DNA of 64,000 nt from Alkalihalophilus pseudofirmus (GTDB lineage Bacteria; Bacillota; Bacilli; Bacillales; Bacillaceae_D): NCBI RefSeq assembly GCF_029094545.1, contig NZ_CP117835.1, positions 910,001-974,000 of the forward strand. Reading direction: 5' to 3'. Positions 1 through 64,000 of this stretch are shown in pieces. Every line of letters starts with the position of its first letter. Within the stretch, counting starts at the first letter, position 1. The position numbers and the translations under genes are program-made. The notes beneath the pieces were generated by a model that was not told where the DNA came from, searched no databases, and saw only the letters and a program-made list of their open reading frames with translations.

Positions 1-2
1 AT

Positions 3-383
3 CTAAATGACTCCACAAAGAAAAGGTATGTTTTGCATGGAGATTTTCATCACTACAATATTCTCAAAGGTGAAAAAGGATGGAAAGCAATCGATCCTAA
101 GGGGCTTGTTGGCGAAAGAGAGTACGATCTTATTCAGTTTATGTTAAATGTATTACCGGAAGCAGGGATCGAGGAAGTCCTTATGCAGCGTATCACCCTA
201 TTTACAGAGCAGCTCAATTTGGATAGAAGAAGGCTGCTTCTCTACGGCTATGCTCACTCCGTTTTAGCAACTGCATGGACAGTTGATGAAGAGGGAGGAT
301 ACAACAAGCACTTCTTTCAAACGATTGAATCATTTAAAAATATGTATCTGGCTGAAGCTGGCGAATGGCTCAGTAAAAAATAA
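3..383 (+). CDS. Aminoglycoside/hydroxyurea kinase, APH(6) family, 3' part only
   Basis: The frame is open to the left edge, so the N-terminal half lies outside the window. The visible part contains the kinase catalytic loop HGDFHHYNIL, with Asp as catalytic base and Asn as Mg ligand, followed by AIDPKGLVGE, the DFG-like Mg-binding segment typical of streptomycin 6-kinase / hydroxyurea-resistance kinases (APH6_hur). The family phosphorylates aminoglycosides such as streptomycin in the cytoplasm, but many chromosomal members have unknown substrates. The TTG at position 33 lies inside the conserved loop and cannot be the start. It is followed by a separate small gene with its own ribosome binding site. 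Family assignment is firm; substrate is not. Confidence 0.85.
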   Translation, partial: LNDSTKKRYVLHGDFHHYNILKGEKGWKAIDPKGLVGEREYDLIQFMLNVLPEAGIEEVLMQRITLFTEQLNLDRRRLLLYGYAHSVLATAWTVDEEGGYNKHFFQTIESFKNMYLAEAGEWLSKK

Positions 384-464
384 AGAAGGTATTGGACGCG
401 TAACATCAGCCAGTTCTCTTCCATAATCTAGTAAGGTTAATGAGGAAAATAAGGAGGGGGCTTT

Positions 465-794
465 ATGGGTAATTATTTTGATGAAATACAACACTTGAAG
501 CACTCAGAATATGGCGGTCCACAACCCGTCATAACAGTTACCCGAGTCGCTCTAAATGAAACAGAAGATGTGTCAATGGCTGATCAGTGGGTGGAATATA
601 TTCAGCCGCTCGTCACATTCGCTCTTGAAGAAGTAAAAGAAGGAATTAATATGACTCATCTATTTCAAGAATATATTTTAGCCGGCGTTCTTGTCGGCCA
701 AGGCTTTTCACCTGAGGAGGCGATTGCTCAGGTAGAGGAGTGGGAGAAGACGGGAGAATCACAGCTATTACAAGAGAGCAAGCAAATGGACTAA
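465..794 (+). CDS. Hypothetical protein, 109 aa
   Basis: An ATG start follows a strong AGGAGGGGG ribosome binding site, and a clear terminator follows the stop, so this is a real single gene. The protein is acidic and soluble, with no signal peptide or membrane segment. The C-terminal half (about residues 55-105) is predicted helical by eye and ends in a Glu/Gln-rich stretch. I do not recognise the family. It may be read through from the kinase gene 80 bp upstream. Confidence 0.7.
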   Translation: MGNYFDEIQHLKHSEYGGPQPVITVTRVALNETEDVSMADQWVEYIQPLVTFALEEVKEGINMTHLFQEYILAGVLVGQGFSPEEAIAQVEEWEKTGESQLLQESKQMD

Positions 795-810
795 GGTGAA
801 ACTAACTAAG

Positions 811-850
811 AAACAGCCCCTGAATGAAACTTCAAGGGCTGTTACTATTT
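811..850 (+). terminator. Intrinsic terminator
   Basis: Inverted repeat AACAGCCC / GGGCTGTT with further pairing TGAA/TTCA inside, followed by a moderately T-rich tract. It closes the 109-aa gene. Confidence 0.75.
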
Positions 851-913
851 ATCATAAACTTGCGAAGGTTGTATAAACTAAGAAAGTGAACGTAACATTT
901 GGGAGGTCTACAC

Positions 914-1291
914 ATGAAGATGAGTCAATTAGTTGAGCGAATTACCACGTTTTCAAAAAGCATGAGTAAAGAAGTACTTAAACAGTTCTCGCATGAAAAA
1001 ACGCATAAAATTGCTGTTCATCATTTAGCAGAGGCTATTCTAACGAATAAACAAACGGTCAAAAAAACAGAAGAATGGTTAGGACTTATCTTTAATGAAT
1101 ATCGCCTGACAGTAGGCCTGATTGATTTTAAATTAGAAACAAAAGGAACGAACAACGAAAAAATCATAAAATTGACGGCAGTTGAAAATGGGAATGATTT
1201 ATTCTGCTATGAAGCATATGAACCGATTCAATCTGAACAAGACCAGCATGCCGTTCCCCAATATGTATTTGACTATTTAACGAAAGCTTAA
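914..1291 (+). CDS. Hypothetical protein, 125 aa
   Basis: The start is ATG 914, seven bases after GGGAGGT. An in-frame TTG at 899 overlaps that ribosome binding site and is rejected. The protein is basic at the N-terminus and soluble, without recognisable motifs or membrane segments. The spacing of charged and hydrophobic residues suggests helices in residues 1-70 and strands after that. It is a monocistronic unit closed by a terminator. Function unknown. Confidence 0.7.
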   Translation: MKMSQLVERITTFSKSMSKEVLKQFSHEKTHKIAVHHLAEAILTNKQTVKKTEEWLGLIFNEYRLTVGLIDFKLETKGTNNEKIIKLTAVENGNDLFCYEAYEPIQSEQDQHAVPQYVFDYLTKA

Positions 1292-1298
1292 TCAAGAG

Positions 1299-1330
1299 AC
1301 AAGGCGCTATTCATGTGGCCTTGTTTTTTT
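1299..1330 (+). terminator. Intrinsic terminator
   Basis: Stem ACAAGGC / GCCTTGT followed by a run of seven T. It ends the preceding 125-aa gene. Confidence 0.8.
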
Positions 1331-1436
1331 ATGTCTATTATCAAATTTACAATATATTGAAACCGGAAGGGTCGAAATGCCGTAAATAGATGATGTGTAG
1401 AAAGACACGTGATAGATAAAAGAGAGGGGAAATAAG

Positions 1437-1658
1437 GTGAGATCTGAAGCTGTTGAAACGAAAAAGCTGCTGTATATCTTTGGAGTGATTGTGTTTGGGG
1501 GCATGCTCCTTAATTCAATCATTGATGCAGGCATTTACTTAGAGTACTATTCTTTAGAAAAATTATGGGAGTATCGTTTATTCATCGCAGGTGGTGCTGT
1601 GGTGTATTATGTTACTGTTTTCTTATTTCATTACCTAACTGTTCAATTAGATGAATAA
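1437..1658 (+). CDS. Small membrane protein, 73 aa
   Basis: The GTG start lies a few bases after AGAGGGG. Two hydrophobic segments (about residues 11-33 and 47-66) are separated by a short charged loop, which suggests a two-helix integral membrane protein. The flanking GTG-type start and AGAGGGG site argue that it is translated. No family is recognised. It converges with the M14 peptidase gene, with a hairpin between them. Confidence 0.65.
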   Translation: MRSEAVETKKLLYIFGVIVFGGMLLNSIIDAGIYLEYYSLEKLWEYRLFIAGGAVVYYVTVFLFHYLTVQLDE

Positions 1659-1710
1659 CATGAGTATTCTCAGGGGCTGCATTTTATAGCGTGAGAAATG
1701 CAAGCAAGAT

Positions 1711-1748
1711 TAGAGGTAATGAATGTTTAAGCCTACTCATTACCTCTA
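1711..1748. terminator. Hairpin between convergent genes
   Basis: Inverted repeat AGAGGTAATGA / TCATTACCTCT (11 bp, loop of about 14) between two convergent genes. Neither side is followed by a strong T run, so termination efficiency is uncertain. Its position favours a shared terminator. Confidence 0.5.
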
Positions 1749-1756
1749 GATTCTCA

Positions 1757-2824
1757 TTATTCTCCGAATTCTTCACTAAGGAAAGGTTCGACAGTGTATT
1801 GGGTAGGAAGGTCTTCCCAGAACGTTTCATCTGCATCATAAATGGATCCATCAGCAACAGCTTTAATCGTTGCCTCCATGGTGTCTACTGATTGCCTGAT
1901 TAAATATCCATTGCTTTTTTGACCGAGTATCGAACTGATATTTGGTGAGTCAGACATCCCTCTCATTTCAAATAGTAATGTAGGAACCTTATAATGAGTA
2001 GCTAAATGATTTCTGGCGTTAGACGTTAACCCGTCACCTGTTCCATACCTTGCTAGTCTTCCATAGCCTTTTTTCTCAATTGCTTCATATACAACCGCTC
2101 CTAGTTTCTTAGAGTTTAGAAGTACTTCATCTGAGACGGTACTTGTCGGGTAAAGCAATGATCCTGATACCAAATCACCTTCCCCAATTGCTCTGTTTGC
2201 AACCTGTTGATGCATATCAATTGCAAAATCTATTTTATGTTTTCTAAGAACTTCTTCATGCAGTGCTCTTGTCTCAGGCTGTGATAAGGAATTATGTGTA
2301 CGATTTAAATTAATGCCGTTAGCATTATTGCGGGTTTGTTGCCCGCCTCCAAGTAAATGCGAGGTATCCCAATTTACATCTCCTTGGGCCCCATCGGGAT
2401 TCAAACGAGGGATAAAAATAATATTGATTTGTTTGAGAAGGCTTTGAACCTCTAAGCTGTTAGAAGCAAGTTTGTTTAAAAGATAGAAGATTCCTTCGGT
2501 GACAAGTGGTTCGTTGGCGTGCTGCTGGGATAGAAATAAGATGGTTGGATTGTCAGGATTGACTCCAAGCTTAACCATATCAATATCTCTCCCTTTTACG
2601 GATTGTCCGATGGTTTCGACGGTAATATGGGCTGCCCTTTTATCAATCCCATTTAAAAATGACTTCATTTCTTCATAATTTTTTAGCCTTTCTATTTTAA
2701 TTGCTTGTACTTCATTCATGGAGGGACCAGAACCAGCTGCTTGAACGTTGGTGGCTGTATGTGGTGCAATAACCAAGCTGCATGCAAGTGTTAGGGATAA
2801 AACCATAGTTGTAAGCTTCTTCAT
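1757..2824 (-). CDS. Secreted M14 family zinc carboxypeptidase
   Basis: A metallocarboxypeptidase-fold hydrolase that cleaves C-terminal residues, or gamma-glutamyl/muropeptide bonds in some relatives. Residues 1-30 form a Sec signal peptide. The zinc ligands are H102 and E105 in QQHANEP and H205 in IDMHQQ. Substrate contacts are the NPDG and NLNR segments, and the general base is E286 in LFEMRG. All catalytic residues are present. The start used here (MKKL) lies 10 nt from AGAAGGG. An ATG two codons upstream at 2830 is the alternative, with only 4 nt spacing. The product probably acts outside the cell membrane. A second, different M14 gene starts at 62552. Confidence 0.9.
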   Translation of the reverse strand: MKKLTTMVLSLTLACSLVIAPHTATNVQAAGSGPSMNEVQAIKIERLKNYEEMKSFLNGIDKRAAHITVETIGQSVKGRDIDMVKLGVNPDNPTILFLSQQHANEPLVTEGIFYLLNKLASNSLEVQSLLKQINIIFIPRLNPDGAQGDVNWDTSHLLGGGQQTRNNANGINLNRTHNSLSQPETRALHEEVLRKHKIDFAIDMHQQVANRAIGEGDLVSGSLLYPTSTVSDEVLLNSKKLGAVVYEAIEKKGYGRLARYGTGDGLTSNARNHLATHYKVPTLLFEMRGMSDSPNISSILGQKSNGYLIRQSVDTMEATIKAVADGSIYDADETFWEDLPTQYTVEPFLSEEFGE

Positions 2825-3012
2825 TAACATCGCGCCCTTCTAAAGAGATTTGCCAGTCCATATATCACTACTTCGAGATGGTTTATTTTATACAAGGGCA
2901 TAGTTACCGATTTTAAACCGAAGTGAAATGTTAGTTAAAATGACTGGGCCTTAGTTCCCTGATAAAGGGCAAGGAGTTACGATTCTTTTCTTTCTCTTGC
3001 ATTGGATAGACT

Positions 3013-3049
3013 GCAAAACAACCCCAGCCACTGGCTGGGGTTGTTTTGC
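3013..3049 (-). terminator. Strong terminator of the amidohydrolase operon
   Basis: Perfect 17-bp stem from GCAAAACAACCCCAGCC to its reverse complement with a 3-base loop. It lies just past the stop of the minus-strand M20 gene and includes an intrinsic TTTT tract. Confidence 0.85.
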
Positions 3050-3056
3050 TATAGTT

Positions 3057-4160
3057 TTACGATTCAAGAGCCAATAAACACGATTGCAACAAGATATTGA
3101 CGCCATTTTCAATCGCTTGTGTGTTAAATCTCATATTAGGATGGTGTAAGCCAGGTAAGACATCAGCGCCTAATGCAAGCATTGTGGCTTTAATTTGAGG
3201 CCGCATTAACGTGAAATAATGGAAGTCATCTGAACCGGATGTGATGATTCTAGGCTGAAGCAGGTCAGGCCCCAGTATTTCTTTAATCGCTTGTTCAACC
3301 TTTGCTTCAGCCTCAGTGCTAATAATGGCTGCGGGTATGTGGTCCTTGATTTTATAGGTGATTTCAACCTCATATAACGCTGACACATAAGTGATGATAG
3401 ATGCTAGTTTTTCTTTTATTTCATTCATTACCTCGTTTGTTTGAGCACGCAAATCAAACCCAAATGTGGCGCTGCCAGGAATAATATTTAAATGATCACC
3501 ACCTGCATGAAATTGGGTTATTTTTACGGATGTTGGAACTTGTGGTTTGGTATGAAGATGCTTGAGGTGCTGCATGATTGAACTACCTACCTCGATAGCG
3601 TTTATACCTTCGTTTGGACGCGCACCGTGATGATCATCACCTTTGATCTTACCTTTTACAAACGCGCAAGAACCATGCTGAATGCCTGGAGCGCATTTTG
3701 GATAGGGAATTTCATTTTTAGGACGTACATGAACTCCAAATAAATACACAAGCTCATCAACAATGCCCATTTCAACGACCTTAACTGCCCCGTTCCCAAC
3801 TTCTTCAGCGGGCTGAAAAATAGCTCTCACTGATCCATTAAGCTTTTTTTCTATTTCTTTTAAGCGATGCATTACACCGGTCACAATCGTCATATGAGCA
3901 TCATGACCGCATGAATGATTTGCTTGGAGGATACCGTTTACTTCTTGAAGCAGACCATCCATATCGGCACGCAGACCAACTTTCGGCTTTCCAGTACCAA
4001 CATCCACATAAAATCCTGGAATAGATTCAAATGCTACCGGATGAAAGCCAGCTTGTTTAAAATGGTTCATTAAATAATTTGTGGTACCATGCTCATCCCA
4101 GCTTACTTCAGGGTGTTGGTGGAGATACTCCCACATTTCTACTAACTCTTTTTTCTTCAA
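3057..4160 (-). CDS. M20D family amidohydrolase (N-acyl amino acid deacylase type)
   Basis: A cytoplasmic metal-dependent hydrolase of the peptidase M20 / hippurate hydrolase group, removing acyl groups from N-acyl amino acids or cleaving dipeptides. Metal-binding residues are visible: C84 and H86 in HSCGHDAHM, E119/E120 in QPAEE, and H144 in GVHVRP. A lid/dimerisation domain follows at about residues 165-275. The start is TTG 4160, eight bases after AGGAG, which lies in the 3' end of the upstream transporter gene. The stop of that gene directly abuts the start, implying translational coupling. It is the last gene of a three-gene operon with a transporter and an enolase-superfamily epimerase. 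Exact substrate unknown. Confidence 0.88.
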   Translation of the reverse strand: MKKKELVEMWEYLHQHPEVSWDEHGTTNYLMNHFKQAGFHPVAFESIPGFYVDVGTGKPKVGLRADMDGLLQEVNGILQANHSCGHDAHMTIVTGVMHRLKEIEKKLNGSVRAIFQPAEEVGNGAVKVVEMGIVDELVYLFGVHVRPKNEIPYPKCAPGIQHGSCAFVKGKIKGDDHHGARPNEGINAIEVGSSIMQHLKHLHTKPQVPTSVKITQFHAGGDHLNIIPGSATFGFDLRAQTNEVMNEIKEKLASIITYVSALYEVEITYKIKDHIPAAIISTEAEAKVEQAIKEILGPDLLQPRIITSGSDDFHYFTLMRPQIKATMLALGADVLPGLHHPNMRFNTQAIENGVNILLQSCLLALES

Positions 4161-5555
4161 TTAGCTCACTCCTATCATCACAGCGGCTACAAGTGCTGCC
4201 ATGGCAACGATAGACCATAAAAGAATAAGCTTCCAGATAAACTTTGCCCACCGTTCATACGGTATTCCGGCTACAGCAAGATATCCCATTAGTGAGGCAG
4301 AAGTTGGGATGATAGAGTTACTGATTGCATCGCCGTATTGATAAGCGAGCACGGCGACTTGGCGTTCAAGTCCTAAAAGATCAGCTAGAGGGACCATAAT
4401 TGGCATTGTAGCTGCTGCCTGTCCGCTTCCTGAAGGGACAAAGAAATTAATAAACGTTTGAACGAAAAACATGCCGATCACATTTAACGAAGCTGGCAGA
4501 TGTTGAATGAAAGTGGCTAGAGAGTAGATTACAGTATCTATTATCATACCGTCCTGCATCACAACAAGAATCGTTCGTGCAAAGCCTACAATTAAAGCCC
4601 CGAATACGACAAGTCTCATGCCGTCAACAAAGGAGGAGAAGGTCTTATTAATACCAAGCCCGCCAACAAGCCCGCAAAGCAGCCCAATAATAATAAATGA
4701 AGCAGCAAGCTCAGTTAAAAACCAATCCCAATTAAAGACACCGTACATATTAATCAATACACCCGTTAAGAGAGCGAGCAGAACAAGAGCATGACGGTTG
4801 TTGAAATCAGCGATTTGACTACGTGCTTGTTCAGCATCCGCATCTACCGTATGTTCAAGATCATACATAACGGATGACCTCGGATCGTTTTTCACCTTTT
4901 TGGCATAACGTAATACGTACCATACCGCAAGAACGAGTATTAAAATATAAACAATTGAGCGAAAAGCAATTCCTGAAAAAAGCGGTACTTCAGCGATCCC
5001 TTGAGCAACTCCTACAGTAAACGGGTTGAGCATGCCTCCTATAAATCCACTAGCGGCCCCGAGTGTAATCATAGCGGTTCCGACAATAGAATCGTAGCCA
5101 AGAGATCTAGCAATGGCAATCCCGATTGGTACAAAAATAATACTTTCTTCAGACATACCCGTAGTAAACCCAAGAACCGAGAAGGTGAACATAACCATTG
5201 GTATAATTAACATATCTTTATTTTCTAATTTGTGAACCAGTCTGTTAATACCAGAATCAATGGCACCGGTAGACCTGATGACCCCAAAAGCTCCGCCGAT
5301 TAAGAAGATATAGAAAATAATCGTCGCTCCGTCTTGCATACCTTGAGGAATAGATTTAAATAATTCAAAAAAAGTGATCGGATTCTGCTCAACTGACTGG
5401 TAACTGTTGTCCACTACAACGGTTCTTCCGTCCACTTCTTGACGCTCATATTCGCCTGCTGGGATGATATATGTAGCAATAGCTGCTAACACAATGACAG
5501 CAAAAATAATCGCATATGTGTGGGGTGTTACCCATTTCCTTTTATCGTTTCCCAT
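4161..5555 (-). CDS. YfcC/DcuC-like membrane transporter
   Basis: An integral membrane carrier of the YfcC family within the ion transporter superfamily. Relatives are annotated as C4-dicarboxylate carriers or amino acid/peptide permeases. There are about 12 hydrophobic segments over 464 residues. The N-terminus KWVTPHTYAIIF and the conserved SGSGQAAATMPIMVPLADL and ITLGAASGF segments are typical of the family. Its ATG shares the A of the upstream stop (TAATG), and its stop abuts the amidohydrolase start. The tight operon suggests it imports the substrate that the epimerase and hydrolase process. Confidence 0.88.
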   Translation of the reverse strand: MGNDKRKWVTPHTYAIIFAVIVLAAIATYIIPAGEYERQEVDGRTVVVDNSYQSVEQNPITFFELFKSIPQGMQDGATIIFYIFLIGGAFGVIRSTGAIDSGINRLVHKLENKDMLIIPMVMFTFSVLGFTTGMSEESIIFVPIGIAIARSLGYDSIVGTAMITLGAASGFIGGMLNPFTVGVAQGIAEVPLFSGIAFRSIVYILILVLAVWYVLRYAKKVKNDPRSSVMYDLEHTVDADAEQARSQIADFNNRHALVLLALLTGVLINMYGVFNWDWFLTELAASFIIIGLLCGLVGGLGINKTFSSFVDGMRLVVFGALIVGFARTILVVMQDGMIIDTVIYSLATFIQHLPASLNVIGMFFVQTFINFFVPSGSGQAAATMPIMVPLADLLGLERQVAVLAYQYGDAISNSIIPTSASLMGYLAVAGIPYERWAKFIWKLILLWSIVAMAALVAAVMIGVS

Positions 5556-6667
5556 TACAGCATCATCTCCTCAGACCGAGTCGTCAATTCTTTAATTACA
5601 TCATCATCTACGTTAATTCCTAGACCAGGTTTACTTGTTATATTGGCATAAGGGAGAGAGTAGGTCAGGTCCCCAACATCTTTTGTGAATTTCGTTGGCC
5701 CTGAGATTTCGGTGGAAACGATATTCATTTTTGCTAGAGCGACATGAAAGCCTGCTGCTGAAGCGATGGATGATTCAACCATCGAGCCAATCTGACAATG
5801 AATCCCGAAAAGTTCTGCTTGGGTGGCTAGTTGATAGGCAGGATAAATTCCGCCGCTTTTCATTAATTTAATATTAATATAGTCCACAGATTGATGTTCA
5901 ACCAATGTTCGTAAGTGCTGGGCATTAATTAAGCTCTCATCTGCCATTAAAGGAGTGAAAGATGATTCTTGCAATCTTTGAAACATAGATAAATCCATTT
6001 GGGCAATAGGCTGCTCAACCCACGTTACATTATAGGGTTCAAGCTTTTTAATCATTTGTTTTGCCTTCTGAAAGGACCCCCAGCCTTGATTAACATCCAC
6101 ACGAATGAGTAGGTCCTCACCGATTGCATCTCTTACGGCTTTCACACGAGCAACGTCTTTTTCTGAGTCAATTCCAAGTTTCATTTTGATTTCTTTATAG
6201 CCGTTGTTACGAGCTTGGATCGCTTTCTTTGCCAGGACATCAGGTTCAAGAATACTAAATACTTCTGGAATCATAGGCTGATCCTTTTTTCTGCCGCCAA
6301 GTAATGAATAGACTGGAAGGTTGCTAGCTTTCCCTAAGATGTCATAACAGGCAATATCAACAGCAGCTTTAGCTGCACCATTTCCTACAAGGGCAGCATT
6401 CATAAGATCATGGATCTCCATAATATTACACGGGTCCTTACCAATAATAGCGGGGATCAGCTGATACTTTAAGGCATCAAATACACTATGGACTGATTCC
6501 CCAGTTACATGCTCATCAGGCACGCTTTCTCCGTAGCCAATGATTCCTTGGTCAGTGTACATTTTGATAATAATCGCGGGCATCTTATCATAGCTCGCAT
6601 AGGAAATAATAAATGGTTCATTTAGTGGGAGCTCAATCATATGCACATCCACTTTGAATATCCTCAT
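5555..6667 (-). CDS. Enolase-superfamily epimerase/racemase (dipeptide epimerase-like)
   Basis: A member of the mandelate racemase / muconate lactonizing enzyme group. The N-terminal capping domain is at about residues 1-125 and a TIM barrel follows. Catalytic residues are K161 and K163 in EIKMKLG, metal ligands D191, E218 (WVEQP) and D243 (MADES), and opposite-face K267 in INIKLMKSGG. This set matches L-Ala-D/L-Glu epimerases and N-succinylamino acid racemases. The C-terminal DxD motif that marks dipeptide epimerases is absent (TEISGP in its place), so dipeptide specificity is doubtful. It is the first gene of the operon. AAGGAGG lies about 12 nt before the ATG. Confidence 0.85.
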   Translation of the reverse strand: MRIFKVDVHMIELPLNEPFIISYASYDKMPAIIIKMYTDQGIIGYGESVPDEHVTGESVHSVFDALKYQLIPAIIGKDPCNIMEIHDLMNAALVGNGAAKAAVDIACYDILGKASNLPVYSLLGGRKKDQPMIPEVFSILEPDVLAKKAIQARNNGYKEIKMKLGIDSEKDVARVKAVRDAIGEDLLIRVDVNQGWGSFQKAKQMIKKLEPYNVTWVEQPIAQMDLSMFQRLQESSFTPLMADESLINAQHLRTLVEHQSVDYINIKLMKSGGIYPAYQLATQAELFGIHCQIGSMVESSIASAAGFHVALAKMNIVSTEISGPTKFTKDVGDLTYSLPYANITSKPGLGINVDDDVIKELTTRSEEMML

Positions 6668-6770
6668 AATTATTACTAACCTCCTTATTTTTGTCGTTTT
6701 GATGTCGTTAATTATAAAGTAATAGAATTCGAGTGAGGTGTCAAACTTTTCTGTTAATAATTTCGATCAT

Positions 6771-6803
6771 AAAAAACGAAGGTATGATTATACCTCCGTT
6801 GCT
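6771..6803 (-). terminator. Terminator overlapping the stop codon of the regulator
   Basis: On the minus strand the last codons, ACGGAGGTATAA, form one arm of an 11-bp imperfect stem closed by ATACCTTCGT and a T6 run. The stop codon sits at the loop. This separates the regulator from the downstream operon, which must have its own promoter in the 120-bp gap. Confidence 0.8.
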
Positions 6804-8125
6804 GTTCTAATTTGTTTTTCAATTTCTTCTTTTAAAATATACACTTTTCGTGGTCGGCCTGATTGGCTGTTTTGTTCTAGTCCTCTTATTTCAATAATGT
6901 GAGATTCATAAAGACGTTTAATAAAACGTTCGGATGTACGTGTTGATACTTTTGAATAGGAGGCATAATCATTTACAGTAAAAGGCTGATATTGATGCAC
7001 TCTTATAAAATGAAAAAATCGATTGAATGTATTTAGGGTTATATTGGTTTTCTTCATCAAGCCATGAAGCCATTTATCGGTGACTCTGACTGGTTTTTCT
7101 TTTACAACCCCTCTTATAGGGCCTTTCAATTTTTTATCTTCAGTCAACAAGTAGCCGTTGCTTTCTGTGGGAGAGGTCTCTTGTTTCGCTATTTGCATGG
7201 CTTGTTTTGCATGCTCTTCTGCTTCATATAAATGACGGCCGTATCCAATGCCAATCTGAAACGGAGTTGTGAGTTTGTCTTCAAGGAATTTAATCCAAGA
7301 AGAGTCATTCACCATTAACAGATGTTCCTTAACCATACCTACGGTTGAATAGAAAGTTGCTGTCTCATGTCTGGTTAATGATGAAGTTTGATGCTTCGTA
7401 GTAAGTGTTTCAAAGAAAGAAGATAGTACCGATTGCATATGAGAAGTAATCTTACTATCTGGGAAAGAGAGCGAAATTACAGCAGGCATCCCGTCTTTGA
7501 GGCGGGAGAATTGAACTTGTTTAGCAGCATCCTTCAAGGTAGTTTTTAAGGTTTGTTCTGTGTCAATCATATAAATGACAGGTACGGCCGCTTCTTTTAA
7601 CAAGTCATGAACATAATGAAGGCTCGTGATGGCCATTTTGGTTTTGCCTGATTTGAATAAGTGAATATGAAAATCGGCTATCTGCAAAAAGGATAATTCT
7701 AGGTCTTCTTCATCTGAATAGATCCATTTATAGTCGTACACCTGGTCATCATTGAAGGAAAGCTCAATCTCCTCTGCTACGCTATGTAATACATTTCGAT
7801 CTGGCAGGTCAATAGATAACTGTTCAACCTTACAGGAGTACTTTAGGACGCAGTGAAGTAAAGAAGCTGCCACCATATATTCATGGAAGGGCGCGATCAC
7901 AACTTGTTTGTCTGTACGAATGAACTTATCTCTAAAATGAAAAGGAACAATTCCTGAAAAACAGATAACGTCTGTTTCTTCTATGGCCTTTCTATGCAGA
8001 AGCTTGATCTCATCAGGCGTTTGATAGGGATAAATGTTTAATGAAATCTCAGGTAAGGTTTCACTGATTTCTCGTGCTTTAATGGAGGAGTGCTCAGAAC
8101 CAATAAATCCTATTTTTACAGTCAA
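6788..8125 (-). CDS. Transcriptional regulator with C-terminal winged helix, 445 aa
   Basis: The C-terminal 80 residues form a winged-helix domain (FTVNDYASYSKVSTRTSERF ... GRPRKVYILKE). The central part around residues 295-325 (PFQIGIGYGRHLYEAEEHAK) resembles the degenerate cyclase-like domain of CdaR-type sensory regulators. The N-terminal 200 residues look like a ligand-binding alpha/beta domain. The start is TTG 8125, preceded by GGTGATC, an anti-SD match, with AGGAAA upstream. It lies directly upstream of the epimerase-transporter-amidohydrolase operon in the same orientation and is the likely regulator. I do not recognise a characterised homologue. Confidence 0.7.
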   Translation of the reverse strand: MTVKIGFIGSEHSSIKAREISETLPEISLNIYPYQTPDEIKLLHRKAIEETDVICFSGIVPFHFRDKFIRTDKQVVIAPFHEYMVAASLLHCVLKYSCKVEQLSIDLPDRNVLHSVAEEIELSFNDDQVYDYKWIYSDEEDLELSFLQIADFHIHLFKSGKTKMAITSLHYVHDLLKEAAVPVIYMIDTEQTLKTTLKDAAKQVQFSRLKDGMPAVISLSFPDSKITSHMQSVLSSFFETLTTKHQTSSLTRHETATFYSTVGMVKEHLLMVNDSSWIKFLEDKLTTPFQIGIGYGRHLYEAEEHAKQAMQIAKQETSPTESNGYLLTEDKKLKGPIRGVVKEKPVRVTDKWLHGLMKKTNITLNTFNRFFHFIRVHQYQPFTVNDYASYSKVSTRTSERFIKRLYESHIIEIRGLEQNSQSGRPRKVYILKEEIEKQIRTATEV

Positions 8126-8299
8126 TTGATCACCATCTTTCCTGCTGATAAAAGATTATTTACTGTTATTGTAACGAACAAATGATAGAAGAGCTAGAAC
8201 GTCTATTTGTTATAATGATATGGTATGATTTGGATGTGGTAGTATCGATTTATGTCTAGAAATTGCAGAAAAAGGTTAAAGGACAGGAGGTGGAATTAG

Positions 8300-8659
8300 G
8301 TGAGGAGATTGTATGACAAATATGTCCTTCAGATGTGGCTATTAACAAAAAGAGATGTGAAGGAATGTAACGAGCTAGCAGAGCAAACGTCATCTAAGAC
8401 TGGTAAAATGTATTTCCGCGGACTTAAGATGCAAAGCATGATGTTTTTACTTGTTTATTTTTTCCCTCTCGTATGGTTGATGTTTGCATGGATCGTAGGA
8501 TTCCCGCTGCTTATCTTAGAGGAAGGATTTGTTATGGCTTTGGTACTTTTAAGTGTTTCAACGATTATGATGTTATTGTTTGTAACGATTGTTAGAGCCG
8601 GTCGTATTCATTTGTACAGCAAAGTGAAACAGAATGTAATCGACAAGTACATAGATTAA
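8300..8659 (+). CDS. Membrane protein, 119 aa
   Basis: The GTG start is nine bases after AGGAGG. The N-terminal 45 residues are charged and probably cytoplasmic. Two hydrophobic helices follow at about 48-72 and 78-101, then a basic tail. No family is recognised. It is transcribed divergently from the regulator and is followed 80 bp later by yunB, possibly on the same transcript. Confidence 0.7.
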   Translation: MRRLYDKYVLQMWLLTKRDVKECNELAEQTSSKTGKMYFRGLKMQSMMFLLVYFFPLVWLMFAWIVGFPLLILEEGFVMALVLLSVSTIMMLLFVTIVRAGRIHLYSKVKQNVIDKYID

Positions 8660-8740
8660 TGGTACAAGGTCCTTATTGTTATAAATGTGTTCAGTGCCTC
8701 TTTAATCTTGCATAGGAATGGATTAAAGGGGGAGTTTTTT

Positions 8741-9490
8741 ATGCGAACATTTAAATATAAACCCCGAAAAAAGAGAGGGCCTTTACCTTTTAGGTATGTT
8801 TTTATTTTATCTATAATCCTATTTGTCGCCCTAACGATCTGGGGGTTATGGATCATTGAAAAAGGAATTAAACCAACGCTCTTACAAATTGCTACTACTG
8901 AAACAAGAGTCATTGCGACACAAGCGATAAATGATGCTGTGTCAAAGAAAATTGTATCGGAACTTGATCAAGCAGAGTTATTTATAATTGAAACAGATGC
9001 CGATAATAAGGTAACTTCTATGCAGTTTAATACTCAAGTTTATAATAGGGTCTTATCAGAAGCAACGAACAGAGTACAGCGACATTTGAAAGCGATTGAA
9101 CATGGTGAACCATTTGATATTTATAGTGGGAGTGAGGGGGAGGTCCATACGTCAGATGGGGGTGTAGTGTATGATATTCCTCTTGGGCAAGCAACAAATA
9201 ATGCACTACTAGCTCAAATGGGTCCAAGGATTCCTGTTCGCTTCTCGGTCATTGGTGATGTGAAAACTGATTTCCATAGAGAAGTGATAAATACGGGCAT
9301 TAATAACACCACACTGATTTTTGGGATAGATATAACGGTGGATGTTAAAATTGTCATTCCATTTGCAACAGATACACAAGCCATTCACACCGTCATTCCA
9401 ATCGGTGTCCGAACGATTCAAGGAGAGGTTCCGGAGTATTATTCAGAATCTGGAGGGATGATTGTACCCGCTGTTTCTGCGGGCGAGTAA
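8741..9490 (+). CDS. yunB: Sporulation protein YunB
   Basis: Length (249 aa) and pattern match YunB, a sporulation protein of the mother-cell sigma-E regulon in Bacillus subtilis. A basic N-terminus is followed by one transmembrane helix (about residues 18-42) and a large extracytoplasmic domain with the family segments ETRVIATQAIND and IVIPFATDTQ. The chosen start is ATG 8741 after GGGGGAG. The open frame extends upstream to a TTG at 8687 that has no ribosome binding site. Its presence indicates a spore former. The molecular role is not established; mutants of B. subtilis show a mild sporulation defect. Confidence 0.9.
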   Translation: MRTFKYKPRKKRGPLPFRYVFILSIILFVALTIWGLWIIEKGIKPTLLQIATTETRVIATQAINDAVSKKIVSELDQAELFIIETDADNKVTSMQFNTQVYNRVLSEATNRVQRHLKAIEHGEPFDIYSGSEGEVHTSDGGVVYDIPLGQATNNALLAQMGPRIPVRFSVIGDVKTDFHREVINTGINNTTLIFGIDITVDVKIVIPFATDTQAIHTVIPIGVRTIQGEVPEYYSESGGMIVPAVSAGE

Positions 9491-9520
9491 GCTAAAATCA
9501 AGAAATAAAGTGTTGCGGCG

Positions 9521-9556
9521 AAAGATTCCTCTTAATAGTAGGAATCTTTTTTTATT
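9521..9556 (+). terminator. Intrinsic terminator
   Basis: Stem AAAGATTCCT / AGGAATCTTT followed by a T run. Ends the yunB unit. Confidence 0.85.
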
Positions 9557-9630
9557 TCAAGTGTAAATGCATGCAATGTTACATAACATCTGATAAAATG
9601 AATATTAAGTAACATCGTATGAGGTGAGTT

Positions 9631-10191
9631 ATGGAATACGTAGAACCGATTAAAGAGCTCAAAATGATTGAAGAAATCAAAAAAATCTTAAAACAAAAGT
9701 CTAAGAGAGATTACTTACTATTTGTATTTGGTATTAATACCGGCATCTCAATCAGTTATCTCTTAAAAATGAAAGTGGAGGAATTATTTACTGAAGGGAC
9801 AGTGTCGGAATATTACTATTTAAAGGAAAAAGGTGACTGTGAGAACAAGCTGTTTTATATAAATTCAAATGTATTAGATGCATTGCTTATTCATATTCAT
9901 GATGCGGGTTTAACAGAGGAAGATTATTTATTTAAGTCACGCAAGAATAATCAGCCCATTACAAGGCAGCAGGCGTATCGAATCATTAATTCAGTTGCTA
10001 GAGAAGCTGGAATGACGGAGAAAATTGGTACTCACACCTTAAGAAAAACCTTTGGGTATCATGCATACAGAAAAGGTGTGGCCATCTCACTCCTTCAGAA
10101 TATCTTCAATCATTCTACTCGAGCTGAAACGCTGCGCTACATTGGAATTGATAAAGATAATGTGAAAGTAAGAATAGATGTTAATTTATAA
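9631..10191 (+). CDS. Small tyrosine recombinase, catalytic Arg I replaced by Ser
   Basis: A 186-residue stand-alone catalytic domain of the phage integrase / tyrosine recombinase family without the N-terminal core-binding domain. The C-terminal active-site residues are present: H135 and R138 in THTLRKTFGYH, H161 in IFNHS, and nucleophile Y170 in LRYIGI. At the first catalytic arginine, normally TGxR(I/S), the sequence is NTGISIS with Ser at residue 40 (codon TCA). The protein may therefore bind DNA or cleave poorly rather than recombine. No att sites or phage genes are nearby. AGGTGAG precedes the ATG. Confidence 0.85.
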   Translation: MEYVEPIKELKMIEEIKKILKQKSKRDYLLFVFGINTGISISYLLKMKVEELFTEGTVSEYYYLKEKGDCENKLFYINSNVLDALLIHIHDAGLTEEDYLFKSRKNNQPITRQQAYRIINSVAREAGMTEKIGTHTLRKTFGYHAYRKGVAISLLQNIFNHSTRAETLRYIGIDKDNVKVRIDVNL

Positions 10192-10220
10192 ATAAGGCAA
10201 TACCAGGGGGACGGACATGC

Positions 10221-11705
10221 ATGTTAAGTTCTATCAATATTGATTATTTTATTTTGTTAATGGCACTACTGCTCATTATCGGGGTGTTGACGACTAAATT
10301 CTCCACTCGTCTTGGTGTCCCTGCCCTAGTATTATTCCTACTTGTAGGGATGACCATGGGTAGTGATGGGCTTGGCTTTATCCCATTTAATAACCCTTAT
10401 CTTGCTCAGCTCATTGGAATCATAGCACTTGTTGTAATCTTGTTTGAGGGCGGTTTGCAAACAAAATGGTCAGCTGTTAAGGCTGTGGCAAAGCCTTCTT
10501 TATCACTAGCTACCATAGGTGTTTTATTAACAACGATTGTAGTGGCCGTTGCTGCGAAATTTATTTTTGGAGTTAGTTGGTTAGAAGGATTTTTATTTGG
10601 AGCGATTGTCGGCTCCACGGATGCCGCTGCTATTTTTGCTGTGTTGAAAGGCCAAAATATTAAGAACAATCTAAGTGCCACACTAGAAGCAGAGTCTGGG
10701 ACAAACGATCCAATGGCTGTTTTTCTTACCTTATCCTTTATTCAACTACTTACAATAAGTGAATCCTCCTATATTATGCTGATTGGCTCATTCTTCTGGC
10801 AAATGGGGGCTGGTCTAGCATTAGGATATGGCTTAGGACTTCTTGCAAGTTATGCCATCAATAAAATTAATCTGGACTCAAGTGGTTTGTATCCTATCTT
10901 TGCTTTAGCATTTGCTTTATTGACTTACAGCTTGAATGATTTGATTGGCGCTAGCGGCTTATTAGCTGTATATGTAGCTGCTTTAGTTATAGGAAATCGT
11001 GATTTAACCTATAAGCATTCAATTTTCAGGTTTAATGAAGGCTTTGCGTGGATGATGCAAATTTTAATGTTTGTTATTTTAGGGCTGTTAGTCTTCCCAG
11101 CACAACTTTTATCATTTGATATTATCGTAAAAGGATTCTTACTTGCTTTAATATTAATCTTTGTAGCTCGTCCTATTGCCGTGTTTCTATCCACTCCTCG
11201 AATGGGGTTTAACACACGAGAAAAAATATTCTTATCGTGGGCAGGCTTAAAAGGGGCAGTCCCTATTGTATTAGCCACCTTCCCGATGACAATGGGTGTG
11301 GAAAACAGCCAGTTGTTCTTCAATGTTGTCTTTTTCGTTGTGTTAACTTCAGCACTTATCCAAGGATCAACCATTTCATACTTTGCTGAAAAGCTTGGAT
11401 TAAATGGACCTGAAAAGGTAGAGCCGCCACATACGTTAGAGCTCGTCTCGATTGGGAAAGCTAATGCAGAAATCATAGAATTTGCAGTGAATGAAAATAT
11501 GAAAGTGACTGGCCAAGCGTTGAAAGATCTTGAATTACCTAATGATGTATTAATTAGTGCAGTGATACGAAATGGTGATCTCGTTACCCCTCATGGAGAA
11601 ACTGTGATTAAGCCTGGTGATATTCTCTATATTCTTGTTGCCAAACAAACGATCAAAGCATTAAAACGTTTAATGAATGAAAAAAAAGAAGAACAAAGCT
11701 TATAG
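10221..11705 (+). CDS. K+(Na+)/H+ antiporter, NhaP2/CvrA type
   Basis: A monovalent cation:proton antiporter of the CPA1 family. About 12-13 membrane helices cover residues 8-400, with the ion-binding segments GSTDAAAIFAVL and ESGTNDPMA, the latter carrying the essential Asp. A C-terminal cytoplasmic TrkA-C (RCK-C) domain is at about residues 410-490, where regulators bind. It would serve potassium or pH homeostasis, fitting an alkali- or salt-tolerant cell. The ATG follows CCAGGGGGA by about ten bases. It lies 30 bp after the recombinase and may share its promoter. Confidence 0.9.
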   Translation: MLSSINIDYFILLMALLLIIGVLTTKFSTRLGVPALVLFLLVGMTMGSDGLGFIPFNNPYLAQLIGIIALVVILFEGGLQTKWSAVKAVAKPSLSLATIGVLLTTIVVAVAAKFIFGVSWLEGFLFGAIVGSTDAAAIFAVLKGQNIKNNLSATLEAESGTNDPMAVFLTLSFIQLLTISESSYIMLIGSFFWQMGAGLALGYGLGLLASYAINKINLDSSGLYPIFALAFALLTYSLNDLIGASGLLAVYVAALVIGNRDLTYKHSIFRFNEGFAWMMQILMFVILGLLVFPAQLLSFDIIVKGFLLALILIFVARPIAVFLSTPRMGFNTREKIFLSWAGLKGAVPIVLATFPMTMGVENSQLFFNVVFFVVLTSALIQGSTISYFAEKLGLNGPEKVEPPHTLELVSIGKANAEIIEFAVNENMKVTGQALKDLELPNDVLISAVIRNGDLVTPHGETVIKPGDILYILVAKQTIKALKRLMNEKKEEQSL

Positions 11706-11722
11706 TCAAAAAATAATAGTTG

Positions 11723-11759
11723 AAAAAGCGTTTCTGCAAAAGGCAGGAACGCTTTTTAT
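11723..11759. terminator. Bidirectional terminator
   Basis: Stem AAAAAGCGTT-CTGC / GCAG-AACGCTTTTT with one mismatch. T runs lie on both strands, between the antiporter and a convergent small gene. Confidence 0.85.
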
Positions 11760-11765
11760 GTGGAG

Positions 11766-11978
11766 TTAATTCAATTGGCAAGGAGGAAAAGCATGGACAT
11801 CTTGGATAGTGACAAAATCGTACTGTTTAAGAGCAAATTGAGAGTGGTAAAGGTATTCTAGTACGAGGAGTTTCTGATCTGAGGTTCCGCATAATATACC
11901 GGATGTTCCTGTTCCATTCATAAAAGAGACCCCGATTGGCTGGTTCGTCAGGTAGGGAACCTTTTGCAGCCATTGCAT
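11766..11978 (-). CDS. Small conserved-looking protein, 70 aa
   Basis: The ATG at 11978 is eight bases after AAGGAG. An upstream in-frame start at 11987 lies on the ribosome binding site and is rejected. The protein is soluble. The pattern QPIGVSFMNGTGTSGILCGTS resembles a small beta-barrel fold with alternating hydrophobic strands, and the C-terminus has FPPC. I do not recognise a named family. It is monocistronic and convergent with the antiporter. Confidence 0.65.
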   Translation of the reverse strand: MQWLQKVPYLTNQPIGVSFMNGTGTSGILCGTSDQKLLVLEYLYHSQFALKQYDFVTIQDVHAFPPCQLN

Positions 11979-12039
11979 GAAGATCACTCCTTTTTATACA
12001 CATCCTATGTGCACAAAAGTAAGGAGTGCCTATGAATTT

Positions 12040-12480
12040 TCACAAGAACCACTGAGAGTATTTGTGAATCAAATAATAAGGGATGAAATAGGAAATAAAC
12101 GTTTTATTTAAATTCCAGTCGTTACCATATGCAGCCCTGCCAATCCATTTCATGATAAATTCAAGAATGGTTGTAAAGCATGTAAATACGAGGATCCATG
12201 AGGAAGCTGATTCCTTGGTTTTCATAATTAAATAAACCATGATTGAAGAGAACACTGGATACAATCCGAGATTAAGCGGCATTGTAGTTAGTACCTGATT
12301 TTTCTTTAGCACAGGCTTCAGCACCCAGAAATGATGACGGTCTCCCCAGACACATAAAATCGTAGCAATGACTGTTGCAAAGGGAGTAATCTTATAGAGA
12401 ATCATTTTATTTTTCTTTCTAAATAATAAAGTGGCAAGGATCCAGGGGATAAAAAAGAAATAGAAAATATTTACTCGCAT
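12040..12480 (-). CDS. CBO0543-type integral membrane protein
   Basis: About 146 residues with four to five hydrophobic segments. The arrangement FFFIPWILATLLF, WGDRHHFW, NLGLYPVFSSIMVYL and a conserved C-terminal FISYFIPYY segment resembles the CBO0543 family of Firmicute membrane proteins, whose function is unknown. Two starts are equally good: ATG 12480 (eight bases after GAGG) and ATG 12498 (nine bases after GAGG). The shorter one is given. Confidence 0.7.
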   Translation of the reverse strand: MRVNIFYFFFIPWILATLLFRKKNKMILYKITPFATVIATILCVWGDRHHFWVLKPVLKKNQVLTTMPLNLGLYPVFSSIMVYLIMKTKESASSWILVFTCFTTILEFIMKWIGRAAYGNDWNLNKTFISYFIPYYLIHKYSQWFL

Positions 12481-12579
12481 ATAAATCACCTCAGTCATAG
12501 CGTCTCACCTCACGAGTAAATTATGCTGAGGAATTGCTTAAAAGGCTAATAAAGATTTGAAGGCCACTAATCGATAAAA

Positions 12580-12610
12580 ACCCGCCTGCTTAATACAGGA
12601 CGGGCCTTAT
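12580..12610 (-). terminator. Intrinsic terminator
   Basis: Minus-strand stem CCCGTCCTG / CAGGCGGG with one bulge and a 7-base loop, followed by TTTTTA. It ends the lipoprotein gene to its right. Confidence 0.8.
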
Positions 12611-12635
12611 CATTGTCATTCACATTGTCATTTGC

Positions 12636-13679
12636 TTATTGAAGAACGGCACCGATCTCAAGAAGAGAATCTTTATTCATCTCTTCTCCAGATGCCATTA
12701 ACTCGATATACACTTCATCTTGCGACCAAAAAAGAAAGTGCATATCAAACATGTTCATATAGTGGCCTTCAAAGTCTTCTGTAGAGACTGGCTCTGACTC
12801 TTCAAGCATTTCTGTTTTGTCAGTTGTTAAAGAGATCATTAAATAATCCGTTCCATCAATGTAATGGATCGTAGCCATGTCCATATCCTCAAAATAGGTT
12901 GCCTCTTCGAATTCAAAATTCTGAGGGATGCCTTCTAATTCTGGAATGGAGAAAGGTGCTGCTTCTTTTAACTCTTCTAGTGTTAAAGATTCGGGCATGA
13001 AATCGTCAATCGTAAGAACTTCTGCATCTTCTGGTATATCAAATTGGAAAAGGGTTTCATCAATGTCAATATTGTATTCAATATGTGTATATTCAACGGA
13101 AGAAGAAAATTCATCACTAATCCACATCATCTTAAGCGGCATATAGGTTTCTTCATCTACCCAAATATCATAATTGACTTCGCCTAGAAAATCCTCTTCT
13201 TCTCCTTTTTTACTAGCCAGCGCCAAGTGAATCGTACTGCGTCCGGCAATCGTTTCTTTTCCCATTACAGTCACATCTGTCGAATCAAGCATTTCAGTCA
13301 GGATTTCGCGGATGATCTCTCCCTCGCTAGGAGTCTCTTCAGCTAATTCATCTGATGTTTCAAAGACAGTTACCGTATTTTCATGAGGATCGTAGGACCA
13401 TGATTCTTTGCCATTAGAAATATGAAGATAACCATCTTCCATTTCTGTACGATATTTGTCAGGTTTAACATTCCATTCTTTATACGTCGAAGATTCATTC
13501 TCATTTTCATTATTTTCCACTTTAAAATTAAAGGTGGAGGAAACCTCAGCATAATAGCTTTCTAAGTTCTCTTGGGCTTCAACAGCCTTTTCAATAATTT
13601 CGTCAGTATCTTCAAGAGAGCATCCTGCTGTAAAGAAAATGGCAGTTGCTAGCGTGAAGACAGCTTTGATTTTTTTCAT
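12636..13679 (-). CDS. LolA-like / DUF4367-type lipoprotein
   Basis: An extracytoplasmic lipoprotein. The signal peptide ends in the lipobox FTAGC with the lipidated Cys at residue 20. Residues 25-225 resemble the LolA/LppX half-barrel fold (YKEWNVKPDKYRTEM, WSYDPHENTVTV, NYDIWVDEETYMPLKM). The C-terminal 110 residues form a separate domain of the kind found in anti-sigma/sporulation-associated lipoproteins. A homologue with the same order of motifs is encoded at 15977, just downstream of the intervening two-component system. This gene is divergent from the response regulator, so the four genes form one locus. The role is probably envelope sensing or lipid binding (inference). Confidence 0.85.
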   Translation of the reverse strand: MKKIKAVFTLATAIFFTAGCSLEDTDEIIEKAVEAQENLESYYAEVSSTFNFKVENNENENESSTYKEWNVKPDKYRTEMEDGYLHISNGKESWSYDPHENTVTVFETSDELAEETPSEGEIIREILTEMLDSTDVTVMGKETIAGRSTIHLALASKKGEEEDFLGEVNYDIWVDEETYMPLKMMWISDEFSSSVEYTHIEYNIDIDETLFQFDIPEDAEVLTIDDFMPESLTLEELKEAAPFSIPELEGIPQNFEFEEATYFEDMDMATIHYIDGTDYLMISLTTDKTEMLEESEPVSTEDFEGHYMNMFDMHFLFWSQDEVYIELMASGEEMNKDSLLEIGAVLQ

Positions 13680-13862
13680 AATTTTTCACCTCATTTTTGA
13701 TTTATCTAACTGAATATAACTATAAAGAGGAAAAATAAAGAAAAAGAAAGGAATTTATAAAGAAAGTATGAAGTTCCGAGGAGGTCTTTTATCGAATCAC
13801 ATAATTTACTATAATAGGAAAATAGAGAAATGGATGATAATTCATTAGAAGGAATGAAGAGA

Positions 13863-14570
13863 ATGACAGAGACAATTCTCGTAATAGAAGATGACCGAGA
13901 GATTAGTAAAATACTAAATGAATACTTAATTCGTGAAGGATATAAAGTCGTTATGGCTCATGACGGAGAGGACGGGTTGAGACGCTTTGCTTCGATTCAT
14001 CCCCATCTCCTCTTAGTAGACTTAATGCTTCCTAAGGTGGACGGGTTTGAAGTGTGCAGACAGGTGCGTCAACAAAGCGAGGTGCCGATCATTGTTGTAA
14101 GCGCCCGTCAAAGCGATATTGATAAAATACATAGTTTAGGGCTAGGCGCAGATGACTACATCACAAAGCCGTTTAGTCCGCTTGAGCTTGTTGCCCGTGT
14201 TAAATCCCATTTAAGACGTTATCACCGTTACAACGGTCTAAAGGAACAAGAGAAAGTGCTCAACTTCGATGGGTTAACGATTAACACCAATCGTAGAATA
14301 GTAGAAAAAGACGGCAAGCCGCTGACCTTAACGATGAAGGAATTTGAACTTCTGCTGACACTTGCTGAGGCTCCGGGGCAAGTCTTTTCTAAGGAACAGC
14401 TGTACAACCGAGTATGGAAGCAAGATGATGCGGATGATATTCGTACAGTAACGGTTCATATAAAAAATGTACGTCGAAAGTTAGGCGACGGCAGTAAGCA
14501 CCCCCGATTTATTGATACAGTGTGGGGGATCGGTTATAAATTTATAGGTCAAAAACATGAAGATTCGTAA
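13863..14570 (+). CDS. OmpR-family response regulator
   Basis: The receiver domain (residues 1-115) has acid pocket D10/D11, phospho-acceptor D53 in LLLVDLMLP, S80 and K102. The winged-helix DNA-binding domain is at about residues 135-230 (MKEFELLLTLAEAPGQVFSK, RTVTVHIKNVRRKLG, GIGYKF). The start used, MTETILVIEDD, lies ten bases after AAGGA. In-frame starts at 13830 and 13854 have poorer signals and would add residues not typical of the family. It overlaps the sensor kinase gene by 14 bp. Its target is plausibly the flanking lipoprotein genes (inference from position). Confidence 0.93.
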   Translation: MTETILVIEDDREISKILNEYLIREGYKVVMAHDGEDGLRRFASIHPHLLLVDLMLPKVDGFEVCRQVRQQSEVPIIVVSARQSDIDKIHSLGLGADDYITKPFSPLELVARVKSHLRRYHRYNGLKEQEKVLNFDGLTINTNRRIVEKDGKPLTLTMKEFELLLTLAEAPGQVFSKEQLYNRVWKQDDADDIRTVTVHIKNVRRKLGDGSKHPRFIDTVWGIGYKFIGQKHEDS

Positions 14571-15963
14571 CTGGCTTCTTCTCCTTTTATGTGTCGTGAT
14601 GGTGGTCCCTTTTGTATCGACTTATTTCTTTATCGGCTACGTAAATGATTGGATTGAACGTGAACAATTTCAAGAATATATAGATACCTCTATCCGCATT
14701 CATCATCTTGCCTCCACCTTAAAAGAAAATCCTCGTCTTTATCAGTTTCCTCCAGTAGATGAAGAAGCCCTAGCGGGTGAAGTCAATGAGGATGAAATTG
14801 TACATATTTATTCAAAAGATCGCCAAGCCCTTTTAAATATTAATGGGCAGACGTTATATACTGGTGCCGTCCCTGCAAACCAATTAATGCAAGGCTTATA
14901 CGAAACAGAGGAATCCCTTTCTCATTTTACGTACAAGGAGCCAGTGTATTATGAAGATGAGATCATTGGCTATTTTGAAATTAAAAAAGAGAGAACAGAA
15001 TTGATGAAACAAATTGATCGAGGCTCTATTTATACGGTTCTTTTTATGATAAGCGTGCTTATTTTAACATTACTGATTACGCACTTCTTAGTCAGGCGGA
15101 GAATCGTAAGGCCTGTGACTACTCTAGTAAAAGAGATGAAACATTTTGGGGCAGGAACCTTTCCAAAGAGGAAAACGGATTACGGAATGAATGATGAATT
15201 TAGTGAGCTGCTTGAAGGGTTTTATACGATGAGTGGGGAGATTAAAGAGGTTCAAGAGGTTAAGCAAAAGCTCATAGCTGCCATTTCGCATGATCTGCGC
15301 ACCCCTTTAACTTCTATAAAAGCATATGCAGAAGGATTAGCTCACCATCCCGAGAAGCAAGAAGAGTACCGGGATGTGATTATTAGAAAAGCTAATTACA
15401 TGGAAAAACTCGTGGAAGATCTTCTTTTGTATTCTAGGCTTGAGATGAACAGTTTGGAGTTAAATAGACAGGTCGTTGATGGAGAAGAAGTAGCAGAGAT
15501 GTTAGTGGATGGATACGCGGAAGTGTGTCATCAAAATGGGATTGAACTCATCACTCAAATTGATGTCCAACCATATGACATTCTTTGTGATGTCGATCGC
15601 CTAGTTCAAGTGATGGATAATCTTGTGACCAATGCAATCAGGCATACGAAAACAGGGAAAAAGATTGAATTAACGGCCACGACTAAGCGAGATCTCCTGC
15701 CGTCAGATGTGCCGGTAGAAGATGGTTGGGTTTATTTCATCGTACAAGATGAGGGGTCAGGTATAACGAAAGAAGACCTTACTCATGTGTTTAAATTATT
15801 TTATCAAGCAGACAGTGCAAGAAGTAAGGATCGGGGAAAGGGAGCTGGACTTGGTCTTGCCATTAGTAAACAACTAATCGAGCTGCACGGCGGTGTGATT
15901 GGTGCTGCTTCTACATTAGGGGTTGGCAGCTGCTTTTATTTCGCCTTAAAAAAAGAAGAATAG
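14557..15963 (+). CDS. Sensor histidine kinase
   Basis: A membrane sensor kinase of 468 residues. Transmembrane helices are at about 6-28 and 157-179, enclosing an extracytoplasmic domain of about 128 residues. HAMP follows at 180-232. The HisKA domain has H245 in AAISHDLRTPLTSIKAY. The HATPase domain has N box DNLVTNAIRHT, G1 DEGSGIT and G2 GKGAGLGLAISKQL. It is translationally coupled to the response regulator by the 14-bp overlap and followed 13 bp later by a lipoprotein gene. That position suggests the lipoprotein feeds the sensor domain or is its accessory. Confidence 0.93.
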   Translation: MKIRNWLLLLLCVVMVVPFVSTYFFIGYVNDWIEREQFQEYIDTSIRIHHLASTLKENPRLYQFPPVDEEALAGEVNEDEIVHIYSKDRQALLNINGQTLYTGAVPANQLMQGLYETEESLSHFTYKEPVYYEDEIIGYFEIKKERTELMKQIDRGSIYTVLFMISVLILTLLITHFLVRRRIVRPVTTLVKEMKHFGAGTFPKRKTDYGMNDEFSELLEGFYTMSGEIKEVQEVKQKLIAAISHDLRTPLTSIKAYAEGLAHHPEKQEEYRDVIIRKANYMEKLVEDLLLYSRLEMNSLELNRQVVDGEEVAEMLVDGYAEVCHQNGIELITQIDVQPYDILCDVDRLVQVMDNLVTNAIRHTKTGKKIELTATTKRDLLPSDVPVEDGWVYFIVQDEGSGITKEDLTHVFKLFYQADSARSKDRGKGAGLGLAISKQLIELHGGVIGAASTLGVGSCFYFALKKEE

Positions 15964-15976
15964 CGGGGGGAAAAGA

Positions 15977-17011
15977 TTGAAAAATGTAGCAATTAGTGTG
16001 TTGAGTATACTCCTTATCATAGTAAGCGGATGTCAGATGAAAGGGTTAAGCGGTAATGAGGTCATGGCAAGTATGCTTGAAGCAAATCAAACGGCGATCT
16101 CTTATTATATGGAAACGGATTATCAGGGAAATGACGGCGATCCGTTTACTATGAAAGAGTGGCGGATGGCGGATGGCAAGTTTCGTACAGAAATGTATGA
16201 AGGAGAGAAACTTGTTTATGTTTCGCTTTACAGTGACATTGGACATGTCCTGCTAGATTATGAAGAAGAACAGCTGATCACGTATGATTCACCGGAAACG
16301 GCATCTTATTTAACACAGACACCTCGTGAGTCGATGATGCAGATGCTTGAAGCAATGCATGATCATTACGACATTAAAGTGAAAGAGGAAGCCAAGCTTC
16401 TAGATAGAGAAGTATTTATACTAGAACTTAGTTCAAAACAAAGTGATAACGATGAAATGGAGCTTTGGATTGATAAAGAAAATTGGGTCCTGCTGAAGAC
16501 GGATTTTGTATTTGACGAGGAATGGATGACAAGTGAAGCAGCTGCTTTTGACATAAATCCTAAAATGGAAGAGTCGCTCTTTATCATTGATGATATGATT
16601 GATTTCGAACCAGTTTCTCTAAATGATCTAGTTACAAACGAGATCATTGACTTAGAAGAGGCAAAGGAGAGGGCAGACTTTGACATTTTAATCCCCTCGG
16701 CAGAATATCATTTTCATGAGGCGACTACGTATCCTAGGCCAGAGGATGAAATGGGAGTGACACTTACTTACAGTGATGCAGATGGAAGACATCTTTTCTC
16801 CTATGAGGTATTTAAACGGGATGAGCCGCTAGCAGCTGTCTTTGGAAATGAAGAAGAAATAACGGTTAGAGAATCCCCGGGCTTGTTAATTTGGGATCAT
16901 TCACTAAAAATGGTTGCATGGCAAGAAGACGGCGTGCAATACAGTTTTTATCCTGAAAATGACCTTGTGACAAAAGAAAAAGCACTGCAAATTGTAGCAG
17001 GGCTAAGATAG
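15977..17011 (+). CDS. LolA-like lipoprotein, paralogue of the one at 12636-13679
   Basis: The start is TTG, six bases after GGGGGG. The signal peptide ends in IVSGC with the lipidated Cys at 19. Then comes the same two-part architecture as the divergent lipoprotein: MKEWRMADGKFRTEMYEGEK corresponds to YKEWNVKPDKYRTEM there, MELWIDKENWVLLKT to NYDIWVDEETYMPLKM, and both have an acidic linker before a C-terminal 110-residue domain. It is the third gene of the response regulator-kinase operon. The pair probably arose by duplication around the signalling genes. Confidence 0.85.
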   Translation: MKNVAISVLSILLIIVSGCQMKGLSGNEVMASMLEANQTAISYYMETDYQGNDGDPFTMKEWRMADGKFRTEMYEGEKLVYVSLYSDIGHVLLDYEEEQLITYDSPETASYLTQTPRESMMQMLEAMHDHYDIKVKEEAKLLDREVFILELSSKQSDNDEMELWIDKENWVLLKTDFVFDEEWMTSEAAAFDINPKMEESLFIIDDMIDFEPVSLNDLVTNEIIDLEEAKERADFDILIPSAEYHFHEATTYPRPEDEMGVTLTYSDADGRHLFSYEVFKRDEPLAAVFGNEEEITVRESPGLLIWDHSLKMVAWQEDGVQYSFYPENDLVTKEKALQIVAGLR

Positions 17012-17013
17012 AT

Positions 17014-17051
17014 AAGGAGGGAGCAATGACATGATGTGATGGCTCCCTTTT
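17014..17051 (+). terminator. Intrinsic terminator
   Basis: Stem formed by GGGAGC / GCTCCC with flanking AAGG/CTTTT and a T4 tail. Ends the two-component operon. Confidence 0.75.
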
Positions 17052-17102
17052 AAATACTCTAGTAAGAGATGTTCTAAATAGATAATAAGGTAAGGAGACT
17101 TC

Positions 17103-17849
17103 ATGAAACTATACGGTGAATTTTCACAAGTGGATTGGCTGAATGCACTACAAATAAGTAAAGCTGATGTTCCTTCTTCATTCATCATCCACGGGGAATG
17201 GGAGCATGAAGAGAACATCACTCAATGGAGAGATATATTAAAAGAGGAAATGCAGCTGCCGAAGTGGAATAGTGTAATGGGCAGACACAAGGGGGCGCAA
17301 GTAGGTTTTGCCAATGTATACGGAGCGCCTATGGCTGCAAATATCGTCCATCAGTTTGCGGCTAGCGGGACTGAAGTCTTTATTCAAACAGGCTATTTTG
17401 GCGGCTTGTCCTCAGAAGTTAAGTATGGAGATATTTTCATTGTAACGGAAGCTGTGATGGGGGACGGGGTCTCAACTTCCTATCTGCCTGGCCAAATAAC
17501 GGTGAAGTCAGATCCTGAGCTTGTTGCTTTAGCTGTGAAGTATTGTGAAAACAAAGGGTACAGCTATACTACTGGTTCTATTTATTCAACTAACACTCTG
17601 CTGCTTGAAACAAAGGATCTGATCAAAGCATGGGCTAGTAAAGGATGTATAGGAGTAGATATGGAAACGGCCGTGACCATAGCAGCGGCTCAGTACTTTA
17701 ATAAACGAGCTGTAGGTTTGTTAACTCTTTCTGATCATTTAATAAATGGTGACACCCTATACACTTATACCGAAGATCGTGAAGCGGTTGAGGTCCTTAC
17801 AGATGAGCGAGTTAGAGAAGTCGCCCTGTATCTAGCGGCAGGAGAGTGA
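17103..17849 (+). CDS. Nucleoside phosphorylase (PNP/UDP family)
   Basis: Phosphorolysis of a nucleoside to base and (deoxy)ribose 1-phosphate in the cytoplasm. Family signatures are GYFGGLSSEVKYGDIFIV (residues about 98-115), the catalytic/sugar-binding segment CIGVDMETAVTIAAAQ (Met-Glu pair), and LTLSDHLINGD with the purine/pyrimidine-contact Asp. Length (248 aa) is normal for uridine/purine phosphorylases. Base specificity cannot be read from the sequence. AAGGAG lies five bases before the ATG. Confidence 0.88.
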   Translation: MKLYGEFSQVDWLNALQISKADVPSSFIIHGEWEHEENITQWRDILKEEMQLPKWNSVMGRHKGAQVGFANVYGAPMAANIVHQFAASGTEVFIQTGYFGGLSSEVKYGDIFIVTEAVMGDGVSTSYLPGQITVKSDPELVALAVKYCENKGYSYTTGSIYSTNTLLLETKDLIKAWASKGCIGVDMETAVTIAAAQYFNKRAVGLLTLSDHLINGDTLYTYTEDREAVEVLTDERVREVALYLAAGE

Positions 17850-17858
17850 GGTGATTGA

Positions 17859-18044
17859 ATGGAAGATATGTATCTATTTATCATAGTGATTATTGCATTA
17901 TCACTCATTTATAATGGATATAAAAGAAAAAAGAATTACGATATAAAACGGTTAGAACTAGAATTAGAACACAAGAAGATTGATCTTGAAACAAAGAAAA
18001 TAGACTATGCCAGACACGTGAGTAAAGATCAAAAGCATGTTTAA
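17859..18044 (+). CDS. Small membrane-anchored coiled-coil protein, 61 aa
   Basis: One N-terminal transmembrane helix (about residues 4-20) is followed by a highly charged amphipathic helix with repeated Leu/Ile (RLELELEHKKIDLETKKID) likely to form a coiled coil in the cytoplasm. It starts nine bases after the nucleoside phosphorylase stop, behind GAGGTGATTGA, so it is cotranscribed. Function unknown. Confidence 0.75.
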   Translation: MEDMYLFIIVIIALSLIYNGYKRKKNYDIKRLELELEHKKIDLETKKIDYARHVSKDQKHV

Positions 18045-18046
18045 GG

Positions 18047-18078
18047 GAGCATTTCTGTCACACAGAGATGCTTTTTCT
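18047..18078 (+). terminator. Intrinsic terminator
   Basis: Stem AGCATTTCTGT / ACAGAGATGCT with one wobble, followed by TTTTTCTT. Confidence 0.85.
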
Positions 18079-18104
18079 TAAGGAATGAAGAATGGGGATG
18101 AATC

Positions 18105-18869
18105 ATGAACAAACGAAAAATAGCTATGCTGCATTTATTACTTCATGCCGGAGAGATTAAAACAAATCAAAGCCTCATAACACAAGCCGTACAAAAAGCA
18201 GCTGAAAAGGGAGCAGAATGGATTATTACTCCAGAGCTAGCTGTCAGCGGGCTTCAGTTTACAAAAAAATGCGGCATTGATTGGATTCAGCAGCAGCCAA
18301 ATGAATGGATGTCTAGTTTAATGGAAGTGGCTAAGTCTTCAGAAGTAAACCTTTTTATAGGGGCACCTGAAAAAGATCCTGAAGGGGAATTGTTTAATTC
18401 AGTATTTGTCATTAATCGAGAGGGGCAGCTGATCGGAAGACAGAGGAAGCGCTCAAGTGTGACGGATGATTGGTCCTCTTCAGGAGAGCGTCTTCAACCA
18501 ATAACAATTGATCATGTAAAAGCTGGTATTCTCATTTGTGCTGATTCCTACACAAAAAAGAACGCTGTAGCTCTTAGAGATAAAGGGGCGGAAATCCTTA
18601 TTGCTCCCTCTTCCTGGGGACCGGGGCTGCATGGGCCAAATGGAGAGTGGGAAGCTAGAACAATAGATACCGGTCTGCCGATGTTTGTATGTAATCGTAC
18701 AGGGGAAGATGAGACCGTTACTTTTTGGGAAGCTAAAAGTCTAGTGATTGATCATGGGGTACACTTGCTTGCCCATCATTCAAGAGAATCAGCGATATTA
18801 CTGTTCGATTGGGATTTTGATAAAAGGGAGTTACTATCAACAGAATTTGAGGTTGAATATATCATTTGA
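18105..18869 (+). CDS. Nitrilase-superfamily amidohydrolase
   Basis: A carbon-nitrogen hydrolase with the complete Glu-Lys-Cys triad: E44 in ITPELAVSG, K115 in GRQRKRS, and nucleophile C145 in GILICADSY. The WEARTIDTGLPMFVCNRTG segment also fits the family. Length 254 aa is typical. It hydrolyses an amide or nitrile in the cytoplasm. The catalytic-Cys context ICADSY differs from the usual C(Y/W)D(L/M)RF, so the substrate is not predictable. Single gene. Confidence 0.88.
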   Translation: MNKRKIAMLHLLLHAGEIKTNQSLITQAVQKAAEKGAEWIITPELAVSGLQFTKKCGIDWIQQQPNEWMSSLMEVAKSSEVNLFIGAPEKDPEGELFNSVFVINREGQLIGRQRKRSSVTDDWSSSGERLQPITIDHVKAGILICADSYTKKNAVALRDKGAEILIAPSSWGPGLHGPNGEWEARTIDTGLPMFVCNRTGEDETVTFWEAKSLVIDHGVHLLAHHSRESAILLFDWDFDKRELLSTEFEVEYII

Positions 18870-18886
18870 AAATTGAAACCTTATTC

Positions 18887-18920
18887 GATGTCACCCGTAC
18901 ATACAAGGTAGGGTGACATC
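18887..18920. other. Perfect 10-bp hairpin, possible terminator
   Basis: GATGTCACCC / GGGTGACATC with a 14-base loop between the nitrilase and the next lipoprotein gene. It is followed by A6 rather than T on the plus strand, so it is not a canonical terminator. On the transcript it would sit just ahead of the lipoprotein ribosome binding site. Confidence 0.45.
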
Positions 18921-18941
18921 TAAAAAAGAGGAGCTGCCGTG

Positions 18942-19361
18942 ATGAAAAAATCACCTTTCATCTTATTATTGACTTTCGTACTGCTCATAACTTTAACTGG
19001 TTGCGGGAATGATTTAACTTACTCTGAAGTCTCGATTGATCATGTAGAATCCAATCTAGATGCATTCATTCAACAAGCAGAACCAGAGAACGGGATTTAT
19101 CTCTTCTTCCATAATGAGGACAGCTTTTATGTCTACGTAACGAGCGGTCATCTCACCCAAGGAGAAAGACCTTTGCATATTTCTAATTTTAACGTAGAGC
19201 GTGAGGGGGATGTATTACACATTTATTATGAAGAAGAGCAAGCAGAAGAAGGGTCTAATAACCACCGTTTGTATCTTGTTAAGTTGGATAAACCAATTGA
19301 GGAAATCAACGCATATAAAAATGGCGAGGACATTCCATTTGCAATGGTAGGCGGCAGTTAG
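18942..19361 (+). CDS. Small lipoprotein, 139 aa
   Basis: The signal peptide ends in the lipobox TLTGC with lipidated Cys 21, so the mature protein is anchored on the outer face of the membrane. The mature part is mostly beta-like and acidic (FFHNEDSFYVYVTSGHL). The start is ATG 18942, seven bases after GAGGAG. The adjacent GTG 18939 is the alternative. Function unknown. Confidence 0.75.
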   Translation: MKKSPFILLLTFVLLITLTGCGNDLTYSEVSIDHVESNLDAFIQQAEPENGIYLFFHNEDSFYVYVTSGHLTQGERPLHISNFNVEREGDVLHIYYEEEQAEEGSNNHRLYLVKLDKPIEEINAYKNGEDIPFAMVGGS

Positions 19362-19445
19362 TTCACGTTTTTGTTATCATTTGTGCACCCTTTATTAGAT
19401 AGTCGTGTTAAACTAGCACATATTAATGTAATTGGAGGATGAAGA

Positions 19446-20360
19446 ATGGGAAAACGATTATTATTATTAATTGTCACAAATATTCTCGTTATGACGACCA
19501 TCGTCATTGTTTGGTCACTCATAACGACCTATACGGGAATAAATGGATCATTCCAAACAGGTGCTCCTGGTATTGGAATTGACTTTATTGCGCTTGGTGT
19601 ATTCAGTTTGCTTGTAGGTTTCTCAGGGGCATTTATCTCCCTTGCAATGTCACGTTTTGTTGCAAAAATGATGATGAAAGTAAAAATTCTAGATCCTGAT
19701 GGGAATTTGACTCACGAAGAACGCACAGTGGTAGAGAAAGTGCATCGTCTATCACGTGCTGCAGGGCTGGCTCATATGCCGCAGGTTGGTATTTATCCAT
19801 CTGCAGAGGTCAATGCTTTTGCTACAGGCCCATCAAAAAAACGTTCGCTTGTTGCAGTTTCGCAAGGATTATTAAATACAATGGATGATGATGCAGTAGA
19901 AGGAGTTATTGCTCATGAAGTAGCTCACGTAGCGAATGGAGATATGGTGACGATGACGCTCTTGCAAGGGGTCATTAATACATTTGTTGTATTCTTCTCG
20001 CGTATTGTAGCGATTATCGTTTCAAGATTTGCACGTGAGGAATTACAATGGATTGTTCAGTTTGCTGCTATTATTATTTTCCAAATCCTCTTCTCTATCC
20101 TTGGAAGTCTTGTTGTCAGTGCGTATTCGCGTCACCGAGAATTCCATGCTGACCGCGGGGGGGCGGATCTTGCGGGACGTGACAAAATGGCACATGCCCT
20201 ACGTTCACTTAAAGCATATGTAGACCGTGCGAATGTACATGATCGTACGAATGACAGTGCTGTTCAAACGATGAAAATTAACGGAAAAGGTGGAGTGATG
20301 AGATTATTCTCTACTCACCCAGACCTTGATGAGCGTATTGCACGTTTAGAAGAGCGTTAA
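19446..20360 (+). CDS. htpX: Membrane zinc metalloprotease HtpX
   Basis: M48B protease involved in membrane protein quality control. It has N-terminal transmembrane helices at about residues 5-27 and 43-65 and the zinc motif HEVAH (H157, E158, H161). Two further hydrophobic segments lie at about 170-215, and the third zinc ligand region is [14 protein letters not shown]. Length (304 aa) matches other HtpX proteins. GGAGG lies eight bases before the ATG. It is monocistronic, with a terminator behind. Confidence 0.95.
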
Positions 20361-20366
20361 AAGTAG

Positions 20367-20400
20367 AAAGCGAATCCTATAAAAGGGGTTCGCTTTTTTT
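20367..20400 (+). terminator. Intrinsic terminator of htpX
   Basis: Stem AAAGCGAATCC / GGGGTTCGCTTT followed by a long T run. Confidence 0.9.
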
Positions 20401-20447
20401 AGTCTAAAGGCTGCTATAATAGGATTAAGCCCATTTTAAAGAAGGTA

Positions 20448-20493
20448 TTGACATTTTAATGAAACCGCTATATTATATACCCATATAGGTATT
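20448..20493 (+). promoter_or_regulatory. Sigma-A promoter with overlapping inverted repeat
   Basis: TTGACA (20448-20453), 17-bp spacer, TATTAT (20471-20476). Overlapping and just after the -10 box is ATATACC-CAT-ATAGGTAT (20475-20492), an inverted repeat of the ATACC/GGTAT type bound by CsoR/CstR-family repressors. It drives the rhodanese-MBL gene. Confidence 0.75.
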
Positions 20494-20535
20494 GAGAATC
20501 CTGAACAATTTCACTAATTGGTATATTTTTTTACC

Positions 20536-20565
20536 TATTCATATACCATATTAGGTATATGAATA
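20536..20565 (+). promoter_or_regulatory. Perfect 12-bp palindrome in the 5' leader
   Basis: Arms TATTCATATACC and GGTATATGAATA around ATATTA, 35 bp before the start codon. It repeats the ATACC...GGTAT core of the promoter-proximal site, so it is probably a second operator for the same repressor. It could also fold as an RNA hairpin. Confidence 0.65.
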
Positions 20566-20599
20566 AGTGTGTATAAATTTATTACTAGGAGGTTTTATT

Positions 20600-21733
20600 A
20601 TGACAGTTAAAGCAATGCTTGCTAAAGAAGTGACAGAAAAGGTATTGAACAAAGGGAATTTATTTATTTTTGATGTACGTAATGTAAGTGATTTTGAAGA
20701 TTGGAAAATTGAAGGGGAAAACTTCGAGTATTTGAATGTTCCATATTTCGAGCTTATTGATGGAATTGATGAAGTGAGAGCAAACATTCCGCAAGATAAA
20801 GAAATCCTCGTTGTTTGTGCAAAGGAAGGCTCATCTATGATGGTTGCTGAAATGTTATCAGAAGCTGGGTATGATGTTTCTTATTTGAAAGGCGGAATGA
20901 AATCATGGAGTGAGTATCTCTATCAAACAAAGGTATATGAAGATGAAAATATTTCTGTCCATCAATTTATTCGTGTAGGGAAAGGCTGCTTATCTTACAT
21001 GGTGGTTTCAAATGGTGAAGCTTTAATTGTAGACCCTTCCCGTTTTGTTGAAGAGTATAAAGAGGCAGCAGCTGAACTCGGGGCTAAAATAACTCATATT
21101 GTGGATTCGCATCTTCATGCTGATCATATTTCAGGTGGGAAAATTCTAGCTGAACAAACAGGGGCGAACTATTATCTAATGAAAAGCGAGGGCGCTGTGT
21201 TTGATTTTGAACCACTAGAAGATCACGATAAAATTGAATTCCACCAAGTGAAACTTGAAGTATTAGCAGTGAAAACTCCTGGCCACACTCCAGGAAGCGT
21301 TTCTTTCTTTGTAAATGATGCATTACTTTTCTCTGGAGATACGATTTTCGTTAGCGGGTTGGGTCGTCCGGACCTAGGGAATAAAGTTCGTGAGTGGGCG
21401 AATGATTTGTATGACACAGTTTACACAAAAGTTTCTGATATTGCTGATGATGTATTCGTTCTTCCTGGCCACTATGCTGACTTTGATGAAGAAATGAATG
21501 AGGACGGCTATATCGGTGATACACTAGGAAATATTCGTGAACGCAATGAGAAAATGTTTAACGCAACAAGAGATGCTTTCTTAGATAATGTAGAGAAGTC
21601 TGCAAGTTCAGTAAAACCTCCGAATTTTGAAGAAATTGTGGGGATCAACCGTGGGGTAGAAACTGCTGATAAGGAAAAAATGCAAGAGCTTGAAATCGGA
21701 CCAAACCGCTGTGCCGTTCATCATGCAGATTAA
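20600..21733 (+). CDS. Rhodanese - metallo-beta-lactamase sulfur-transfer protein (persulfide dioxygenase-like)
   Basis: An N-terminal rhodanese domain (about residues 8-108) has active-site Cys73 in VVCAKEGSS. An MBL-fold domain follows from about residue 118, with the metal motif H171-x-H-x-D-H in SHLHADH, then TPGHTPGS, FSGDTIF and LPGHYADF. Fused or paired proteins of this type oxidise or transfer persulfide sulfur in sulfide detoxification. The domain order (rhodanese first) differs from staphylococcal CstB. The ATG lies seven bases after AGGAGG; a TTG upstream at 20567 is ignored. The operators upstream suggest control by a CsoR/CstR-type persulfide sensor, which is not encoded in this window. 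Confidence 0.88.
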   Translation: MTVKAMLAKEVTEKVLNKGNLFIFDVRNVSDFEDWKIEGENFEYLNVPYFELIDGIDEVRANIPQDKEILVVCAKEGSSMMVAEMLSEAGYDVSYLKGGMKSWSEYLYQTKVYEDENISVHQFIRVGKGCLSYMVVSNGEALIVDPSRFVEEYKEAAAELGAKITHIVDSHLHADHISGGKILAEQTGANYYLMKSEGAVFDFEPLEDHDKIEFHQVKLEVLAVKTPGHTPGSVSFFVNDALLFSGDTIFVSGLGRPDLGNKVREWANDLYDTVYTKVSDIADDVFVLPGHYADFDEEMNEDGYIGDTLGNIRERNEKMFNATRDAFLDNVEKSASSVKPPNFEEIVGINRGVETADKEKMQELEIGPNRCAVHHAD

Positions 21734-21742
21734 TTTATAGTG

Positions 21743-21779
21743 AAAAACCCTCTCTACAACTATGTGTAGAGAGGGTTTT
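21743..21779 (+). terminator. Strong intrinsic terminator
   Basis: Perfect stem AAAACCCTCTCTACA with its complement, 6-base loop, T4 in the arm. Confidence 0.88.
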
Positions 21780-21884
21780 GGCTAAGAAACTTGCTTTTAT
21801 ATTGTGGTAGATTTTATATAGTAATGAATACCCCTTGCCGTTCTGTGTTACGATAAAAAATAAGGACAAAAAGGAGGGGAACGG

Positions 21885-22214
21885 ATGAAGGATTTAACTA
21901 CAATTGAAATGGTAGATGAGTTTATACAAGAGAACAAATTTAGTTTCGTCTACGTATCAAGGACGAATTGCAGTGTATGCCATGCCTTGCTGCCGCAAGT
22001 TAAAGAAGTATTGTCGGAATTCCCGCTGATTAACCAAGGATTCGTAAATGCGGATCAACTAGAAGAAATAGCTGGCAGGTTGTCTATATTCACAGTTCCG
22101 GCACTGCTCCTATTTATCGATGGAAAAGAGACGATAAGAGAAGCTAGATTTGTTCCAATCGAAACGTTTGAAGAAAAGGTTCGAAAGGTTTATCAACTTT
22201 CTACTGCTGATTAA
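21885..22214 (+). CDS. Thioredoxin-fold protein
   Basis: 109 residues with the redox motif CSVC (C29, C32) after the first strand-helix unit and the conserved cis-Pro segment FTVPALLLF. It lacks the WCGPC core of a house-keeping thioredoxin, so it is a thioredoxin-like protein, probably a thiol reductase or a scaffold. AAGGAGGGGAACGG precedes the ATG. Confidence 0.85.
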   Translation: MKDLTTIEMVDEFIQENKFSFVYVSRTNCSVCHALLPQVKEVLSEFPLINQGFVNADQLEEIAGRLSIFTVPALLLFIDGKETIREARFVPIETFEEKVRKVYQLSTAD

Positions 22215-22234
22215 ACTCTCCGCTTTGAACTCAA

Positions 22235-22273
22235 TAAAAAAGCAGCTTCACACAATGGAAGCTGCTTTTTTTT
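22235..22273. terminator. Bidirectional terminator
   Basis: Stem AAAAAAGCAGCTTC / GAAGCTGCTTTTTT between convergent genes, with T runs on both strands. Confidence 0.9.
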
Positions 22274-22733
22274 ATATTCTCTCAAACCCTTCAGCCTCTA
22301 AGTAATTTACAGCTTCCCTGTAGGTCGTAAATGTCCCGTCTAAGCTGTCATCATCAGCATATACATTCCACATATCTTCTTCTTTAAGAATAGTAAGAGT
22401 CACCGTATTCTCATTTATCCATGTTTCCTCTAATGGTTCGTCGGTCACTTCCTCTTTAGGAGTTAGTGAAAGAATTGATTTACGGATCGTCGCACGCAGA
22501 GCTTTCTCAGTGAAGTCACGAATATTGACCATACCCTTGTCATTGGTCGTATACCCAGTCATTCTCCCTGCGTACACAAATCCGTTTCCATTCGGGTGCA
22601 AGTGGTAAACAACATTCTTATTGTCATATGAGCTTTCATTGTAATGAAAATTCACTCGGCCAAGAGAGACATCTTTGCGCTCAAGCTCCGGAAAAGATTC
22701 AATTATCGCTAGTTTTTCTACAAAAGTTAACAT
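22272..22733 (-). CDS. Hypothetical protein, 153 aa
   Basis: The start ATG is four bases after GGAGG. It is soluble, with two parts: residues 1-80 (LGRVNFHYNESSYDNKNVVYHLHPNGNGFVYAG in segments) and a C-terminal part (about 105-150) with a DGTFTTYREAVNYLE motif like a small alpha/beta fold. It is cotranscribed with the PH-domain gene 14 bp upstream. I do not recognise a characterised family. Confidence 0.7.
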   Translation of the reverse strand: MLTFVEKLAIIESFPELERKDVSLGRVNFHYNESSYDNKNVVYHLHPNGNGFVYAGRMTGYTTNDKGMVNIRDFTEKALRATIRKSILSLTPKEEVTDEPLEETWINENTVTLTILKEEDMWNVYADDDSLDGTFTTYREAVNYLEAEGFERI

Positions 22734-22747
22734 AGTGCCTCCATCAT

Positions 22748-23194
22748 CTATCGATTGGTTGTTGAAGGCTTATTATACCATAATTTTATCTCTGGATTTT
22801 TCTTTAGCAACATTCGTATAAACTCGGCTTCATCCTCTGGGGAGATCGTTAACACTTTTACCTTGCCATAGCTGAGTTCTAATCGGTCGATAGAAAGGGC
22901 AGGTGCGGAAAATGGATTCTTCGTTTTCCTAAGGCCATTAATTTCATGTATAAGGACGTTTTTCTTAAACGGTCCGCATACGACTTTTAAGGTAGTGTCC
23001 TCTATGATATAGCCAGTCTTAAACCAAATCCATGCGATAAAAACAGCAAGGAGAGACGTAATAAAAATCTCAAAGACTTGAGTTAGAGGACTTTGGTCAA
23101 TTTGTATAGATAAAATGGGAGTGATAATAAATAAGAGAATCACACCCCACAATAAAATAGTCAGCCACGTATCTTTTTTTGAAGGGAAATACAA
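22748..23194 (-). CDS. Membrane protein with bacterial PH-like domain
   Basis: The start is TTG 23194, eight bases after AAAGGAG. Two transmembrane helices (about residues 10-28 and 38-60) are followed by a PH-like domain (about 65-140) with the pattern GYIIEDTTLKVVCGPF and I(H)EINGLRKTKNP, as in the bPH_4 (DUF1200) family related to YyaB. Function unknown. It is the first gene of a two-gene unit. Confidence 0.75.
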   Translation of the reverse strand: MYFPSKKDTWLTILLWGVILLFIITPILSIQIDQSPLTQVFEIFITSLLAVFIAWIWFKTGYIIEDTTLKVVCGPFKKNVLIHEINGLRKTKNPFSAPALSIDRLELSYGKVKVLTISPEDEAEFIRMLLKKNPEIKLWYNKPSTTNR

Positions 23195-23269
23195 AGTTCT
23201 CGCTCCTTTCGCATATAATAGTATACGCAGAAGGAGCAGGCAGGTTTCATTTAATAGCGGAGTAAGGTT

Positions 23270-23386
23270 TTAGAAAATACCTCGAATAAAGCCCGTGATT
23301 AATCTTGGGATAAATAGTACAACATCACCGATGAAGCCAATCGTGGTGCTCAGCAGCATGTCCTTATCTTTCTGTTGCTCGCTCAT
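23270..23386 (-). CDS. Small hydrophobic protein, 38 aa
   Basis: The ATG at 23386 follows AAAGGAG by eight bases. An extended -10 box TGGTATAAT lies about 30 bp upstream on the minus strand (23415-23423), so promoter, ribosome binding site and frame all line up. The product is MSEQQKDKDMLLST followed by an amphipathic/hydrophobic segment GFIGDVVLFIPRLITGF and a short basic end. It is probably membrane-associated. No family recognised. Confidence 0.6.
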   Translation of the reverse strand: MSEQQKDKDMLLSTTIGFIGDVVLFIPRLITGFIRGIF

Positions 23387-23448
23387 CTTATCAACTCCTT
23401 TAATTGCTTGTTAAATTATACCATGTAATCTTGTGGGGTTATCAAGCG

Positions 23449-23477
23449 TTGACAACTTTCTTAAGGTGTCATACAGT
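23449..23477 (+). promoter_or_regulatory. Promoter of the ABC-F leader
   Basis: TTGACA (23449-23454), 17-bp spacer, TACAGT (23472-23477). It points into the 280-nt leader of the ABC-F gene. Confidence 0.7.
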
Positions 23478-23483
23478 AAAATT

Positions 23484-23745
23484 AATTAGATGACAGGTGG
23501 TGACCCAATTACATGAAGTACTAATCCTATTTTAGAAAACAACCAATTGAAGGCATGTTAAAGCAGGTGTGTTCCCTGTTTTATTTATTGATGCCTCAAT
23601 TATCGTTTTCAGGATAGGATTGGTCTTCTATAGTTGGAATAACATCAATAATAGTCTCTATTATTTGGTGCACCCTGCTATACGTATGCCTCCTATCCTG
23701 AACAAGGATAGGAGGCTTTCTTTGTCTCCAAGTACATTATAGAAA
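23484..23745 (+). promoter_or_regulatory. Transcription attenuator (leader RNA) of the ABC-F gene
   Basis: Four mutually exclusive segments are visible. Segment 1 CTAATCCTAT (23521-23530) pairs with segment 2 ATAGGATTGG (23614-23623). Segment 2 extended, TTCAGGATAGGA (23608-23619), is an exact 12-bp complement of segment 3 TCCTATCCTGAA (23692-23703). Segment 3 also forms the 5' arm of the terminator with segment 4. A tiny reading frame ATG AAG TAC TAA (23513-23524) ends on segment 1, with GGTGGTGA upstream. A second 20-codon frame (23555-23617) ends on segment 2. Stalled ribosomes on the leader would free segment 2 and open the terminator. This is the logic known for vmlR and other resistance ABC-F genes; the specific frame used here is inference. 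Confidence 0.75.
23688..23720 (+). terminator. Leader terminator 40 bp before the ABC-F start
   Basis: GCCTCCTATCC / GGATAGGAGGC, perfect 11-bp stem with a 7-base loop and TTTCTTT tail. It lies within the transcript leader, not behind a gene. Confidence 0.85.
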
Positions 23746-23759
23746 ACGGAGATGGTGTC

Positions 23760-25334
23760 ATGTTGCTAGAAGCAAGCAATCTAAAACATAGTGTAGCGGA
23801 ACGAACGTTATTTACCATTGAGTCTTTAAAGATTGAAAATGGTGAGCGTATTGGCTTAGTTGGACCTAACGGTTGTGGGAAAACGACTTTATTAAAAGGA
23901 CTGGCCGGAGAGACTGTATTTGATAAAGGCAGCGTCATCAAGCACAGTACATGTGAAATATTGCCGCAATTAAAGCGGACAGACGCGATTAAAAGCGGGG
24001 GAGAGGTAACTCAAGAATACATTAATCAAGCATTGCTGAGGGAACCTAAGCTCCTGTTAGCTGATGAACCCACCACTCACCTAGATACAGATCATATTGA
24101 ATGGCTGGAGGAGAAATTGAAAAGGTGGAAGGGAGCTTTAGTTATTGTTTCTCACGATCGTGCATTCTTAGATGCAGTATGCACAAAGATCTGGGAGCTA
24201 AGTGATGAGAAGTTAAATGAATTTAAAGGGAATTATACGGAATATGTTAAACAAAAAGAGATTCAAAAGCGTAAACATGAGACTGATTATGAGAAGTACG
24301 AAGAGAAGAAAAAACAACTGGAATCTGCATTAAAGGCAAAAGAACAGAAAGCAAAAAGAGCGACGAAAAAACCAAAGAATATTAGTCGTTCAGAAGCCAG
24401 TATTACTGGAGCTAAACCTTATTTTGCAAAGAAGCAAAAAAAACTTCAGCAAGTAGGGAAATCAATAGAAACAAGGCTTAATAAGCTTGAAAAAGTTAAA
24501 AAGCCCAATGAACCTGCCGAGCTGAAAATGACGCTGCCTAATGAAGATCGATTTAATGGAAGGATTATGATTAGAATAAAAAACCTGCTAGGCACCGCTG
24601 GAAGCAAGCTCCTCTTTGAAGCGAACAGCTTTTACCTGTGCGGAGGGGATAAGGCAGCTGTAATTGGACCGAATGGCAGCGGGAAGACCACATTTATTAA
24701 AAAGTTGATACAAGCAGATGAAGGAATCAAGCTCTCACCATCACTTAAATTTGGCTATTTCAGTCAAGATCTCACTATTCTTAATCTAGAAAAGACCATA
24801 TTAGAAAATGTGAGTGAAGATGCTATTCAGAATGAAACTCTTATTCGTACAGTTCTGGCAAGACTTCACTTTAAAAGGGAGGATGTCCACAAGCCAGTCA
24901 AGGTGCTTAGTGGAGGAGAACGTGTGAAGGTAGCATTAGCAAAGTTGTTTGTAAGTGATATCAATACTCTTATCTTAGATGAACCAACCAACTTTTTAGA
25001 TATGCAGGCAGTAGAAGCTTTGGAGTCTTTGCTTCAAGAATATAAAGGAAGTATAGTTGTCGTTTCACATGACCGCCGTTTCCTGGAAAATGTGGCGACA
25101 AAGGTAATTACGATTGAAGAGAAGCGGCTGAAATATTTTGGTGGACCCTATAAGGAGTATCAACAATATGAGTCAAAAGAAGAAAGAGATACTAGCGAAG
25201 AACAGGTACTTATTCTAGAAACAAAAATATCTGAAGTTCTAAGCCGTTTAAGCATGGACCCGACAGAGGAATTAGAAAGAGAATTTCAAAAACTGATTGA
25301 GGAGAGGAGAAAGCGTAAAGGAAACAAATCTTGA
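23760..25334 (+). CDS. Antibiotic-resistance ABC-F ribosomal protection protein (Vga/VmlR type)
   Basis: A cytoplasmic ATPase that binds the ribosomal E site and dislodges antibiotics, typically lincosamides, pleuromutilins and streptogramin A. It has no transmembrane segments. ABC1 has Walker A GPNGCGKT (35-42), a compact signature SGGE and Walker B LLLADEPTTHLD. The long charged linker (about residues 165-275, KRATKKPKN, GAKPYFAKKQ) is the antibiotic-resistance domain. ABC2 has GPNGSGKT, LSGGERVKVALAKL and LILDEPTNFLD. Its short ABC1 and 524-aa length fit Vga/VmlR rather than EttA/Uup. GGAG lies eight bases before the ATG. Expression is probably controlled by the attenuator upstream. Confidence 0.9.
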   Translation: MLLEASNLKHSVAERTLFTIESLKIENGERIGLVGPNGCGKTTLLKGLAGETVFDKGSVIKHSTCEILPQLKRTDAIKSGGEVTQEYINQALLREPKLLLADEPTTHLDTDHIEWLEEKLKRWKGALVIVSHDRAFLDAVCTKIWELSDEKLNEFKGNYTEYVKQKEIQKRKHETDYEKYEEKKKQLESALKAKEQKAKRATKKPKNISRSEASITGAKPYFAKKQKKLQQVGKSIETRLNKLEKVKKPNEPAELKMTLPNEDRFNGRIMIRIKNLLGTAGSKLLFEANSFYLCGGDKAAVIGPNGSGKTTFIKKLIQADEGIKLSPSLKFGYFSQDLTILNLEKTILENVSEDAIQNETLIRTVLARLHFKREDVHKPVKVLSGGERVKVALAKLFVSDINTLILDEPTNFLDMQAVEALESLLQEYKGSIVVVSHDRRFLENVATKVITIEEKRLKYFGGPYKEYQQYESKEERDTSEEQVLILETKISEVLSRLSMDPTEELEREFQKLIEERRKRKGNKS

Positions 25335-25335
25335 A

Positions 25336-25386
25336 AAAGAGGAGGAAGCTTGAGGTATTTTAAACCGTCAAGCTTCCTCTTTTTTA
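25336..25386 (+). terminator. Intrinsic terminator of the ABC-F gene
   Basis: Stem GAGGAAGCTTGA / TCAAGCTTCCTC with a 14-base loop, followed by TTTTTT. Confidence 0.88.
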
Positions 25387-25488
25387 AATCATGCTTATGG
25401 AGAGGGTTCATAAAAGTGTCAACAAATATAGCGACAAAAATTGATTTTGTTTTTGTTTTTCAAATTACTGTAATCTATTAGGATGAAT

Positions 25489-25519
25489 ATAAATTATTAT
25501 TTCAAAATAAATAATTTAT
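25489..25519. promoter_or_regulatory. AT-rich palindrome before the PTS regulator
   Basis: Perfect arms ATAAATTATT and AATAATTTAT, 11 bases apart, in the roughly 300-bp gap before the PRD regulator. Possible operator; nothing else recognisable lies in the gap besides the terminator and the cre site. Confidence 0.4.
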
Positions 25520-25571
25520 AGAGACTAGATTGTATCATCACGTTGCACAAAGAGAAGTCAAGAAATGAGAA

Positions 25572-25585
25572 TGAAAGCGTCATCA
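25572..25585 (+). promoter_or_regulatory. cre-like site (CcpA)
   Basis: TGAAAGCGTCATCA matches the cre consensus TGNNARCGNWWWCA at all but one position. It lies about 50 bp before the regulator start, consistent with carbon catabolite repression of the first polyol operon. Confidence 0.65.
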
Positions 25586-25636
25586 AAGGTAATCTATTTG
25601 CTGTTAAAATAAAACTAAACAAGGGGGATGTAGCTT

Positions 25637-27685
25637 ATGTATCTTGATGAGAGGAGCAACTCAATTTTAAAAAAAGTTGTCAGTAATCCAGATATATCCA
25701 ATAAAGAATTGGAAAATAAGTATCGTTTGTCCCGAAGACAAATCAGTTATAGCTTCAGTAAAATTAATAGCTGGCTAAAGGATAATAATTACCCAACTAT
25801 TACAAGAACGAACAGTGGTAATTTTATTGTCAATCCTATATTAATTGATTTATTTGCAGATAACACAGAAAATAATTCACCAACTCAATATATTCCATCA
25901 GAAAAGGAACGTGCTGAGTTTATTATCTTAATACTTTTAAGCAGTGAAGAAGAGTTATCGCTAATTCACTTTTCAAGCGCGCTTCAAGTTAGTAAGAATA
26001 CTATTTTACGAGATATGAAAGCAGCTCAAAAAATGGTGAACCAATATCATTTGGAAATTGCATACTCTAGAATGCATGGCTATGATGTGGTTGGAACAGA
26101 GTGGAATAAACGGAGGCTGCTTATAGATGTTTTAAGGGGAGTCTTTAACATCTATAAAGGAGAAATCTATATTCAACAATTTGTTCAAATATCTTCTGCT
26201 AATATTGAAAAAATAAAGGAACAAATGGTTGAAGTTGAAAATCGTTTAGAATTAAAGTTTATTGACGAACGAATTAAAATACTACCTTATATTATTGCAG
26301 CTCTATTAAAGAGAATTAAGAAGGGCAATTTATTAAAAGATTCCTATCATATACACTACGATGAGTTATCCGATACAAAAGAATTTGAGGCAGCGGAAAT
26401 TTTAATACAAGATATAGAGAATATCCCGAAGGAGGAGAGGTTATTTATTACGCTTCAACTTTTAACCTCTAACGTATTAACATCCCAATTTCTAACGGAA
26501 AGTGAATTGCCTCACTTAAAAAGAGCTTTAAAAGATAGTTTAGAGTTATTTGAGAAAAAAGCATGCATTATTTTTAAGGAAAAAGACGCTCTTTTAGATA
26601 GATTAGTATTGCATATGAAACCTGCATATTACCGAATCAAATATGCTCTTACAACGGAATATTCAATACTTAATAAAGTGAGCGAAGAGTTTGAAGCTAT
26701 TCATTTCATCGTAAAAGACTCAATTAAGCCGTTCAAGGATTATATAGGAACCGACATTCCTGAAAATGAAATTATGTTTATCACTATTTTTATTGGTGGT
26801 CACCTTATTAATAGTGGGGAAACGATTTCTTTTAAGAAAAAAGCTGCTGTTGTATGTCCGAATGGAGTTTCAATTTCAAGACTGATGGAAAATACTTTAC
26901 GAGATTTATTTCCTGAGTTTTATTTTTATCAAGCATTTTCGATCCGTGAATTTGAAAAATTAGATTTAGACTATGATCTAGTATTTTCACCAGTCCCTCT
27001 ACAAACAGAAAAACATCTCTTTATAGTCGATCAATTTATAACAGATTTTGAAAAGAGGCAGTTGAGACAGAGAGTAATGCAAGTGATTTTTGGTTTGAAT
27101 TCTTCTGTTGTGAAAATTGACCAGCTCATGCACGTAATTGAAAAACATGCAGATATTCATGAAAGACCAGGCCTTGAGAAAGCACTTCAAGAATATTTTT
27201 CACTTAAAGTCGCTACTGAGGAAACCTCAACAAAGAAAGGGGAGCAGTTAACTGATTTTATTACATCAGATACTATCCAGGTAATAGAATCTGTTTCAAG
27301 TTGGCAAGAGGCACTCTCACTAGCAGCTGCACCTTTACTAGAGCAAGGAGTAATAACAGAGCAGTATATTACAGCTATGAAAAATCAATATACAGAAATG
27401 ACACCTAATATAGTTCTTAGATTAAATGTTGCTATTCCTCATGCTCGGCCTGATGATGGGGTTCATAAAGTGGGAATGAGCTTACTAAAAATCAAGGAAG
27501 GACTGCTTTTTAAAGAGAATGAGAGAGTACATTTAATCGTAGTTATTGCAGCAGTCGATAAGAATCAACATTTGCAAGCCCTACTCCAACTAATGAAATT
27601 AGCAGAAAAGAATGAAGTTATTCATGAGATAAAGAATGCTGAAGATGCAGTGAACATTCATCAATTGATCAAGACTGCCCTGTAG
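25637..27685 (+). CDS. PRD-containing PTS transcription activator (MtlR/LicR/GatR type)
   Basis: A 682-residue DNA-binding activator regulated by PTS phosphorylation. N-terminal helix-turn-helix domains lie at about residues 5-65 and 90-150. PRD1 is at about 180-290 and PRD2 at about 295-400, both with conserved His. An EIIB-like domain lies at about 410-490 with Cys in VVCPNGVSIS, and an EIIA domain at about 535-680 has the active-site His in IPHARPD. This is the full MtlR-type architecture. It heads an operon with an orphan EIIB and two dehydrogenases, so it should sense flux through this polyol PTS and activate its promoters. GGGGG lies about ten bases before the ATG. Confidence 0.9.
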   Translation: MYLDERSNSILKKVVSNPDISNKELENKYRLSRRQISYSFSKINSWLKDNNYPTITRTNSGNFIVNPILIDLFADNTENNSPTQYIPSEKERAEFIILILLSSEEELSLIHFSSALQVSKNTILRDMKAAQKMVNQYHLEIAYSRMHGYDVVGTEWNKRRLLIDVLRGVFNIYKGEIYIQQFVQISSANIEKIKEQMVEVENRLELKFIDERIKILPYIIAALLKRIKKGNLLKDSYHIHYDELSDTKEFEAAEILIQDIENIPKEERLFITLQLLTSNVLTSQFLTESELPHLKRALKDSLELFEKKACIIFKEKDALLDRLVLHMKPAYYRIKYALTTEYSILNKVSEEFEAIHFIVKDSIKPFKDYIGTDIPENEIMFITIFIGGHLINSGETISFKKKAAVVCPNGVSISRLMENTLRDLFPEFYFYQAFSIREFEKLDLDYDLVFSPVPLQTEKHLFIVDQFITDFEKRQLRQRVMQVIFGLNSSVVKIDQLMHVIEKHADIHERPGLEKALQEYFSLKVATEETSTKKGEQLTDFITSDTIQVIESVSSWQEALSLAAAPLLEQGVITEQYITAMKNQYTEMTPNIVLRLNVAIPHARPDDGVHKVGMSLLKIKEGLLFKENERVHLIVVIAAVDKNQHLQALLQLMKLAEKNEVIHEIKNAEDAVNIHQLIKTAL

Positions 27686-27705
27686 AAAAAATTGGAGGTA
27701 ATTAT

Positions 27706-27990
27706 ATGAGTATTCCAACGGTGCTAATTGCATGTGGAGCAGGTATTGCTACTTCAACGATTGTGTGCGAAAGAGTTGAAACGTTATTTAAGGAACAGAA
27801 AGTTCGTGCTCAGGTCATCCAATGCATGATTTCAGAGGTTTCATCCCTCCAGGACGGAGCAAGTTTGGTGATTTCGACAACCATTCTTCCGCGAGCCTAT
27901 AACATACCTTCAATCATTGCAACAGCTTATATATCTGGGGTTGGTATGGAAGAGCTGGATCAAAAAATACTGAATCTTTTAAAAAATTAG
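27706..27990 (+). CDS. PTS EIIB component, galactitol type (first copy)
   Basis: 94 residues with the phospho-acceptor Cys10 in IACGAGIATST, the GatB signature. It phosphorylates the polyol during transport, receiving phosphate from EIIA. It is 20 bp after the regulator, behind GGAGG, while EIIA, a second EIIB and EIIC are 3.5 kb downstream. The position next to the regulator suggests it may mainly relay phosphate to or from that protein. It is similar in length and motif to the second copy at 31902. Confidence 0.9.
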   Translation: MSIPTVLIACGAGIATSTIVCERVETLFKEQKVRAQVIQCMISEVSSLQDGASLVISTTILPRAYNIPSIIATAYISGVGMEELDQKILNLLKN

Positions 27991-28007
27991 CAGTAATAGG
28001 AGGAGCT

Positions 28008-29054
28008 ATGAAAGCCGCAGTGTTGCATTCAGAGAATAGGATTATCTATCAAGAAGTAGATATTGATCATTGTAAGGAAGATGAAGTAAAGGTACAAGTA
28101 ATGGCAGCGGGTATTTGTGGATCTGATACCCATAAATTAATGACAGAGTGGAAGTATAGTTTGCCAGCTATTATGGGTCACGAGTTTTCAGGCTTGGTAG
28201 TAGAAAGAGGGAATGCTGTTACAAATGTTGAGGTTGGTGATAGAGTTGTCGCCATCCCTTTTACCCCTTGTAAGAAGTGCAGTTATTGCAATAGAGGAGA
28301 GTTCTCTTTATGTGAGAATCATGGAATGCTTGGGTCGAAATCACCTGGTGGATTTGCTGAATACGTCAATATAAAAGCAACTAATGTATTACCTATAAAT
28401 GGAATTGATTTTGAGGAAGCTGCGATGATCGAACCTCTCGCAGTAGCTTTACATGGTGTGCTACATATACATCCTCGAATTGGGGATAAAGCAGCTGTTT
28501 TTGGAGTTGGAACAATTGGGATTCTAGTTATTCAATGGTTGAAGATTGCTGGAGTAAAAGAAATTATTGCAATCGACATATCCGATGAAAAATTAGAAGA
28601 GGCCAAAATGATGGGGTGCGAGAGAACAATTAATCCTCTAAAAGAAGATTTAGTAGAAACTGTTTTATCATACACCAACGGTGAAGGTGTAGACCTTTCA
28701 TTAGAATGTGCTGGTTCCAAAGTGACGCAAGAACAGTGTCTTCTTGTTACTCGTAAAAAGGGTAAAGTGGGGTATTTAGGCATTGCTTACTCTGATGTAC
28801 TTTTAAAAGAACGCGCCTTCGAAAGCATTTTTAGAAAAGAATTAACACTTAAAGGATTTTGGAATTCCTATTCTGCTCCTTTTCCTGGTGAAGAATGGAT
28901 AAAGAGTATTGAATATATTCAAAATGGACGGATTAAGTTAAAAGAACTAATCTCACATCGCTACAAACTTAAGGAAACACAGAAAGCATTCGATATGATG
29001 ATCAACCGAAAAGAAACGTATGGAAAAGTATTAATTCTACCAAATAAGGAGTGA
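28008..29054 (+). CDS. Zinc-dependent polyol-phosphate dehydrogenase (GatD type)
   Basis: A medium-chain dehydrogenase/reductase. Catalytic zinc ligands are Cys in GICGSD, His-Glu in MGHEFSG and Glu in IEPLAV. A structural zinc site has four Cys (CKKCSYCNRGEFSLC). The nucleotide-binding loop is GVGTIG. Closest in pattern to galactitol-1-phosphate 5-dehydrogenase. In this locus it probably oxidises a pentitol phosphate to a pentulose 5-phosphate, as described for arabitol-phosphate dehydrogenases of Enterococcus avium and Bacillus halodurans (family knowledge; substrate here is inferred). It overlaps by a few bases the ribosome-binding region of the next dehydrogenase. Confidence 0.88.
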   Translation: MKAAVLHSENRIIYQEVDIDHCKEDEVKVQVMAAGICGSDTHKLMTEWKYSLPAIMGHEFSGLVVERGNAVTNVEVGDRVVAIPFTPCKKCSYCNRGEFSLCENHGMLGSKSPGGFAEYVNIKATNVLPINGIDFEEAAMIEPLAVALHGVLHIHPRIGDKAAVFGVGTIGILVIQWLKIAGVKEIIAIDISDEKLEEAKMMGCERTINPLKEDLVETVLSYTNGEGVDLSLECAGSKVTQEQCLLVTRKKGKVGYLGIAYSDVLLKERAFESIFRKELTLKGFWNSYSAPFPGEEWIKSIEYIQNGRIKLKELISHRYKLKETQKAFDMMINRKETYGKVLILPNKE

Positions 29055-29059
29055 TCAAA

Positions 29060-30094
29060 ATGAAAGCAGTATTAAAAAAAGAAGCTGGTTATGACAAGAT
29101 TTCATTAGAGACAGTGGAGGAACCAAAAGTTAAAAATGATTTAGTGAAAATTAAGGTTGCTTTTACTGGGATTTGTGGTACAGATATTCATACGTTCACC
29201 GGTGAATACAAAAATTCAAAAACTCCTGTGGTGTTAGGACATGAATTTTCAGGAATAATTGTAGAAGTAGGGCCGGATGTTAAATATTTAAAAGTAGGAG
29301 ACCGCGTGACAAGTGAAACGACCTTTACCACTTGCGGGGAGTGTAAATATTGTCTAGAGAAAGATTATAACCTCTGTTCTAATAGAAAAGGAATTGGTAC
29401 TCAAGTGAATGGTAGTATGGCTGAATATGTGTTATCACGTGAAGAAAGTGTACATGTTCTAGCTGATACAATCAGTTTAGAGGCAGGTGCTTTAACAGAA
29501 CCCCTTGCTTGCTGTGTCCATGCTGGATTGGAGAAAACATTGATTCATAAAGATGATGTAGTGTTAATATTTGGTCCAGGACCAATTGGTTTATTACAAT
29601 GTCAAGTGGCTAAGGCACAAGGAGCTTTTGTAATATTAGCGGGAATCACCAAGGATAATGATCGTTTAGAGCTAGCTAAGGCATTAGGTGTTAATGTTGT
29701 AGTTGATGTACTAAAAGAAGATTTAGCTGCAGTAGTTTTTAAACACACTGATGGGTATGGAGTTGATAAGGTCTTCGAATGTTCAGGTGCGGTTGCGGCT
29801 TTAAATCAGGGGTTGCCTCTCGTTAAGAAAAAGGGTACTTTCGTTCAAGTTGGAATATTTGCAAATAAAACCAATCCACTCGACCAAGAAGCTATTGTAC
29901 AACGAGAAATAAACTACATAGGTACACGTTCTCAAAAGCCGAGCTCTTGGGAAAAAGCATTGCTTCTCTTAGAGGAAGGCAAGATTGATGTTGATAAAAT
30001 GATTACTAAATTTGTGGCTTTAGAAGAGTGGAGAAAAGGCTTTGAGGCAGTAATTGAAGGCAATGAAATTAAGGTGATGATTAAATCGCAATAG
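29060..30094 (+). CDS. Second zinc-dependent polyol(-phosphate) dehydrogenase
   Basis: A medium-chain dehydrogenase related to sorbitol and arabitol-phosphate dehydrogenases. Motifs are GICGTD, LGHEFSG and TEPLACC (catalytic zinc), CGECKYCLEKDYNLC (structural zinc) and GPGPIG (NAD(P)). The start is ATG 29060, eight bases after AAGGAG; a GTG at 29051 lies on the ribosome binding site. It differs clearly from its neighbour, so the locus can oxidise two stereoisomers or two positions, for example D-arabitol and ribitol phosphates (inference). Last gene of the first polyol transcript. Confidence 0.88.
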   Translation: MKAVLKKEAGYDKISLETVEEPKVKNDLVKIKVAFTGICGTDIHTFTGEYKNSKTPVVLGHEFSGIIVEVGPDVKYLKVGDRVTSETTFTTCGECKYCLEKDYNLCSNRKGIGTQVNGSMAEYVLSREESVHVLADTISLEAGALTEPLACCVHAGLEKTLIHKDDVVLIFGPGPIGLLQCQVAKAQGAFVILAGITKDNDRLELAKALGVNVVVDVLKEDLAAVVFKHTDGYGVDKVFECSGAVAALNQGLPLVKKKGTFVQVGIFANKTNPLDQEAIVQREINYIGTRSQKPSSWEKALLLLEEGKIDVDKMITKFVALEEWRKGFEAVIEGNEIKVMIKSQ

Positions 30095-30107
30095 GACTTT
30101 TACTGAA

Positions 30108-30149
30108 TTGACACTTTATTTAACTAATTGGATAAAGTGTCTTTTTTTT
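30108..30149 (+). terminator. Intrinsic terminator
   Basis: Stem GACACTTTAT / ATAAAGTGTC with a T8 tail. It separates the dehydrogenase operon from the phosphofructokinase-like gene. Confidence 0.88.
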
Positions 30150-30261
30150 GAATTTTTATCACAAAGCTATACAGTTATTCAGACACAAAAGTGAATGAAA
30201 CCTAGGTTAATGAGGAGTAATGAATGATAATATTAAAAGGTAGATGAAAATTACAACAACC

Positions 30262-30277
30262 CACACTAGGCAGTGTG
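30262..30277. promoter_or_regulatory. Short dyad before the phosphofructokinase-like gene
   Basis: CACACT-AGGC-AGTGTG, 25 bp before the start codon. Possible operator or 5' hairpin. Confidence 0.35.
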
Positions 30278-30302
30278 AAAACTAAATGTAGAGGTGATAA
30301 CC

Positions 30303-31175
30303 TTGACCAAAATTGGAATTATTAATGTAGATCATTCACCTTCAGGATTACATCAATTTCTTCAAAGAATTCTGTCACAACTATCCTCTTATGAGGTGGT
30401 GGGAATCGAATGGAATGATCACGAAGGTAAAGTGCATACAAAAGACCTTCACGAATATGCTTCATCTTATCCTGTATTGCAAACGGTTTCTTCCAATGTC
30501 TTAGAAAGATTAATTGGAGACCTTCATTTTATTAGTCGGATAATTGTTATTGGCGGGATAAATGTTTTTAAGGAATTAAAAAAAGTAAATAATCAGATTG
30601 AATTTTTGTTTGTACCTGCATCAATACACAATAATATAACATGGACTGAGCTATCTCTTGGTTATGATACAGCCCTCAATTCTATTATTGAAAGTACGTT
30701 AAAAATAAAGGACACAATCGAATCTCTCAAATATTCAATACCACGACTGTTTGGTGTTCAAATCCCGGGAGAAGCACCTTCTAAGATGCTTAAAGATCTT
30801 TCTATAGCAGTAGATGGATTTTATTTAGAAAGTCAGTCTAATCAAAATCAGTTTAATAGAGACAATAGTTGTTCGATTCAGCAATCTTTAAAGAATAATT
30901 TTTCCAATGGATTGACTTACTCATTTTTGCTATTTGATGAGAGAATATATGCGGCAAACATTCCAGAGTACTCTCTTCCTGAACTTGATGTTGATTGGAA
31001 AGTTATTCAAATTGATGAAGCACTCTGTATGGGACAAAATCCATCTGCTTTAGACCGAATAATAGCTAAGACATTTGCCAATCAGGCAGTGGAATGGGTT
31101 CATTCTCAAGCAAAATCCGAAGTCCTTTATATTGATCGAAGAGAAGTGAAAAGGAAAAGTTATTCAAGAGTTTAA
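30303..31175 (+). CDS. Phosphofructokinase-fold protein lacking all catalytic motifs
   Basis: The whole chain aligns with ATP-dependent 6-phosphofructokinase. FVPASIHNNITWTELSLG followed by YDTALNSIIESTLKIKDT (residues 103-138) mirrors VPGTIDNDIPGTDFTIG and FDTALNTVIDAIDKIRDT. GQNPSALDRIIAKTFANQAVE (in part, 244-264) mirrors the GGSPTAFDR segment. The active site is gone. The nucleotide loop SGGDSPG is NVDHSPSG, GGDGS is GGINV, catalytic Asp in TIDND is His (SIHNN), MGR is IPG, and the Arg of VQRGG is absent. Start TTG 30303 is eight bases after GAGG; GTG 30294 overlaps that site. Probably a regulatory or sugar-phosphate-sensing pseudoenzyme of the polyol locus (inference). Confidence 0.75.
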   Translation: MTKIGIINVDHSPSGLHQFLQRILSQLSSYEVVGIEWNDHEGKVHTKDLHEYASSYPVLQTVSSNVLERLIGDLHFISRIIVIGGINVFKELKKVNNQIEFLFVPASIHNNITWTELSLGYDTALNSIIESTLKIKDTIESLKYSIPRLFGVQIPGEAPSKMLKDLSIAVDGFYLESQSNQNQFNRDNSCSIQQSLKNNFSNGLTYSFLLFDERIYAANIPEYSLPELDVDWKVIQIDEALCMGQNPSALDRIIAKTFANQAVEWVHSQAKSEVLYIDRREVKRKSYSRV

Positions 31176-31207
31176 CAGTTTAGCTTGTATAGCTAAGCTG
31201 TTTTTTC
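31173..31207 (+). terminator. Intrinsic terminator
   Basis: Stem ACAGTTTAGCT / AGCTAAGCTGT (one wobble) followed by TTTTTT, starting at the stop codon of the phosphofructokinase-like gene. Confidence 0.85.
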
Positions 31208-31258
31208 TTTGAAAAACATCATCACAATGTTGTACAACCGAGGTTCAATGAATGGGGA

Positions 31259-31300
31259 TGAAAACGGATACATTTTGAACTGGTGTGATGCTACTATAAA
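31259..31300 (+). promoter_or_regulatory. Promoter with overlapping cre site, second polyol operon
   Basis: TGAAAACGGATACA (31259-31272) matches the full cre consensus. It abuts a promoter TTTTGA (31273-31278), 16-bp spacer, TATAAA (31295-31300). CcpA binding here would block the PTS-transketolase-HPr operon when glucose is present. A small palindrome GTTGTACAAC (31229-31238) lies just upstream and may be the activator site. Confidence 0.7.
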
Positions 31301-31425
31301 TATAGAAAGACAGCAGCAATCTCACATTTGCTTGAGGGTAGTTCCTTTCATCTACATTGCTTTTGAGTAATTGAAATATTGAAGTTAAATACCAAGCTTA
31401 TGATATTTATTAGGAGGAGTACAAT

Positions 31426-31905
31426 ATGCATTTTGATGAAACATTAATTTTAAAAGATATAGAAGCATTAAATTCAGAAGAAGCGATTCGAGTAATGGCA
31501 GGTAATTTATTTGAAAAAGGTCTTGTAAAAGAAAGCTATATTGATGCGATTGTGGCAAGAGAAAAGAATTTTGCTACAGGTCTTCCTACAAAAGGTTACT
31601 CAGTTGCAATTCCTCATACAGATAAAGAGCATGTAAACGAAAAAGCAATTAGTGTAGGAATTATGAAGGAGCCGGTTGATTTTGTCATCATGGGTGAAGA
31701 GAGTGAAACAACGCCTGTTAAATTAGTATTCATGCTAGCCATGAATGAAAGTCATTCACAGTTAGAAGTATTGCAACGCTTAATGCAAATTTTCCAAGAT
31801 GATAGTATTTTAAATCAAATTGCCCATGAAGAGTCAAGAACAAAAGTAAAAGATCTACTTCTAAATCTTCTACAAGTTGAATTGAAAGGAGGTGAATTAA
31901 ATTGA
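31426..31905 (+). CDS. PTS EIIA component, galactitol/fructose type
   Basis: 159 residues with active-site His64 in VAIPHTD, the signature of EIIA domains of the fructose-mannitol-galactitol group. It takes phosphate from HPr and passes it to EIIB. AGGAGGAG precedes the ATG. First gene of the five- to six-gene transport operon. Its stop overlaps the TTG start of the next gene by four bases. Confidence 0.92.
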   Translation: MHFDETLILKDIEALNSEEAIRVMAGNLFEKGLVKESYIDAIVAREKNFATGLPTKGYSVAIPHTDKEHVNEKAISVGIMKEPVDFVIMGEESETTPVKLVFMLAMNESHSQLEVLQRLMQIFQDDSILNQIAHEESRTKVKDLLLNLLQVELKGGELN

Positions 31906-32186
31906 AAAAGAAACAAATTTTAATCGCATGTGGAGCAGGAATTGCTACTTCTACTATTGTGAATGATGCAATCGAATCAATGTGCAAGGAGAATAACATT
32001 CCAGCTAACTTAGTTCAAATTAAAATCACTGAAGTTGGTGGTTATGTAGATACAGCTGATTTATTAATAAGCACAACAATTGTTCAAAAAGAGTATCCAT
32101 TCCCAGTAATTAACGCTCGAGCATTCTTAACAGGAATTGGTTTAGATGAAGCGAAAGCTGAAATTTTAGAGGAATTGAAAAAATAA
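31902..32186 (+). CDS. PTS EIIB component, galactitol type (second copy)
   Basis: Phospho-acceptor Cys10 is in ILIACGAGIATSTIV. The start is TTG 31902 behind AAAGGAGGTGA, overlapping the EIIA stop (TTGA), which implies translational coupling. It is the EIIB expected to work directly with the EIIC below. It shares CGAGIATSTIV and ISTTI with the first copy, but the rest has diverged. Confidence 0.92.
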   Translation: MKKKQILIACGAGIATSTIVNDAIESMCKENNIPANLVQIKITEVGGYVDTADLLISTTIVQKEYPFPVINARAFLTGIGLDEAKAEILEELKK

Positions 32187-32228
32187 TAGAAGATTAATAG
32201 ACATACATAATCTTCATTCACACAGTCT

Positions 32229-32260
32229 CTCGCTTTCAATTTCTAAACATTGAAAGCGAG
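32229..32260 (+). other. Hairpin between EIIB and EIIC genes
   Basis: Perfect 12-bp stem CTCGCTTTCAAT / ATTGAAAGCGAG with an 8-base loop, followed by A4 and T3. It is inside the operon and could partially terminate, stabilise the upstream mRNA, or mark a processing site that sets different EIIB and EIIC levels. Confidence 0.6.
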
Positions 32261-32290
32261 AAAATTGTTTAGGTAAAGGGGGATCCGTTC

Positions 32291-33553
32291 ATGGATCGTA
32301 TGGTTGAGTTTCTACAATCATTTTTGGCACTAGGGCCTACGGTTATTTTGCCAGTTGCTATATTTTTAATTGGAATTGCCTTTGGACAAAAAGTTGGAAA
32401 GGCTTTCAGATCGGGACTAATCATTGGTGTTGCTTTTGTGGGGATTTTCCTTGTCGTTGATTTACTTGTTAGTAATCTAGGTCCCGCTGCAAATGGCATG
32501 GTTGATCGTTTTGGTATTCAACTAAATGTTATTGATGTAGGGTGGCCAGGAGCTGCTTCCATGTCTTGGGCTTCACCAATAGCAGCTTTTATTATACCTC
32601 TGGGACTATTAGTCAATGTAATTATGCTTGCAACAAACACCACAAAGACAATGAATGTTGATATATGGAACTTCTGGCATTTCACTTTTACAGGAGCTAT
32701 TGTATATACAATTTCGGGAAGTATGATTCAAGGCTTGATTGCGGCAGTACTATTCCAAATAGCTTGTTTGAAAATAGCAGATTGGACTGCACCAATGTTA
32801 CGTGATTACTTTGATTTACCAGGTGTATCTGTAGCAACTGGAAGTACTGTATCATATGCTCCGCTTGGAATTCCGCTTGTTAAACTTCTACAGAAAACAC
32901 CAGTAATCAAGAACTGGAATGCAGATCCTGAATCCATTCAAAGACGGTTTGGAGTGTTTGGAGAATCGATTTTCATGGGTCTGATTCTTGGAATAGGATT
33001 AGGGTTACTCGCTGGGTATCCAGTAGGAGAAACGATTCAAATAGGAATGGCAATGGCTGGTGTAATGGTGTTAATGCCTCGTATGGTTAAGATCTTAATG
33101 GAAGGGTTAACGCCTGTTTCAGAATCAGCGCGTGAATTTTTAAAGAAAAGATTTGGTCAGAAGGACATTTATATTGGATTAGATGCTGCTGTAGCAATTG
33201 GGCATCCATCCGTGATTTCAACTGCGTTAATCTTAGTACCAATTACTGTTTTATTAGCTGTTATCTTACCGGGTAATAATGTTTTACCGTTTGGAGATCT
33301 TGCAACAATTCCATTTATTGTCGCTTTTATCGTGGGTGCCGCAAGAGGAAACATTGTACATTCCGTCATTGTAGGATCTATTTTAATTGCATTAACACTT
33401 TATATGGCTACAGATATTGCTGTTATTCATACGGAAATGGCAGTCAATGGCCAATTTAACTTGCCAGAAGGTACAAATTTAGTATCGAGTCTTGATCAAG
33501 GTGGGAATTTAATAAACTGGGTTATTTATAAATTCTTTGCAATTTTTAATTAA
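32291..33553 (+). CDS. PTS EIIC component, galactitol type
   Basis: The membrane channel of the polyol PTS, 420 residues with about nine to ten hydrophobic segments. Conserved GatC segments include WPGAASMSWASPIAAFIIPLG, given here only in part, and NVDIWNFWHF, plus DLPGVSVATGS in the substrate loop. GGGGGAT lies seven bases before the ATG. It is the only EIIC in the locus, so both EIIB proteins would have to serve it unless one is regulatory. Substrate is inferred to be a pentitol or hexitol. Confidence 0.92.
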   Translation: MDRMVEFLQSFLALGPTVILPVAIFLIGIAFGQKVGKAFRSGLIIGVAFVGIFLVVDLLVSNLGPAANGMVDRFGIQLNVIDVGWPGAASMSWASPIAAFIIPLGLLVNVIMLATNTTKTMNVDIWNFWHFTFTGAIVYTISGSMIQGLIAAVLFQIACLKIADWTAPMLRDYFDLPGVSVATGSTVSYAPLGIPLVKLLQKTPVIKNWNADPESIQRRFGVFGESIFMGLILGIGLGLLAGYPVGETIQIGMAMAGVMVLMPRMVKILMEGLTPVSESAREFLKKRFGQKDIYIGLDAAVAIGHPSVISTALILVPITVLLAVILPGNNVLPFGDLATIPFIVAFIVGAARGNIVHSVIVGSILIALTLYMATDIAVIHTEMAVNGQFNLPEGTNLVSSLDQGGNLINWVIYKFFAIFN

Positions 33554-33601
33554 GATTATATTTTATTATTAAAAACAATCATAAGAGAGTATGGTGATTA
33601 A

Positions 33602-33760
33602 ATGGTAGAGGGATTTGTAGATTATGCATTAGGACCACATGGAAGGTTCCTTAGTGAAATCTATTTACAATATCAATTCCCAATTAATACATTAATTGTA
33701 GGTATAGCCACTTATAAATTGTTTTTTACAAGAAAGAAGAAGTCTGCTGAAACTCATTAA
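33602..33760 (+). CDS. Small membrane protein of the polyol PTS operon, 52 aa
   Basis: An ATG start after GGTGAT, 48 bp downstream of EIIC on the same strand. The product begins MVEGFVDYALGPHGRFLSEI, has one hydrophobic segment (about residues 26-42, FPINTLIVGIATYKLFF) and ends in a basic tail TRKKKS. It is too regular for a chance frame and fills the EIIC-transketolase gap. It is probably an accessory subunit or stabiliser of the EIIC (inference). No family name recognised. Confidence 0.65.
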   Translation: MVEGFVDYALGPHGRFLSEIYLQYQFPINTLIVGIATYKLFFTRKKKSAETH

Positions 33761-33883
33761 TTCAAGTAAGAATGTTTGAAATACAAAGTCCAATTAGTTT
33801 ATTTGAATAGTTGTTTAGAAAAGTAGGAGGATAAAATCAAGTAATGTTGATACATCCTCTTATTTAAAGTAAGGAGTGATTAA

Positions 33884-35890
33884 ATGAGCACAGTAATTGA
33901 TCAAGAGTTGAGACAACTGGCTATTAATACAATTCGTACACTCTCTATAGATGCAATTGAGAAAGCTAGCTCAGGGCATCCTGGGATGCCAATGGGAGCT
34001 GCTCCAATGGCTTATGCCTTATGGGCTGAAGAAATGAATCATAACCCTGCTAATCCTAATTGGTTCAATCGTGATCGGTTTGTATTATCAGCAGGTCACG
34101 GATCGATGTTGTTATACAGTCTTCTTCATTTGTTCGGTTATGGTGTATCCTTGGAAGATCTGAAGAATTTCAGGCAGTGGGGCAGTAAGACTCCTGGACA
34201 TCCAGAGGTAGGTCATACTCCTGGAGTAGAGGCGACGACTGGACCTTTAGGGCAAGGTGTTGCAATGGCTGTAGGGATGGCAATGGCAGAAAGGCATCTA
34301 GCAGCTACATACAATAAGGAAAAATTCAATATAGTAGATCACTTTACTTACAGCATTTGTGGTGATGGTGATTTGATGGAAGGAGTATCGGCTGAGGCAG
34401 GTTCATTAGCAGGGCATCTGAAACTAGGACGCCTAATTATGTTATATGATTCAAATGATATTTCTTTAGATGGTGAGCTTCACCATTCTTTCTCTGAAAA
34501 TGTAGAAGAGCGGTTTAAAGCATATGGTTGGCAAGTATTACGTGTAGAAGATGGGAATGATTTAAAAGCTATACAACAAGCCATTCAAAAGGCTAAAAGT
34601 GATCTTAACCGGCCTACTTTAATAGAGGTAAAAACGACAATAGGTTTTGGTGCACCTAGTAAAGCTGGCACCTCTTCTTCACACGGTGCTCCACTAGGGG
34701 TGGAAGAAACTAGTTTAACTAAATTAGCTTATAACTGGGAATATGACGAGTCATTTTATGTCCCTGAAGAAGTGAGAACTCATTACCAAAAGCTTGCTGA
34801 AAAAGGGGCAGATAAAGAATCCTCATGGTTGAAGAGTTTTGAAGACTATAAAAAAGTCTACCCTAATCTAGCAGCTCAATTAGAAGCCGTGAGCAACGAT
34901 GAGCTCCCGAATAACTGGAGAGACAATCTACCAACATTTCAATATGGTGAAGAGATTGCTACAAGAGTATCTTCAGGAAAAGCACTCAATGCTTTGGCAT
35001 ATTCTATTCCTCAATTGCTAGGGGGATCTGCAGATTTAGCAAGCTCTAATAAAACTCTTCTTACAAAGGAAGGTAACTTCGCTTCTGGAAATTATGCTGG
35101 GAGAAATATTTGGTTTGGGGTTCGTGAATTTGGAATGGGGACCGCTTTAAATGGTATGGCTCTTCATGGAGGTTTGAAAGTTTTTGGAGCAACCTTTTTT
35201 GTATTTTCGGATTATCTAAGACCAGCAATGAGGCTAGCTGCAATAATGAAATTGCCTATTACGTACGTTTTTACCCATGATAGTATAGCGGTTGGGGAAG
35301 ATGGCCCAACTCATGAACCGGTAGAGCAACTTGCCTCATTACGCGCGATGCTAGGTATGTCGGTGATTCGTCCAGCTGATGCAAAAGAAACGGTGGCTGC
35401 ATGGAGTATAGCTATAGAAAGTTCAGATAAGCCAACTGCTCTCGTACTTACTAGGCAGAATGTACCGACACTAAAGCTTGATAGTGCAGTAGTCGCTGAA
35501 GGCGTAAAAAGAGGAGCTTATGTTGTATCAGAAGCTAAGAATGAAGCAACAGGACTGTTACTAGCAACAGGGTCAGAAGTGTCACTAGCCATCTCCGCAC
35601 AAGAAGAGTTAGAGAAAGAGGAAATCTTCGTTACAGTTGTAAGCATGCCAAGCTGGGACCGATTTGATCAACAACCTATTGAATACAAGAAAGAAGTCCT
35701 GCCAGATCATTTAAATAAAAGGATTGCAATCGAAATGGGTTCTTCAATTGGTTGGCATAAATATATAGGGGATAAAGGGAATCATATTATGGTAGATAAA
35801 TTTGGTGCCTCAGCTCCTGCTGGCAAATTGTTTAAGGAATATGGATTTACAGTCCAAAATATTGTAGAAACATTTAAATCTTTAACATAG
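33884..35890 (+). CDS. Transketolase
   Basis: A thiamine-diphosphate enzyme of the non-oxidative pentose phosphate pathway, 668 residues. The N-terminal TPP domain has [17 protein letters not shown] and [18 protein letters not shown]. The middle domain has [12 protein letters not shown] and the substrate loop [15 protein letters not shown], and a C-terminal domain follows. All residues look intact. Placed in a PTS operon, it is likely a pathway-specific copy that consumes xylulose 5-phosphate produced by the dehydrogenases. AAGGAGTGA lies before the ATG. Confidence 0.93.
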
Positions 35891-35903
35891 GAGTGAATAA
35901 ATA

Positions 35904-36170
35904 ATGGCAGAAAAAGTATTTACAGTGATAGATGAAACTGGAATTCATGCTCGACCTGCAACTGTATTAGTTAAAACAGCTGGTAATTACGAGTCAGACA
36001 TTCAGTTGGTATATAAAGAAAAAAGTGTAAACTTAAAGTCTATTATGGGCGTGATGGCTTTGGGAATCCCTAATGGGGCGGAAATTAAGATTAGAACTTC
36101 TGGTAATGATGAAATTGAAGCTCTAAAAGCAATTACTGAAACCCTTAATAATCAGGAATTAGCTAAATAA
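35904..36170 (+). CDS. HPr-family phosphocarrier protein (operon-specific copy)
   Basis: 88 residues with the EI-phosphorylated His15 in TGIHARPA and the HPr-kinase target Ser46 in NLKSIMGVM. It can therefore act as HPr rather than Crh, which lacks His15. It is the last gene of the polyol operon, 13 bp after the transketolase. A dedicated HPr would raise phosphotransfer capacity when the polyol is used, or report it to HPr kinase and CcpA (inference). Confidence 0.92.
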   Translation: MAEKVFTVIDETGIHARPATVLVKTAGNYESDIQLVYKEKSVNLKSIMGVMALGIPNGAEIKIRTSGNDEIEALKAITETLNNQELAK

Positions 36171-36258
36171 GATAAACTCATTTAGATGAATTTCATGTTG
36201 CTTGTCTGTTAAGCTATAATGGATAAGTGGAGATTTATTTTAGAATGAGTGAGATAGC

Positions 36259-36299
36259 TTATCTCTTACTCTAGTCTATTGGGGTAAGAGATTTTTTTG
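36259..36299 (+). terminator. Intrinsic terminator of the polyol operon
   Basis: Stem ATCTCTTAC / GTAAGAGAT with extra pairs at its base and a T7 tail. Confidence 0.85.
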
Positions 36300-36331
36300 A
36301 TTATAACAATATTAGATATAGGAGTGGAACC

Positions 36332-37114
36332 ATGACAGATAAAAAAATCATTTTCTTTGATATTGACGGTACGCTATTAGACCATGATAAAAAGCTGCCT
36401 CAATCAACAAAAGAAGCCATTAATGAGTTAAAGCAAGCTGGGCATGAAGTAGCAATTGCTACAGGCCGTGCTCCTTTTATGTATGAAGATCTGCGTGAGG
36501 AATTAGGCATCTATAATTTTGTCAGCTATAACGGTCAATATGTTGAAGTGGATGGTGAGATGATTTACGGCAACCCTCTTGATAAAGATAAGCTTGAAGA
36601 AATTACTGAGCTTGCTGCTACAAATGACCATCCTCTTGTTTATATGGGAAAAAAAACAATGAAGGCGAACGTAGAACAGCATGATCATATCGATGAAAGT
36701 ATCGGAACGTTAAAAGTAGAGGCTTTTCCTACTCATGATCCTGATTATTTCAAAATGGAACATATCTATCAAACACTGCTATTTTGTGAGCACGAAGAGG
36801 AAAAATACTATGAAGAGAAATTCAATGCATTTGACTTCATAAGATGGCATCCTTTATCGGTAGATGTATTGCCAGCAGGTGGTTCAAAAGCAAAGGGAAT
36901 TGAGAAAATGATTGAGAAGCTTGGAATCAATCCTGAAAATGTGTATGCATTCGGTGATGGATTAAATGACATTGAAATGCTCTCTACTGTCGCTCACGGT
37001 GTAGCCATGGGAAATGCACATGAAGAGACGAAAGAAGCAGCGAGATACCTTTCAAAATCAGTAGATGAGGATGGTATTGTTCATGGATTGAAAATGGTAG
37101 GGTTATTAAAATAA
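36332..37114 (+). CDS. HAD-superfamily phosphatase, Cof/YkrA type
   Basis: A cytoplasmic phosphatase of the Cof subfamily. Motif I is DIDGT (D10, D12), motif II ATGR, motif III Lys in GGSKAKG, and motif IV FGDGLNDIEM. The C2 cap lies at about residues 80-185. Length 260 aa and the cap pattern resemble YkrA of B. subtilis. Relatives dephosphorylate sugar phosphates or flavin/pyridoxal compounds; the substrate here is unknown. Own terminator downstream. Confidence 0.88.
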   Translation: MTDKKIIFFDIDGTLLDHDKKLPQSTKEAINELKQAGHEVAIATGRAPFMYEDLREELGIYNFVSYNGQYVEVDGEMIYGNPLDKDKLEEITELAATNDHPLVYMGKKTMKANVEQHDHIDESIGTLKVEAFPTHDPDYFKMEHIYQTLLFCEHEEEKYYEEKFNAFDFIRWHPLSVDVLPAGGSKAKGIEKMIEKLGINPENVYAFGDGLNDIEMLSTVAHGVAMGNAHEETKEAARYLSKSVDEDGIVHGLKMVGLLK

Positions 37115-37115
37115 T

Positions 37116-37154
37116 AAAAAGGCAATTCAGCCCAATGCTGAATTGCCTTTTTTC
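37116..37154. terminator. Bidirectional terminator
   Basis: Stem AAAAAGGCAATTCAGC with its complement around a 5-base loop, between the HAD gene and ectD, T runs on both strands. Confidence 0.9.
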
Positions 37155-38071
37155 TATTTAAGTACGGTTTCCTTTCCAAGCGGTTCTGTCGTTTTACGAA
37201 CGGCAATGTATTCTGGTCTTTTGCCAGCTCCTGAGAATGGTTCCAAGAGCTTATTCTCTACGCTGTTATAGACCATAAATAAATTGTTGCGCGGATAAGG
37301 AGTCATATTACTGGTAGAGGCGTGCATCGTGTTCGATTCAAAAATAGTAATCGTACCAGCTTTACCTGTGGCAACCGATAATCCTCCACCTTTTTCTACC
37401 AGCCATTTCAAGCTGTCATTATCAGGAACACCTACTTTTTGAGTTTGTAATGATTGCTTGTAGTTATTTTCAGGCGTTTCACCAACGCAGCTCACATAGT
37501 AGTTATGAGATCCTGGTACGAGCATGAGCGGGCCATTATGGATATAATTGTCGGATAGAGCAATCGACATACTTAAGGCACGCATCCGCGGCATACCGTC
37601 TTCTGTGTGCCATGTTTCAAAATCCGAATGCCAGTTAAACTCCTTACCTGAAAAGCCTGGCTTATAGTTTATTCGAGATTGATGAACATAGACATCACTT
37701 CCTAATAAGTGGTTAACAATTTTAAGTAATCTTTCATCTCCAGCTATGTTTTTAAAGTATTCGTCGTCTTGGTCTACAGAAAAGATCGAACGAATCTCAT
37801 CAGAATCTGGTTCACGGATAATTTTATCCGACTGTGTGTGTTTGTTTGAATCCTGTAACTCAAAAATGGCCTTTTGCATGGCTGCTACTTCTTTTTCTGA
37901 GAATAGGTTCTCAATTTGCAAAAAGCCGTTTTTCTCATAAAAATCAAGCTGCTCTTTGGAAAGAGGAGCCTCATGGTCTAGTCTGCGGTCGGTATGAATC
38001 ACAGGGTCCTTACGCTTCGTGATCTGCGGCTTATCGCTTACTCTTGAAGGGTAAAAATCTTGCATGTGCAA
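37154..38071 (-). CDS. ectD: Ectoine hydroxylase
   Basis: A non-haem Fe(II)/2-oxoglutarate dioxygenase converting ectoine to 5-hydroxyectoine, a compatible solute. Iron ligands are H148, D150 and H250. The diagnostic EctD signature [17 protein letters not shown] covers residues 145-161. The jelly-roll continues through [13 protein letters not shown]. Length 305 aa is typical. The start is ATG 38071, nine bases after GGGAG. No ectABC synthesis genes are nearby, so either they lie elsewhere or the cell hydroxylates imported ectoine. Confidence 0.93.
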
Positions 38072-38309
38072 ACACTCCCATTACATAGTCTCAGATACCC
38101 AATAATTTGGTATATCTGGCTCACTCACACTCATACCACTCTAATTTTCATAATAAACATGAAATTTTGAAAAAGAGAATAATGTACTTCTTCCTATTCT
38201 TATCAATTCACATGTTATATTTTTTGTAATAGAGTCTGGCTAGGTGTAGCTTCCTAACTTGTTAATTGCATTGACCATGTTTTATCATGGGAAAAAGCAG
38301 TTGGGACCG

Positions 38310-38335
38310 GTTTCATGTATTTCGATAGCGGGTAA
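38310..38335 (+). promoter_or_regulatory. Sigma-B-like promoter
   Basis: GTTTCA (38310-38315), 14-bp spacer, GGGTAA (38330-38335), close to the general-stress consensus GTTTAA-N13-15-GGGTAT. It lies 34 bp upstream of the YrhK-like gene. Confidence 0.55.
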
Positions 38336-38368
38336 AATGACTCAGTGAGTCTGCACAGGAGGATGTTC

Positions 38369-38674
38369 ATGAAGAATAAAGTTACAAAGATTAAAAATGG
38401 TGAAGAGTATCTGGACGTGAAGCTGGGCCGAATGCGAATCTTTTTCGATAAGAGATATAGAGTTATTTCTACGATTAACGATTTATTAATTGGAATATTG
38501 TTTGTGATAGGAAGTATCCTTAATTTTTTTGATCAGGCAGAAAAAATTGGTCTCATTTGTTATCTCGCTGGAAGTACTTTTTTAGTTGTCAGGCCGATAT
38601 TAAGGCTTATGCATAGTGCAAGTTTAAGAAAGGAAATACAGGACAAGGACACTTATACTACGGATAATAATTAG
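38369..38674 (+). CDS. YrhK-domain membrane protein, 101 aa
   Basis: The ATG at 38369 is six bases after AGGAGG; the frame extends to a GTG at 38345 that has no ribosome binding site. Residues 34-52 and 60-78 are transmembrane (LLIGILFVIGSILNFF, LICYLAGSTFLVVRPILRL), matching the YrhK-like family pattern. Function unknown. The sigma-B-like promoter suggests stress induction. Confidence 0.75.
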   Translation: MKNKVTKIKNGEEYLDVKLGRMRIFFDKRYRVISTINDLLIGILFVIGSILNFFDQAEKIGLICYLAGSTFLVVRPILRLMHSASLRKEIQDKDTYTTDNN

Positions 38675-38683
38675 TCTCATGGA

Positions 38684-38718
38684 TATAAAAAAGCGCCTTT
38701 TTGAGGCGCTTTTTTATA
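38684..38718 (+). terminator. Intrinsic terminator
   Basis: Stem AAAAAAGCGCCT / AGGCGCTTTTTT with a 5-base loop. Confidence 0.9.
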
Positions 38719-38861
38719 TTGAAAAATGGTGAGCGTTAGTTATGAATATATACATAAAAAAGGCAGAAGCCAATTACAAAAATAAGAAAAATAAAGGTCG
38801 TTGCATTTCTTATGTCAAATAATGAAAGGGACAGAAAGAATTAATAAGGAGGCTGATTAAC

Positions 38862-40058
38862 TTGTCGTATGCATTGAGATTTCCGGGCGTATCAGAAATT
38901 GGGTGGGGAGCGTTCGAGTCGCTTAAGGAACATGTATTAAAAATGGAAGCGAAGGAGATTTTACTTATTTCAGATGATATTTTGCTTGAATTAGAGAGTG
39001 TAAAAGACATCGTGAAAAATATCATGACAGTAGCAAGTGTTCATGTGTATTCAGATGTGGAAGCCGAACCTACGCTTGAATGTGCTGAAAGATTGGTGAA
39101 TTATACAAAAGAAAAAAATGTTGATGTTGTAATAGGGTTAGGTGGAGGCAGTGTGCTGGATTTAGCTAAGTTAGCAGCCGTGCTTTCCGTTCATGAGGGG
39201 ACAGTAAGAGATTATTTGAATCTAACTGGAGAAAAAAAGATTATCGCAAGAGGATTGCCAAAAATTCTAGTTCCTACTACCTCTGGGACAGGGAGTGAAG
39301 TAACAAACATTTCAGTACTTTCCCTGCCTGGAACGAAAGATGTGGTAGCGCACGATTATTTAATTGCTGATGTCGCTCTTGTCGACCCTGCATTAACTGT
39401 ATCTGTGCCCCCTAGGTTAACAGCTGCGACTGGGGTAGATGCTCTTACTCATGCCGTTGAAGCCTTTCTTTCTGTACAAGCTAACTCCGTCACGGATGGG
39501 TTAGCACAAAAAGCAATGCAATTGATATCAGGGTCTTTAAAACAGGCGGTAGATAATGGTGATAACAAGGAGGCAAGGAGGGACTTAAGCGAAGGAAGCT
39601 ACTTAGCAGGTCTTTCTTTTTTTCACGCAGGGGTTGCTGGTGTCCACGCTCTTGCATACCCTCTTGGAAGTAAATTTCATATTCCGCATGGGGAATCGAA
39701 TGCAGTGCTTTTACCATACGTTCTATCGTACATAAGCAAAAGCTGTCCTGATAAAATGCAGCAAGTGGCAGCTTTGCTTGACCCGAGTTATCATCCAACT
39801 AAAAGGTATGAAAGAGATGATTACTTAGTCCTTCTCAGGCAGATCATTGAAGACGTCAATTTACCAACTTCATTAAAAGAATACGGGGTAAGAGAAGAAG
39901 ATCTAGAAGCTCTTACTGCTGATGCATGTAAGCAAACTAGATTGTTAGCCAGAAGTCCGCTCCCGTTAACTAAAGAAGACATTTATCGCATCTATGAAAT
40001 GGCATTTAATGGAATTCACTTATACGAGTCTGTTCCCTTAAATAAGGAGGGAAAATAA
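38862..40058 (+). CDS. Iron-containing alcohol dehydrogenase
   Basis: Group III metal-dependent dehydrogenase, 398 residues. The NAD-binding motif is GLGGGSVLDLAKL with the preceding EPTLE. Metal ligands are in DALTHAVEAF and the C-terminal HAGVAGVHALAYPLGSKFHIPHG segment. It oxidises an alcohol or reduces an aldehyde in the cytoplasm. Start TTG 38862 follows AAGGAGG. It ends two bases before a thioesterase gene, so the two are a coupled pair. Substrate unknown. Confidence 0.9.
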   Translation: MSYALRFPGVSEIGWGAFESLKEHVLKMEAKEILLISDDILLELESVKDIVKNIMTVASVHVYSDVEAEPTLECAERLVNYTKEKNVDVVIGLGGGSVLDLAKLAAVLSVHEGTVRDYLNLTGEKKIIARGLPKILVPTTSGTGSEVTNISVLSLPGTKDVVAHDYLIADVALVDPALTVSVPPRLTAATGVDALTHAVEAFLSVQANSVTDGLAQKAMQLISGSLKQAVDNGDNKEARRDLSEGSYLAGLSFFHAGVAGVHALAYPLGSKFHIPHGESNAVLLPYVLSYISKSCPDKMQQVAALLDPSYHPTKRYERDDYLVLLRQIIEDVNLPTSLKEYGVREEDLEALTADACKQTRLLARSPLPLTKEDIYRIYEMAFNGIHLYESVPLNKEGK

Positions 40059-40060
40059 AG

Positions 40061-40462
40061 ATGTATGTTACAGAGATTGAACCGCGGGTGTCTGAAACGG
40101 ATGGAGCCGGTCATATAAATAATACAACCATTCCTGTGTGGCTTGAAGCGGGCAGACATGAGTTATTCAGATTATTTACCCCAGACCTTTCATTTGAAGA
40201 TTGGAAAATGGTCATCGTGAAGACAACACTCGAGTATAAAAAGCAAATCTATTTCGGTGAAAAGGTCGAAGTGAAAATGTGGATCAAGCGGATTGGGAAC
40301 AGTAGTTTAGAGTTGTATGAGGAAATTCATCAAAAGGGCATGCTATGTGCTAAAAATGAAGCAATCTATGTGAATTTCAACCTCCATACACAACAGACTG
40401 AATCTATTCCAGAGAAGATAAAGGCAGAATTAGAAGAACATCTTTGGCCAGAAAGAGAGTAG
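40061..40462 (+). CDS. Hotdog-fold acyl-CoA thioesterase (4HBT type)
   Basis: 133 residues with the hotdog pattern ETDGAGHINNTTIPVWLEAGR (given in part), where Asp/Asn are the catalytic positions of the YbgC/FcbC group. Two strands follow, LEYKKQIYFGEKVEVKMW and NSSLELYEEIH. It hydrolyses acyl-CoA thioesters. The ATG is two codons from the dehydrogenase stop. The pairing suggests joint conversion of an aldehyde/acyl-CoA intermediate (inference). Confidence 0.87.
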   Translation: MYVTEIEPRVSETDGAGHINNTTIPVWLEAGRHELFRLFTPDLSFEDWKMVIVKTTLEYKKQIYFGEKVEVKMWIKRIGNSSLELYEEIHQKGMLCAKNEAIYVNFNLHTQQTESIPEKIKAELEEHLWPERE

Positions 40463-40472
40463 AAATAATGTT

Positions 40473-40512
40473 AAAAAGCCGACTAGAAACAAGAGACTAG
40501 TCGGCTTGTTGA
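40473..40512. terminator. Bidirectional terminator
   Basis: Stem AAGCCGACTAG / CTAGTCGGCTT between convergent genes. The T-rich tail is better on the minus strand, for gdhA. Confidence 0.82.
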
Positions 40513-40516
40513 TTAT

Positions 40517-42004
<1,488 letters not shown>

Positions 42005-42055
42005 TTAGATAAAATTAATGCCGAATTGAGATCAATTAATAATGGAGTGGGTAAA

Positions 42056-42961
42056 TTGGAATTAAGACAAATCAAATATTTTATTGAAGTGGCAAAACGA
42101 GAACATATGACAGAGGCTGCAGATGCCTTGCATGTCGCACAATCGGCAGTCAGCAGACAAATCTCAAATTTAGAAGAAGAATTGGGAGTCAAGCTATTTA
42201 TTAGAGAAGGAAGAAGAGTAAAAGTAACCCCAATTGGACGTCTATTTTTAGAGCGGATGAATCAGGCGATGAACGTGATTGACAATGCTAAATTAGAAGT
42301 TGAAGAATATTTAGACCCAGAACAAGGAACAATTCGCATTGCTTTTCCGATTAGCATGGCTGCATATACATTGCCAACGGCTGTGGTAGCCTTCAGAAAG
42401 CAATATCCGAAGGTGAAATTCAAATTAAAGCAAGCAACATATCTTGAACTAATTAACGGGGTAGTGAATGGAGATTTTAATATGGCTTTGATTGGGCCTG
42501 TACCGAGAAATGAACCTAAACTTAAAAGCGAGATCTTATTTACAGAAAAAATTGTCGCTCTAGTTCCTATACACCATCCATTCGCAAACTATAAGAGCTT
42601 AATGCTAAGAGAGCTTAAAGAGGAATCCATTATTTTATTACCTGAAGGATATATTTTAAGAGACATAATTGTTAAGGCTTGCGAGAGTCAAGGCTTTACT
42701 CCTGAAGTGTCATTTGAAGGTGATGATATTGATGCATTAAAAGGGCTTGCCGCAGCAGGTCTCGGCATAACATTGATTCCAGAAATTACGTTAATGGACC
42801 ATGTCCCTCCTTCAACGGTAAGAGTTCCTGTAGAAGAACCAATGATTCCACGGACTGTCGGAGTCATTATTCCAGGGGAAAGACCATTATTGCCAGCTGA
42901 GGAGCTGTTTTATCAATTTTTAAAGAAGATTTTTACAAGACTCGACCGCTTTCAAAATTAA
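42056..42961 (+). CDS. gltC: LysR-family regulator, GltC-like
   Basis: N-terminal winged helix (MELRQIKYFIEVAKREHMTE and LHVAQSAVSRQISNLEEELG) and the periplasmic-binding-like effector domain from about residue 88. Size (301 aa) and N-terminus match GltC, the activator of glutamate synthase genes that senses 2-oxoglutarate and glutamate. Here it is divergent from gdhA, not gltAB. Start TTG 42056 follows GGAGTGGG; a TTG at 42026 has no signal. The name is by similarity and may represent a paralogue. Confidence 0.82.
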   Translation: MELRQIKYFIEVAKREHMTEAADALHVAQSAVSRQISNLEEELGVKLFIREGRRVKVTPIGRLFLERMNQAMNVIDNAKLEVEEYLDPEQGTIRIAFPISMAAYTLPTAVVAFRKQYPKVKFKLKQATYLELINGVVNGDFNMALIGPVPRNEPKLKSEILFTEKIVALVPIHHPFANYKSLMLRELKEESIILLPEGYILRDIIVKACESQGFTPEVSFEGDDIDALKGLAAAGLGITLIPEITLMDHVPPSTVRVPVEEPMIPRTVGVIIPGERPLLPAEELFYQFLKKIFTRLDRFQN

Positions 42962-43040
42962 TTATTATTATTGTGGAAAAGGAATTAAAGAGATGGCAAT
43001 TTTGTAGATAGTGAAGTGGATGCAGCACTAATACTGGGGA

Positions 43041-43211
43041 TTATGACGAGGTTCTCATTCGATTGTAACGATTTAAGAGCATGTCTAATTGCTGGCTGTA
43101 TTTAATTGTATCTGGATGATTTAAACCATTTTTAAGACCGCTTTTAATCATCTCGCAGCGAAGCTTTTCAATTCGACCTTCTAATTTTATTAGTAATGCA
43201 TCATTAAACAA
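43041..43211 (-). CDS. Spo0E-like sporulation regulatory phosphatase, 56 aa
   Basis: Start TTG 43211, nine bases after GGGAG. The sequence contains LEGRIEKLRCEMIKSGLKNG and HPDTIKYSQQLDMLLNRY, the two-helix Spo0E family pattern with the conserved SQ(E/Q)LD motif that attacks Spo0A-phosphate. The family dephosphorylates Spo0A~P and delays sporulation. SQELD is the usual form; here the variable position is Gln while the essential Asp is retained. Confidence 0.85.
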   Translation of the reverse strand: MFNDALLIKLEGRIEKLRCEMIKSGLKNGLNHPDTIKYSQQLDMLLNRYNRMRTSS

Positions 43212-43390
43212 CGTATGTAACTCCCATCTATATATAATTAATCCAATTTATAGGTGAAAAGTAACCGTTCTCTATCTTAGATCACTTTTGCTTAGATGTT
43301 AAGAGCTTCGACAAAGTTTTTGAGTTTTATGAAGGAAGATAGGACTTTTTTGTAAGAATGCTAATGGGGATTTGAAAAATGTACGATAAT

Positions 43391-43741
43391 TTAAATTAAA
43401 AAGACCGAGTATGAACAAGTGGATGTAGACGTGTCTATACTCGGTCTTTCCAGGAAATATGATAGTGTAGGTTGATCAATTGCATATATGGCTTTTTGCA
43501 TCGTTTCAATTAAATCCTTTTGATATTGACTATATCGATAAGAGCTAGGGGCAGTACGCAGGTTGATCGATTCATTTTCATGTTTAAGGTATGTCCAGTT
43601 GTGTACTGGAATGGAGAATAGATATTTATTTTGATCAAACTTCATGACGAACATGGAGGTATCCCCAAATTCTTTTAAGGGGTGCTCTAACGTAACTTCT
43701 AAACAAGCCGAAAATTCTAGAGTGTTTATACTTTTCACCAA
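43391..43741 (-). CDS. Hypothetical protein, 116 aa
   Basis: The TTG start at 43741 (or GTG 43738) lies seven bases after AAAGGAG. A soluble protein with beta-like N-terminal part and a Ser/Thr-rich C-terminus (SIDTSTSTCSYS). The last codons encode the terminator hairpin, so the C-terminal residues may be shaped by RNA structure. No family recognised. Confidence 0.65.
   Translation of the reverse strand: MVKSINTLEFSACLEVTLEHPLKEFGDTSMFVMKFDQNKYLFSIPVHNWTYLKHENESINLRTAPSSYRYSQYQKDLIETMQKAIYAIDQPTLSYFLERPSIDTSTSTCSYSVFLI
43395..43449 (-). terminator. Terminator inside the 3' end of the coding region
   Basis: Perfect 13-bp stem AAAGACCGAGTAT / ATACTCGGTCTTT with a 24-base loop, then TTTTTAATTT on the minus strand. 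It overlaps about the last 18 codons of the gene. Confidence 0.75.
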
Positions 43742-43990
43742 GACCAGTCTCCTTTTCTCAACAGTTAAATTTGATTATGGTTTTAATCTTGATTTTCCAA
43801 ACAAATTATTTGCTGCATGTCACACGATTTCTTATATTACGCTAATGTATCAAAGGAATATTAAATGAAGTCATAATTACCAGGTAGTTTTTTAATTTTT
43901 TATACTAACATAACGAAAAAGGTAAGTATCTAAACATTTTGAAATATAAAGCTCATTAACGATACATACAAGCAATCAGTGAACCTTATA

Positions 43991-44017
43991 CCTTTCAATT
44001 AATTCCTTTCAATTAAT
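43991..44017 (+). repeat. Tandem 13-bp direct repeat in a 350-bp gap
   Basis: CCTTTCAATTAAT occurs at 43991-44003 and 44005-44017, one base apart, followed by ACAATTTAATTG. It lies upstream of the gene at 44094 and may be a regulator binding site. Apart from this and a weak TACAAT -10 box at about 44045 nothing else is visible between 43741 and 44094. Confidence 0.5.
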
Positions 44018-44093
44018 ACAATTTAATTGTTACAAGTCATTTGATACAATAAAGAACAAGAGTTTCATGCAAGTTAAATGAGGTGAGGTATTA

Positions 44094-44465
44094 ATGGAAC
44101 AATTAAGTCTTTTTGAAGATCCTTCGGAAGAAAATGATCATAAAGAAGCAAAGCCGAAACAATCAGAGAAAGTACCGCGTTCTTCGGCAAAGTTTTTACA
44201 TGTAGATGAGGATATTATGATGTTATTGAAAGACGGTAAAACGGTTGTGGAAATCTGTAAATGGTTGATTGAGAACCGAGGATTTGAGGCATCAACTTAT
44301 TCACAAGGCACATATAAAATTTATCCTCCACTTATGCAGCATTTAAAATTCTTGGAAAAAGAAAAGTACATCCGCTTAGTTGAAGTAGATCGCGGGAATG
44401 GAGCTTTCGAACCATATAAGGATGAGATTTCCCGATTGGCAGATGCAAAGTATGAGGTAATATAA
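44094..44465 (+). CDS. Hypothetical protein with N-terminal beta-clamp-binding motif, 123 aa
   Basis: The protein starts MEQLSLFED: QLSLF is the consensus pentapeptide by which replication and repair proteins bind the DNA sliding clamp. A flexible charged linker (about residues 9-35) follows, then a compact domain (36-118) with a helical pattern IMMLLKDGKTVVEICKWL and a possible winged-helix segment YPPLMQHLKFLEKEKYIRLV. Such layout fits a DNA-associated protein recruited to replication forks. Function is inference. AGGTGAGG lies before the ATG. Own terminator. Confidence 0.7.
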   Translation: MEQLSLFEDPSEENDHKEAKPKQSEKVPRSSAKFLHVDEDIMMLLKDGKTVVEICKWLIENRGFEASTYSQGTYKIYPPLMQHLKFLEKEKYIRLVEVDRGNGAFEPYKDEISRLADAKYEVI

Positions 44466-44469
44466 GGAA

Positions 44470-44505
44470 GAGCGAGCATATGGGACTTCAATTGCTCGCT
44501 TTTTA
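44470..44505 (+). terminator. Intrinsic terminator
   Basis: Stem AGCGAGCA / TGCTCGCT followed by T5. Confidence 0.82.
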
Positions 44506-44592
44506 ATGCTTGCATACTCATTGTTTTCGACAATTCATCATGAATATAAAGCTTATATTTATGATAAGATGAGGGGAATAGGGAGGTATGAA

Positions 44593-44874
44593 GTGGTGAA
44601 AAGTTCAGCTAAGATCATCAGTGGGATTAGTATCCTGTTTGCACTTATTTTTGTTTATGAAAGACTCGTTCAAAACAGCAATTTACCCGAACTATTTGGT
44701 TCCATGCTATGGTTTGTACCAGTAGTCTTATCAGTGCTTTTCTATATGATTGCAGTAACGATCAATAAAGGCTATAACAAGGCTCTAAAAATGATAGGGA
44801 TAGCTTATATTATCATGACTGTCATAGGAATAAGCTGGTATTTTGTGATTATTGTTATGATGGTAACCGGTTAA
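44593..44874 (+). CDS. Small membrane protein, 93 aa
   Basis: The start chosen is GTG 44593, six bases after GGGAGG (44581-44586); GTG 44596 is equally possible. The frame extends upstream but without a ribosome binding site. Three transmembrane helices are at about residues 7-25, 38-56 and 66-90. Function unknown. Confidence 0.65.
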   Translation: MVKSSAKIISGISILFALIFVYERLVQNSNLPELFGSMLWFVPVVLSVLFYMIAVTINKGYNKALKMIGIAYIIMTVIGISWYFVIIVMMVTG

Positions 44875-44927
44875 TACATAAGTCATATGATTTGATAAAG
44901 TAAGACTCCGAAATGGGGGACTTAAAT

Positions 44928-45701
44928 ATGGGGACATTAGATGGAAAGATCGCGATAGTAACAGGCGTCAGCCGCTTGAGGGGAATTGGCGCTGCTATTT
45001 GTAAGGAACTTGCAGAAGCAGGATGTCAGATTTTTTTTACATATTGGACAGACTATGATGAACAAATGTCCTATCAGATCGAAGTAGATGAACCTTTAAT
45101 GATAAAAGAAAAGCTTCGGCAATCTGGTGTGGAAGTCCAGTGTATGGAACTGGATTTAAGAGATATTCTTGCCCCCGAGAAGTTATTTAAAGAAGTGGTT
45201 GGACAACTGGGTGATCCAGATATATTAATTAATAATGCCGCCTATTCAAGTAATAATGGCTATACAACCTTAACTGCTGAAGAATTAGACAAGCATTACT
45301 TTGTTAATGTACGAGCAACGATGCTGCTTTCAAATCACTTTGCTCAAGCATTTAGAAAGGGCAGCGGAGGGAGAATTATCAACCTTACGTCTGGTCAATC
45401 TCAAGGACCCATGCCGGGCGAGCTAGCGTATGCAACGACCAAAGGAGCTATTGATGCATTAACGGTCACTCTTGCTCAAGAGGTGGCGCCGCTCGGTATA
45501 ACGGTAAATGCGGTGAACCCCGGACCGACAAATTCGGGATGGATGACAGAGGAAATCAAGCAAGATTTAGCAGCTAAATTTCCTTTCGGTCGAGTGGGAG
45601 AGCCAGAAGATGCAGCAAAGGTTATTAAATTTTTAGTAACTGAAGACGCAGCCTGGATGACTGGACAGGTGATTCATTCAGAAGGCGGATTTATACGTTA
45701 G
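44928..45701 (+). CDS. Short-chain dehydrogenase/reductase
   Basis: Classical SDR, 257 residues. The glycine-rich cofactor loop is TGVSRLRGIGAA, NNAAY follows strand 4, catalytic Ser lies in NLTSGQS and the active-site pair is YATTK. The C-terminus, GQVIHSEGGFIR, is typical of 3-oxoacyl-reductase-like proteins. The unusual insertion LR in the Gly loop and a longer region after strand 2 resemble YvaG-like members. Start ATG 44928 follows GGGGG by eight bases. Substrate unknown. Confidence 0.9.
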   Translation: MGTLDGKIAIVTGVSRLRGIGAAICKELAEAGCQIFFTYWTDYDEQMSYQIEVDEPLMIKEKLRQSGVEVQCMELDLRDILAPEKLFKEVVGQLGDPDILINNAAYSSNNGYTTLTAEELDKHYFVNVRATMLLSNHFAQAFRKGSGGRIINLTSGQSQGPMPGELAYATTKGAIDALTVTLAQEVAPLGITVNAVNPGPTNSGWMTEEIKQDLAAKFPFGRVGEPEDAAKVIKFLVTEDAAWMTGQVIHSEGGFIR

Positions 45702-45702
45702 G

Positions 45703-45733
45703 GAGGGTGACTCATACGAAGTCACCTTTTTAT
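45703..45733 (+). terminator. Intrinsic terminator
   Basis: Stem AGGGTGACT / AGTCACCTTT (one imperfect pair) with a T5 tail, directly after the SDR stop. Confidence 0.75.
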
Positions 45734-45871
45734 TTTAAAAATTTGCCCTAACTTACTCTAATGTAGCAGGAATATGTAAGAGGATGTCGTGTATGACTCG
45801 ATCATTTCTCGTGTTATGAAAGGGAACTCGTAATGGTCATGATAAGTTAATTAAGAAGAAGGGCGGGTAAG

Positions 45872-46171
45872 ATGAATACTTTTGAAGGCTATAACACACG
45901 AACTATCACATCGCTAATTTTCGGAATGCTAGCAATTATATTTCACCACATTTTATTTGTCTTTATCCTTCCTCTTATCGTTATTAGCATCGTGTTTGGA
46001 ATTGTAGGATTTGTAGATATAAAGAAAAACGGTCACTATGGGGTCATGTTGGGAATCGTTGGGATTTTATGTAGTTTGGTAGGCTTATGGTTTCTCGTAC
46101 TAGAGTTTATTGAAATGATAAACTCAGTAAAAGAACTTGAAAAGGTTCAGAGGGTGCTAGAGGGATCTTAA
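45872..46171 (+). CDS. DUF4190-type membrane protein, 99 aa
   Basis: Two to three hydrophobic helices (about residues 12-47 and 58-82) with the loop GFVDIKKNGHYGVMLGIVG, the DUF4190 pattern. Probably a small integral membrane protein of unknown role. Weak GGGCGGG ribosome binding site. Monocistronic. Confidence 0.75.
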   Translation: MNTFEGYNTRTITSLIFGMLAIIFHHILFVFILPLIVISIVFGIVGFVDIKKNGHYGVMLGIVGILCSLVGLWFLVLEFIEMINSVKELEKVQRVLEGS

Positions 46172-46344
46172 ATGCAGCTTCGGGTACTCGGTATCTTAAA
46201 AGAAAATGGAACTCACAGGTAAAAAGGGAAATTTCTTCTCTATTTTTCGAAGATATGACATAATAAAAAGATGTAATAATAAATAGAAGTTACGTTAATT
46301 ATAAATAACTGTTTTCTTAAGAGAGGGCCTAAAGGAGAGATAGA

Positions 46345-47046
46345 ATGCACAAGATGCTAGAGTCCTTTATAGAAGCTATACTTCAGGGCGATCAACATAG
46401 GGCATGGGTGATTGTTTTAAAAGCAGAGCAAACATATAAAGATAATATACATATATATGAAGACTTGATCACAGCTGCAATGAGAGAGATCGGACGTAGC
46501 TGGGAAAGTAATGATCTTACTGTGGCTGATGAACATTTAGCAACATCTACTATAGATTTTATTATGACTTACTATCACTCTAAGAAATCAAAGAATTATC
46601 AATCGTCTCAGCATAAAGCGATGTTTTTATGCCCAGCAGGGGAGCACCATGATATAGGAATAACGATGGTTTCTCACTTGTTTGAAGACTTTGGGTGGTC
46701 TACTAAACTTCTTGGTCCAAACGTCCCTTGTGCAGATGCTGTTCAGTTTGCGAAACAGTGGAAGCCAGACGTTATCGGTATTTCCATTACACTCACTTAC
46801 AATCTAGCACAAATCGAGAATTATATTAAAGAATTAAATCAGTCAGGCTTAAAACCTGTTATGATGATTGGCGGGAGATTGGTAACCACCTATCAATTAT
46901 CCTCTTTTATCACTGAACAAACGCTTCTATTTGATGATGTAGAAGAATTGAAAAGATGGTTACGTCGTCATTCGAAAGGAGCGTGGCAAGGTGTCACAAG
47001 TAAAGCATATCATTCTTCCTTATTTTCAGATCGATCCACAGTATGA
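46345..47046 (+). CDS. Cobalamin-binding protein, CarH-like light-sensor domain without DNA-binding part
   Basis: A four-helix cap (residues 1-85) carries the W-x9-EH motif (W53 ... E63 H64, in RSWESNDLTVADEHL) of CarH/LitR photoreceptors. The B12-binding Rossmann domain (about 90-205) has the E-x-H-x-x-G motif EHHDIG with lower axial ligand H103 and the downstream IGISITLTYN and IGGR segments. The protein lacks the N-terminal MerR domain of CarH. The residue after W53 is Glu, where CarH has the His that forms the light-state bis-His adduct. The gene overlaps an RsbR-like STAS gene by 56 bp, pointing to light or B12 input to a stress or anti-anti-sigma pathway (inference). Confidence 0.85.
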   Translation: MHKMLESFIEAILQGDQHRAWVIVLKAEQTYKDNIHIYEDLITAAMREIGRSWESNDLTVADEHLATSTIDFIMTYYHSKKSKNYQSSQHKAMFLCPAGEHHDIGITMVSHLFEDFGWSTKLLGPNVPCADAVQFAKQWKPDVIGISITLTYNLAQIENYIKELNQSGLKPVMMIGGRLVTTYQLSSFITEQTLLFDDVEELKRWLRRHSKGAWQGVTSKAYHSSLFSDRSTV

Positions 47047-47743
47047 AGTATTAGCACAATCCGATGAAGCTATCAATGTATTTGGAGCGTGTGAGAATGT
47101 ATTATTATTAATCGATGAGGAAAGCAAGAACAAATTTAAGCACCATGTGTCACCAGCTGCAAAGCGTCAAGAACTTGAGATTGTAGTAAGAACAAAGGAT
47201 CTTCCTTTCGTGTTGTTTGATTGTCATATAAAGTGGGAAGAAGGAGTTGGCCATTTAATTTTCATCAAGAAGCTTGAAAAGATTCAACATCTTGAACAAT
47301 TAGTTTTTGACCATAAAAAGAGACTATCTACTACAAATTTTGAGCTACTTGATAATAAAGAAAAGGTAGAGGTGACGATTCAAGACATTCATCAGCTCTC
47401 AGCACCAATGATAAGGATTACCCACTACGCTGGATTAATTCTGTTTTTTGGCGACATGACTCAAACTTTAATAGAAGCAAATGAATGTAAACTGTTAACA
47501 AAGGCTTATGAGAAAGAATTTGAAGTGATGTTAATTGATTTCAGTGGAATAGGTACATTATCTACTGAGGGTGTTACAGCTTTAATTAAGATGATTCAAC
47601 AATTTGAAGTAATGGGTTTAACAGTTACTATTATTGGGGTGAAACCGGAACACGCGATTTATTTTAATACGAATGGGTATCAGGTAGAGGCCTCTTTTCA
47701 AAGTAATCTTCATAATGTCATCCATCGTTATTTACACCAATAA
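46991..47743 (+). CDS. RsbR-like protein: sensory N-terminus plus STAS domain
   Basis: The GTG start at 46991 lies nine bases after AAAGGAG inside the preceding B12 gene. Residues 1-100 resemble a PAS-like sensor (NVFGACENVLLLIDEES). A helical linker at about 95-125 leads to a STAS domain at 128-245, with the core FEVMLIDFSGIGTLSTEG followed by VTALIKMI and TVTIIGVKPEHA. The STAS switch region contains Ser and Thr that could be kinase targets, as in RsbR/RsbS stressosome proteins. No RsbT/RsbW-type partner is encoded nearby. The 56-bp overlap makes the pair translationally coupled. Confidence 0.82.
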   Translation: MSQVKHIILPYFQIDPQYEVLAQSDEAINVFGACENVLLLIDEESKNKFKHHVSPAAKRQELEIVVRTKDLPFVLFDCHIKWEEGVGHLIFIKKLEKIQHLEQLVFDHKKRLSTTNFELLDNKEKVEVTIQDIHQLSAPMIRITHYAGLILFFGDMTQTLIEANECKLLTKAYEKEFEVMLIDFSGIGTLSTEGVTALIKMIQQFEVMGLTVTIIGVKPEHAIYFNTNGYQVEASFQSNLHNVIHRYLHQ

Positions 47744-47760
47744 GGGTTTCGTTTATATAA

Positions 47761-47800
47761 AAATAACCTTACCTCCCAAACGGAAATAAGGTTATTCTTG
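47761..47800. terminator. Bidirectional terminator
   Basis: Stem AATAACCTTA / TAAGGTTATT between the STAS gene and guaC. Confidence 0.75.
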
Positions 47801-47802
47801 TA

Positions 47803-48786
47803 TTAGTACGTTTTATCACCATTAAAGATAGAGTTTTTTACAACAACATAATCTACGTGACGAATGGCATCTAATTTAGTTCCGCCAGCGTAAGAAATCG
47901 ATGATTGAAGATCTTGCTCCATCTCAATTAATGTATCCTTCAATGAACCTTTGTGCTCAACAATCATCTTTTTCCCTTCAACATTTTTCTTCTCGCCTTT
48001 TTGGAATTCTGAAGCCGATCCAAAATATTCCTTGTAAAGCTTTCCGTCTTTTTCAATCGTTTCGCCAGGTGATTCTTCATGACCTGCAAATAATGAACCA
48101 ATCATCACCATAGACGCGCCGAACCTGATAGATTTGGCAATATCACCATGCGTACGAATACCGCCATCCGCAATAACAGGTTTGCTTGCAGCTTTGGCAC
48201 ACCAGCGAAGCGCAGCTAACTGCCAGCCTCCTGTACCAAAACCAGTTTTAATCTTCGTGATACATACTTTACCTGGTCCAATGCCAACCTTTGTAGCATC
48301 TGCCCCAGCATGCTCAAGCTCTCTAACAGCTTCTGGAGTCCCAACATTACCAGCAATAACAAAGCAATCAGGCAAATGTTGTTTAATATGTTGAATCATT
48401 TCAATGACGGCATTTGAGTGGCCGTGTGCAATATCAATCGTAATATAATCAGGCACTAATTGTTCCTCAGCTAATTGAAGTACAAAATCGTATTCTTCAG
48501 CTTTTACTCCAACGCTAATAGAGGAGATTAATTCCCTTGATTTCATATCTCTGATAAAAGATACTCGTTTTTCAGGTTCAAAGCGATGCATGATGTAGAA
48601 GTAGCCATTTTTCGCTAAGAACGTTGCAATTGTTTCATCAATAATCGTCTGCATATTCGCAGGTACGACTGGCATTTTAAATGTATGTTTACCTAAAGTG
48701 ATGGTTGTATCACACTCAGATCGGCTATTTACTACACATTTTGCTGGAATCAGTTGAATATCTTCGTAATCAAACACATTTTCCAT
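47803..48786 (-). CDS. guaC: GMP reductase
   Basis: Converts GMP to IMP with NADPH in purine salvage. 327 residues, IMPDH/GMPR family TIM barrel without a CBS insert. The catalytic Cys lies in [17 protein letters not shown] (in part) and other motifs are [32 protein letters not shown] and [10 protein letters not shown]. Start ATG 48786 follows AGGGGTG. The frame extends upstream without signals. Preceded by a promoter with PurR-box-like repeats. Confidence 0.93.
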
Positions 48787-48801
48787 AATTACACCCCTAA
48801 A

Positions 48802-48877
48802 AACGAATATTTGAATTATATCTAAAAAGAATCGTTCGTACATTTGGTAATTTACATCATTTTCTGATGAATGTCAA
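48802..48877 (-). promoter_or_regulatory. guaC promoter and putative PurR boxes
   Basis: On the minus strand TTGACA, 17-bp spacer, TAAATT lies about 70 bp upstream of guaC. Between it and the gene are ACGAAC (complement at 48834-48840) and ATTCGTT (complement at 48802-48808), two inverted CGAA/TTCG half-sites resembling paired PurBoxes. In B. subtilis guaC belongs to the PurR regulon. Confidence 0.55.
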
Positions 48878-48922
48878 AGCTTTTTTCGAGATGAACAGGT
48901 AAAGGAGGAAAGGGGTTACAAC

Positions 48923-48957
48923 AAAAAAAGCGATACAGCATCTCTTCTGTATCGCTT
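48923..48957 (-). terminator. Intrinsic terminator of the MerR gene
   Basis: Stem AAGCGATACAG / CTGTATCGCTT with an 8-base loop; the T7 run is on the minus strand. Confidence 0.88.
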
Positions 48958-48971
48958 AATCATAGTTAAAT

Positions 48972-49688
48972 TTATTGGTGATCATCTGCATAACTGCCCA
49001 TTGCTTCACACATAAATTGGGCAAGACCTTCTCCGAATTGATCAATGTTTTTAGTGAACCGATCGTCTAGGATATACATTTGACCTAACCCTTTAAAGGC
49101 ATCTAAAGAATAGCAGCCTATCTTATTTAATAAGATAAACCACTTTTTAATAACTTCCTGTGCTTCTTTTGAGGCTGGGTCCGTGTGACGAATAGCAGCT
49201 AGTTCCCGGTAGAGATTATTCATCTCTTCTTGTCGTTCCTGAGTCATACCTTTAGCAGTCTCATCTACTTTCTTATCACCATAACGTTCTCTTGCTTCCT
49301 TTTCATAAGGGTTATGACTGAAGTCGAATCCCTTAAACTTTTCTTCGCTTGTCATATGAATGTCTCCTTTTTTATACTGTATGGTTTTGTCAATCGTTAG
49401 AATCATTTGGTTAAGTTTATCTCGCTTTTCCAAGAGCATTTTACGTTGCCACACTAATGCTTTTTGCTGATTAAAACCAGGGTCTTCGAGTACTTCTTTA
49501 ATCTGTTTTAATGAAAATCCAAGTTCTTTATAGAAGAGAATTTGCTGAAGTGTATCTAAGTTACTTTCTGAATAATACCGGTAGCCTGCTTCTGATATCG
49601 TATCTGGTTTTAACAGGCCGATTTCGTCATAATGATGTAGTGTGCGCACACTAATTCCCACGAGCTCTGCAAGTTCCTTCACTTTCAC
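48972..49688 (-). CDS. MerR-family multidrug regulator, Mta/TipA type
   Basis: The N-terminal MerR winged helix is LVGISVRTLHHYDEIGLLKP with YRYYSESNLDTLQQILFYKE, and a dimerisation helix extends to about residue 110. The C-terminal TipAS domain (about 120-238) binds drugs; KIGCYSLDAFKGLGQMYI and DDRFTKNIDQFGEGLAQFM closely follow Mta of B. subtilis. It activates transporter genes on drug binding. Start GTG 49688, six bases after GGGAGGG; a TTG at 49706 lies on that site. A MerR-type promoter lies just upstream, suggesting autoregulation. Divergent from an APH-type kinase gene. Confidence 0.9.
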   Translation of the reverse strand: MKVKELAELVGISVRTLHHYDEIGLLKPDTISEAGYRYYSESNLDTLQQILFYKELGFSLKQIKEVLEDPGFNQQKALVWQRKMLLEKRDKLNQMILTIDKTIQYKKGDIHMTSEEKFKGFDFSHNPYEKEARERYGDKKVDETAKGMTQERQEEMNNLYRELAAIRHTDPASKEAQEVIKKWFILLNKIGCYSLDAFKGLGQMYILDDRFTKNIDQFGEGLAQFMCEAMGSYADDHQ

Positions 49689-49711
49689 TTCTAACCCTCC
49701 CTTCAAACCTT

Positions 49712-49742
49712 ACTATAAGCTATCACGTGACGTGAGAGTCAA
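49712..49742 (-). promoter_or_regulatory. MerR-type promoter with 19-bp spacer
   Basis: On the minus strand TTGACT, exactly 19 bp, TATAGT. The spacer holds a dyad centred at 49729, CT-TCACGT-G-ACGTGA-AG with one mismatch in 19 positions. The long spacer and internal dyad are diagnostic of promoters activated by MerR proteins through DNA distortion. Confidence 0.8.
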
Positions 49743-49814
49743 TATCTGAATGAAAATAATTACACCAGTATTTGGTATAATGGAAGGTAATAAGAATGTG
49801 AGAGGGTGAATCAG

Positions 49815-50702
49815 ATGAACCGAGAATACTTAAAAGTTTATAAAGAAGCACATACCATACAGCCTCTTACTAAAGGATTTTCGACGGATGAAAAATATGT
49901 TATTGATCAAAACTATTTACTTAGAATCTTCCCTAAAGAGGAATTAGAACGGCGAATGATCGAGTTTGAAACGATCTCTAAGCTGACGTCTTTTTCTAAA
50001 AAGATACCAAGGCCAATAGAGTTTGGAGAGTTAATAGATGAGGAGAGGGGGTATATGGTTTTATCCTACATACCAGGTGCTGACGGAGAAGAAAATTTAA
50101 CGAGGTTAAATGAAAGTGAGCAATACAGGGCAGGAGTAAAAGCAGCAGAAGAATTAAAGAAACTCCATCAATTGAATGCTCCGCTAGAACTTCCGGAATG
50201 GCATATTGCTAAAAAGAATAAAAGCGATAACTATTTAAAGGAACTTAAACTCATAAATTTAGATGAACATACGAAAGATCGTTTGACCAATTATATAAGA
50301 GAAAATGAACCTTTAATGCAAGGGCGGCCAAATCAGTTTCAGCATGACGACTTTCATCCTTCTAATCTAGTCTTTCATCATGACCAATTTAGAGGGATTA
50401 TTGATTTTCAGAGGATGGATTGGGGTGATCCTATTCATGACTTGCAAAAGATAGGTTTCTTTACTAAGCAAGTCAGTCCGGCCTTTGCTAAAGGAAATAT
50501 TGACGGCTACCTTAAAGACAAAAGGGAGGAAGATAGGTTCTGGCCGCTTTATGGTCTGTATAGTGCGATGCATATAGTTTCTGCTTTTGTATGGGGGATG
50601 AAAATGGGCCCTAAGCAGTTTGAATTTTTGTCGGGACGAGCTTTTGAAGTGTTAGAGGACCATGACTATTTCCAGAGCAATATTCCAAAGTGGTATAGGT
50701 GA
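49815..50702 (+). CDS. Aminoglycoside phosphotransferase-family kinase
   Basis: APH-fold kinase of 295 residues. The catalytic loop QHDDFHPSNLVFHHDQFRG (HxDxxxxN) and the Mg-binding IIDFQRMDWGDPIHDL are complete. The N-lobe contains YVIDQNYLLRIFP and a Lys/Glu pair. The family includes aminoglycoside and macrolide kinases and many house-keeping small-molecule kinases; substrate cannot be decided. Start ATG 49815 follows GAGGG by eight bases. An extended -10 box TGGTATAAT lies at 49773-49781. It is divergent from the drug-responsive MerR regulator. Confidence 0.85.
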   Translation: MNREYLKVYKEAHTIQPLTKGFSTDEKYVIDQNYLLRIFPKEELERRMIEFETISKLTSFSKKIPRPIEFGELIDEERGYMVLSYIPGADGEENLTRLNESEQYRAGVKAAEELKKLHQLNAPLELPEWHIAKKNKSDNYLKELKLINLDEHTKDRLTNYIRENEPLMQGRPNQFQHDDFHPSNLVFHHDQFRGIIDFQRMDWGDPIHDLQKIGFFTKQVSPAFAKGNIDGYLKDKREEDRFWPLYGLYSAMHIVSAFVWGMKMGPKQFEFLSGRAFEVLEDHDYFQSNIPKWYR

Positions 50703-50785
50703 AAAAGCAAATGAGGCTGAAACAAAAGTATTATAACTTCTAGGAATATAAATATTACAGATGCGGCCTTTGTACACCGCTCCTA

Positions 50786-50887
50786 AAATATACTTCGCTT
50801 TCCGTGTGGAGCTAGTGAGCTTCCTCGGGCTTTCGCCCTGTGGGATCTCACATTTGCTCTAGTCCACACAGGAGTCTACGTATATTT
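50786..50887. repeat. Structured intergenic repeat (cruciform-like element)
   Basis: Nested inverted repeats: outer AAATATAC / GTATATTT, then TCCGTGTGGA / TCCACACAGGA with one bulge, GTGAG / CTCAC, and GGGC / GCCC at the centre. The pattern CTTTCCG...CCTCGGGC...GGAGTCTACGTAT is one I recognise as a dispersed intergenic element of Bacillaceae genomes. No coding potential. It lies between convergent genes and may act as a transcript end. Confidence 0.65.
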
Positions 50888-50952
50888 CATCCGCCAAATT
50901 AGCGCTTCATTCGTATCCTGAGTTAAACACTTTAATTATGTCCCTGACTTTA

Positions 50953-52563
50953 CTAATTTAATTTCAAACCAAACACCTCGCCACCACGGCTTGCGACAAC
51001 GACATAATTGTTATAAACAGCAGGGGATGCTTCCACATTTGCCCCAAGATTCATTACATCTAGCACTTCTCCTGAACGTGCACTGATCAAATGCATATTG
51101 CCGGCTGAATCTGCTTGAAGGATATACACATCTCCGTTTTCTGTATAAACATCAACTGGAGAGGACCATGCATAATTGGTCATCAGATTACGCCACTCCT
51201 CTTCGCCTGTTTCTTTATTTACAGCGACCATTAATCCACCATTTATGGTGTCGTAACGTGCTATCGTGAAAATAACGAGATGATCTATTTCCTCCTTGCC
51301 GACTATAGGAGTGGCTAGCATCCCACCGTTCACATCTGGGATGGAGTAAGCTGGATAGCTAAGGCTCCATATAACCTCACCAGTAATGCCGTCTATTTTG
51401 CGGAGCAGACAATCACCGAATGGTCCTTGGTGGTCTACCTCTGTTCCTGTATAGATGAAAGGGTGGTTTTCTTCTTCATCTATAACAATCGTCGCATCTG
51501 TGTCATCGGTTGCTTCTAGCGCAAATATCGGAGTAGAATCTTCTAAATTGATTGCTATTACACTGCCGCCATTATCTGCAAAATATGCAATGTTTCGATA
51601 AACAGCGATCGAATTTTCAATTCCTTGATGTGAGTTATTTGCCACTTTATATCGCGCTTTTTTAATCTCAGGCTTTACAGAAATAGATTTCTGTTCAAGG
51701 TCGAACGTGGTATTAAGATTTGCATGATAAAATAGGCCGTTTTCTCCGCCAAGCACTAGTTGATCAAGCTTACGGTTAATGAGTGCTGCCCCGTCAAATG
51801 CCCCCCATCCTCGATAAGCCCAAGGATCAACTCCAGGAATAAAATATAGTTCACTTCCATCAATTAGACTAAATATACGATAGCCTATCGGACTCTCAGG
51901 AATTCCTTGCCCCACATACAATAGGGGGTAGCCGCGAGGATCAATGGAAACAGTGCCTTTAATTGGGCCGCCTACTTTAATTGGAGGTCTTGTTTGAATG
52001 CCCGTTTCTAGCTCAGCAAAATAGACAGATCCATCAAGCGATCCGTAAATGACCTCTGTAAATCCTTTTTGTTGTTTAAAAGACTCATCAACATTCATAA
52101 TGGCACGTACCTCATCATCCCATGAGATGATACTAGGCTGTCCCGTCCAGCCGGCCCCTCCGCCCCATTTATGATGTGACCCGGTGCGGAAATTCCATGC
52201 TTTTTCAATGTGAGAAACATTTGTAGAGATACGTCCGTAGGCGGGTGCCGTGCGACTATGGTTTCCTCTAAATGTAAGAACACCAGGGATATCGGTATAC
52301 TCCTCAGGAAACAAGGCAGAATCAAATGTACTTTCTGCTTTAGATTCGTATGTAAGAGTTGGTATTTCTTGTTTTTCTATATGTACCGCTTGATAAGCTG
52401 GTATAGGGGCTTGAAAGCTCTTTTGCTCTACCTTCATATAGATGTGATCCGCAGCGTATAATTTTTCATCAGCTGAGACTCGGTCCCCCGTCATTGTTTT
52501 CATTGTACAGCCGCTTGAGAATAACAAAGTTATCATCATTAAGATTACCAGGTGCCATTTCAA
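50953..52563 (-). CDS. PQQ-like beta-propeller lipoprotein
   Basis: An extracytoplasmic protein of about 536 residues. The signal peptide ends in FSSGC, lipidated Cys at 19. The rest consists of repeated strands of the PQQ/pyrrolo-quinoline type beta-propeller (GSLDGSVYFAELETG, NGLFYHANL, GSVIAINLEDSTPIFALEA, GGLMVAVNKETGEEEWRNL, GNMHLISARSGEVLDV, GGEVFGLKLN). Such proteins are scaffolds or BamB-like assembly factors rather than enzymes. The start is given as TTG 52563 (eleven bases after AAGGG); GTG 52572 is nearly as likely. The open frame extends 144 bases further upstream without a signal. Confidence 0.82.
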   Translation of the reverse strand: MKWHLVILMMITLLFSSGCTMKTMTGDRVSADEKLYAADHIYMKVEQKSFQAPIPAYQAVHIEKQEIPTLTYESKAESTFDSALFPEEYTDIPGVLTFRGNHSRTAPAYGRISTNVSHIEKAWNFRTGSHHKWGGGAGWTGQPSIISWDDEVRAIMNVDESFKQQKGFTEVIYGSLDGSVYFAELETGIQTRPPIKVGGPIKGTVSIDPRGYPLLYVGQGIPESPIGYRIFSLIDGSELYFIPGVDPWAYRGWGAFDGAALINRKLDQLVLGGENGLFYHANLNTTFDLEQKSISVKPEIKKARYKVANNSHQGIENSIAVYRNIAYFADNGGSVIAINLEDSTPIFALEATDDTDATIVIDEEENHPFIYTGTEVDHQGPFGDCLLRKIDGITGEVIWSLSYPAYSIPDVNGGMLATPIVGKEEIDHLVIFTIARYDTINGGLMVAVNKETGEEEWRNLMTNYAWSSPVDVYTENGDVYILQADSAGNMHLISARSGEVLDVMNLGANVEASPAVYNNYVVVASRGGEVFGLKLN

Positions 52564-52800
52564 TTTTTTCACTTCCCTTAACAGGTGCACTTTTTCAATA
52601 TATTGTAAGGGGTTTCCGGTGAAAAAGGTGACGGAAATTGTAAGTGAATGATAAAGAAGTTTCGGGGGGAAGTGACATAGGACGGTACTTATAATAAGAA
52701 GCTTCACGTATAAGAGGTACAGTGAAATGAGGAGAATGCTTCGAAATTTAATTATTAATATTAAAATTATTCCTCAAAAAAATAAATTTCCCTACAACTA

Positions 52801-52829
52801 TTGAAAATTCATAACATTTCAGCTATATT
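52801..52829 (+). promoter_or_regulatory. Promoter of the lactate operon
   Basis: TTGAAA (52801-52806), 17-bp spacer, TATATT (52824-52829), a good sigma-A promoter 70 bp upstream of lctP. This and the two adjacent sites account for most of what is visible in the 335-bp gap. Confidence 0.75.
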
Positions 52830-52842
52830 GAAAGCACTTACA
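52829..52842 (+). promoter_or_regulatory. cre-like site (CcpA)
   Basis: TGAAAGCACTTACA matches the cre consensus with one substitution (A for G in the central CG). It starts at the last base of the -10 box, consistent with catabolite repression of lactate use. Confidence 0.6.
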
Positions 52843-52843
52843 T

Positions 52844-52866
52844 ATAAGGTCATCAGATGACCTTAT
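52844..52866 (+). promoter_or_regulatory. LutR operator
   Basis: Perfect palindrome ATAAGGTCATC-A-GATGACCTTAT. Its core TCATC-N-GATGA is the LutR recognition element reported in B. subtilis. It lies downstream of the -10 box, so bound LutR would block initiation or elongation until lactate is present. Confidence 0.85.
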
Positions 52867-52898
52867 GATTATTTTGTGGTATAAAGGGAGGGGCAGGA

Positions 52899-54683
52899 AT
52901 GAGTTTAGGAATTTTATCGTTATTTGCATTAATACCAATACTGACGGTTTTTTTGTTTCTTGTTATTTTTAGGTGGCCGGCTAAGCATGCTATGCCAATA
53001 GCTTTTGTGGTTACCGTAGTTATGGCGTTATTTGTTTGGGAAGTGCCGGCTGCACAAATTGCAGCAGCCAGTACAAAAGGTGTGGTGACGGCACTTGAGG
53101 TGCTATTTATCGTCTTTGGTGCCGTACTCATGCTGAATACACTAAAAGAAAGTGGAGCGATCCAAACGATTCGTCAAGGGTTTATTGATATCTCTCCAGA
53201 CCGGCGAGTGCAGGCCATTATTATTTGCTGGCTGTTTGGGTCCTTTATTGAAGGCGCTTCCGGCTGGGGGACACCGGCTGCCGTACTAGCACCTTTGCCA
53301 GTTGCAATTGGCTTTCCTGCAATGGCAGCCGTCATGGTAGCCTTGATTATTCAATCTACTCCGGTATCTTACGGGGCTGTTGGAACACCAATCTTAATAG
53401 GTGTGCAGTCTGGGTTAACCGGGTCTGATAATGTAGTTCAGGCTGCAGCAAGTCTTGGTATGAGCTTTGAAGAGTATATTCGAATGATTGGCGGTCAAGT
53501 AGCTATATTTCATGGGATTGTAGGGCTGTTTATTCCATTAATTATGGTCACGATGCTGACGTTATTCTTTGGGCCTAAAAAGTCGCTGAAGGCAGGTATG
53601 GAAGTATGGAAATTTGCTCTATTTGCAGGCCTTGCTTTTACCATTCCATATGCACTAGTTGCTAATTTTCTTGGACCTGAATTTCCATCATTATTCGGGG
53701 GCTTAATTGGTCTTGCAATTGTTGTACCAGCTGCAAAAAAGGGTTGGTTTATTCCTAAAACTAAATGGGATTTTGAACATTCATCTAAATGGGATCCGGA
53801 GTGGACAGGAACATTATCAGCTACAACTTTGTCAAAAACGACTATTAGTCCGTTAAAAGCATGGCTGCCGTATATTTTAATGGGAGTGTTACTCGTCATT
53901 ACGCGATTAAATGTCCTTCCGTTTGGCGATTGGCTGAAGCTTGCCAAAATTCATATTGAATCTGTATTCGGAACACAGATTGCTATTGAGAGTACGCCGT
54001 TTTTCTTGCCAGGTTTTATTATGGTATTGATGTCTCTATTAGGCTATATCTTATACAGCATGAATCAGACAACGTATGGAACGGCAGTGAAAAATTCAAC
54101 AAAAATGATTATTGGAGCAGCACCGGCCTTGCTGTTTGCTGTGCCAATGGTGCAAGTATTTATTAATTCCGGAGTTAACACAACTGGGTATACGAGTATG
54201 CCGCTAGTATTAGCTGAGGGTGTCTCGGCATTAATGGGACAAAATTGGCCGCTTGTTGCACCAGCCATTGGGGCATTAGGAGCATTTGTGGCAGGAAGTA
54301 ATACGATTAGTAATATGATGTTTGCGATGTTTCAGTTCGGTACAGCTGAAAATGTTGGCATTAATCCGGCAACAATTGTCGCTTTGCAAGCTGTTGGCGG
54401 AGCGGCAGGAAATATGATTTGTGTTCATAATGTAGTTGCAGCATCAGCAACAGCAGGTCTTGTCGGGCGAGAAGGAACGCTTATACGAAAAATGTTAATA
54501 CCTACCTTCTATTATGTCCTCTTTGCAGGCGCTGTTGGGTATATAGCTATAAATGGTATTGGCTTAAATATCGGAACATTCATGGCAGCAGTCGTTGTTA
54601 TCACGATCGTATCCATCATTATAAAAGAGAATCGTAAGGAAAAGACAACAGAAGATCACAGGCAGCAAAAGTTCGGAGGTTGA
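52899..54683 (+). CDS. lctP: L-lactate permease
   Basis: A LctP/LldP family proton-coupled lactate symporter of 594 residues with about 13-14 hydrophobic segments. Conserved family segments are [53 protein letters not shown] and [26 protein letters not shown] lies before the ATG. It heads the lactate-utilisation operon and is followed five bases later by lutA. Confidence 0.95.
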
Positions 54684-54688
54684 TTTAT

Positions 54689-55423
54689 ATGAAAGTTTCA
54701 TTATTTATTACCTGTTTGGCCGATGTATTTTATCCAGGAGTGGGGAAAGACACGGTTGAAGTATTAGAGAGATTAGGATGCGAAGTGGATTTTCCAGAAA
54801 AGCAGACCTGTTGCGGGCAGCCGGCATTTAACAGCGGCTATCATAAAGACACAAAGAAAGTGGCTAAGCATATGATTGAGACATTTGCTCATTCTGATTA
54901 TGTAGTGATGCCCTCAGGTTCATGTGCATCGATGATTCATGAATACCATGATTTATTAAAAGATGAGCCAGAATGGCAGGTGCGAGCAGAGGATTTGGCG
55001 AAAAAAACCTACGAGTTTACGCAATTTCTTGTTCATGTGCTTAAAGTTGAAAAGGTGAATGCCAGCTTACATGCGAATGCAACCTATCATACATCTTGTC
55101 ACATGACACGCCTGCTTGGGGAGAAAGAAGCTCCTTTTAAACTCCTTGATCAAGTAGAAGGCTTGAACCTGCAGACCTTGCCTAACCGCGAGGCATGCTG
55201 CGGGTTTGGGGGAACATTTGCAGTGAAGATGTCACCTATTTCTGAACAAATGGTCGATGAAAAGGTTCATCATATTGAAGAAACGAAGGCGGAGTTATTA
55301 ATTGGGGCAGATTGCGGGTGCTTGATGAATATTGGCGGACGGATAGAGCGCAATGGAAAGCCAGTCAAAGTGATGCATATTGCACAAGTATTAAACAGCC
55401 AAGAATCTGTGAAGAAAGGGTGA
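54689..55423 (+). CDS. lutA: L-lactate utilisation protein LutA
   Basis: Cys-rich subunit of the LutABC L-lactate dehydrogenase complex, 244 residues. It has the two CCG domains: [12 protein letters not shown] (Cys 41-42) and [13 protein letters not shown], plus preceding Cys residues that bind a non-cubane Fe-S cluster. The start is ATG 54689 after CGGAGG; a TTG at 54680 is ignored. Works with LutB and LutC to oxidise lactate to pyruvate. Confidence 0.93.
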
Positions 55424-55430
55424 ATAGTTC

Positions 55431-56891
55431 ATGGCAGTAAAAATAGGCGACCCCAATTTTAATACACGAGTAGAAAAAGGGTTAAAAAATACATTTATGC
55501 GACAAGCTGTTACATCCGCTCAAGAACGGCTGAAAATGGCAAAGTCGAAAGCTGAAGATGAGCTCGGAAATTGGCAGGAGTGGCGCAATTTAGCTGAAGA
55601 AATTCGCACGCATACATTAGAAAATATTGATTATTACTTGCATCAACTAAGTGAAAACGTAAGCAATAATGGTGGATATGTTTTCTTTGCGGAAACGGCA
55701 GAAGAAGCAAATGCTTATATTAAAGAAGTGGCTCAAAAGAAAAACGCAAAAAAAGTCATAAAATCTAAATCTATGGTGACAGAAGAGATTAGTATGAATG
55801 AAGCGCTTGAGAGTGTTGGGTGTGAAGTGATTGAATCTGATCTTGGAGAATATATTCTCCAAATTGATGATCATGACCCCCCGTCTCATATCGTCGCGCC
55901 GGCTCTTCATAAAAACAGGGAACAAATCAGAGAAACCTTTCAAGAGAAGAAAGGCTACACCAACACGTCTAAACCGGAAGAGCTGACGTTATTTGCAAGA
56001 GAGCAGCTGCGCAAAGAGTTCCTTGAAGCTGACATAGGGGTAACTGGCTGTAATTTTGCGGTCGCAGAATCAGGAAGTATTTCACTTGTCACAAATGAAG
56101 GAAACGCAAGGCTTGCCACAACTCTTCCTAAAACGCAGATCACAGTTATGGGGATGGAACGTGTCGTACCTACTTGGGAAGAGCTTGATATTTTAGTCAG
56201 TATGCTTTGCAGGAGTGCAGTTGGTCAAAAACTGACAAGTTACATTACAGGGCTTACAGGTGCAAAAGCAGAAGGGGACCTAGATGGACCGGAAGAATTC
56301 CATCTTGTTATTGTTGATAATGGACGTTCTAATATCCTAGGAACAGAATTCCAATCAGCTTTAAACTGTATTCGGTGTGCAGCTTGTATTAATGTTTGTC
56401 CGGTGTACCGTCATGTTGGCGGTCATTCATATGGCTCAATTTATCCAGGCCCGATTGGTGCAGTATTGACGCCATTATTAGAGGGATATGATGATCATAA
56501 AGAGCTGCCATATGCTTCTAGTTTGTGTGCAGCCTGTACGGATGCTTGTCCAGTAAAGATCCCTCTTCATGAACTGCTCGTTAAACATAGAAGAAATATT
56601 GCTGAAGAGAAACGTACAACCCTTTCTGAAACGTTGGCTATGAAGGGATTTGGAATGGTTGCAAGCTCGCCATCCCTCTTTAATATGAGTACAAGAACGG
56701 CACCGATGATGCTCTCACCATTTACGAAGGATGGAAAAGTCTCAAATGGTCCAGGCCCGTTAAAATCATGGACTGATATTCGTGATTTTCCTGAAAGTAA
56801 AAAAGAGAGATTCAGAGATTGGTTTAAAAAACGTGAAGGCCAAAAGGGAGGGACACACCATGATTCAACATCGCGAAACATTTCTCAATAA
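55431..56891 (+). CDS. lutB: L-lactate utilisation iron-sulfur protein LutB
   Basis: 486 residues. The N-terminal LUD domain (about 60-300) contains [20 protein letters not shown]. The C-terminal ferredoxin-like domain carries two 4Fe-4S motifs, [12 protein letters not shown] and [13 protein letters not shown]. Electron-transfer subunit of the LutABC complex. It overlaps lutC by 32 bp, so translation is coupled. Confidence 0.94.
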
Positions 56892-57555
56892 CGTAGCCAA
56901 GAAGCTCGGACGTGCGAGAAAGACAACAGGAGTTACCCGCCCGGATTATCGTCATAAGCCTCAGTTAGAGGTGATGAAAGATTTCACTCAAGATGAGCTT
57001 GTTTCTGTCCTTAAAACACAATGCCTTGCTATTCATACAGATGTCAAGGAAACGAAGCGAGAAGCTCTTGTAAGTGCTATTGACGAAGTACTTGATGAGT
57101 ACCAAGCCGAGTCTGTGATCACGTGGGCTGATTCAAGATTTGAGGAATACGGCCTTAAATCTTTTCAGGAAAGAGATACAGTGGACGTATGGGAGGCAGA
57201 TGAAAACAGCAAATCTGTTGAAATAGCGGAACGTGCTGATGTCGGAATTACCTTTGCTGATTACACCTTAGCTGAATCGGGTACCGTTGTATTGTTAAGC
57301 GATAAAGGTAAAGGGCGCTCTGTTAGTTTGCTGCCGACTTACTATATCGCAATTATACCTAAGAGCACTCTTGTTCCTCGTATGACACAAGCAACTAGTG
57401 CAATTCATGAAATGGCTAAGAAGAGTGGAAGCCGTATTCCTTCTTGCATCAATTTCATATCAGGACCTAGTAATAGTGCGGATATTGAGATGAATTTAGT
57501 CGTCGGTGTACATGGGCCTGTTCGTGCCTGCTATATCATTGTAGACGATATGTAA
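56860..57555 (+). CDS. lutC: L-lactate utilisation protein LutC
   Basis: LUD-domain protein of 231 residues: [39 protein letters not shown] and [20 protein letters not shown] are the family motifs. Start ATG 56860, behind AAGGGAGGG and inside the 3' end of lutB. Third subunit of the lactate-oxidising complex. Confidence 0.93.
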
Positions 57556-57558
57556 GGA

Positions 57559-57588
57559 TAAGCCAGCCATGATTTAATGGCTGGCTTA
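57559..57588 (+). terminator. Hairpin after lutC
   Basis: Perfect 12-bp stem TAAGCCAGCCAT / ATGGCTGGCTTA with a 6-base loop. No strong T run follows, so it may terminate only partly or protect the lutABC mRNA. Confidence 0.6.
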
Positions 57589-57647
57589 TGTTGATGGAAG
57601 CGGTCTATGCTATAATAAGAGCAATTGAATTGAACGAGGTGCAAGAA

Positions 57648-58361
57648 ATGGGATTTAAACATGTACAAACAAAAAAGGTATCTGAAGTGATTAGGGAGCA
57701 GCTCGAGGAAATGATCCGGACGGGTGAGGTGCAGCCTGGTGAGAAGCTGGATTCTGTTGAAAAGCTGGCTAAAGAATTTAATGTAAGCCGTTCGGCTGTC
57801 AGAGAAGCACTTAGTGCTCTAAGAGCTGTTGGGTTAATTACGATTCGTCAAGGGGAAGGAACCTTTGTAAATAAATATGATTTTTCTAATATGATTGCAC
57901 CAGTAGCGGAAAGAAGAATTATTTCTAAACCCGAAATGCTGGAATTGTTTCAAGTGAGAAAAATAATTGAAGTTGGTGCGGCAAGCTTAGCAGCTGAGAA
58001 TCGAAAAGATAAAGATGTTGAAGCAATGAGAGAGGCTTTAAAAGAGATGGAAGCCGCTTCAGGAGATGAAGATCTGGGGGAGAAGGCCGATGTGAAATTC
58101 CATCTAGCTTTAGCTAACGCCACTAGAAACAATATTTTGAAAGATATGATGCAGCAGCTTTCAGATACTTTAGGGAGGACCATGTTTGAGAGCAGAAGAA
58201 TTGCATTATTTTCGGATCAGCAAACATTTGACCGCCTTCAAGTGGAGCATGAGAAGATTTTAGAGGCGATAGAAAAGAAAGATTCAAATGGAGCTAACCA
58301 AGCGATGCTTGAACATTTAATAAATGTAGAGAATACATTAACAGCCTATCATGATAAATAA
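57648..58361 (+). CDS. lutR: Lactate-responsive GntR-family regulator LutR
   Basis: FadR-subfamily repressor of 237 residues. The N-terminal winged helix has PGEKLDSVEKLAKEFNVSRS and LRAVGLITIRQGEGTFV. The C-terminal FCD domain (about residues 95-225) has the metal/ligand-binding D-x3-H motif VKFHLALANAT. It should bind the palindrome at 52844 and release it when lactate is present. Start ATG 57648, eight bases after GAGG. An extended -10 box TGCTATAAT at 57608-57616 gives it a promoter of its own. Confidence 0.9.
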   Translation: MGFKHVQTKKVSEVIREQLEEMIRTGEVQPGEKLDSVEKLAKEFNVSRSAVREALSALRAVGLITIRQGEGTFVNKYDFSNMIAPVAERRIISKPEMLELFQVRKIIEVGAASLAAENRKDKDVEAMREALKEMEAASGDEDLGEKADVKFHLALANATRNNILKDMMQQLSDTLGRTMFESRRIALFSDQQTFDRLQVEHEKILEAIEKKDSNGANQAMLEHLINVENTLTAYHDK

Positions 58362-58367
58362 GAAAGC

Positions 58368-58403
58368 ATGCAGCACTCATCCTTAGATGAGTGCTGCTTT
58401 TCT
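58368..58403 (+). terminator. Intrinsic terminator of lutR
   Basis: Stem GCAGCACTCATC with its complement, 4-base loop, TTTTCT tail. Confidence 0.88.
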
Positions 58404-58466
58404 AGTTTAATGATGGGTTTTTAAAGTAATATAAGAAGTAAGGTCATCAAAATGGGAGGCTGAACG

Positions 58467-59162
58467 ATGTTATCAAAATCTCAAAAATCCCTTGTTAAAA
58501 TGAAATGGGAAAATGTTCTGTTTGCGCATTGGGCATATGATCCACATATTATACAAGCAAAGCTGCCTAAGGGGATAAAAGTTGATACTTATAAAGGGAA
58601 AGCTTATGTTGGAGTGGTTTCTTTTCTGATGAATAAAATTCACCCTAAGATCCTCCCTGAAAAAGTTAGTTTCTCCCTGCCGGAAATTAATGTCCGTACT
58701 TATGTAGAGGTAGATGGAAAAAAGGGAGTTCTTTTTTTAAGCTTAGATACAGGTAGTAAAATAAGTGTTCTTGGTGCAAATGCTTTCTTAGATATGCCCT
58801 ATTTTCACTCGGATATTACAATGAAAAGAGAAGGCGATCTTACTTATTTTGAAAGTATAAGAAAGGCAAATCAAGCGGTATTTAAAGGAGCGTATTCCTC
58901 CAAAAGCGACGTTTTCGCTGCGCGTGAAGAATCTCTAGAATATTGGCTGACTGAGCGTTATCGACTATATTCAACAGCCAAAAATGGAGACATTCAATAC
59001 GGTGATATTAAACATGAACAATGGCCCCTGCAGCAAGCAGGAGTCAACATTAAAGAGAATTCCTTAATCTTGGCCGCCGGGCTGCCTTCTCAAAAAGGAG
59101 AACCTCATTTGCTCTATAGTCCAGGCGTGACAGTTGATATAGGAATGATTCAAAAATATTAA
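58467..59162 (+). CDS. YqjF family protein (DUF2071)
   Basis: 231 residues with family segments MKWENVLFAHWAYDP, GKAYVGVVSFLMNK, LPEINVRTYVEVDGKKGVLF and the C-terminal SPGVTVDIGMI. A soluble acetoacetate-decarboxylase-like beta fold of unknown role, also found in B. subtilis YqjF. GGGAGG precedes the ATG. Monocistronic. Confidence 0.88.
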   Translation: MLSKSQKSLVKMKWENVLFAHWAYDPHIIQAKLPKGIKVDTYKGKAYVGVVSFLMNKIHPKILPEKVSFSLPEINVRTYVEVDGKKGVLFLSLDTGSKISVLGANAFLDMPYFHSDITMKREGDLTYFESIRKANQAVFKGAYSSKSDVFAAREESLEYWLTERYRLYSTAKNGDIQYGDIKHEQWPLQQAGVNIKENSLILAAGLPSQKGEPHLLYSPGVTVDIGMIQKY

Positions 59163-59198
59163 AAGAATCGCAGGTACTAAATCTGCGGTTCTTTTTAT
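59161..59198 (+). terminator. Intrinsic terminator
   Basis: Stem AAAAGAATCGCAG / CTGCGGTTCTTTT (one wobble) with a T5 tail. Confidence 0.82.
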
Positions 59199-59282
59199 TC
59201 TTAAAGAAAAATTACTTATCACCTGCCACGCTCGAATATCAGTTATAATATGGAAAGTGAACAAATAAGCAGGTGATTGTCT

Positions 59283-59468
59283 TTGAAAATAAAATTAACT
59301 ATATTTCTTAGTATTCTTGTAATTTATAATGGTATCAGGTATTTGGTTTATATTATTAATGGCTCAACTCATACATACGATTATGTGATGTTTAGCATTA
59401 ATGTTCTAGCATTGGCTTTTGTGATTTATTCAATATTAAATGATAGAAAGAAGAGAAAAAACCGCTGA
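59283..59468 (+). CDS. Small membrane protein, 61 aa
   Basis: TTG 59283 lies nine bases after AGG in GCAGGTGAT; the TTG two codons upstream is too close to that site. Two transmembrane helices (about residues 3-22 and 31-51) and a short basic tail. No family recognised. A second small membrane gene begins 11 bp downstream. Confidence 0.6.
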   Translation: MKIKLTIFLSILVIYNGIRYLVYIINGSTHTYDYVMFSINVLALAFVIYSILNDRKKRKNR

Positions 59469-59479
59469 GGTGATTCAAA

Positions 59480-59659
59480 GTGGATAAATTTGCAGGGGCT
59501 GCTTTATTTATTATGTTCCCGCTCCTTCTTTTCTTGGCAATCATCCTAACTTTAAGATGGCTTGTCGGAGAAAAATGGAATGAAAAAGAAAGAGAACAAA
59601 AACGATTAAGAGAACAGTTGGATCGAATAGAGAAGAAGATTGATCAACTTTTAAAATAA
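59480..59659 (+). CDS. Small membrane-anchored coiled-coil protein, 59 aa
   Basis: GTG start at 59480, nine bases after GAGG. One N-terminal transmembrane helix (about residues 5-25, FAGAALFIMFPLLLFLAIIL) is followed by a charged amphipathic helix (about 33-58, EREQKRLREQLDRIEKKIDQ) with heptad Leu/Ile spacing, a likely coiled coil. The design resembles the 61-aa protein at 17859. Cotranscribed with the preceding small gene. Confidence 0.65.
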   Translation: MDKFAGAALFIMFPLLLFLAIILTLRWLVGEKWNEKEREQKRLREQLDRIEKKIDQLLK

Positions 59660-59701
59660 AGAGAAATTTTGAAGAGAGGGCATTCAAGTAGGGGGAGTGG
59701 G

Positions 59702-60973
59702 ATGACAAAGAATAAAGGGATCCATTATAGCTGGATTGTACTGCTTGTTACATTTATTGCCCTGTTATTTGTTCAAGGAATACGACTATCGTTTGGCGCC
59801 TTTATTGAGCCTTGGGAAGAGAGTTTTGAAGCCAGCCGTGCCCAAATTACGTCCGTCTCCCTTGTAAGCTATCTCGTGTTTGCAGTCTTGCAGCCATTTG
59901 TCGGGAGGATTATGGACCGTGTTGGAGTAAAGAGGGTTGTTATTTGGAGTATAGTCGTGGTTGGAGCAGCAATGATCCTAACAGCTTTTGCGACAAAACC
60001 TTGGCAGATTGTTCTGTTGTACGGAGTCATGGCCTCTATCGGATTTGGAGGAATGTCTAATGTAGTTGGGACGCTTGTTGTTGCAAAATGGTTTACGGTG
60101 AAAAAAGGGTTTGCGATGGGAATCATGTCAGCAGGTACGGCAACAGGACAGTTTAGTGTCGTTCCTTTGTCTATTCTTATGATCGAAGCGATAGGCTGGA
60201 AGTTGACGGTTATGATTTTAGGAATGATTGTTCTCATTGTTCTCCTTCCAATCATCTTACTCTTATTTAAAGCTTCACCTAAAGAGAAGGGAATCGAACC
60301 ATATGGTGGAGCACTTCCTGAGACTGTCCCTGTATCTCCTGGGGGAAACAGTTTAACATCAAAACCAAAAGGTTCGTTCTTTTTACAGAGGCCATTTCTA
60401 TTTTTATTTTTCTCTTTTTTTATTTGCGGCTTTACAACAGTGGGTTTAATAGATACCCATCTTGTGCCGTTTGCGCAGTATTGCGGATTTACAGCTGCCA
60501 CAGCAGGGGCAGCTGTTAGTACATTGGCTCTCTTCAATTTTTCAGGAACGATTGTCTCTGGGTATCTTTCTGATAAATGGGACAGCAGGTGGATGCTTGG
60601 AGGACTTTATGGGCTGCGAGGGTTAACAATTATTATTTTGATCGTCATCGTTCATGAACAACGTTTTTTCACCTTCTTCTTAGGGCAAACGGAACTTCTG
60701 TTTATATTTGCTATTTCATTTGGCATCGTTGATTTTGCCACCGTAGCTCCTACGATGAAATTGGCTTCAGAATATGCCGGTAAGACGATTATTGGATTTA
60801 TGATCGGTCTGTTATTTTTTGGCCATCAAATAGGAGCAGCTCTTGGTTCTTTTATTCCAGGGGTATTATTTGATCAAACAGGGAGCTATGATATCACGTT
60901 TGTGACAGCGATCATTCTTTGTCTTGCTGCTTCCATTATGTGTTTTATGCTTCCGCGTCCAAAACAAGTGTAG
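59702..60973 (+). CDS. MFS transporter (monocarboxylate/oxalate-formate type)
   Basis: 12-helix major facilitator, 423 residues. Features are the N-terminal YSWIVLLVTFIALLFVQGIRLSFG (given in part), the loop 2-3 motif GRIMDRVGVKRVV, and GYLSDKWDSRWMLG in the second half. Matches the oxalate:formate/monocarboxylate subfamily, so a carboxylate substrate is possible; the nearby lactate genes have no visible link with it. The start used is ATG 59702 behind GGGGGAG; a TTG at 59669 is weaker. Confidence 0.87.
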   Translation: MTKNKGIHYSWIVLLVTFIALLFVQGIRLSFGAFIEPWEESFEASRAQITSVSLVSYLVFAVLQPFVGRIMDRVGVKRVVIWSIVVVGAAMILTAFATKPWQIVLLYGVMASIGFGGMSNVVGTLVVAKWFTVKKGFAMGIMSAGTATGQFSVVPLSILMIEAIGWKLTVMILGMIVLIVLLPIILLLFKASPKEKGIEPYGGALPETVPVSPGGNSLTSKPKGSFFLQRPFLFLFFSFFICGFTTVGLIDTHLVPFAQYCGFTAATAGAAVSTLALFNFSGTIVSGYLSDKWDSRWMLGGLYGLRGLTIIILIVIVHEQRFFTFFLGQTELLFIFAISFGIVDFATVAPTMKLASEYAGKTIIGFMIGLLFFGHQIGAALGSFIPGVLFDQTGSYDITFVTAIILCLAASIMCFMLPRPKQV

Positions 60974-60986
60974 GAGGTTGGAATAG

Positions 60987-61184
60987 ATGAATAAAAACAT
61001 CAAAATAGGACTACTGCTTATAACGTTCACGTTCTTTGTTGGAATCCTTCTAGCAGGATCACTTTCTTACTTTAATAGTAAAGAAATTCAGGCAGCTACG
61101 GAACAATGCTTCACACACGGCGGCACGCCCTTAGTTGAAATTGATACATTTGTGCTTGGTTATTCATTTTCATGTGAGAAATAA
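60987..61184 (+). CDS. Small secreted or membrane-anchored protein, 65 aa
   Basis: Starts nine bases after TAGGAGG, 13 bp past the MFS stop. One N-terminal hydrophobic helix (about residues 7-28) then an extracytoplasmic segment with two Cys (QCFTHGGTPLVEIDT and SFSCEK) that could form a disulfide. Function unknown. Cotranscribed with the transporter. Confidence 0.7.
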   Translation: MNKNIKIGLLLITFTFFVGILLAGSLSYFNSKEIQAATEQCFTHGGTPLVEIDTFVLGYSFSCEK

Positions 61185-61187
61185 ATT

Positions 61188-61220
61188 GAAAGAGACGCCT
61201 TGTCAGGTGCGTCTCTTTTT
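61188..61220 (+). terminator. Intrinsic terminator
   Basis: Stem AAAGAGACGC / GCGTCTCTTT with a T5 tail, between convergent transcripts. Confidence 0.85.
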
Positions 61221-61225
61221 GTCTT

Positions 61226-62290
61226 TTATTCTACTTTTATAGTAACTTGATCAACGGCATTATACCCATAGCCTTTCCGGTTCCAAAAAGGGGATTCAGG
61301 TTGTGTGCGCTTATTAGAATCAGTTGCACGGCTCATAATGGTATGCTCTTTCTTAGCTGTAAAGGGATAAGTGAGAGACCATTGAGACAGGCTGAACTCC
61401 TGACCGTTATCTACAGAAGCAGGCATCCAGCTCTCTCCTCCGTCCACACTGACCTCCACTTTCTTAATTACCCCATCCCCTGTCCAGGCGATTCCTTTTA
61501 TCGTATGCTTCCCCGTATCAACTATGTCTCTGTCTAAAGGATATTGAATCGTTGAATTAACATTGATGGTTGTGACCGGAAAAGCGTCTTCATTATTGTC
61601 TTGATTTGGATAATACATATAATCGATTGTCTGAAAAGGTCCTGCAAATGATGCTGATATGACCGTTATTTGTTTTACCCATTTTACAGAAGCCATTGCA
61701 TACCAGCCAGGTACAATTAAGCGGATAGGATAGCCGTGTTTAAAAGGAAGAGGCTGATCATTGTATGAATAAGCGATTAATGTATCAGGGTGCAGCGCCT
61801 TCTTTAATGGCAAGCTTCGCATGTATGCATACACATTATCTAAATCTGAACGATATCCATCATCATAACCCTCTATGACTACTTCATGTGAATCTGAATC
61901 TATGTTTGCTTTTTCTAATAAAGTTTTAAGGGGAACACCTTTAAAGCGACCAACACTCATCGCTCCTTTTTCCCACTGTTCTCCAAATACTTTCGGCCTG
62001 AATAAGCTTCTCTTATTTCCTGCACATTCCATAACGACTTCCACTGTTTTTGAGGGGTGGGCGAGCAGCTCTTCAATAGAGAAAGCAATAGGGTTTTTTA
62101 CAGAGCCATTTACGGAAAGCCAGAAGTTAGCATAGTTAAAGGGCGGGTAAGAAAAATGGTTACGTTTATAAAAAAGGGAGGCTGGTGTCTGTTTATTGAA
62201 AAGAAAATGTATGGGTGATTCTTGATTTTCAGGGTACAGCTTTTTCGTTGTTAGTGATGGTTTGGCGATGGGGTCGTTCTCATTTGTCAT
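61226..62290 (-). CDS. Molybdopterin-dependent oxidoreductase (sulfite oxidase family)
   Basis: 354 residues. The Mo-cofactor domain has the molybdenum-ligand Cys89 in VVMECAGNKRSLF and the family segments GYPIRLIVPGWYAMASVKWV (20 residues shown) and YMYYPNQ. The C-terminal Mo-co dimerisation domain (about 240-350) has KGIAWTGDGVIKKVEVSVDG and ESPFWNRKGYGYN. There is no haem domain and no Tat or Sec signal, so it is probably cytoplasmic, unlike most bacterial sulfite dehydrogenases. It resembles YuiH. Start ATG 62290 behind GAGGAGGGG. Confidence 0.88.
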   Translation of the reverse strand: MTNENDPIAKPSLTTKKLYPENQESPIHFLFNKQTPASLFYKRNHFSYPPFNYANFWLSVNGSVKNPIAFSIEELLAHPSKTVEVVMECAGNKRSLFRPKVFGEQWEKGAMSVGRFKGVPLKTLLEKANIDSDSHEVVIEGYDDGYRSDLDNVYAYMRSLPLKKALHPDTLIAYSYNDQPLPFKHGYPIRLIVPGWYAMASVKWVKQITVISASFAGPFQTIDYMYYPNQDNNEDAFPVTTINVNSTIQYPLDRDIVDTGKHTIKGIAWTGDGVIKKVEVSVDGGESWMPASVDNGQEFSLSQWSLTYPFTAKKEHTIMSRATDSNKRTQPESPFWNRKGYGYNAVDQVTIKVE

Positions 62291-62551
62291 ATATTCATCC
62301 CCTCCTCATAAGTGCTATGTACATCATATGGATGAAGGTCATTAAATATTCATTTATCCTGAATATGAAAGTAGGTCATTTTACTAAAAGGAGCTTACAC
62401 AAGTTGATTATTCATGCCTGTGGATGCATATTCATTCAGTACGAAAGTACCCTTTTTCTGAAATTAAGAAGCATACATTTCGAATTTCGGAAGGTTCTGC
62501 TATATTTGAAACCATAAATCTATAATTGTTTGGGAGAGGAAGGGCGATTCT

Positions 62552-64000
62552 ATGAAACTAAGAAAGATAATGATCAGCTGGCTGGCAATTGTTATGGTGC
62601 TGTCAGTTGCTTATCCTGCTTCATTACCAGCTGCAGAACAGAGCACGGTAGAGGTTGATCATGTAATTGAATTAGATGTAAGTCAATCACTTTTTTCACT
62701 AACAGAAACGCGTACAACAGAAGTCCGGGCGACATTTAATGAAGAGGTAGATCCTGAGCAAATTGACGTACAGTTTGGCGGGAAGGATTTATCAGAGTGG
62801 CGTAAATGGACAGGTTCGTCGAATTATGATGGTGATCCATTTATTAATGTAATAGAAGGACCTGCTGTAGAAGAAGGTACAAATGAAGTGACGGCAACGA
62901 TTGAATTTGGACTGCCTTTTAATCGTACAGATCTTTCTAACCGGACGATTCGAGTCCAATATCAAGATTTAATTGGAGAGTATGAACTATCACTAGTGAA
63001 TCATGCAACAGGCGAGAAGGCTGCTACCACTGTCCAGCTGAATGTATATGATGAATTCTTATTTTATGATGAATTAAAGCCTGCAATTGATCAAGTGTTT
63101 GAGGAAGCAAAGGCTGATACAGATAATACCCGCTATTTGGATTACCAAAAGGTAGGGGAGTCGGCTGAAGGTCGCGATATTCATTTTGTTGTGTTAGCAA
63201 GAGATGAAGCTGCAGTTGATACATACTTAAATGAAACGCTGCCACAAGCATTAGAAGATCCTGCGAGCTTAATAGAAAAGCTTGAAAATGGAACAATGGG
63301 AGACTATCAGCTTCCGATTTGGTTTAATAATATTCACCCTGATGAAGTAGAAGGGGTCGATGCACAAGTTGAACTATTGAAGAAGTTTGCACTAGAAGAG
63401 GAAGTTACGTTTACAAATACAGATGAGGATGGAAACGAAGTACCTGTTTCATTAAATATGGACGAGGTTCTTAATGATGTAATCTTCTTATATATGTTCA
63501 CAAGCAACCCAGACGGCCGTGTGGCTAACACGCGTGCAAACGCTGAAGGGTTTGACTTGAACAGAGATAATGCGTATCAAACACAAGTAGAGACCCAGCA
63601 GGTAAATGAATTGATCTCAACTTGGACGCCGCTGTCCTTTGTTGATATGCATGGCTATGTAAATGGCTTTTTAATTGAGCCAGGTACACCGCCGCATAAC
63701 CCTAACTTTGAATATGATTTATTAATTCATAATATGATGGACCAAGCACATGCAATGGGGCGTGCGGGTGTTGGGAATTCAAATTTAACAGATTACTTCA
63801 TTGCCCAGCTTGAATGGGAAGACGGCTGGGACGATATGACCCCTGCCTACACTGCGATCTATGCTATGCTTCATGGCTCGCTTGGCCACACAATTGAAGT
63901 GCCGACATTAAGCCAGGATTCATTGCATGCTATGGTAGGTGTTGGACTTGGTTCCACATACTTTGTGACAGAGAATAAGGACGAGCTTTTTAAACAGCAG
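62552..64000 (+). CDS. Secreted M14 family peptidase, 5' part only
   Basis: The frame is open from ATG 62552 (behind GAGGAAGGG) to the right edge, 483 codons, with no stop. A Sec signal peptide ends near SLPAAEQ. Residues about 30-165 form an extra N-terminal beta domain. The peptidase domain has zinc ligands in NIHPDEVEG (H-x-x-E), the NPDG and FDLNRDN substrate segments, and the third His in FVDMHGYV. It is not close to the M14 enzyme at 1757 and is much larger. Probably acts on extracellular peptides or cell-wall material. Confidence 0.88.
   Translation, partial: MKLRKIMISWLAIVMVLSVAYPASLPAAEQSTVEVDHVIELDVSQSLFSLTETRTTEVRATFNEEVDPEQIDVQFGGKDLSEWRKWTGSSNYDGDPFINVIEGPAVEEGTNEVTATIEFGLPFNRTDLSNRTIRVQYQDLIGEYELSLVNHATGEKAATTVQLNVYDEFLFYDELKPAIDQVFEEAKADTDNTRYLDYQKVGESAEGRDIHFVVLARDEAAVDTYLNETLPQALEDPASLIEKLENGTMGDYQLPIWFNNIHPDEVEGVDAQVELLKKFALEEEVTFTNTDEDGNEVPVSLNMDEVLNDVIFLYMFTSNPDGRVANTRANAEGFDLNRDNAYQTQVETQQVNELISTWTPLSFVDMHGYVNGFLIEPGTPPHNPNFEYDLLIHNMMDQAHAMGRAGVGNSNLTDYFIAQLEWEDGWDDMTPAYTAIYAMLHGSLGHTIEVPTLSQDSLHAMVGVGLGSTYFVTENKDELFKQQ

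Follow-up and report, generated by a model that had tools for sequence, protein, structure and literature searches.

A probable ribosome-controlled attenuator before a chromosomal Vga-family gene of Alkalihalophilus, and its likely use before other resistance genes

A Vga-family gene with a long leader

The window, a stretch of 64,000 nucleotides, belongs to an Alkalihalophilus genome (G000, 4.24 Mb) whose nearest named relative is A. marmarensis. It contains an ABC-F gene whose product scored 765.6 bits against the Vga-family profile NF000170, above the curated cut-off of 725, and for which staphylococcal VgaA is the nearest among solved structures. By the NF000170 result, the gene is Vga-type and not VmlR. 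Given the promoter-like sequence ahead of the gene, the leader is about 276 nt long, with transcription probably starting near position 23484. The elements of the locus are collected in Table 1.

Table 1. Features of the attenuator leader and the gene that follows it, in window coordinates.
Feature	Coordinates	Strand	Basis
Sigma-A-type promoter TTGACA-17-TACAGT	23449..23477	+	10/12 consensus
Shine-Dalgarno AGGTGGTGA of the uORF	23495..23503	+	Read in sequence; homologous GGGTGA in 88/96 leaders
Three-codon uORF ATG AAG TAC TAA (MKY), proposed sensor	23513..23524	+	Conserved in relatives
Segment 1, 5' arm of anti-antiterminator SL-1	23515..23535	+	Folding; helix 89.5% paired in 46 leaders
SL-1 apical hairpin, then TTATTT; candidate NusG-type pause	23559..23586	+	TTNTTT counts in relatives
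Segment 2, used either by SL-1 (with segment 1) or by the antiterminator (with segment 3)	23608..23628	+	Folding; antiterminator main helix 91.1% paired
SL-2 hairpin at antiterminator apex, TTATTT at 23661	23643..23670 (bounds approximate)	+	Folding, covariation
SL-3, intrinsic terminator formed by segments 3 and 4, and its T-rich tail	23688..23723	+	Folding, covariation
End of segment 4, GGAGGC; can pair with 23724-23729 once the terminator is released	23711..23716	+	Folding, covariation
Segment 5, anti-Shine-Dalgarno element GTCTCC	23724..23729	+	Folding, covariation
Segment 6, ABC-F gene Shine-Dalgarno GGAGA, sequestered by SL-4	23748..23752	+	SL-4 96.5% paired; column pair 354/410 covaries
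Vga-family ABC-F ribosomal protection protein, 524 aa	23760..25334	+	NF000170 profile and closest solved structure

Not a single base of the 311 nt preceding the ATG separates the window from A. marmarensis, whereas the ABC-F genes have diverged at 68 of their 1572 nt, with substitutions at 15 of 185 fourfold-degenerate sites. This indicates that the leader is constrained much more than the silent sites of the gene. In genome G002 of the same species, the promoter, the leader and most of the ABC-F gene are absent (L161:767-830), and a short remnant at the same site matches the 3' end of the gene. As this remnant was left in place, the gene was lost from G002 by deletion.

Competing helices in the leader

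Folding of the terminated transcript yielded a long SL-1, SL-2 and the terminator, to which the fold of the full leader added a hairpin in which TCTCC (23725-23729) pairs with GGAGA (23748-23752). The key helix of SL-1 joins 23515-23535 to 23610-23628, while the antiterminator helix joins 23608-23624 to 23688-23702. The terminator stem (23688-23716) comprises 12 pairs and ends 43 nt before the gene. Pairing in the leader thereby runs as a chain, with segments 1:2, 2:3, 3:4, 4:5 and 5:6 as successive partners. A comparable three-way set of competing helices, defined as competing stems of at least nine pairs each plus a terminator with a T tail, occurred in one of 1000 dinucleotide-preserving shuffles of the leader.

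An earlier note on this DNA had proposed a set of competing segments, and all of them were recovered within one base of where it had placed them. The pairings that it described are all present, but the real SL-1 and antiterminator helices extend further than it had drawn them. Its claim that the frame ATG AAG TAC TAA ends on segment 1 is correct, with the stop codon closing at 23524 inside that segment. The earlier note had overlooked that pairing of segments 4 and 5 can pass the switch on to the ribosome-binding site of the gene itself. The uORF-block site at 23513-23524 is the sole one in its own genome.

Masking of segment 1, which the earlier note had put forward as a check, made the leader refold into the antiterminator. 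We masked 23500-23533 to mimic a ribosome on the uORF start; the antiterminator was then the optimal fold up to transcript end 23712. For transcripts ending at 23716-23724, the terminator was ahead by 2-4 kcal/mol with the ribosome masked and by approximately 21 kcal/mol without a ribosome. Since this lead of 2-4 kcal/mol for the complete terminator persists at equilibrium with the ribosome masked, the switch must work by folding order, with the antiterminator forming first. Known attenuators likewise rely on the antiterminator forming first. When the antiterminator was forced during folding, GGAGGC (23711-23716) paired with GTCTCC (23724-23729) and the Shine-Dalgarno of the gene was freed.

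The SL-1 loop contains the hairpin at 23559-23586, which has a terminator-like score and leads into a T-rich stretch. This hairpin may cause an early pause or be an additional site of termination.

Conservation and covariation among relatives

Order- and class-wide genome searches provided 100 Vga-family loci. In 97 of their leaders, a three-codon uORF is fused to segment 1 at a TAATCCTAT junction, which agrees with the proposal in the earlier note that the MKY mini-frame is the sensor. The uORF stop codon is continuous with TCCTAT or a similar sequence, and the block usually lies 170-320 nt before the gene. Two of the 100 leaders (L148 and L151) have a two-codon uORF in place of the three-codon one, and a single gene (L127) has no recognisable uORF or attenuator upstream, the sole such case among the 100. 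At another locus (L143) the Vga gene contains internal stop codons, and the uORF block is nevertheless found upstream.

Across the 100 leaders the uORF peptide is variable, with MKY being commonest, followed by MKF, MKN, MWN, MIN and others, while the start, stop, Shine-Dalgarno and spacing of the uORF are kept. GGGTGA is found 9-11 nt upstream of the uORF in 88 of 96 leaders. Considering this and the Shine-Dalgarno in the window itself, the ribosome-binding site of the uORF cannot be called weak, as it previously was.

We analysed covariation in an alignment (A2) of 46 leaders, which we picked among those with less divergence. Pairing in the repressed structure was 78.6%, compared to at most 58% when slid; doubly changed cells numbered 112, and shuffles gave 58.3 ± 6.8. 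The antiterminator was 84.4% paired, compared to at most 47% when slid. For segments 4 and 5, 98.7% of cells were paired, with 19 doubly changed cells versus 4.0 ± 5.5. Column pair 338/354 was A-U, G-C or G-U in all 46 leaders; column pair 354/410, for which the protein tree implies at least 13 changes, was C-G, U-A or U-G, again without exception. The cores of segments 1 and 2 are near-invariant and therefore carry little covariation signal. Compensatory changes were also examined on the protein tree with an independent-pairs test, which had too few pairs, was underpowered and did not reach significance. The covariation among homologous leaders that the earlier note had held to be informative is thus present, in that the repressed structure, the antiterminator and the segment 4:5 helix covary or stay paired.

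The TTNTTT pause motif is enriched in relatives, though not universal. It follows the SL-1 apical hairpin in 25 of the 46 leaders (base-shuffled mean 13, maximum 19) and is found at SL-2 in 12 of the 46. In the window, TTATTT is present at 23581 and 23661.

Two-codon uORFs were also seen before ABC-F genes at L039, L040, L041, L042, L043 and L053, in addition to L148 and L151, in the forms ATG AAG TAG, ATG AAG TAA and ATG ATT TAA. The default minimum in uORF4u is nine nucleotides, so two-codon frames may have been missed.

Proposed mechanism and alternative explanations

The leader very likely attenuates both transcription and translation under ribosome control, in the manner of vga(A) and vmlR. 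As in leaders of that kind, a very short uORF with its own Shine-Dalgarno lies early in the transcript, followed by mutually exclusive anti-antiterminator, antiterminator and terminator helices. Folding and covariation add a hairpin that hides the Shine-Dalgarno of the gene and would open in the induced state. The sequences of these elements, their conservation, their mutual exclusion in folding and their covariation support this directly.

By analogy with known systems, we infer drug-dependent stalling, the drug classes concerned, timing by pausing and induction. In the absence of drug, a ribosome would complete the three-codon uORF and depart, after which segment 1 would pair with segment 2 as SL-1. 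Segment 3 would then be free, the terminator would form and transcription would end at about 23720. In transcripts that read through, the ribosome-binding site of the gene would stay hidden in SL-4. Blockers of the first peptide bonds (lincosamides, pleuromutilins and streptogramin A) would hold the ribosome at the uORF start, where it would cover segment 1. Segment 2 would then pair with segment 3, and the terminator could not form in time. The released segment 4 would pair with the anti-ribosome-binding-site element and so expose the site of the gene.

SL-4 and the segment 4:5 helix are the best covarying helices, and repression of cplR is achieved by translational attenuation by itself (PMC10201436). 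Translation attenuation by SL-4 might therefore be all that matters here, with the terminator contributing little. As the terminator stem and its T tail are conserved in nearly all of the 46 leaders, we consider this improbable.

It is still less probable that a longer frame is the sensor. The earlier note had offered a 20-codon ORF at 23555, which ends on segment 2, and an 11-codon GTG frame overlaps MKY; both are open in the window. However, the ATG at 23555 is without usable Shine-Dalgarno spacing, and just 21 of 96 leaders have any ATG frame of at least eight codons that stops on segment 2. Relative to the uORF ATG, the GTG occurs in all three phases (56, 23 and 10), and a longer GTG frame is therefore not kept.

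A leader this long, structured and highly conserved could also sense a drug, another ligand or a trans-acting protein directly, without translation of the uORF. This too is very improbable, since conservation is centred on the start, stop and Shine-Dalgarno of the uORF while its peptide varies freely, and since mutation of the uORF Shine-Dalgarno or start codon abolishes induction in the vmlR homologue (PMC9226507). An amino-acid attenuator that responds to shortage of lysine or tyrosine, for which AAG and TAC as the commonest uORF codons might speak, can practically be dismissed, because the two codons vary widely (MWN, MIN, MSN, MHN and MDC), two leaders retain a single codon after the ATG, and the genes downstream are for resistance rather than biosynthesis.

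Under ribosome-controlled attenuation, the chromosomal Vga gene of this harmless alkaliphile is very probably inducible in the way that its plasmid-borne counterparts in staphylococci are. Leaders of this kind are ancestral and widespread in Bacilli.

The same cassette before other resistance genes

To search genomes we used an exact uORF-block pattern of 19 fixed bases and a stricter pattern that additionally demands segment 2. The former matched in 30 of 399 genomes of the class and the latter in 37 of 397 genomes of the order, with zero matches in the backward control in both cases. The sites precede Vga-type genes, apart from ten leaders, in ten other genomes, before Vat, Vgb, Cfr or MFS genes.

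Three of these ten leaders (L199, L218 and L219) precede a Vat streptogramin A acetyltransferase scoring above the Vat cut-off; in L199 (reverse strand, about 2366-2147) the uORF of the attenuator encodes MKY. L221 precedes a Vgb streptogramin B lyase, whose best families, Vgb(B) and Vgb(A), scored below their strict cut-offs, and L222 precedes a Cfr 23S rRNA methyltransferase above its cut-off. The others (L202, L203, L204, L231 and L223) precede MFS transporters of at least two kinds, which are drug-efflux relatives.

We folded the ten leaders with their terminators named individually. Each of them, when free, folds with segments 1 and 2 paired and the terminator in place; masking of the ribosome footprint shifts segment 3 onto segment 2. 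In an alignment read by eye, L199 resembles the Vga leaders of the window type, L222 resembles L150 and L131, and the remaining non-ABC-F leaders resemble L110, L111 and L228. This suggests, from sequence likeness, that the cassette was captured at least three separate times. It was looked for and not found upstream of the vgb-vat operon on a Priestia megaterium plasmid or of vat(E) in Enterococcus (L232 and L234), and is thus not general to the Vgb and Vat families.

We consider it likely that this is an exchangeable antibiotic-sensing RNA cassette for ABC-F genes as well as Vat, Vgb, Cfr and MFS genes. A single, repeatedly acquired sensor would tie together much of how Bacilli respond to drugs against the peptidyl transferase centre, and a two-codon sensor would be enough in some lineages. 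Target protection, target methylation, drug modification (acetylation by Vat), drug cleavage (Vgb) and efflux would then stand behind one sensor RNA. If true, a simple sequence motif predicts unannotated genes that a block of the peptidyl transferase centre switches on, which offers a direct route to new resistance factors. Full-text searches, which covered a minority of subscription journals, found no report of a cassette shared by unrelated resistance genes; the sharing and the two-codon sensors are what is new beyond the literature that we found.

Comparison with known systems

Among Rfam families, we rejected membership of RF02452 (ncr1575), against which the window leader scored 19.5-19.6 bits over the full model compared to a gathering score of 60; it was also not among the matches of a genome-wide RF02452 search. 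Matches to NsiR1 and the PyrG leader were below threshold, aligned mainly with the terminator hairpin, and were likewise set aside. The RF02452 consensus contains AUG AUU AAC UAA, and an above-threshold match in G010 (L197, L058; G010:C3:75611-75815) ends 39 nt before an ABC-F gene of the VmlR-like type. The family, which Rfam lists as a small RNA, thus appears to be a vmlR-type attenuator leader.

The leader of Listeria lmo0919 (rli53), also before a Vga-type gene, is similar at the uORF block, where a three-codon uORF (MKF) is fused to TAATCC. Staphylococcal vga(A), of the same gene family as the window gene, shares the leader motifs GGGTGA, ATGNNNNNNTAATCCTATT, TCAGGATAGGAT and GCCTCCTATTCTG, but its uORF encodes MIN and the gene is plasmid-borne. 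Attenuation of vga(A) by the staphylococcal leader was reportedly described by Vimberg in 2020. The plasmid-borne staphylococcal vga(C) leader has the same motifs, and its uORF encodes MKY as in the window.

Clostridial cplR and VmlR2 similarly combine a tiny uORF, an ABC-F gene and attenuation, which for cplR is both transcriptional and translational (PMC10201436). The uORF encodes MR[I/M] for cplR and MK[L/Q] for VmlR2, and LsaA has another tiny uORF (PMC10201436). Unlike in cplR, where the terminator itself hides the Shine-Dalgarno of the gene, the window leader uses a separate SL-4.

The closest comparison is with the leader of B. subtilis vmlR, in which uORF(MIN) lies within SL-1, followed by the SL-2 pause hairpin with TTNTTT, the terminator SL-3 and the SD-hiding SL-4 (PMC9226507). 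In that leader, the uORF start codon, the uORF Shine-Dalgarno, SL-1 and SL-3 were mutated and initiation at the uORF was toeprinted; mutation of either the Shine-Dalgarno or the start codon abolished induction by lincomycin (PMC9226507). The window leader likewise has a three-codon uORF in SL-1, which serves as anti-antiterminator, then SL-2 with TTNTTT as a candidate pause site, SL-3 and SL-4, and its antiterminator carries SL-2 at the apex. The ribosome-controlled attenuator that had been proposed for this locus thus matches the dissected vmlR leader element for element (PMC9226507). It differs from it in the uORF peptide (MKY instead of MIN), in the gene (Vga-type instead of VmlR) and in length (276 versus 219 nt). 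By analogy with this well-tested homologue, the window leader is probably a functional attenuator and a further case of a known mechanism.
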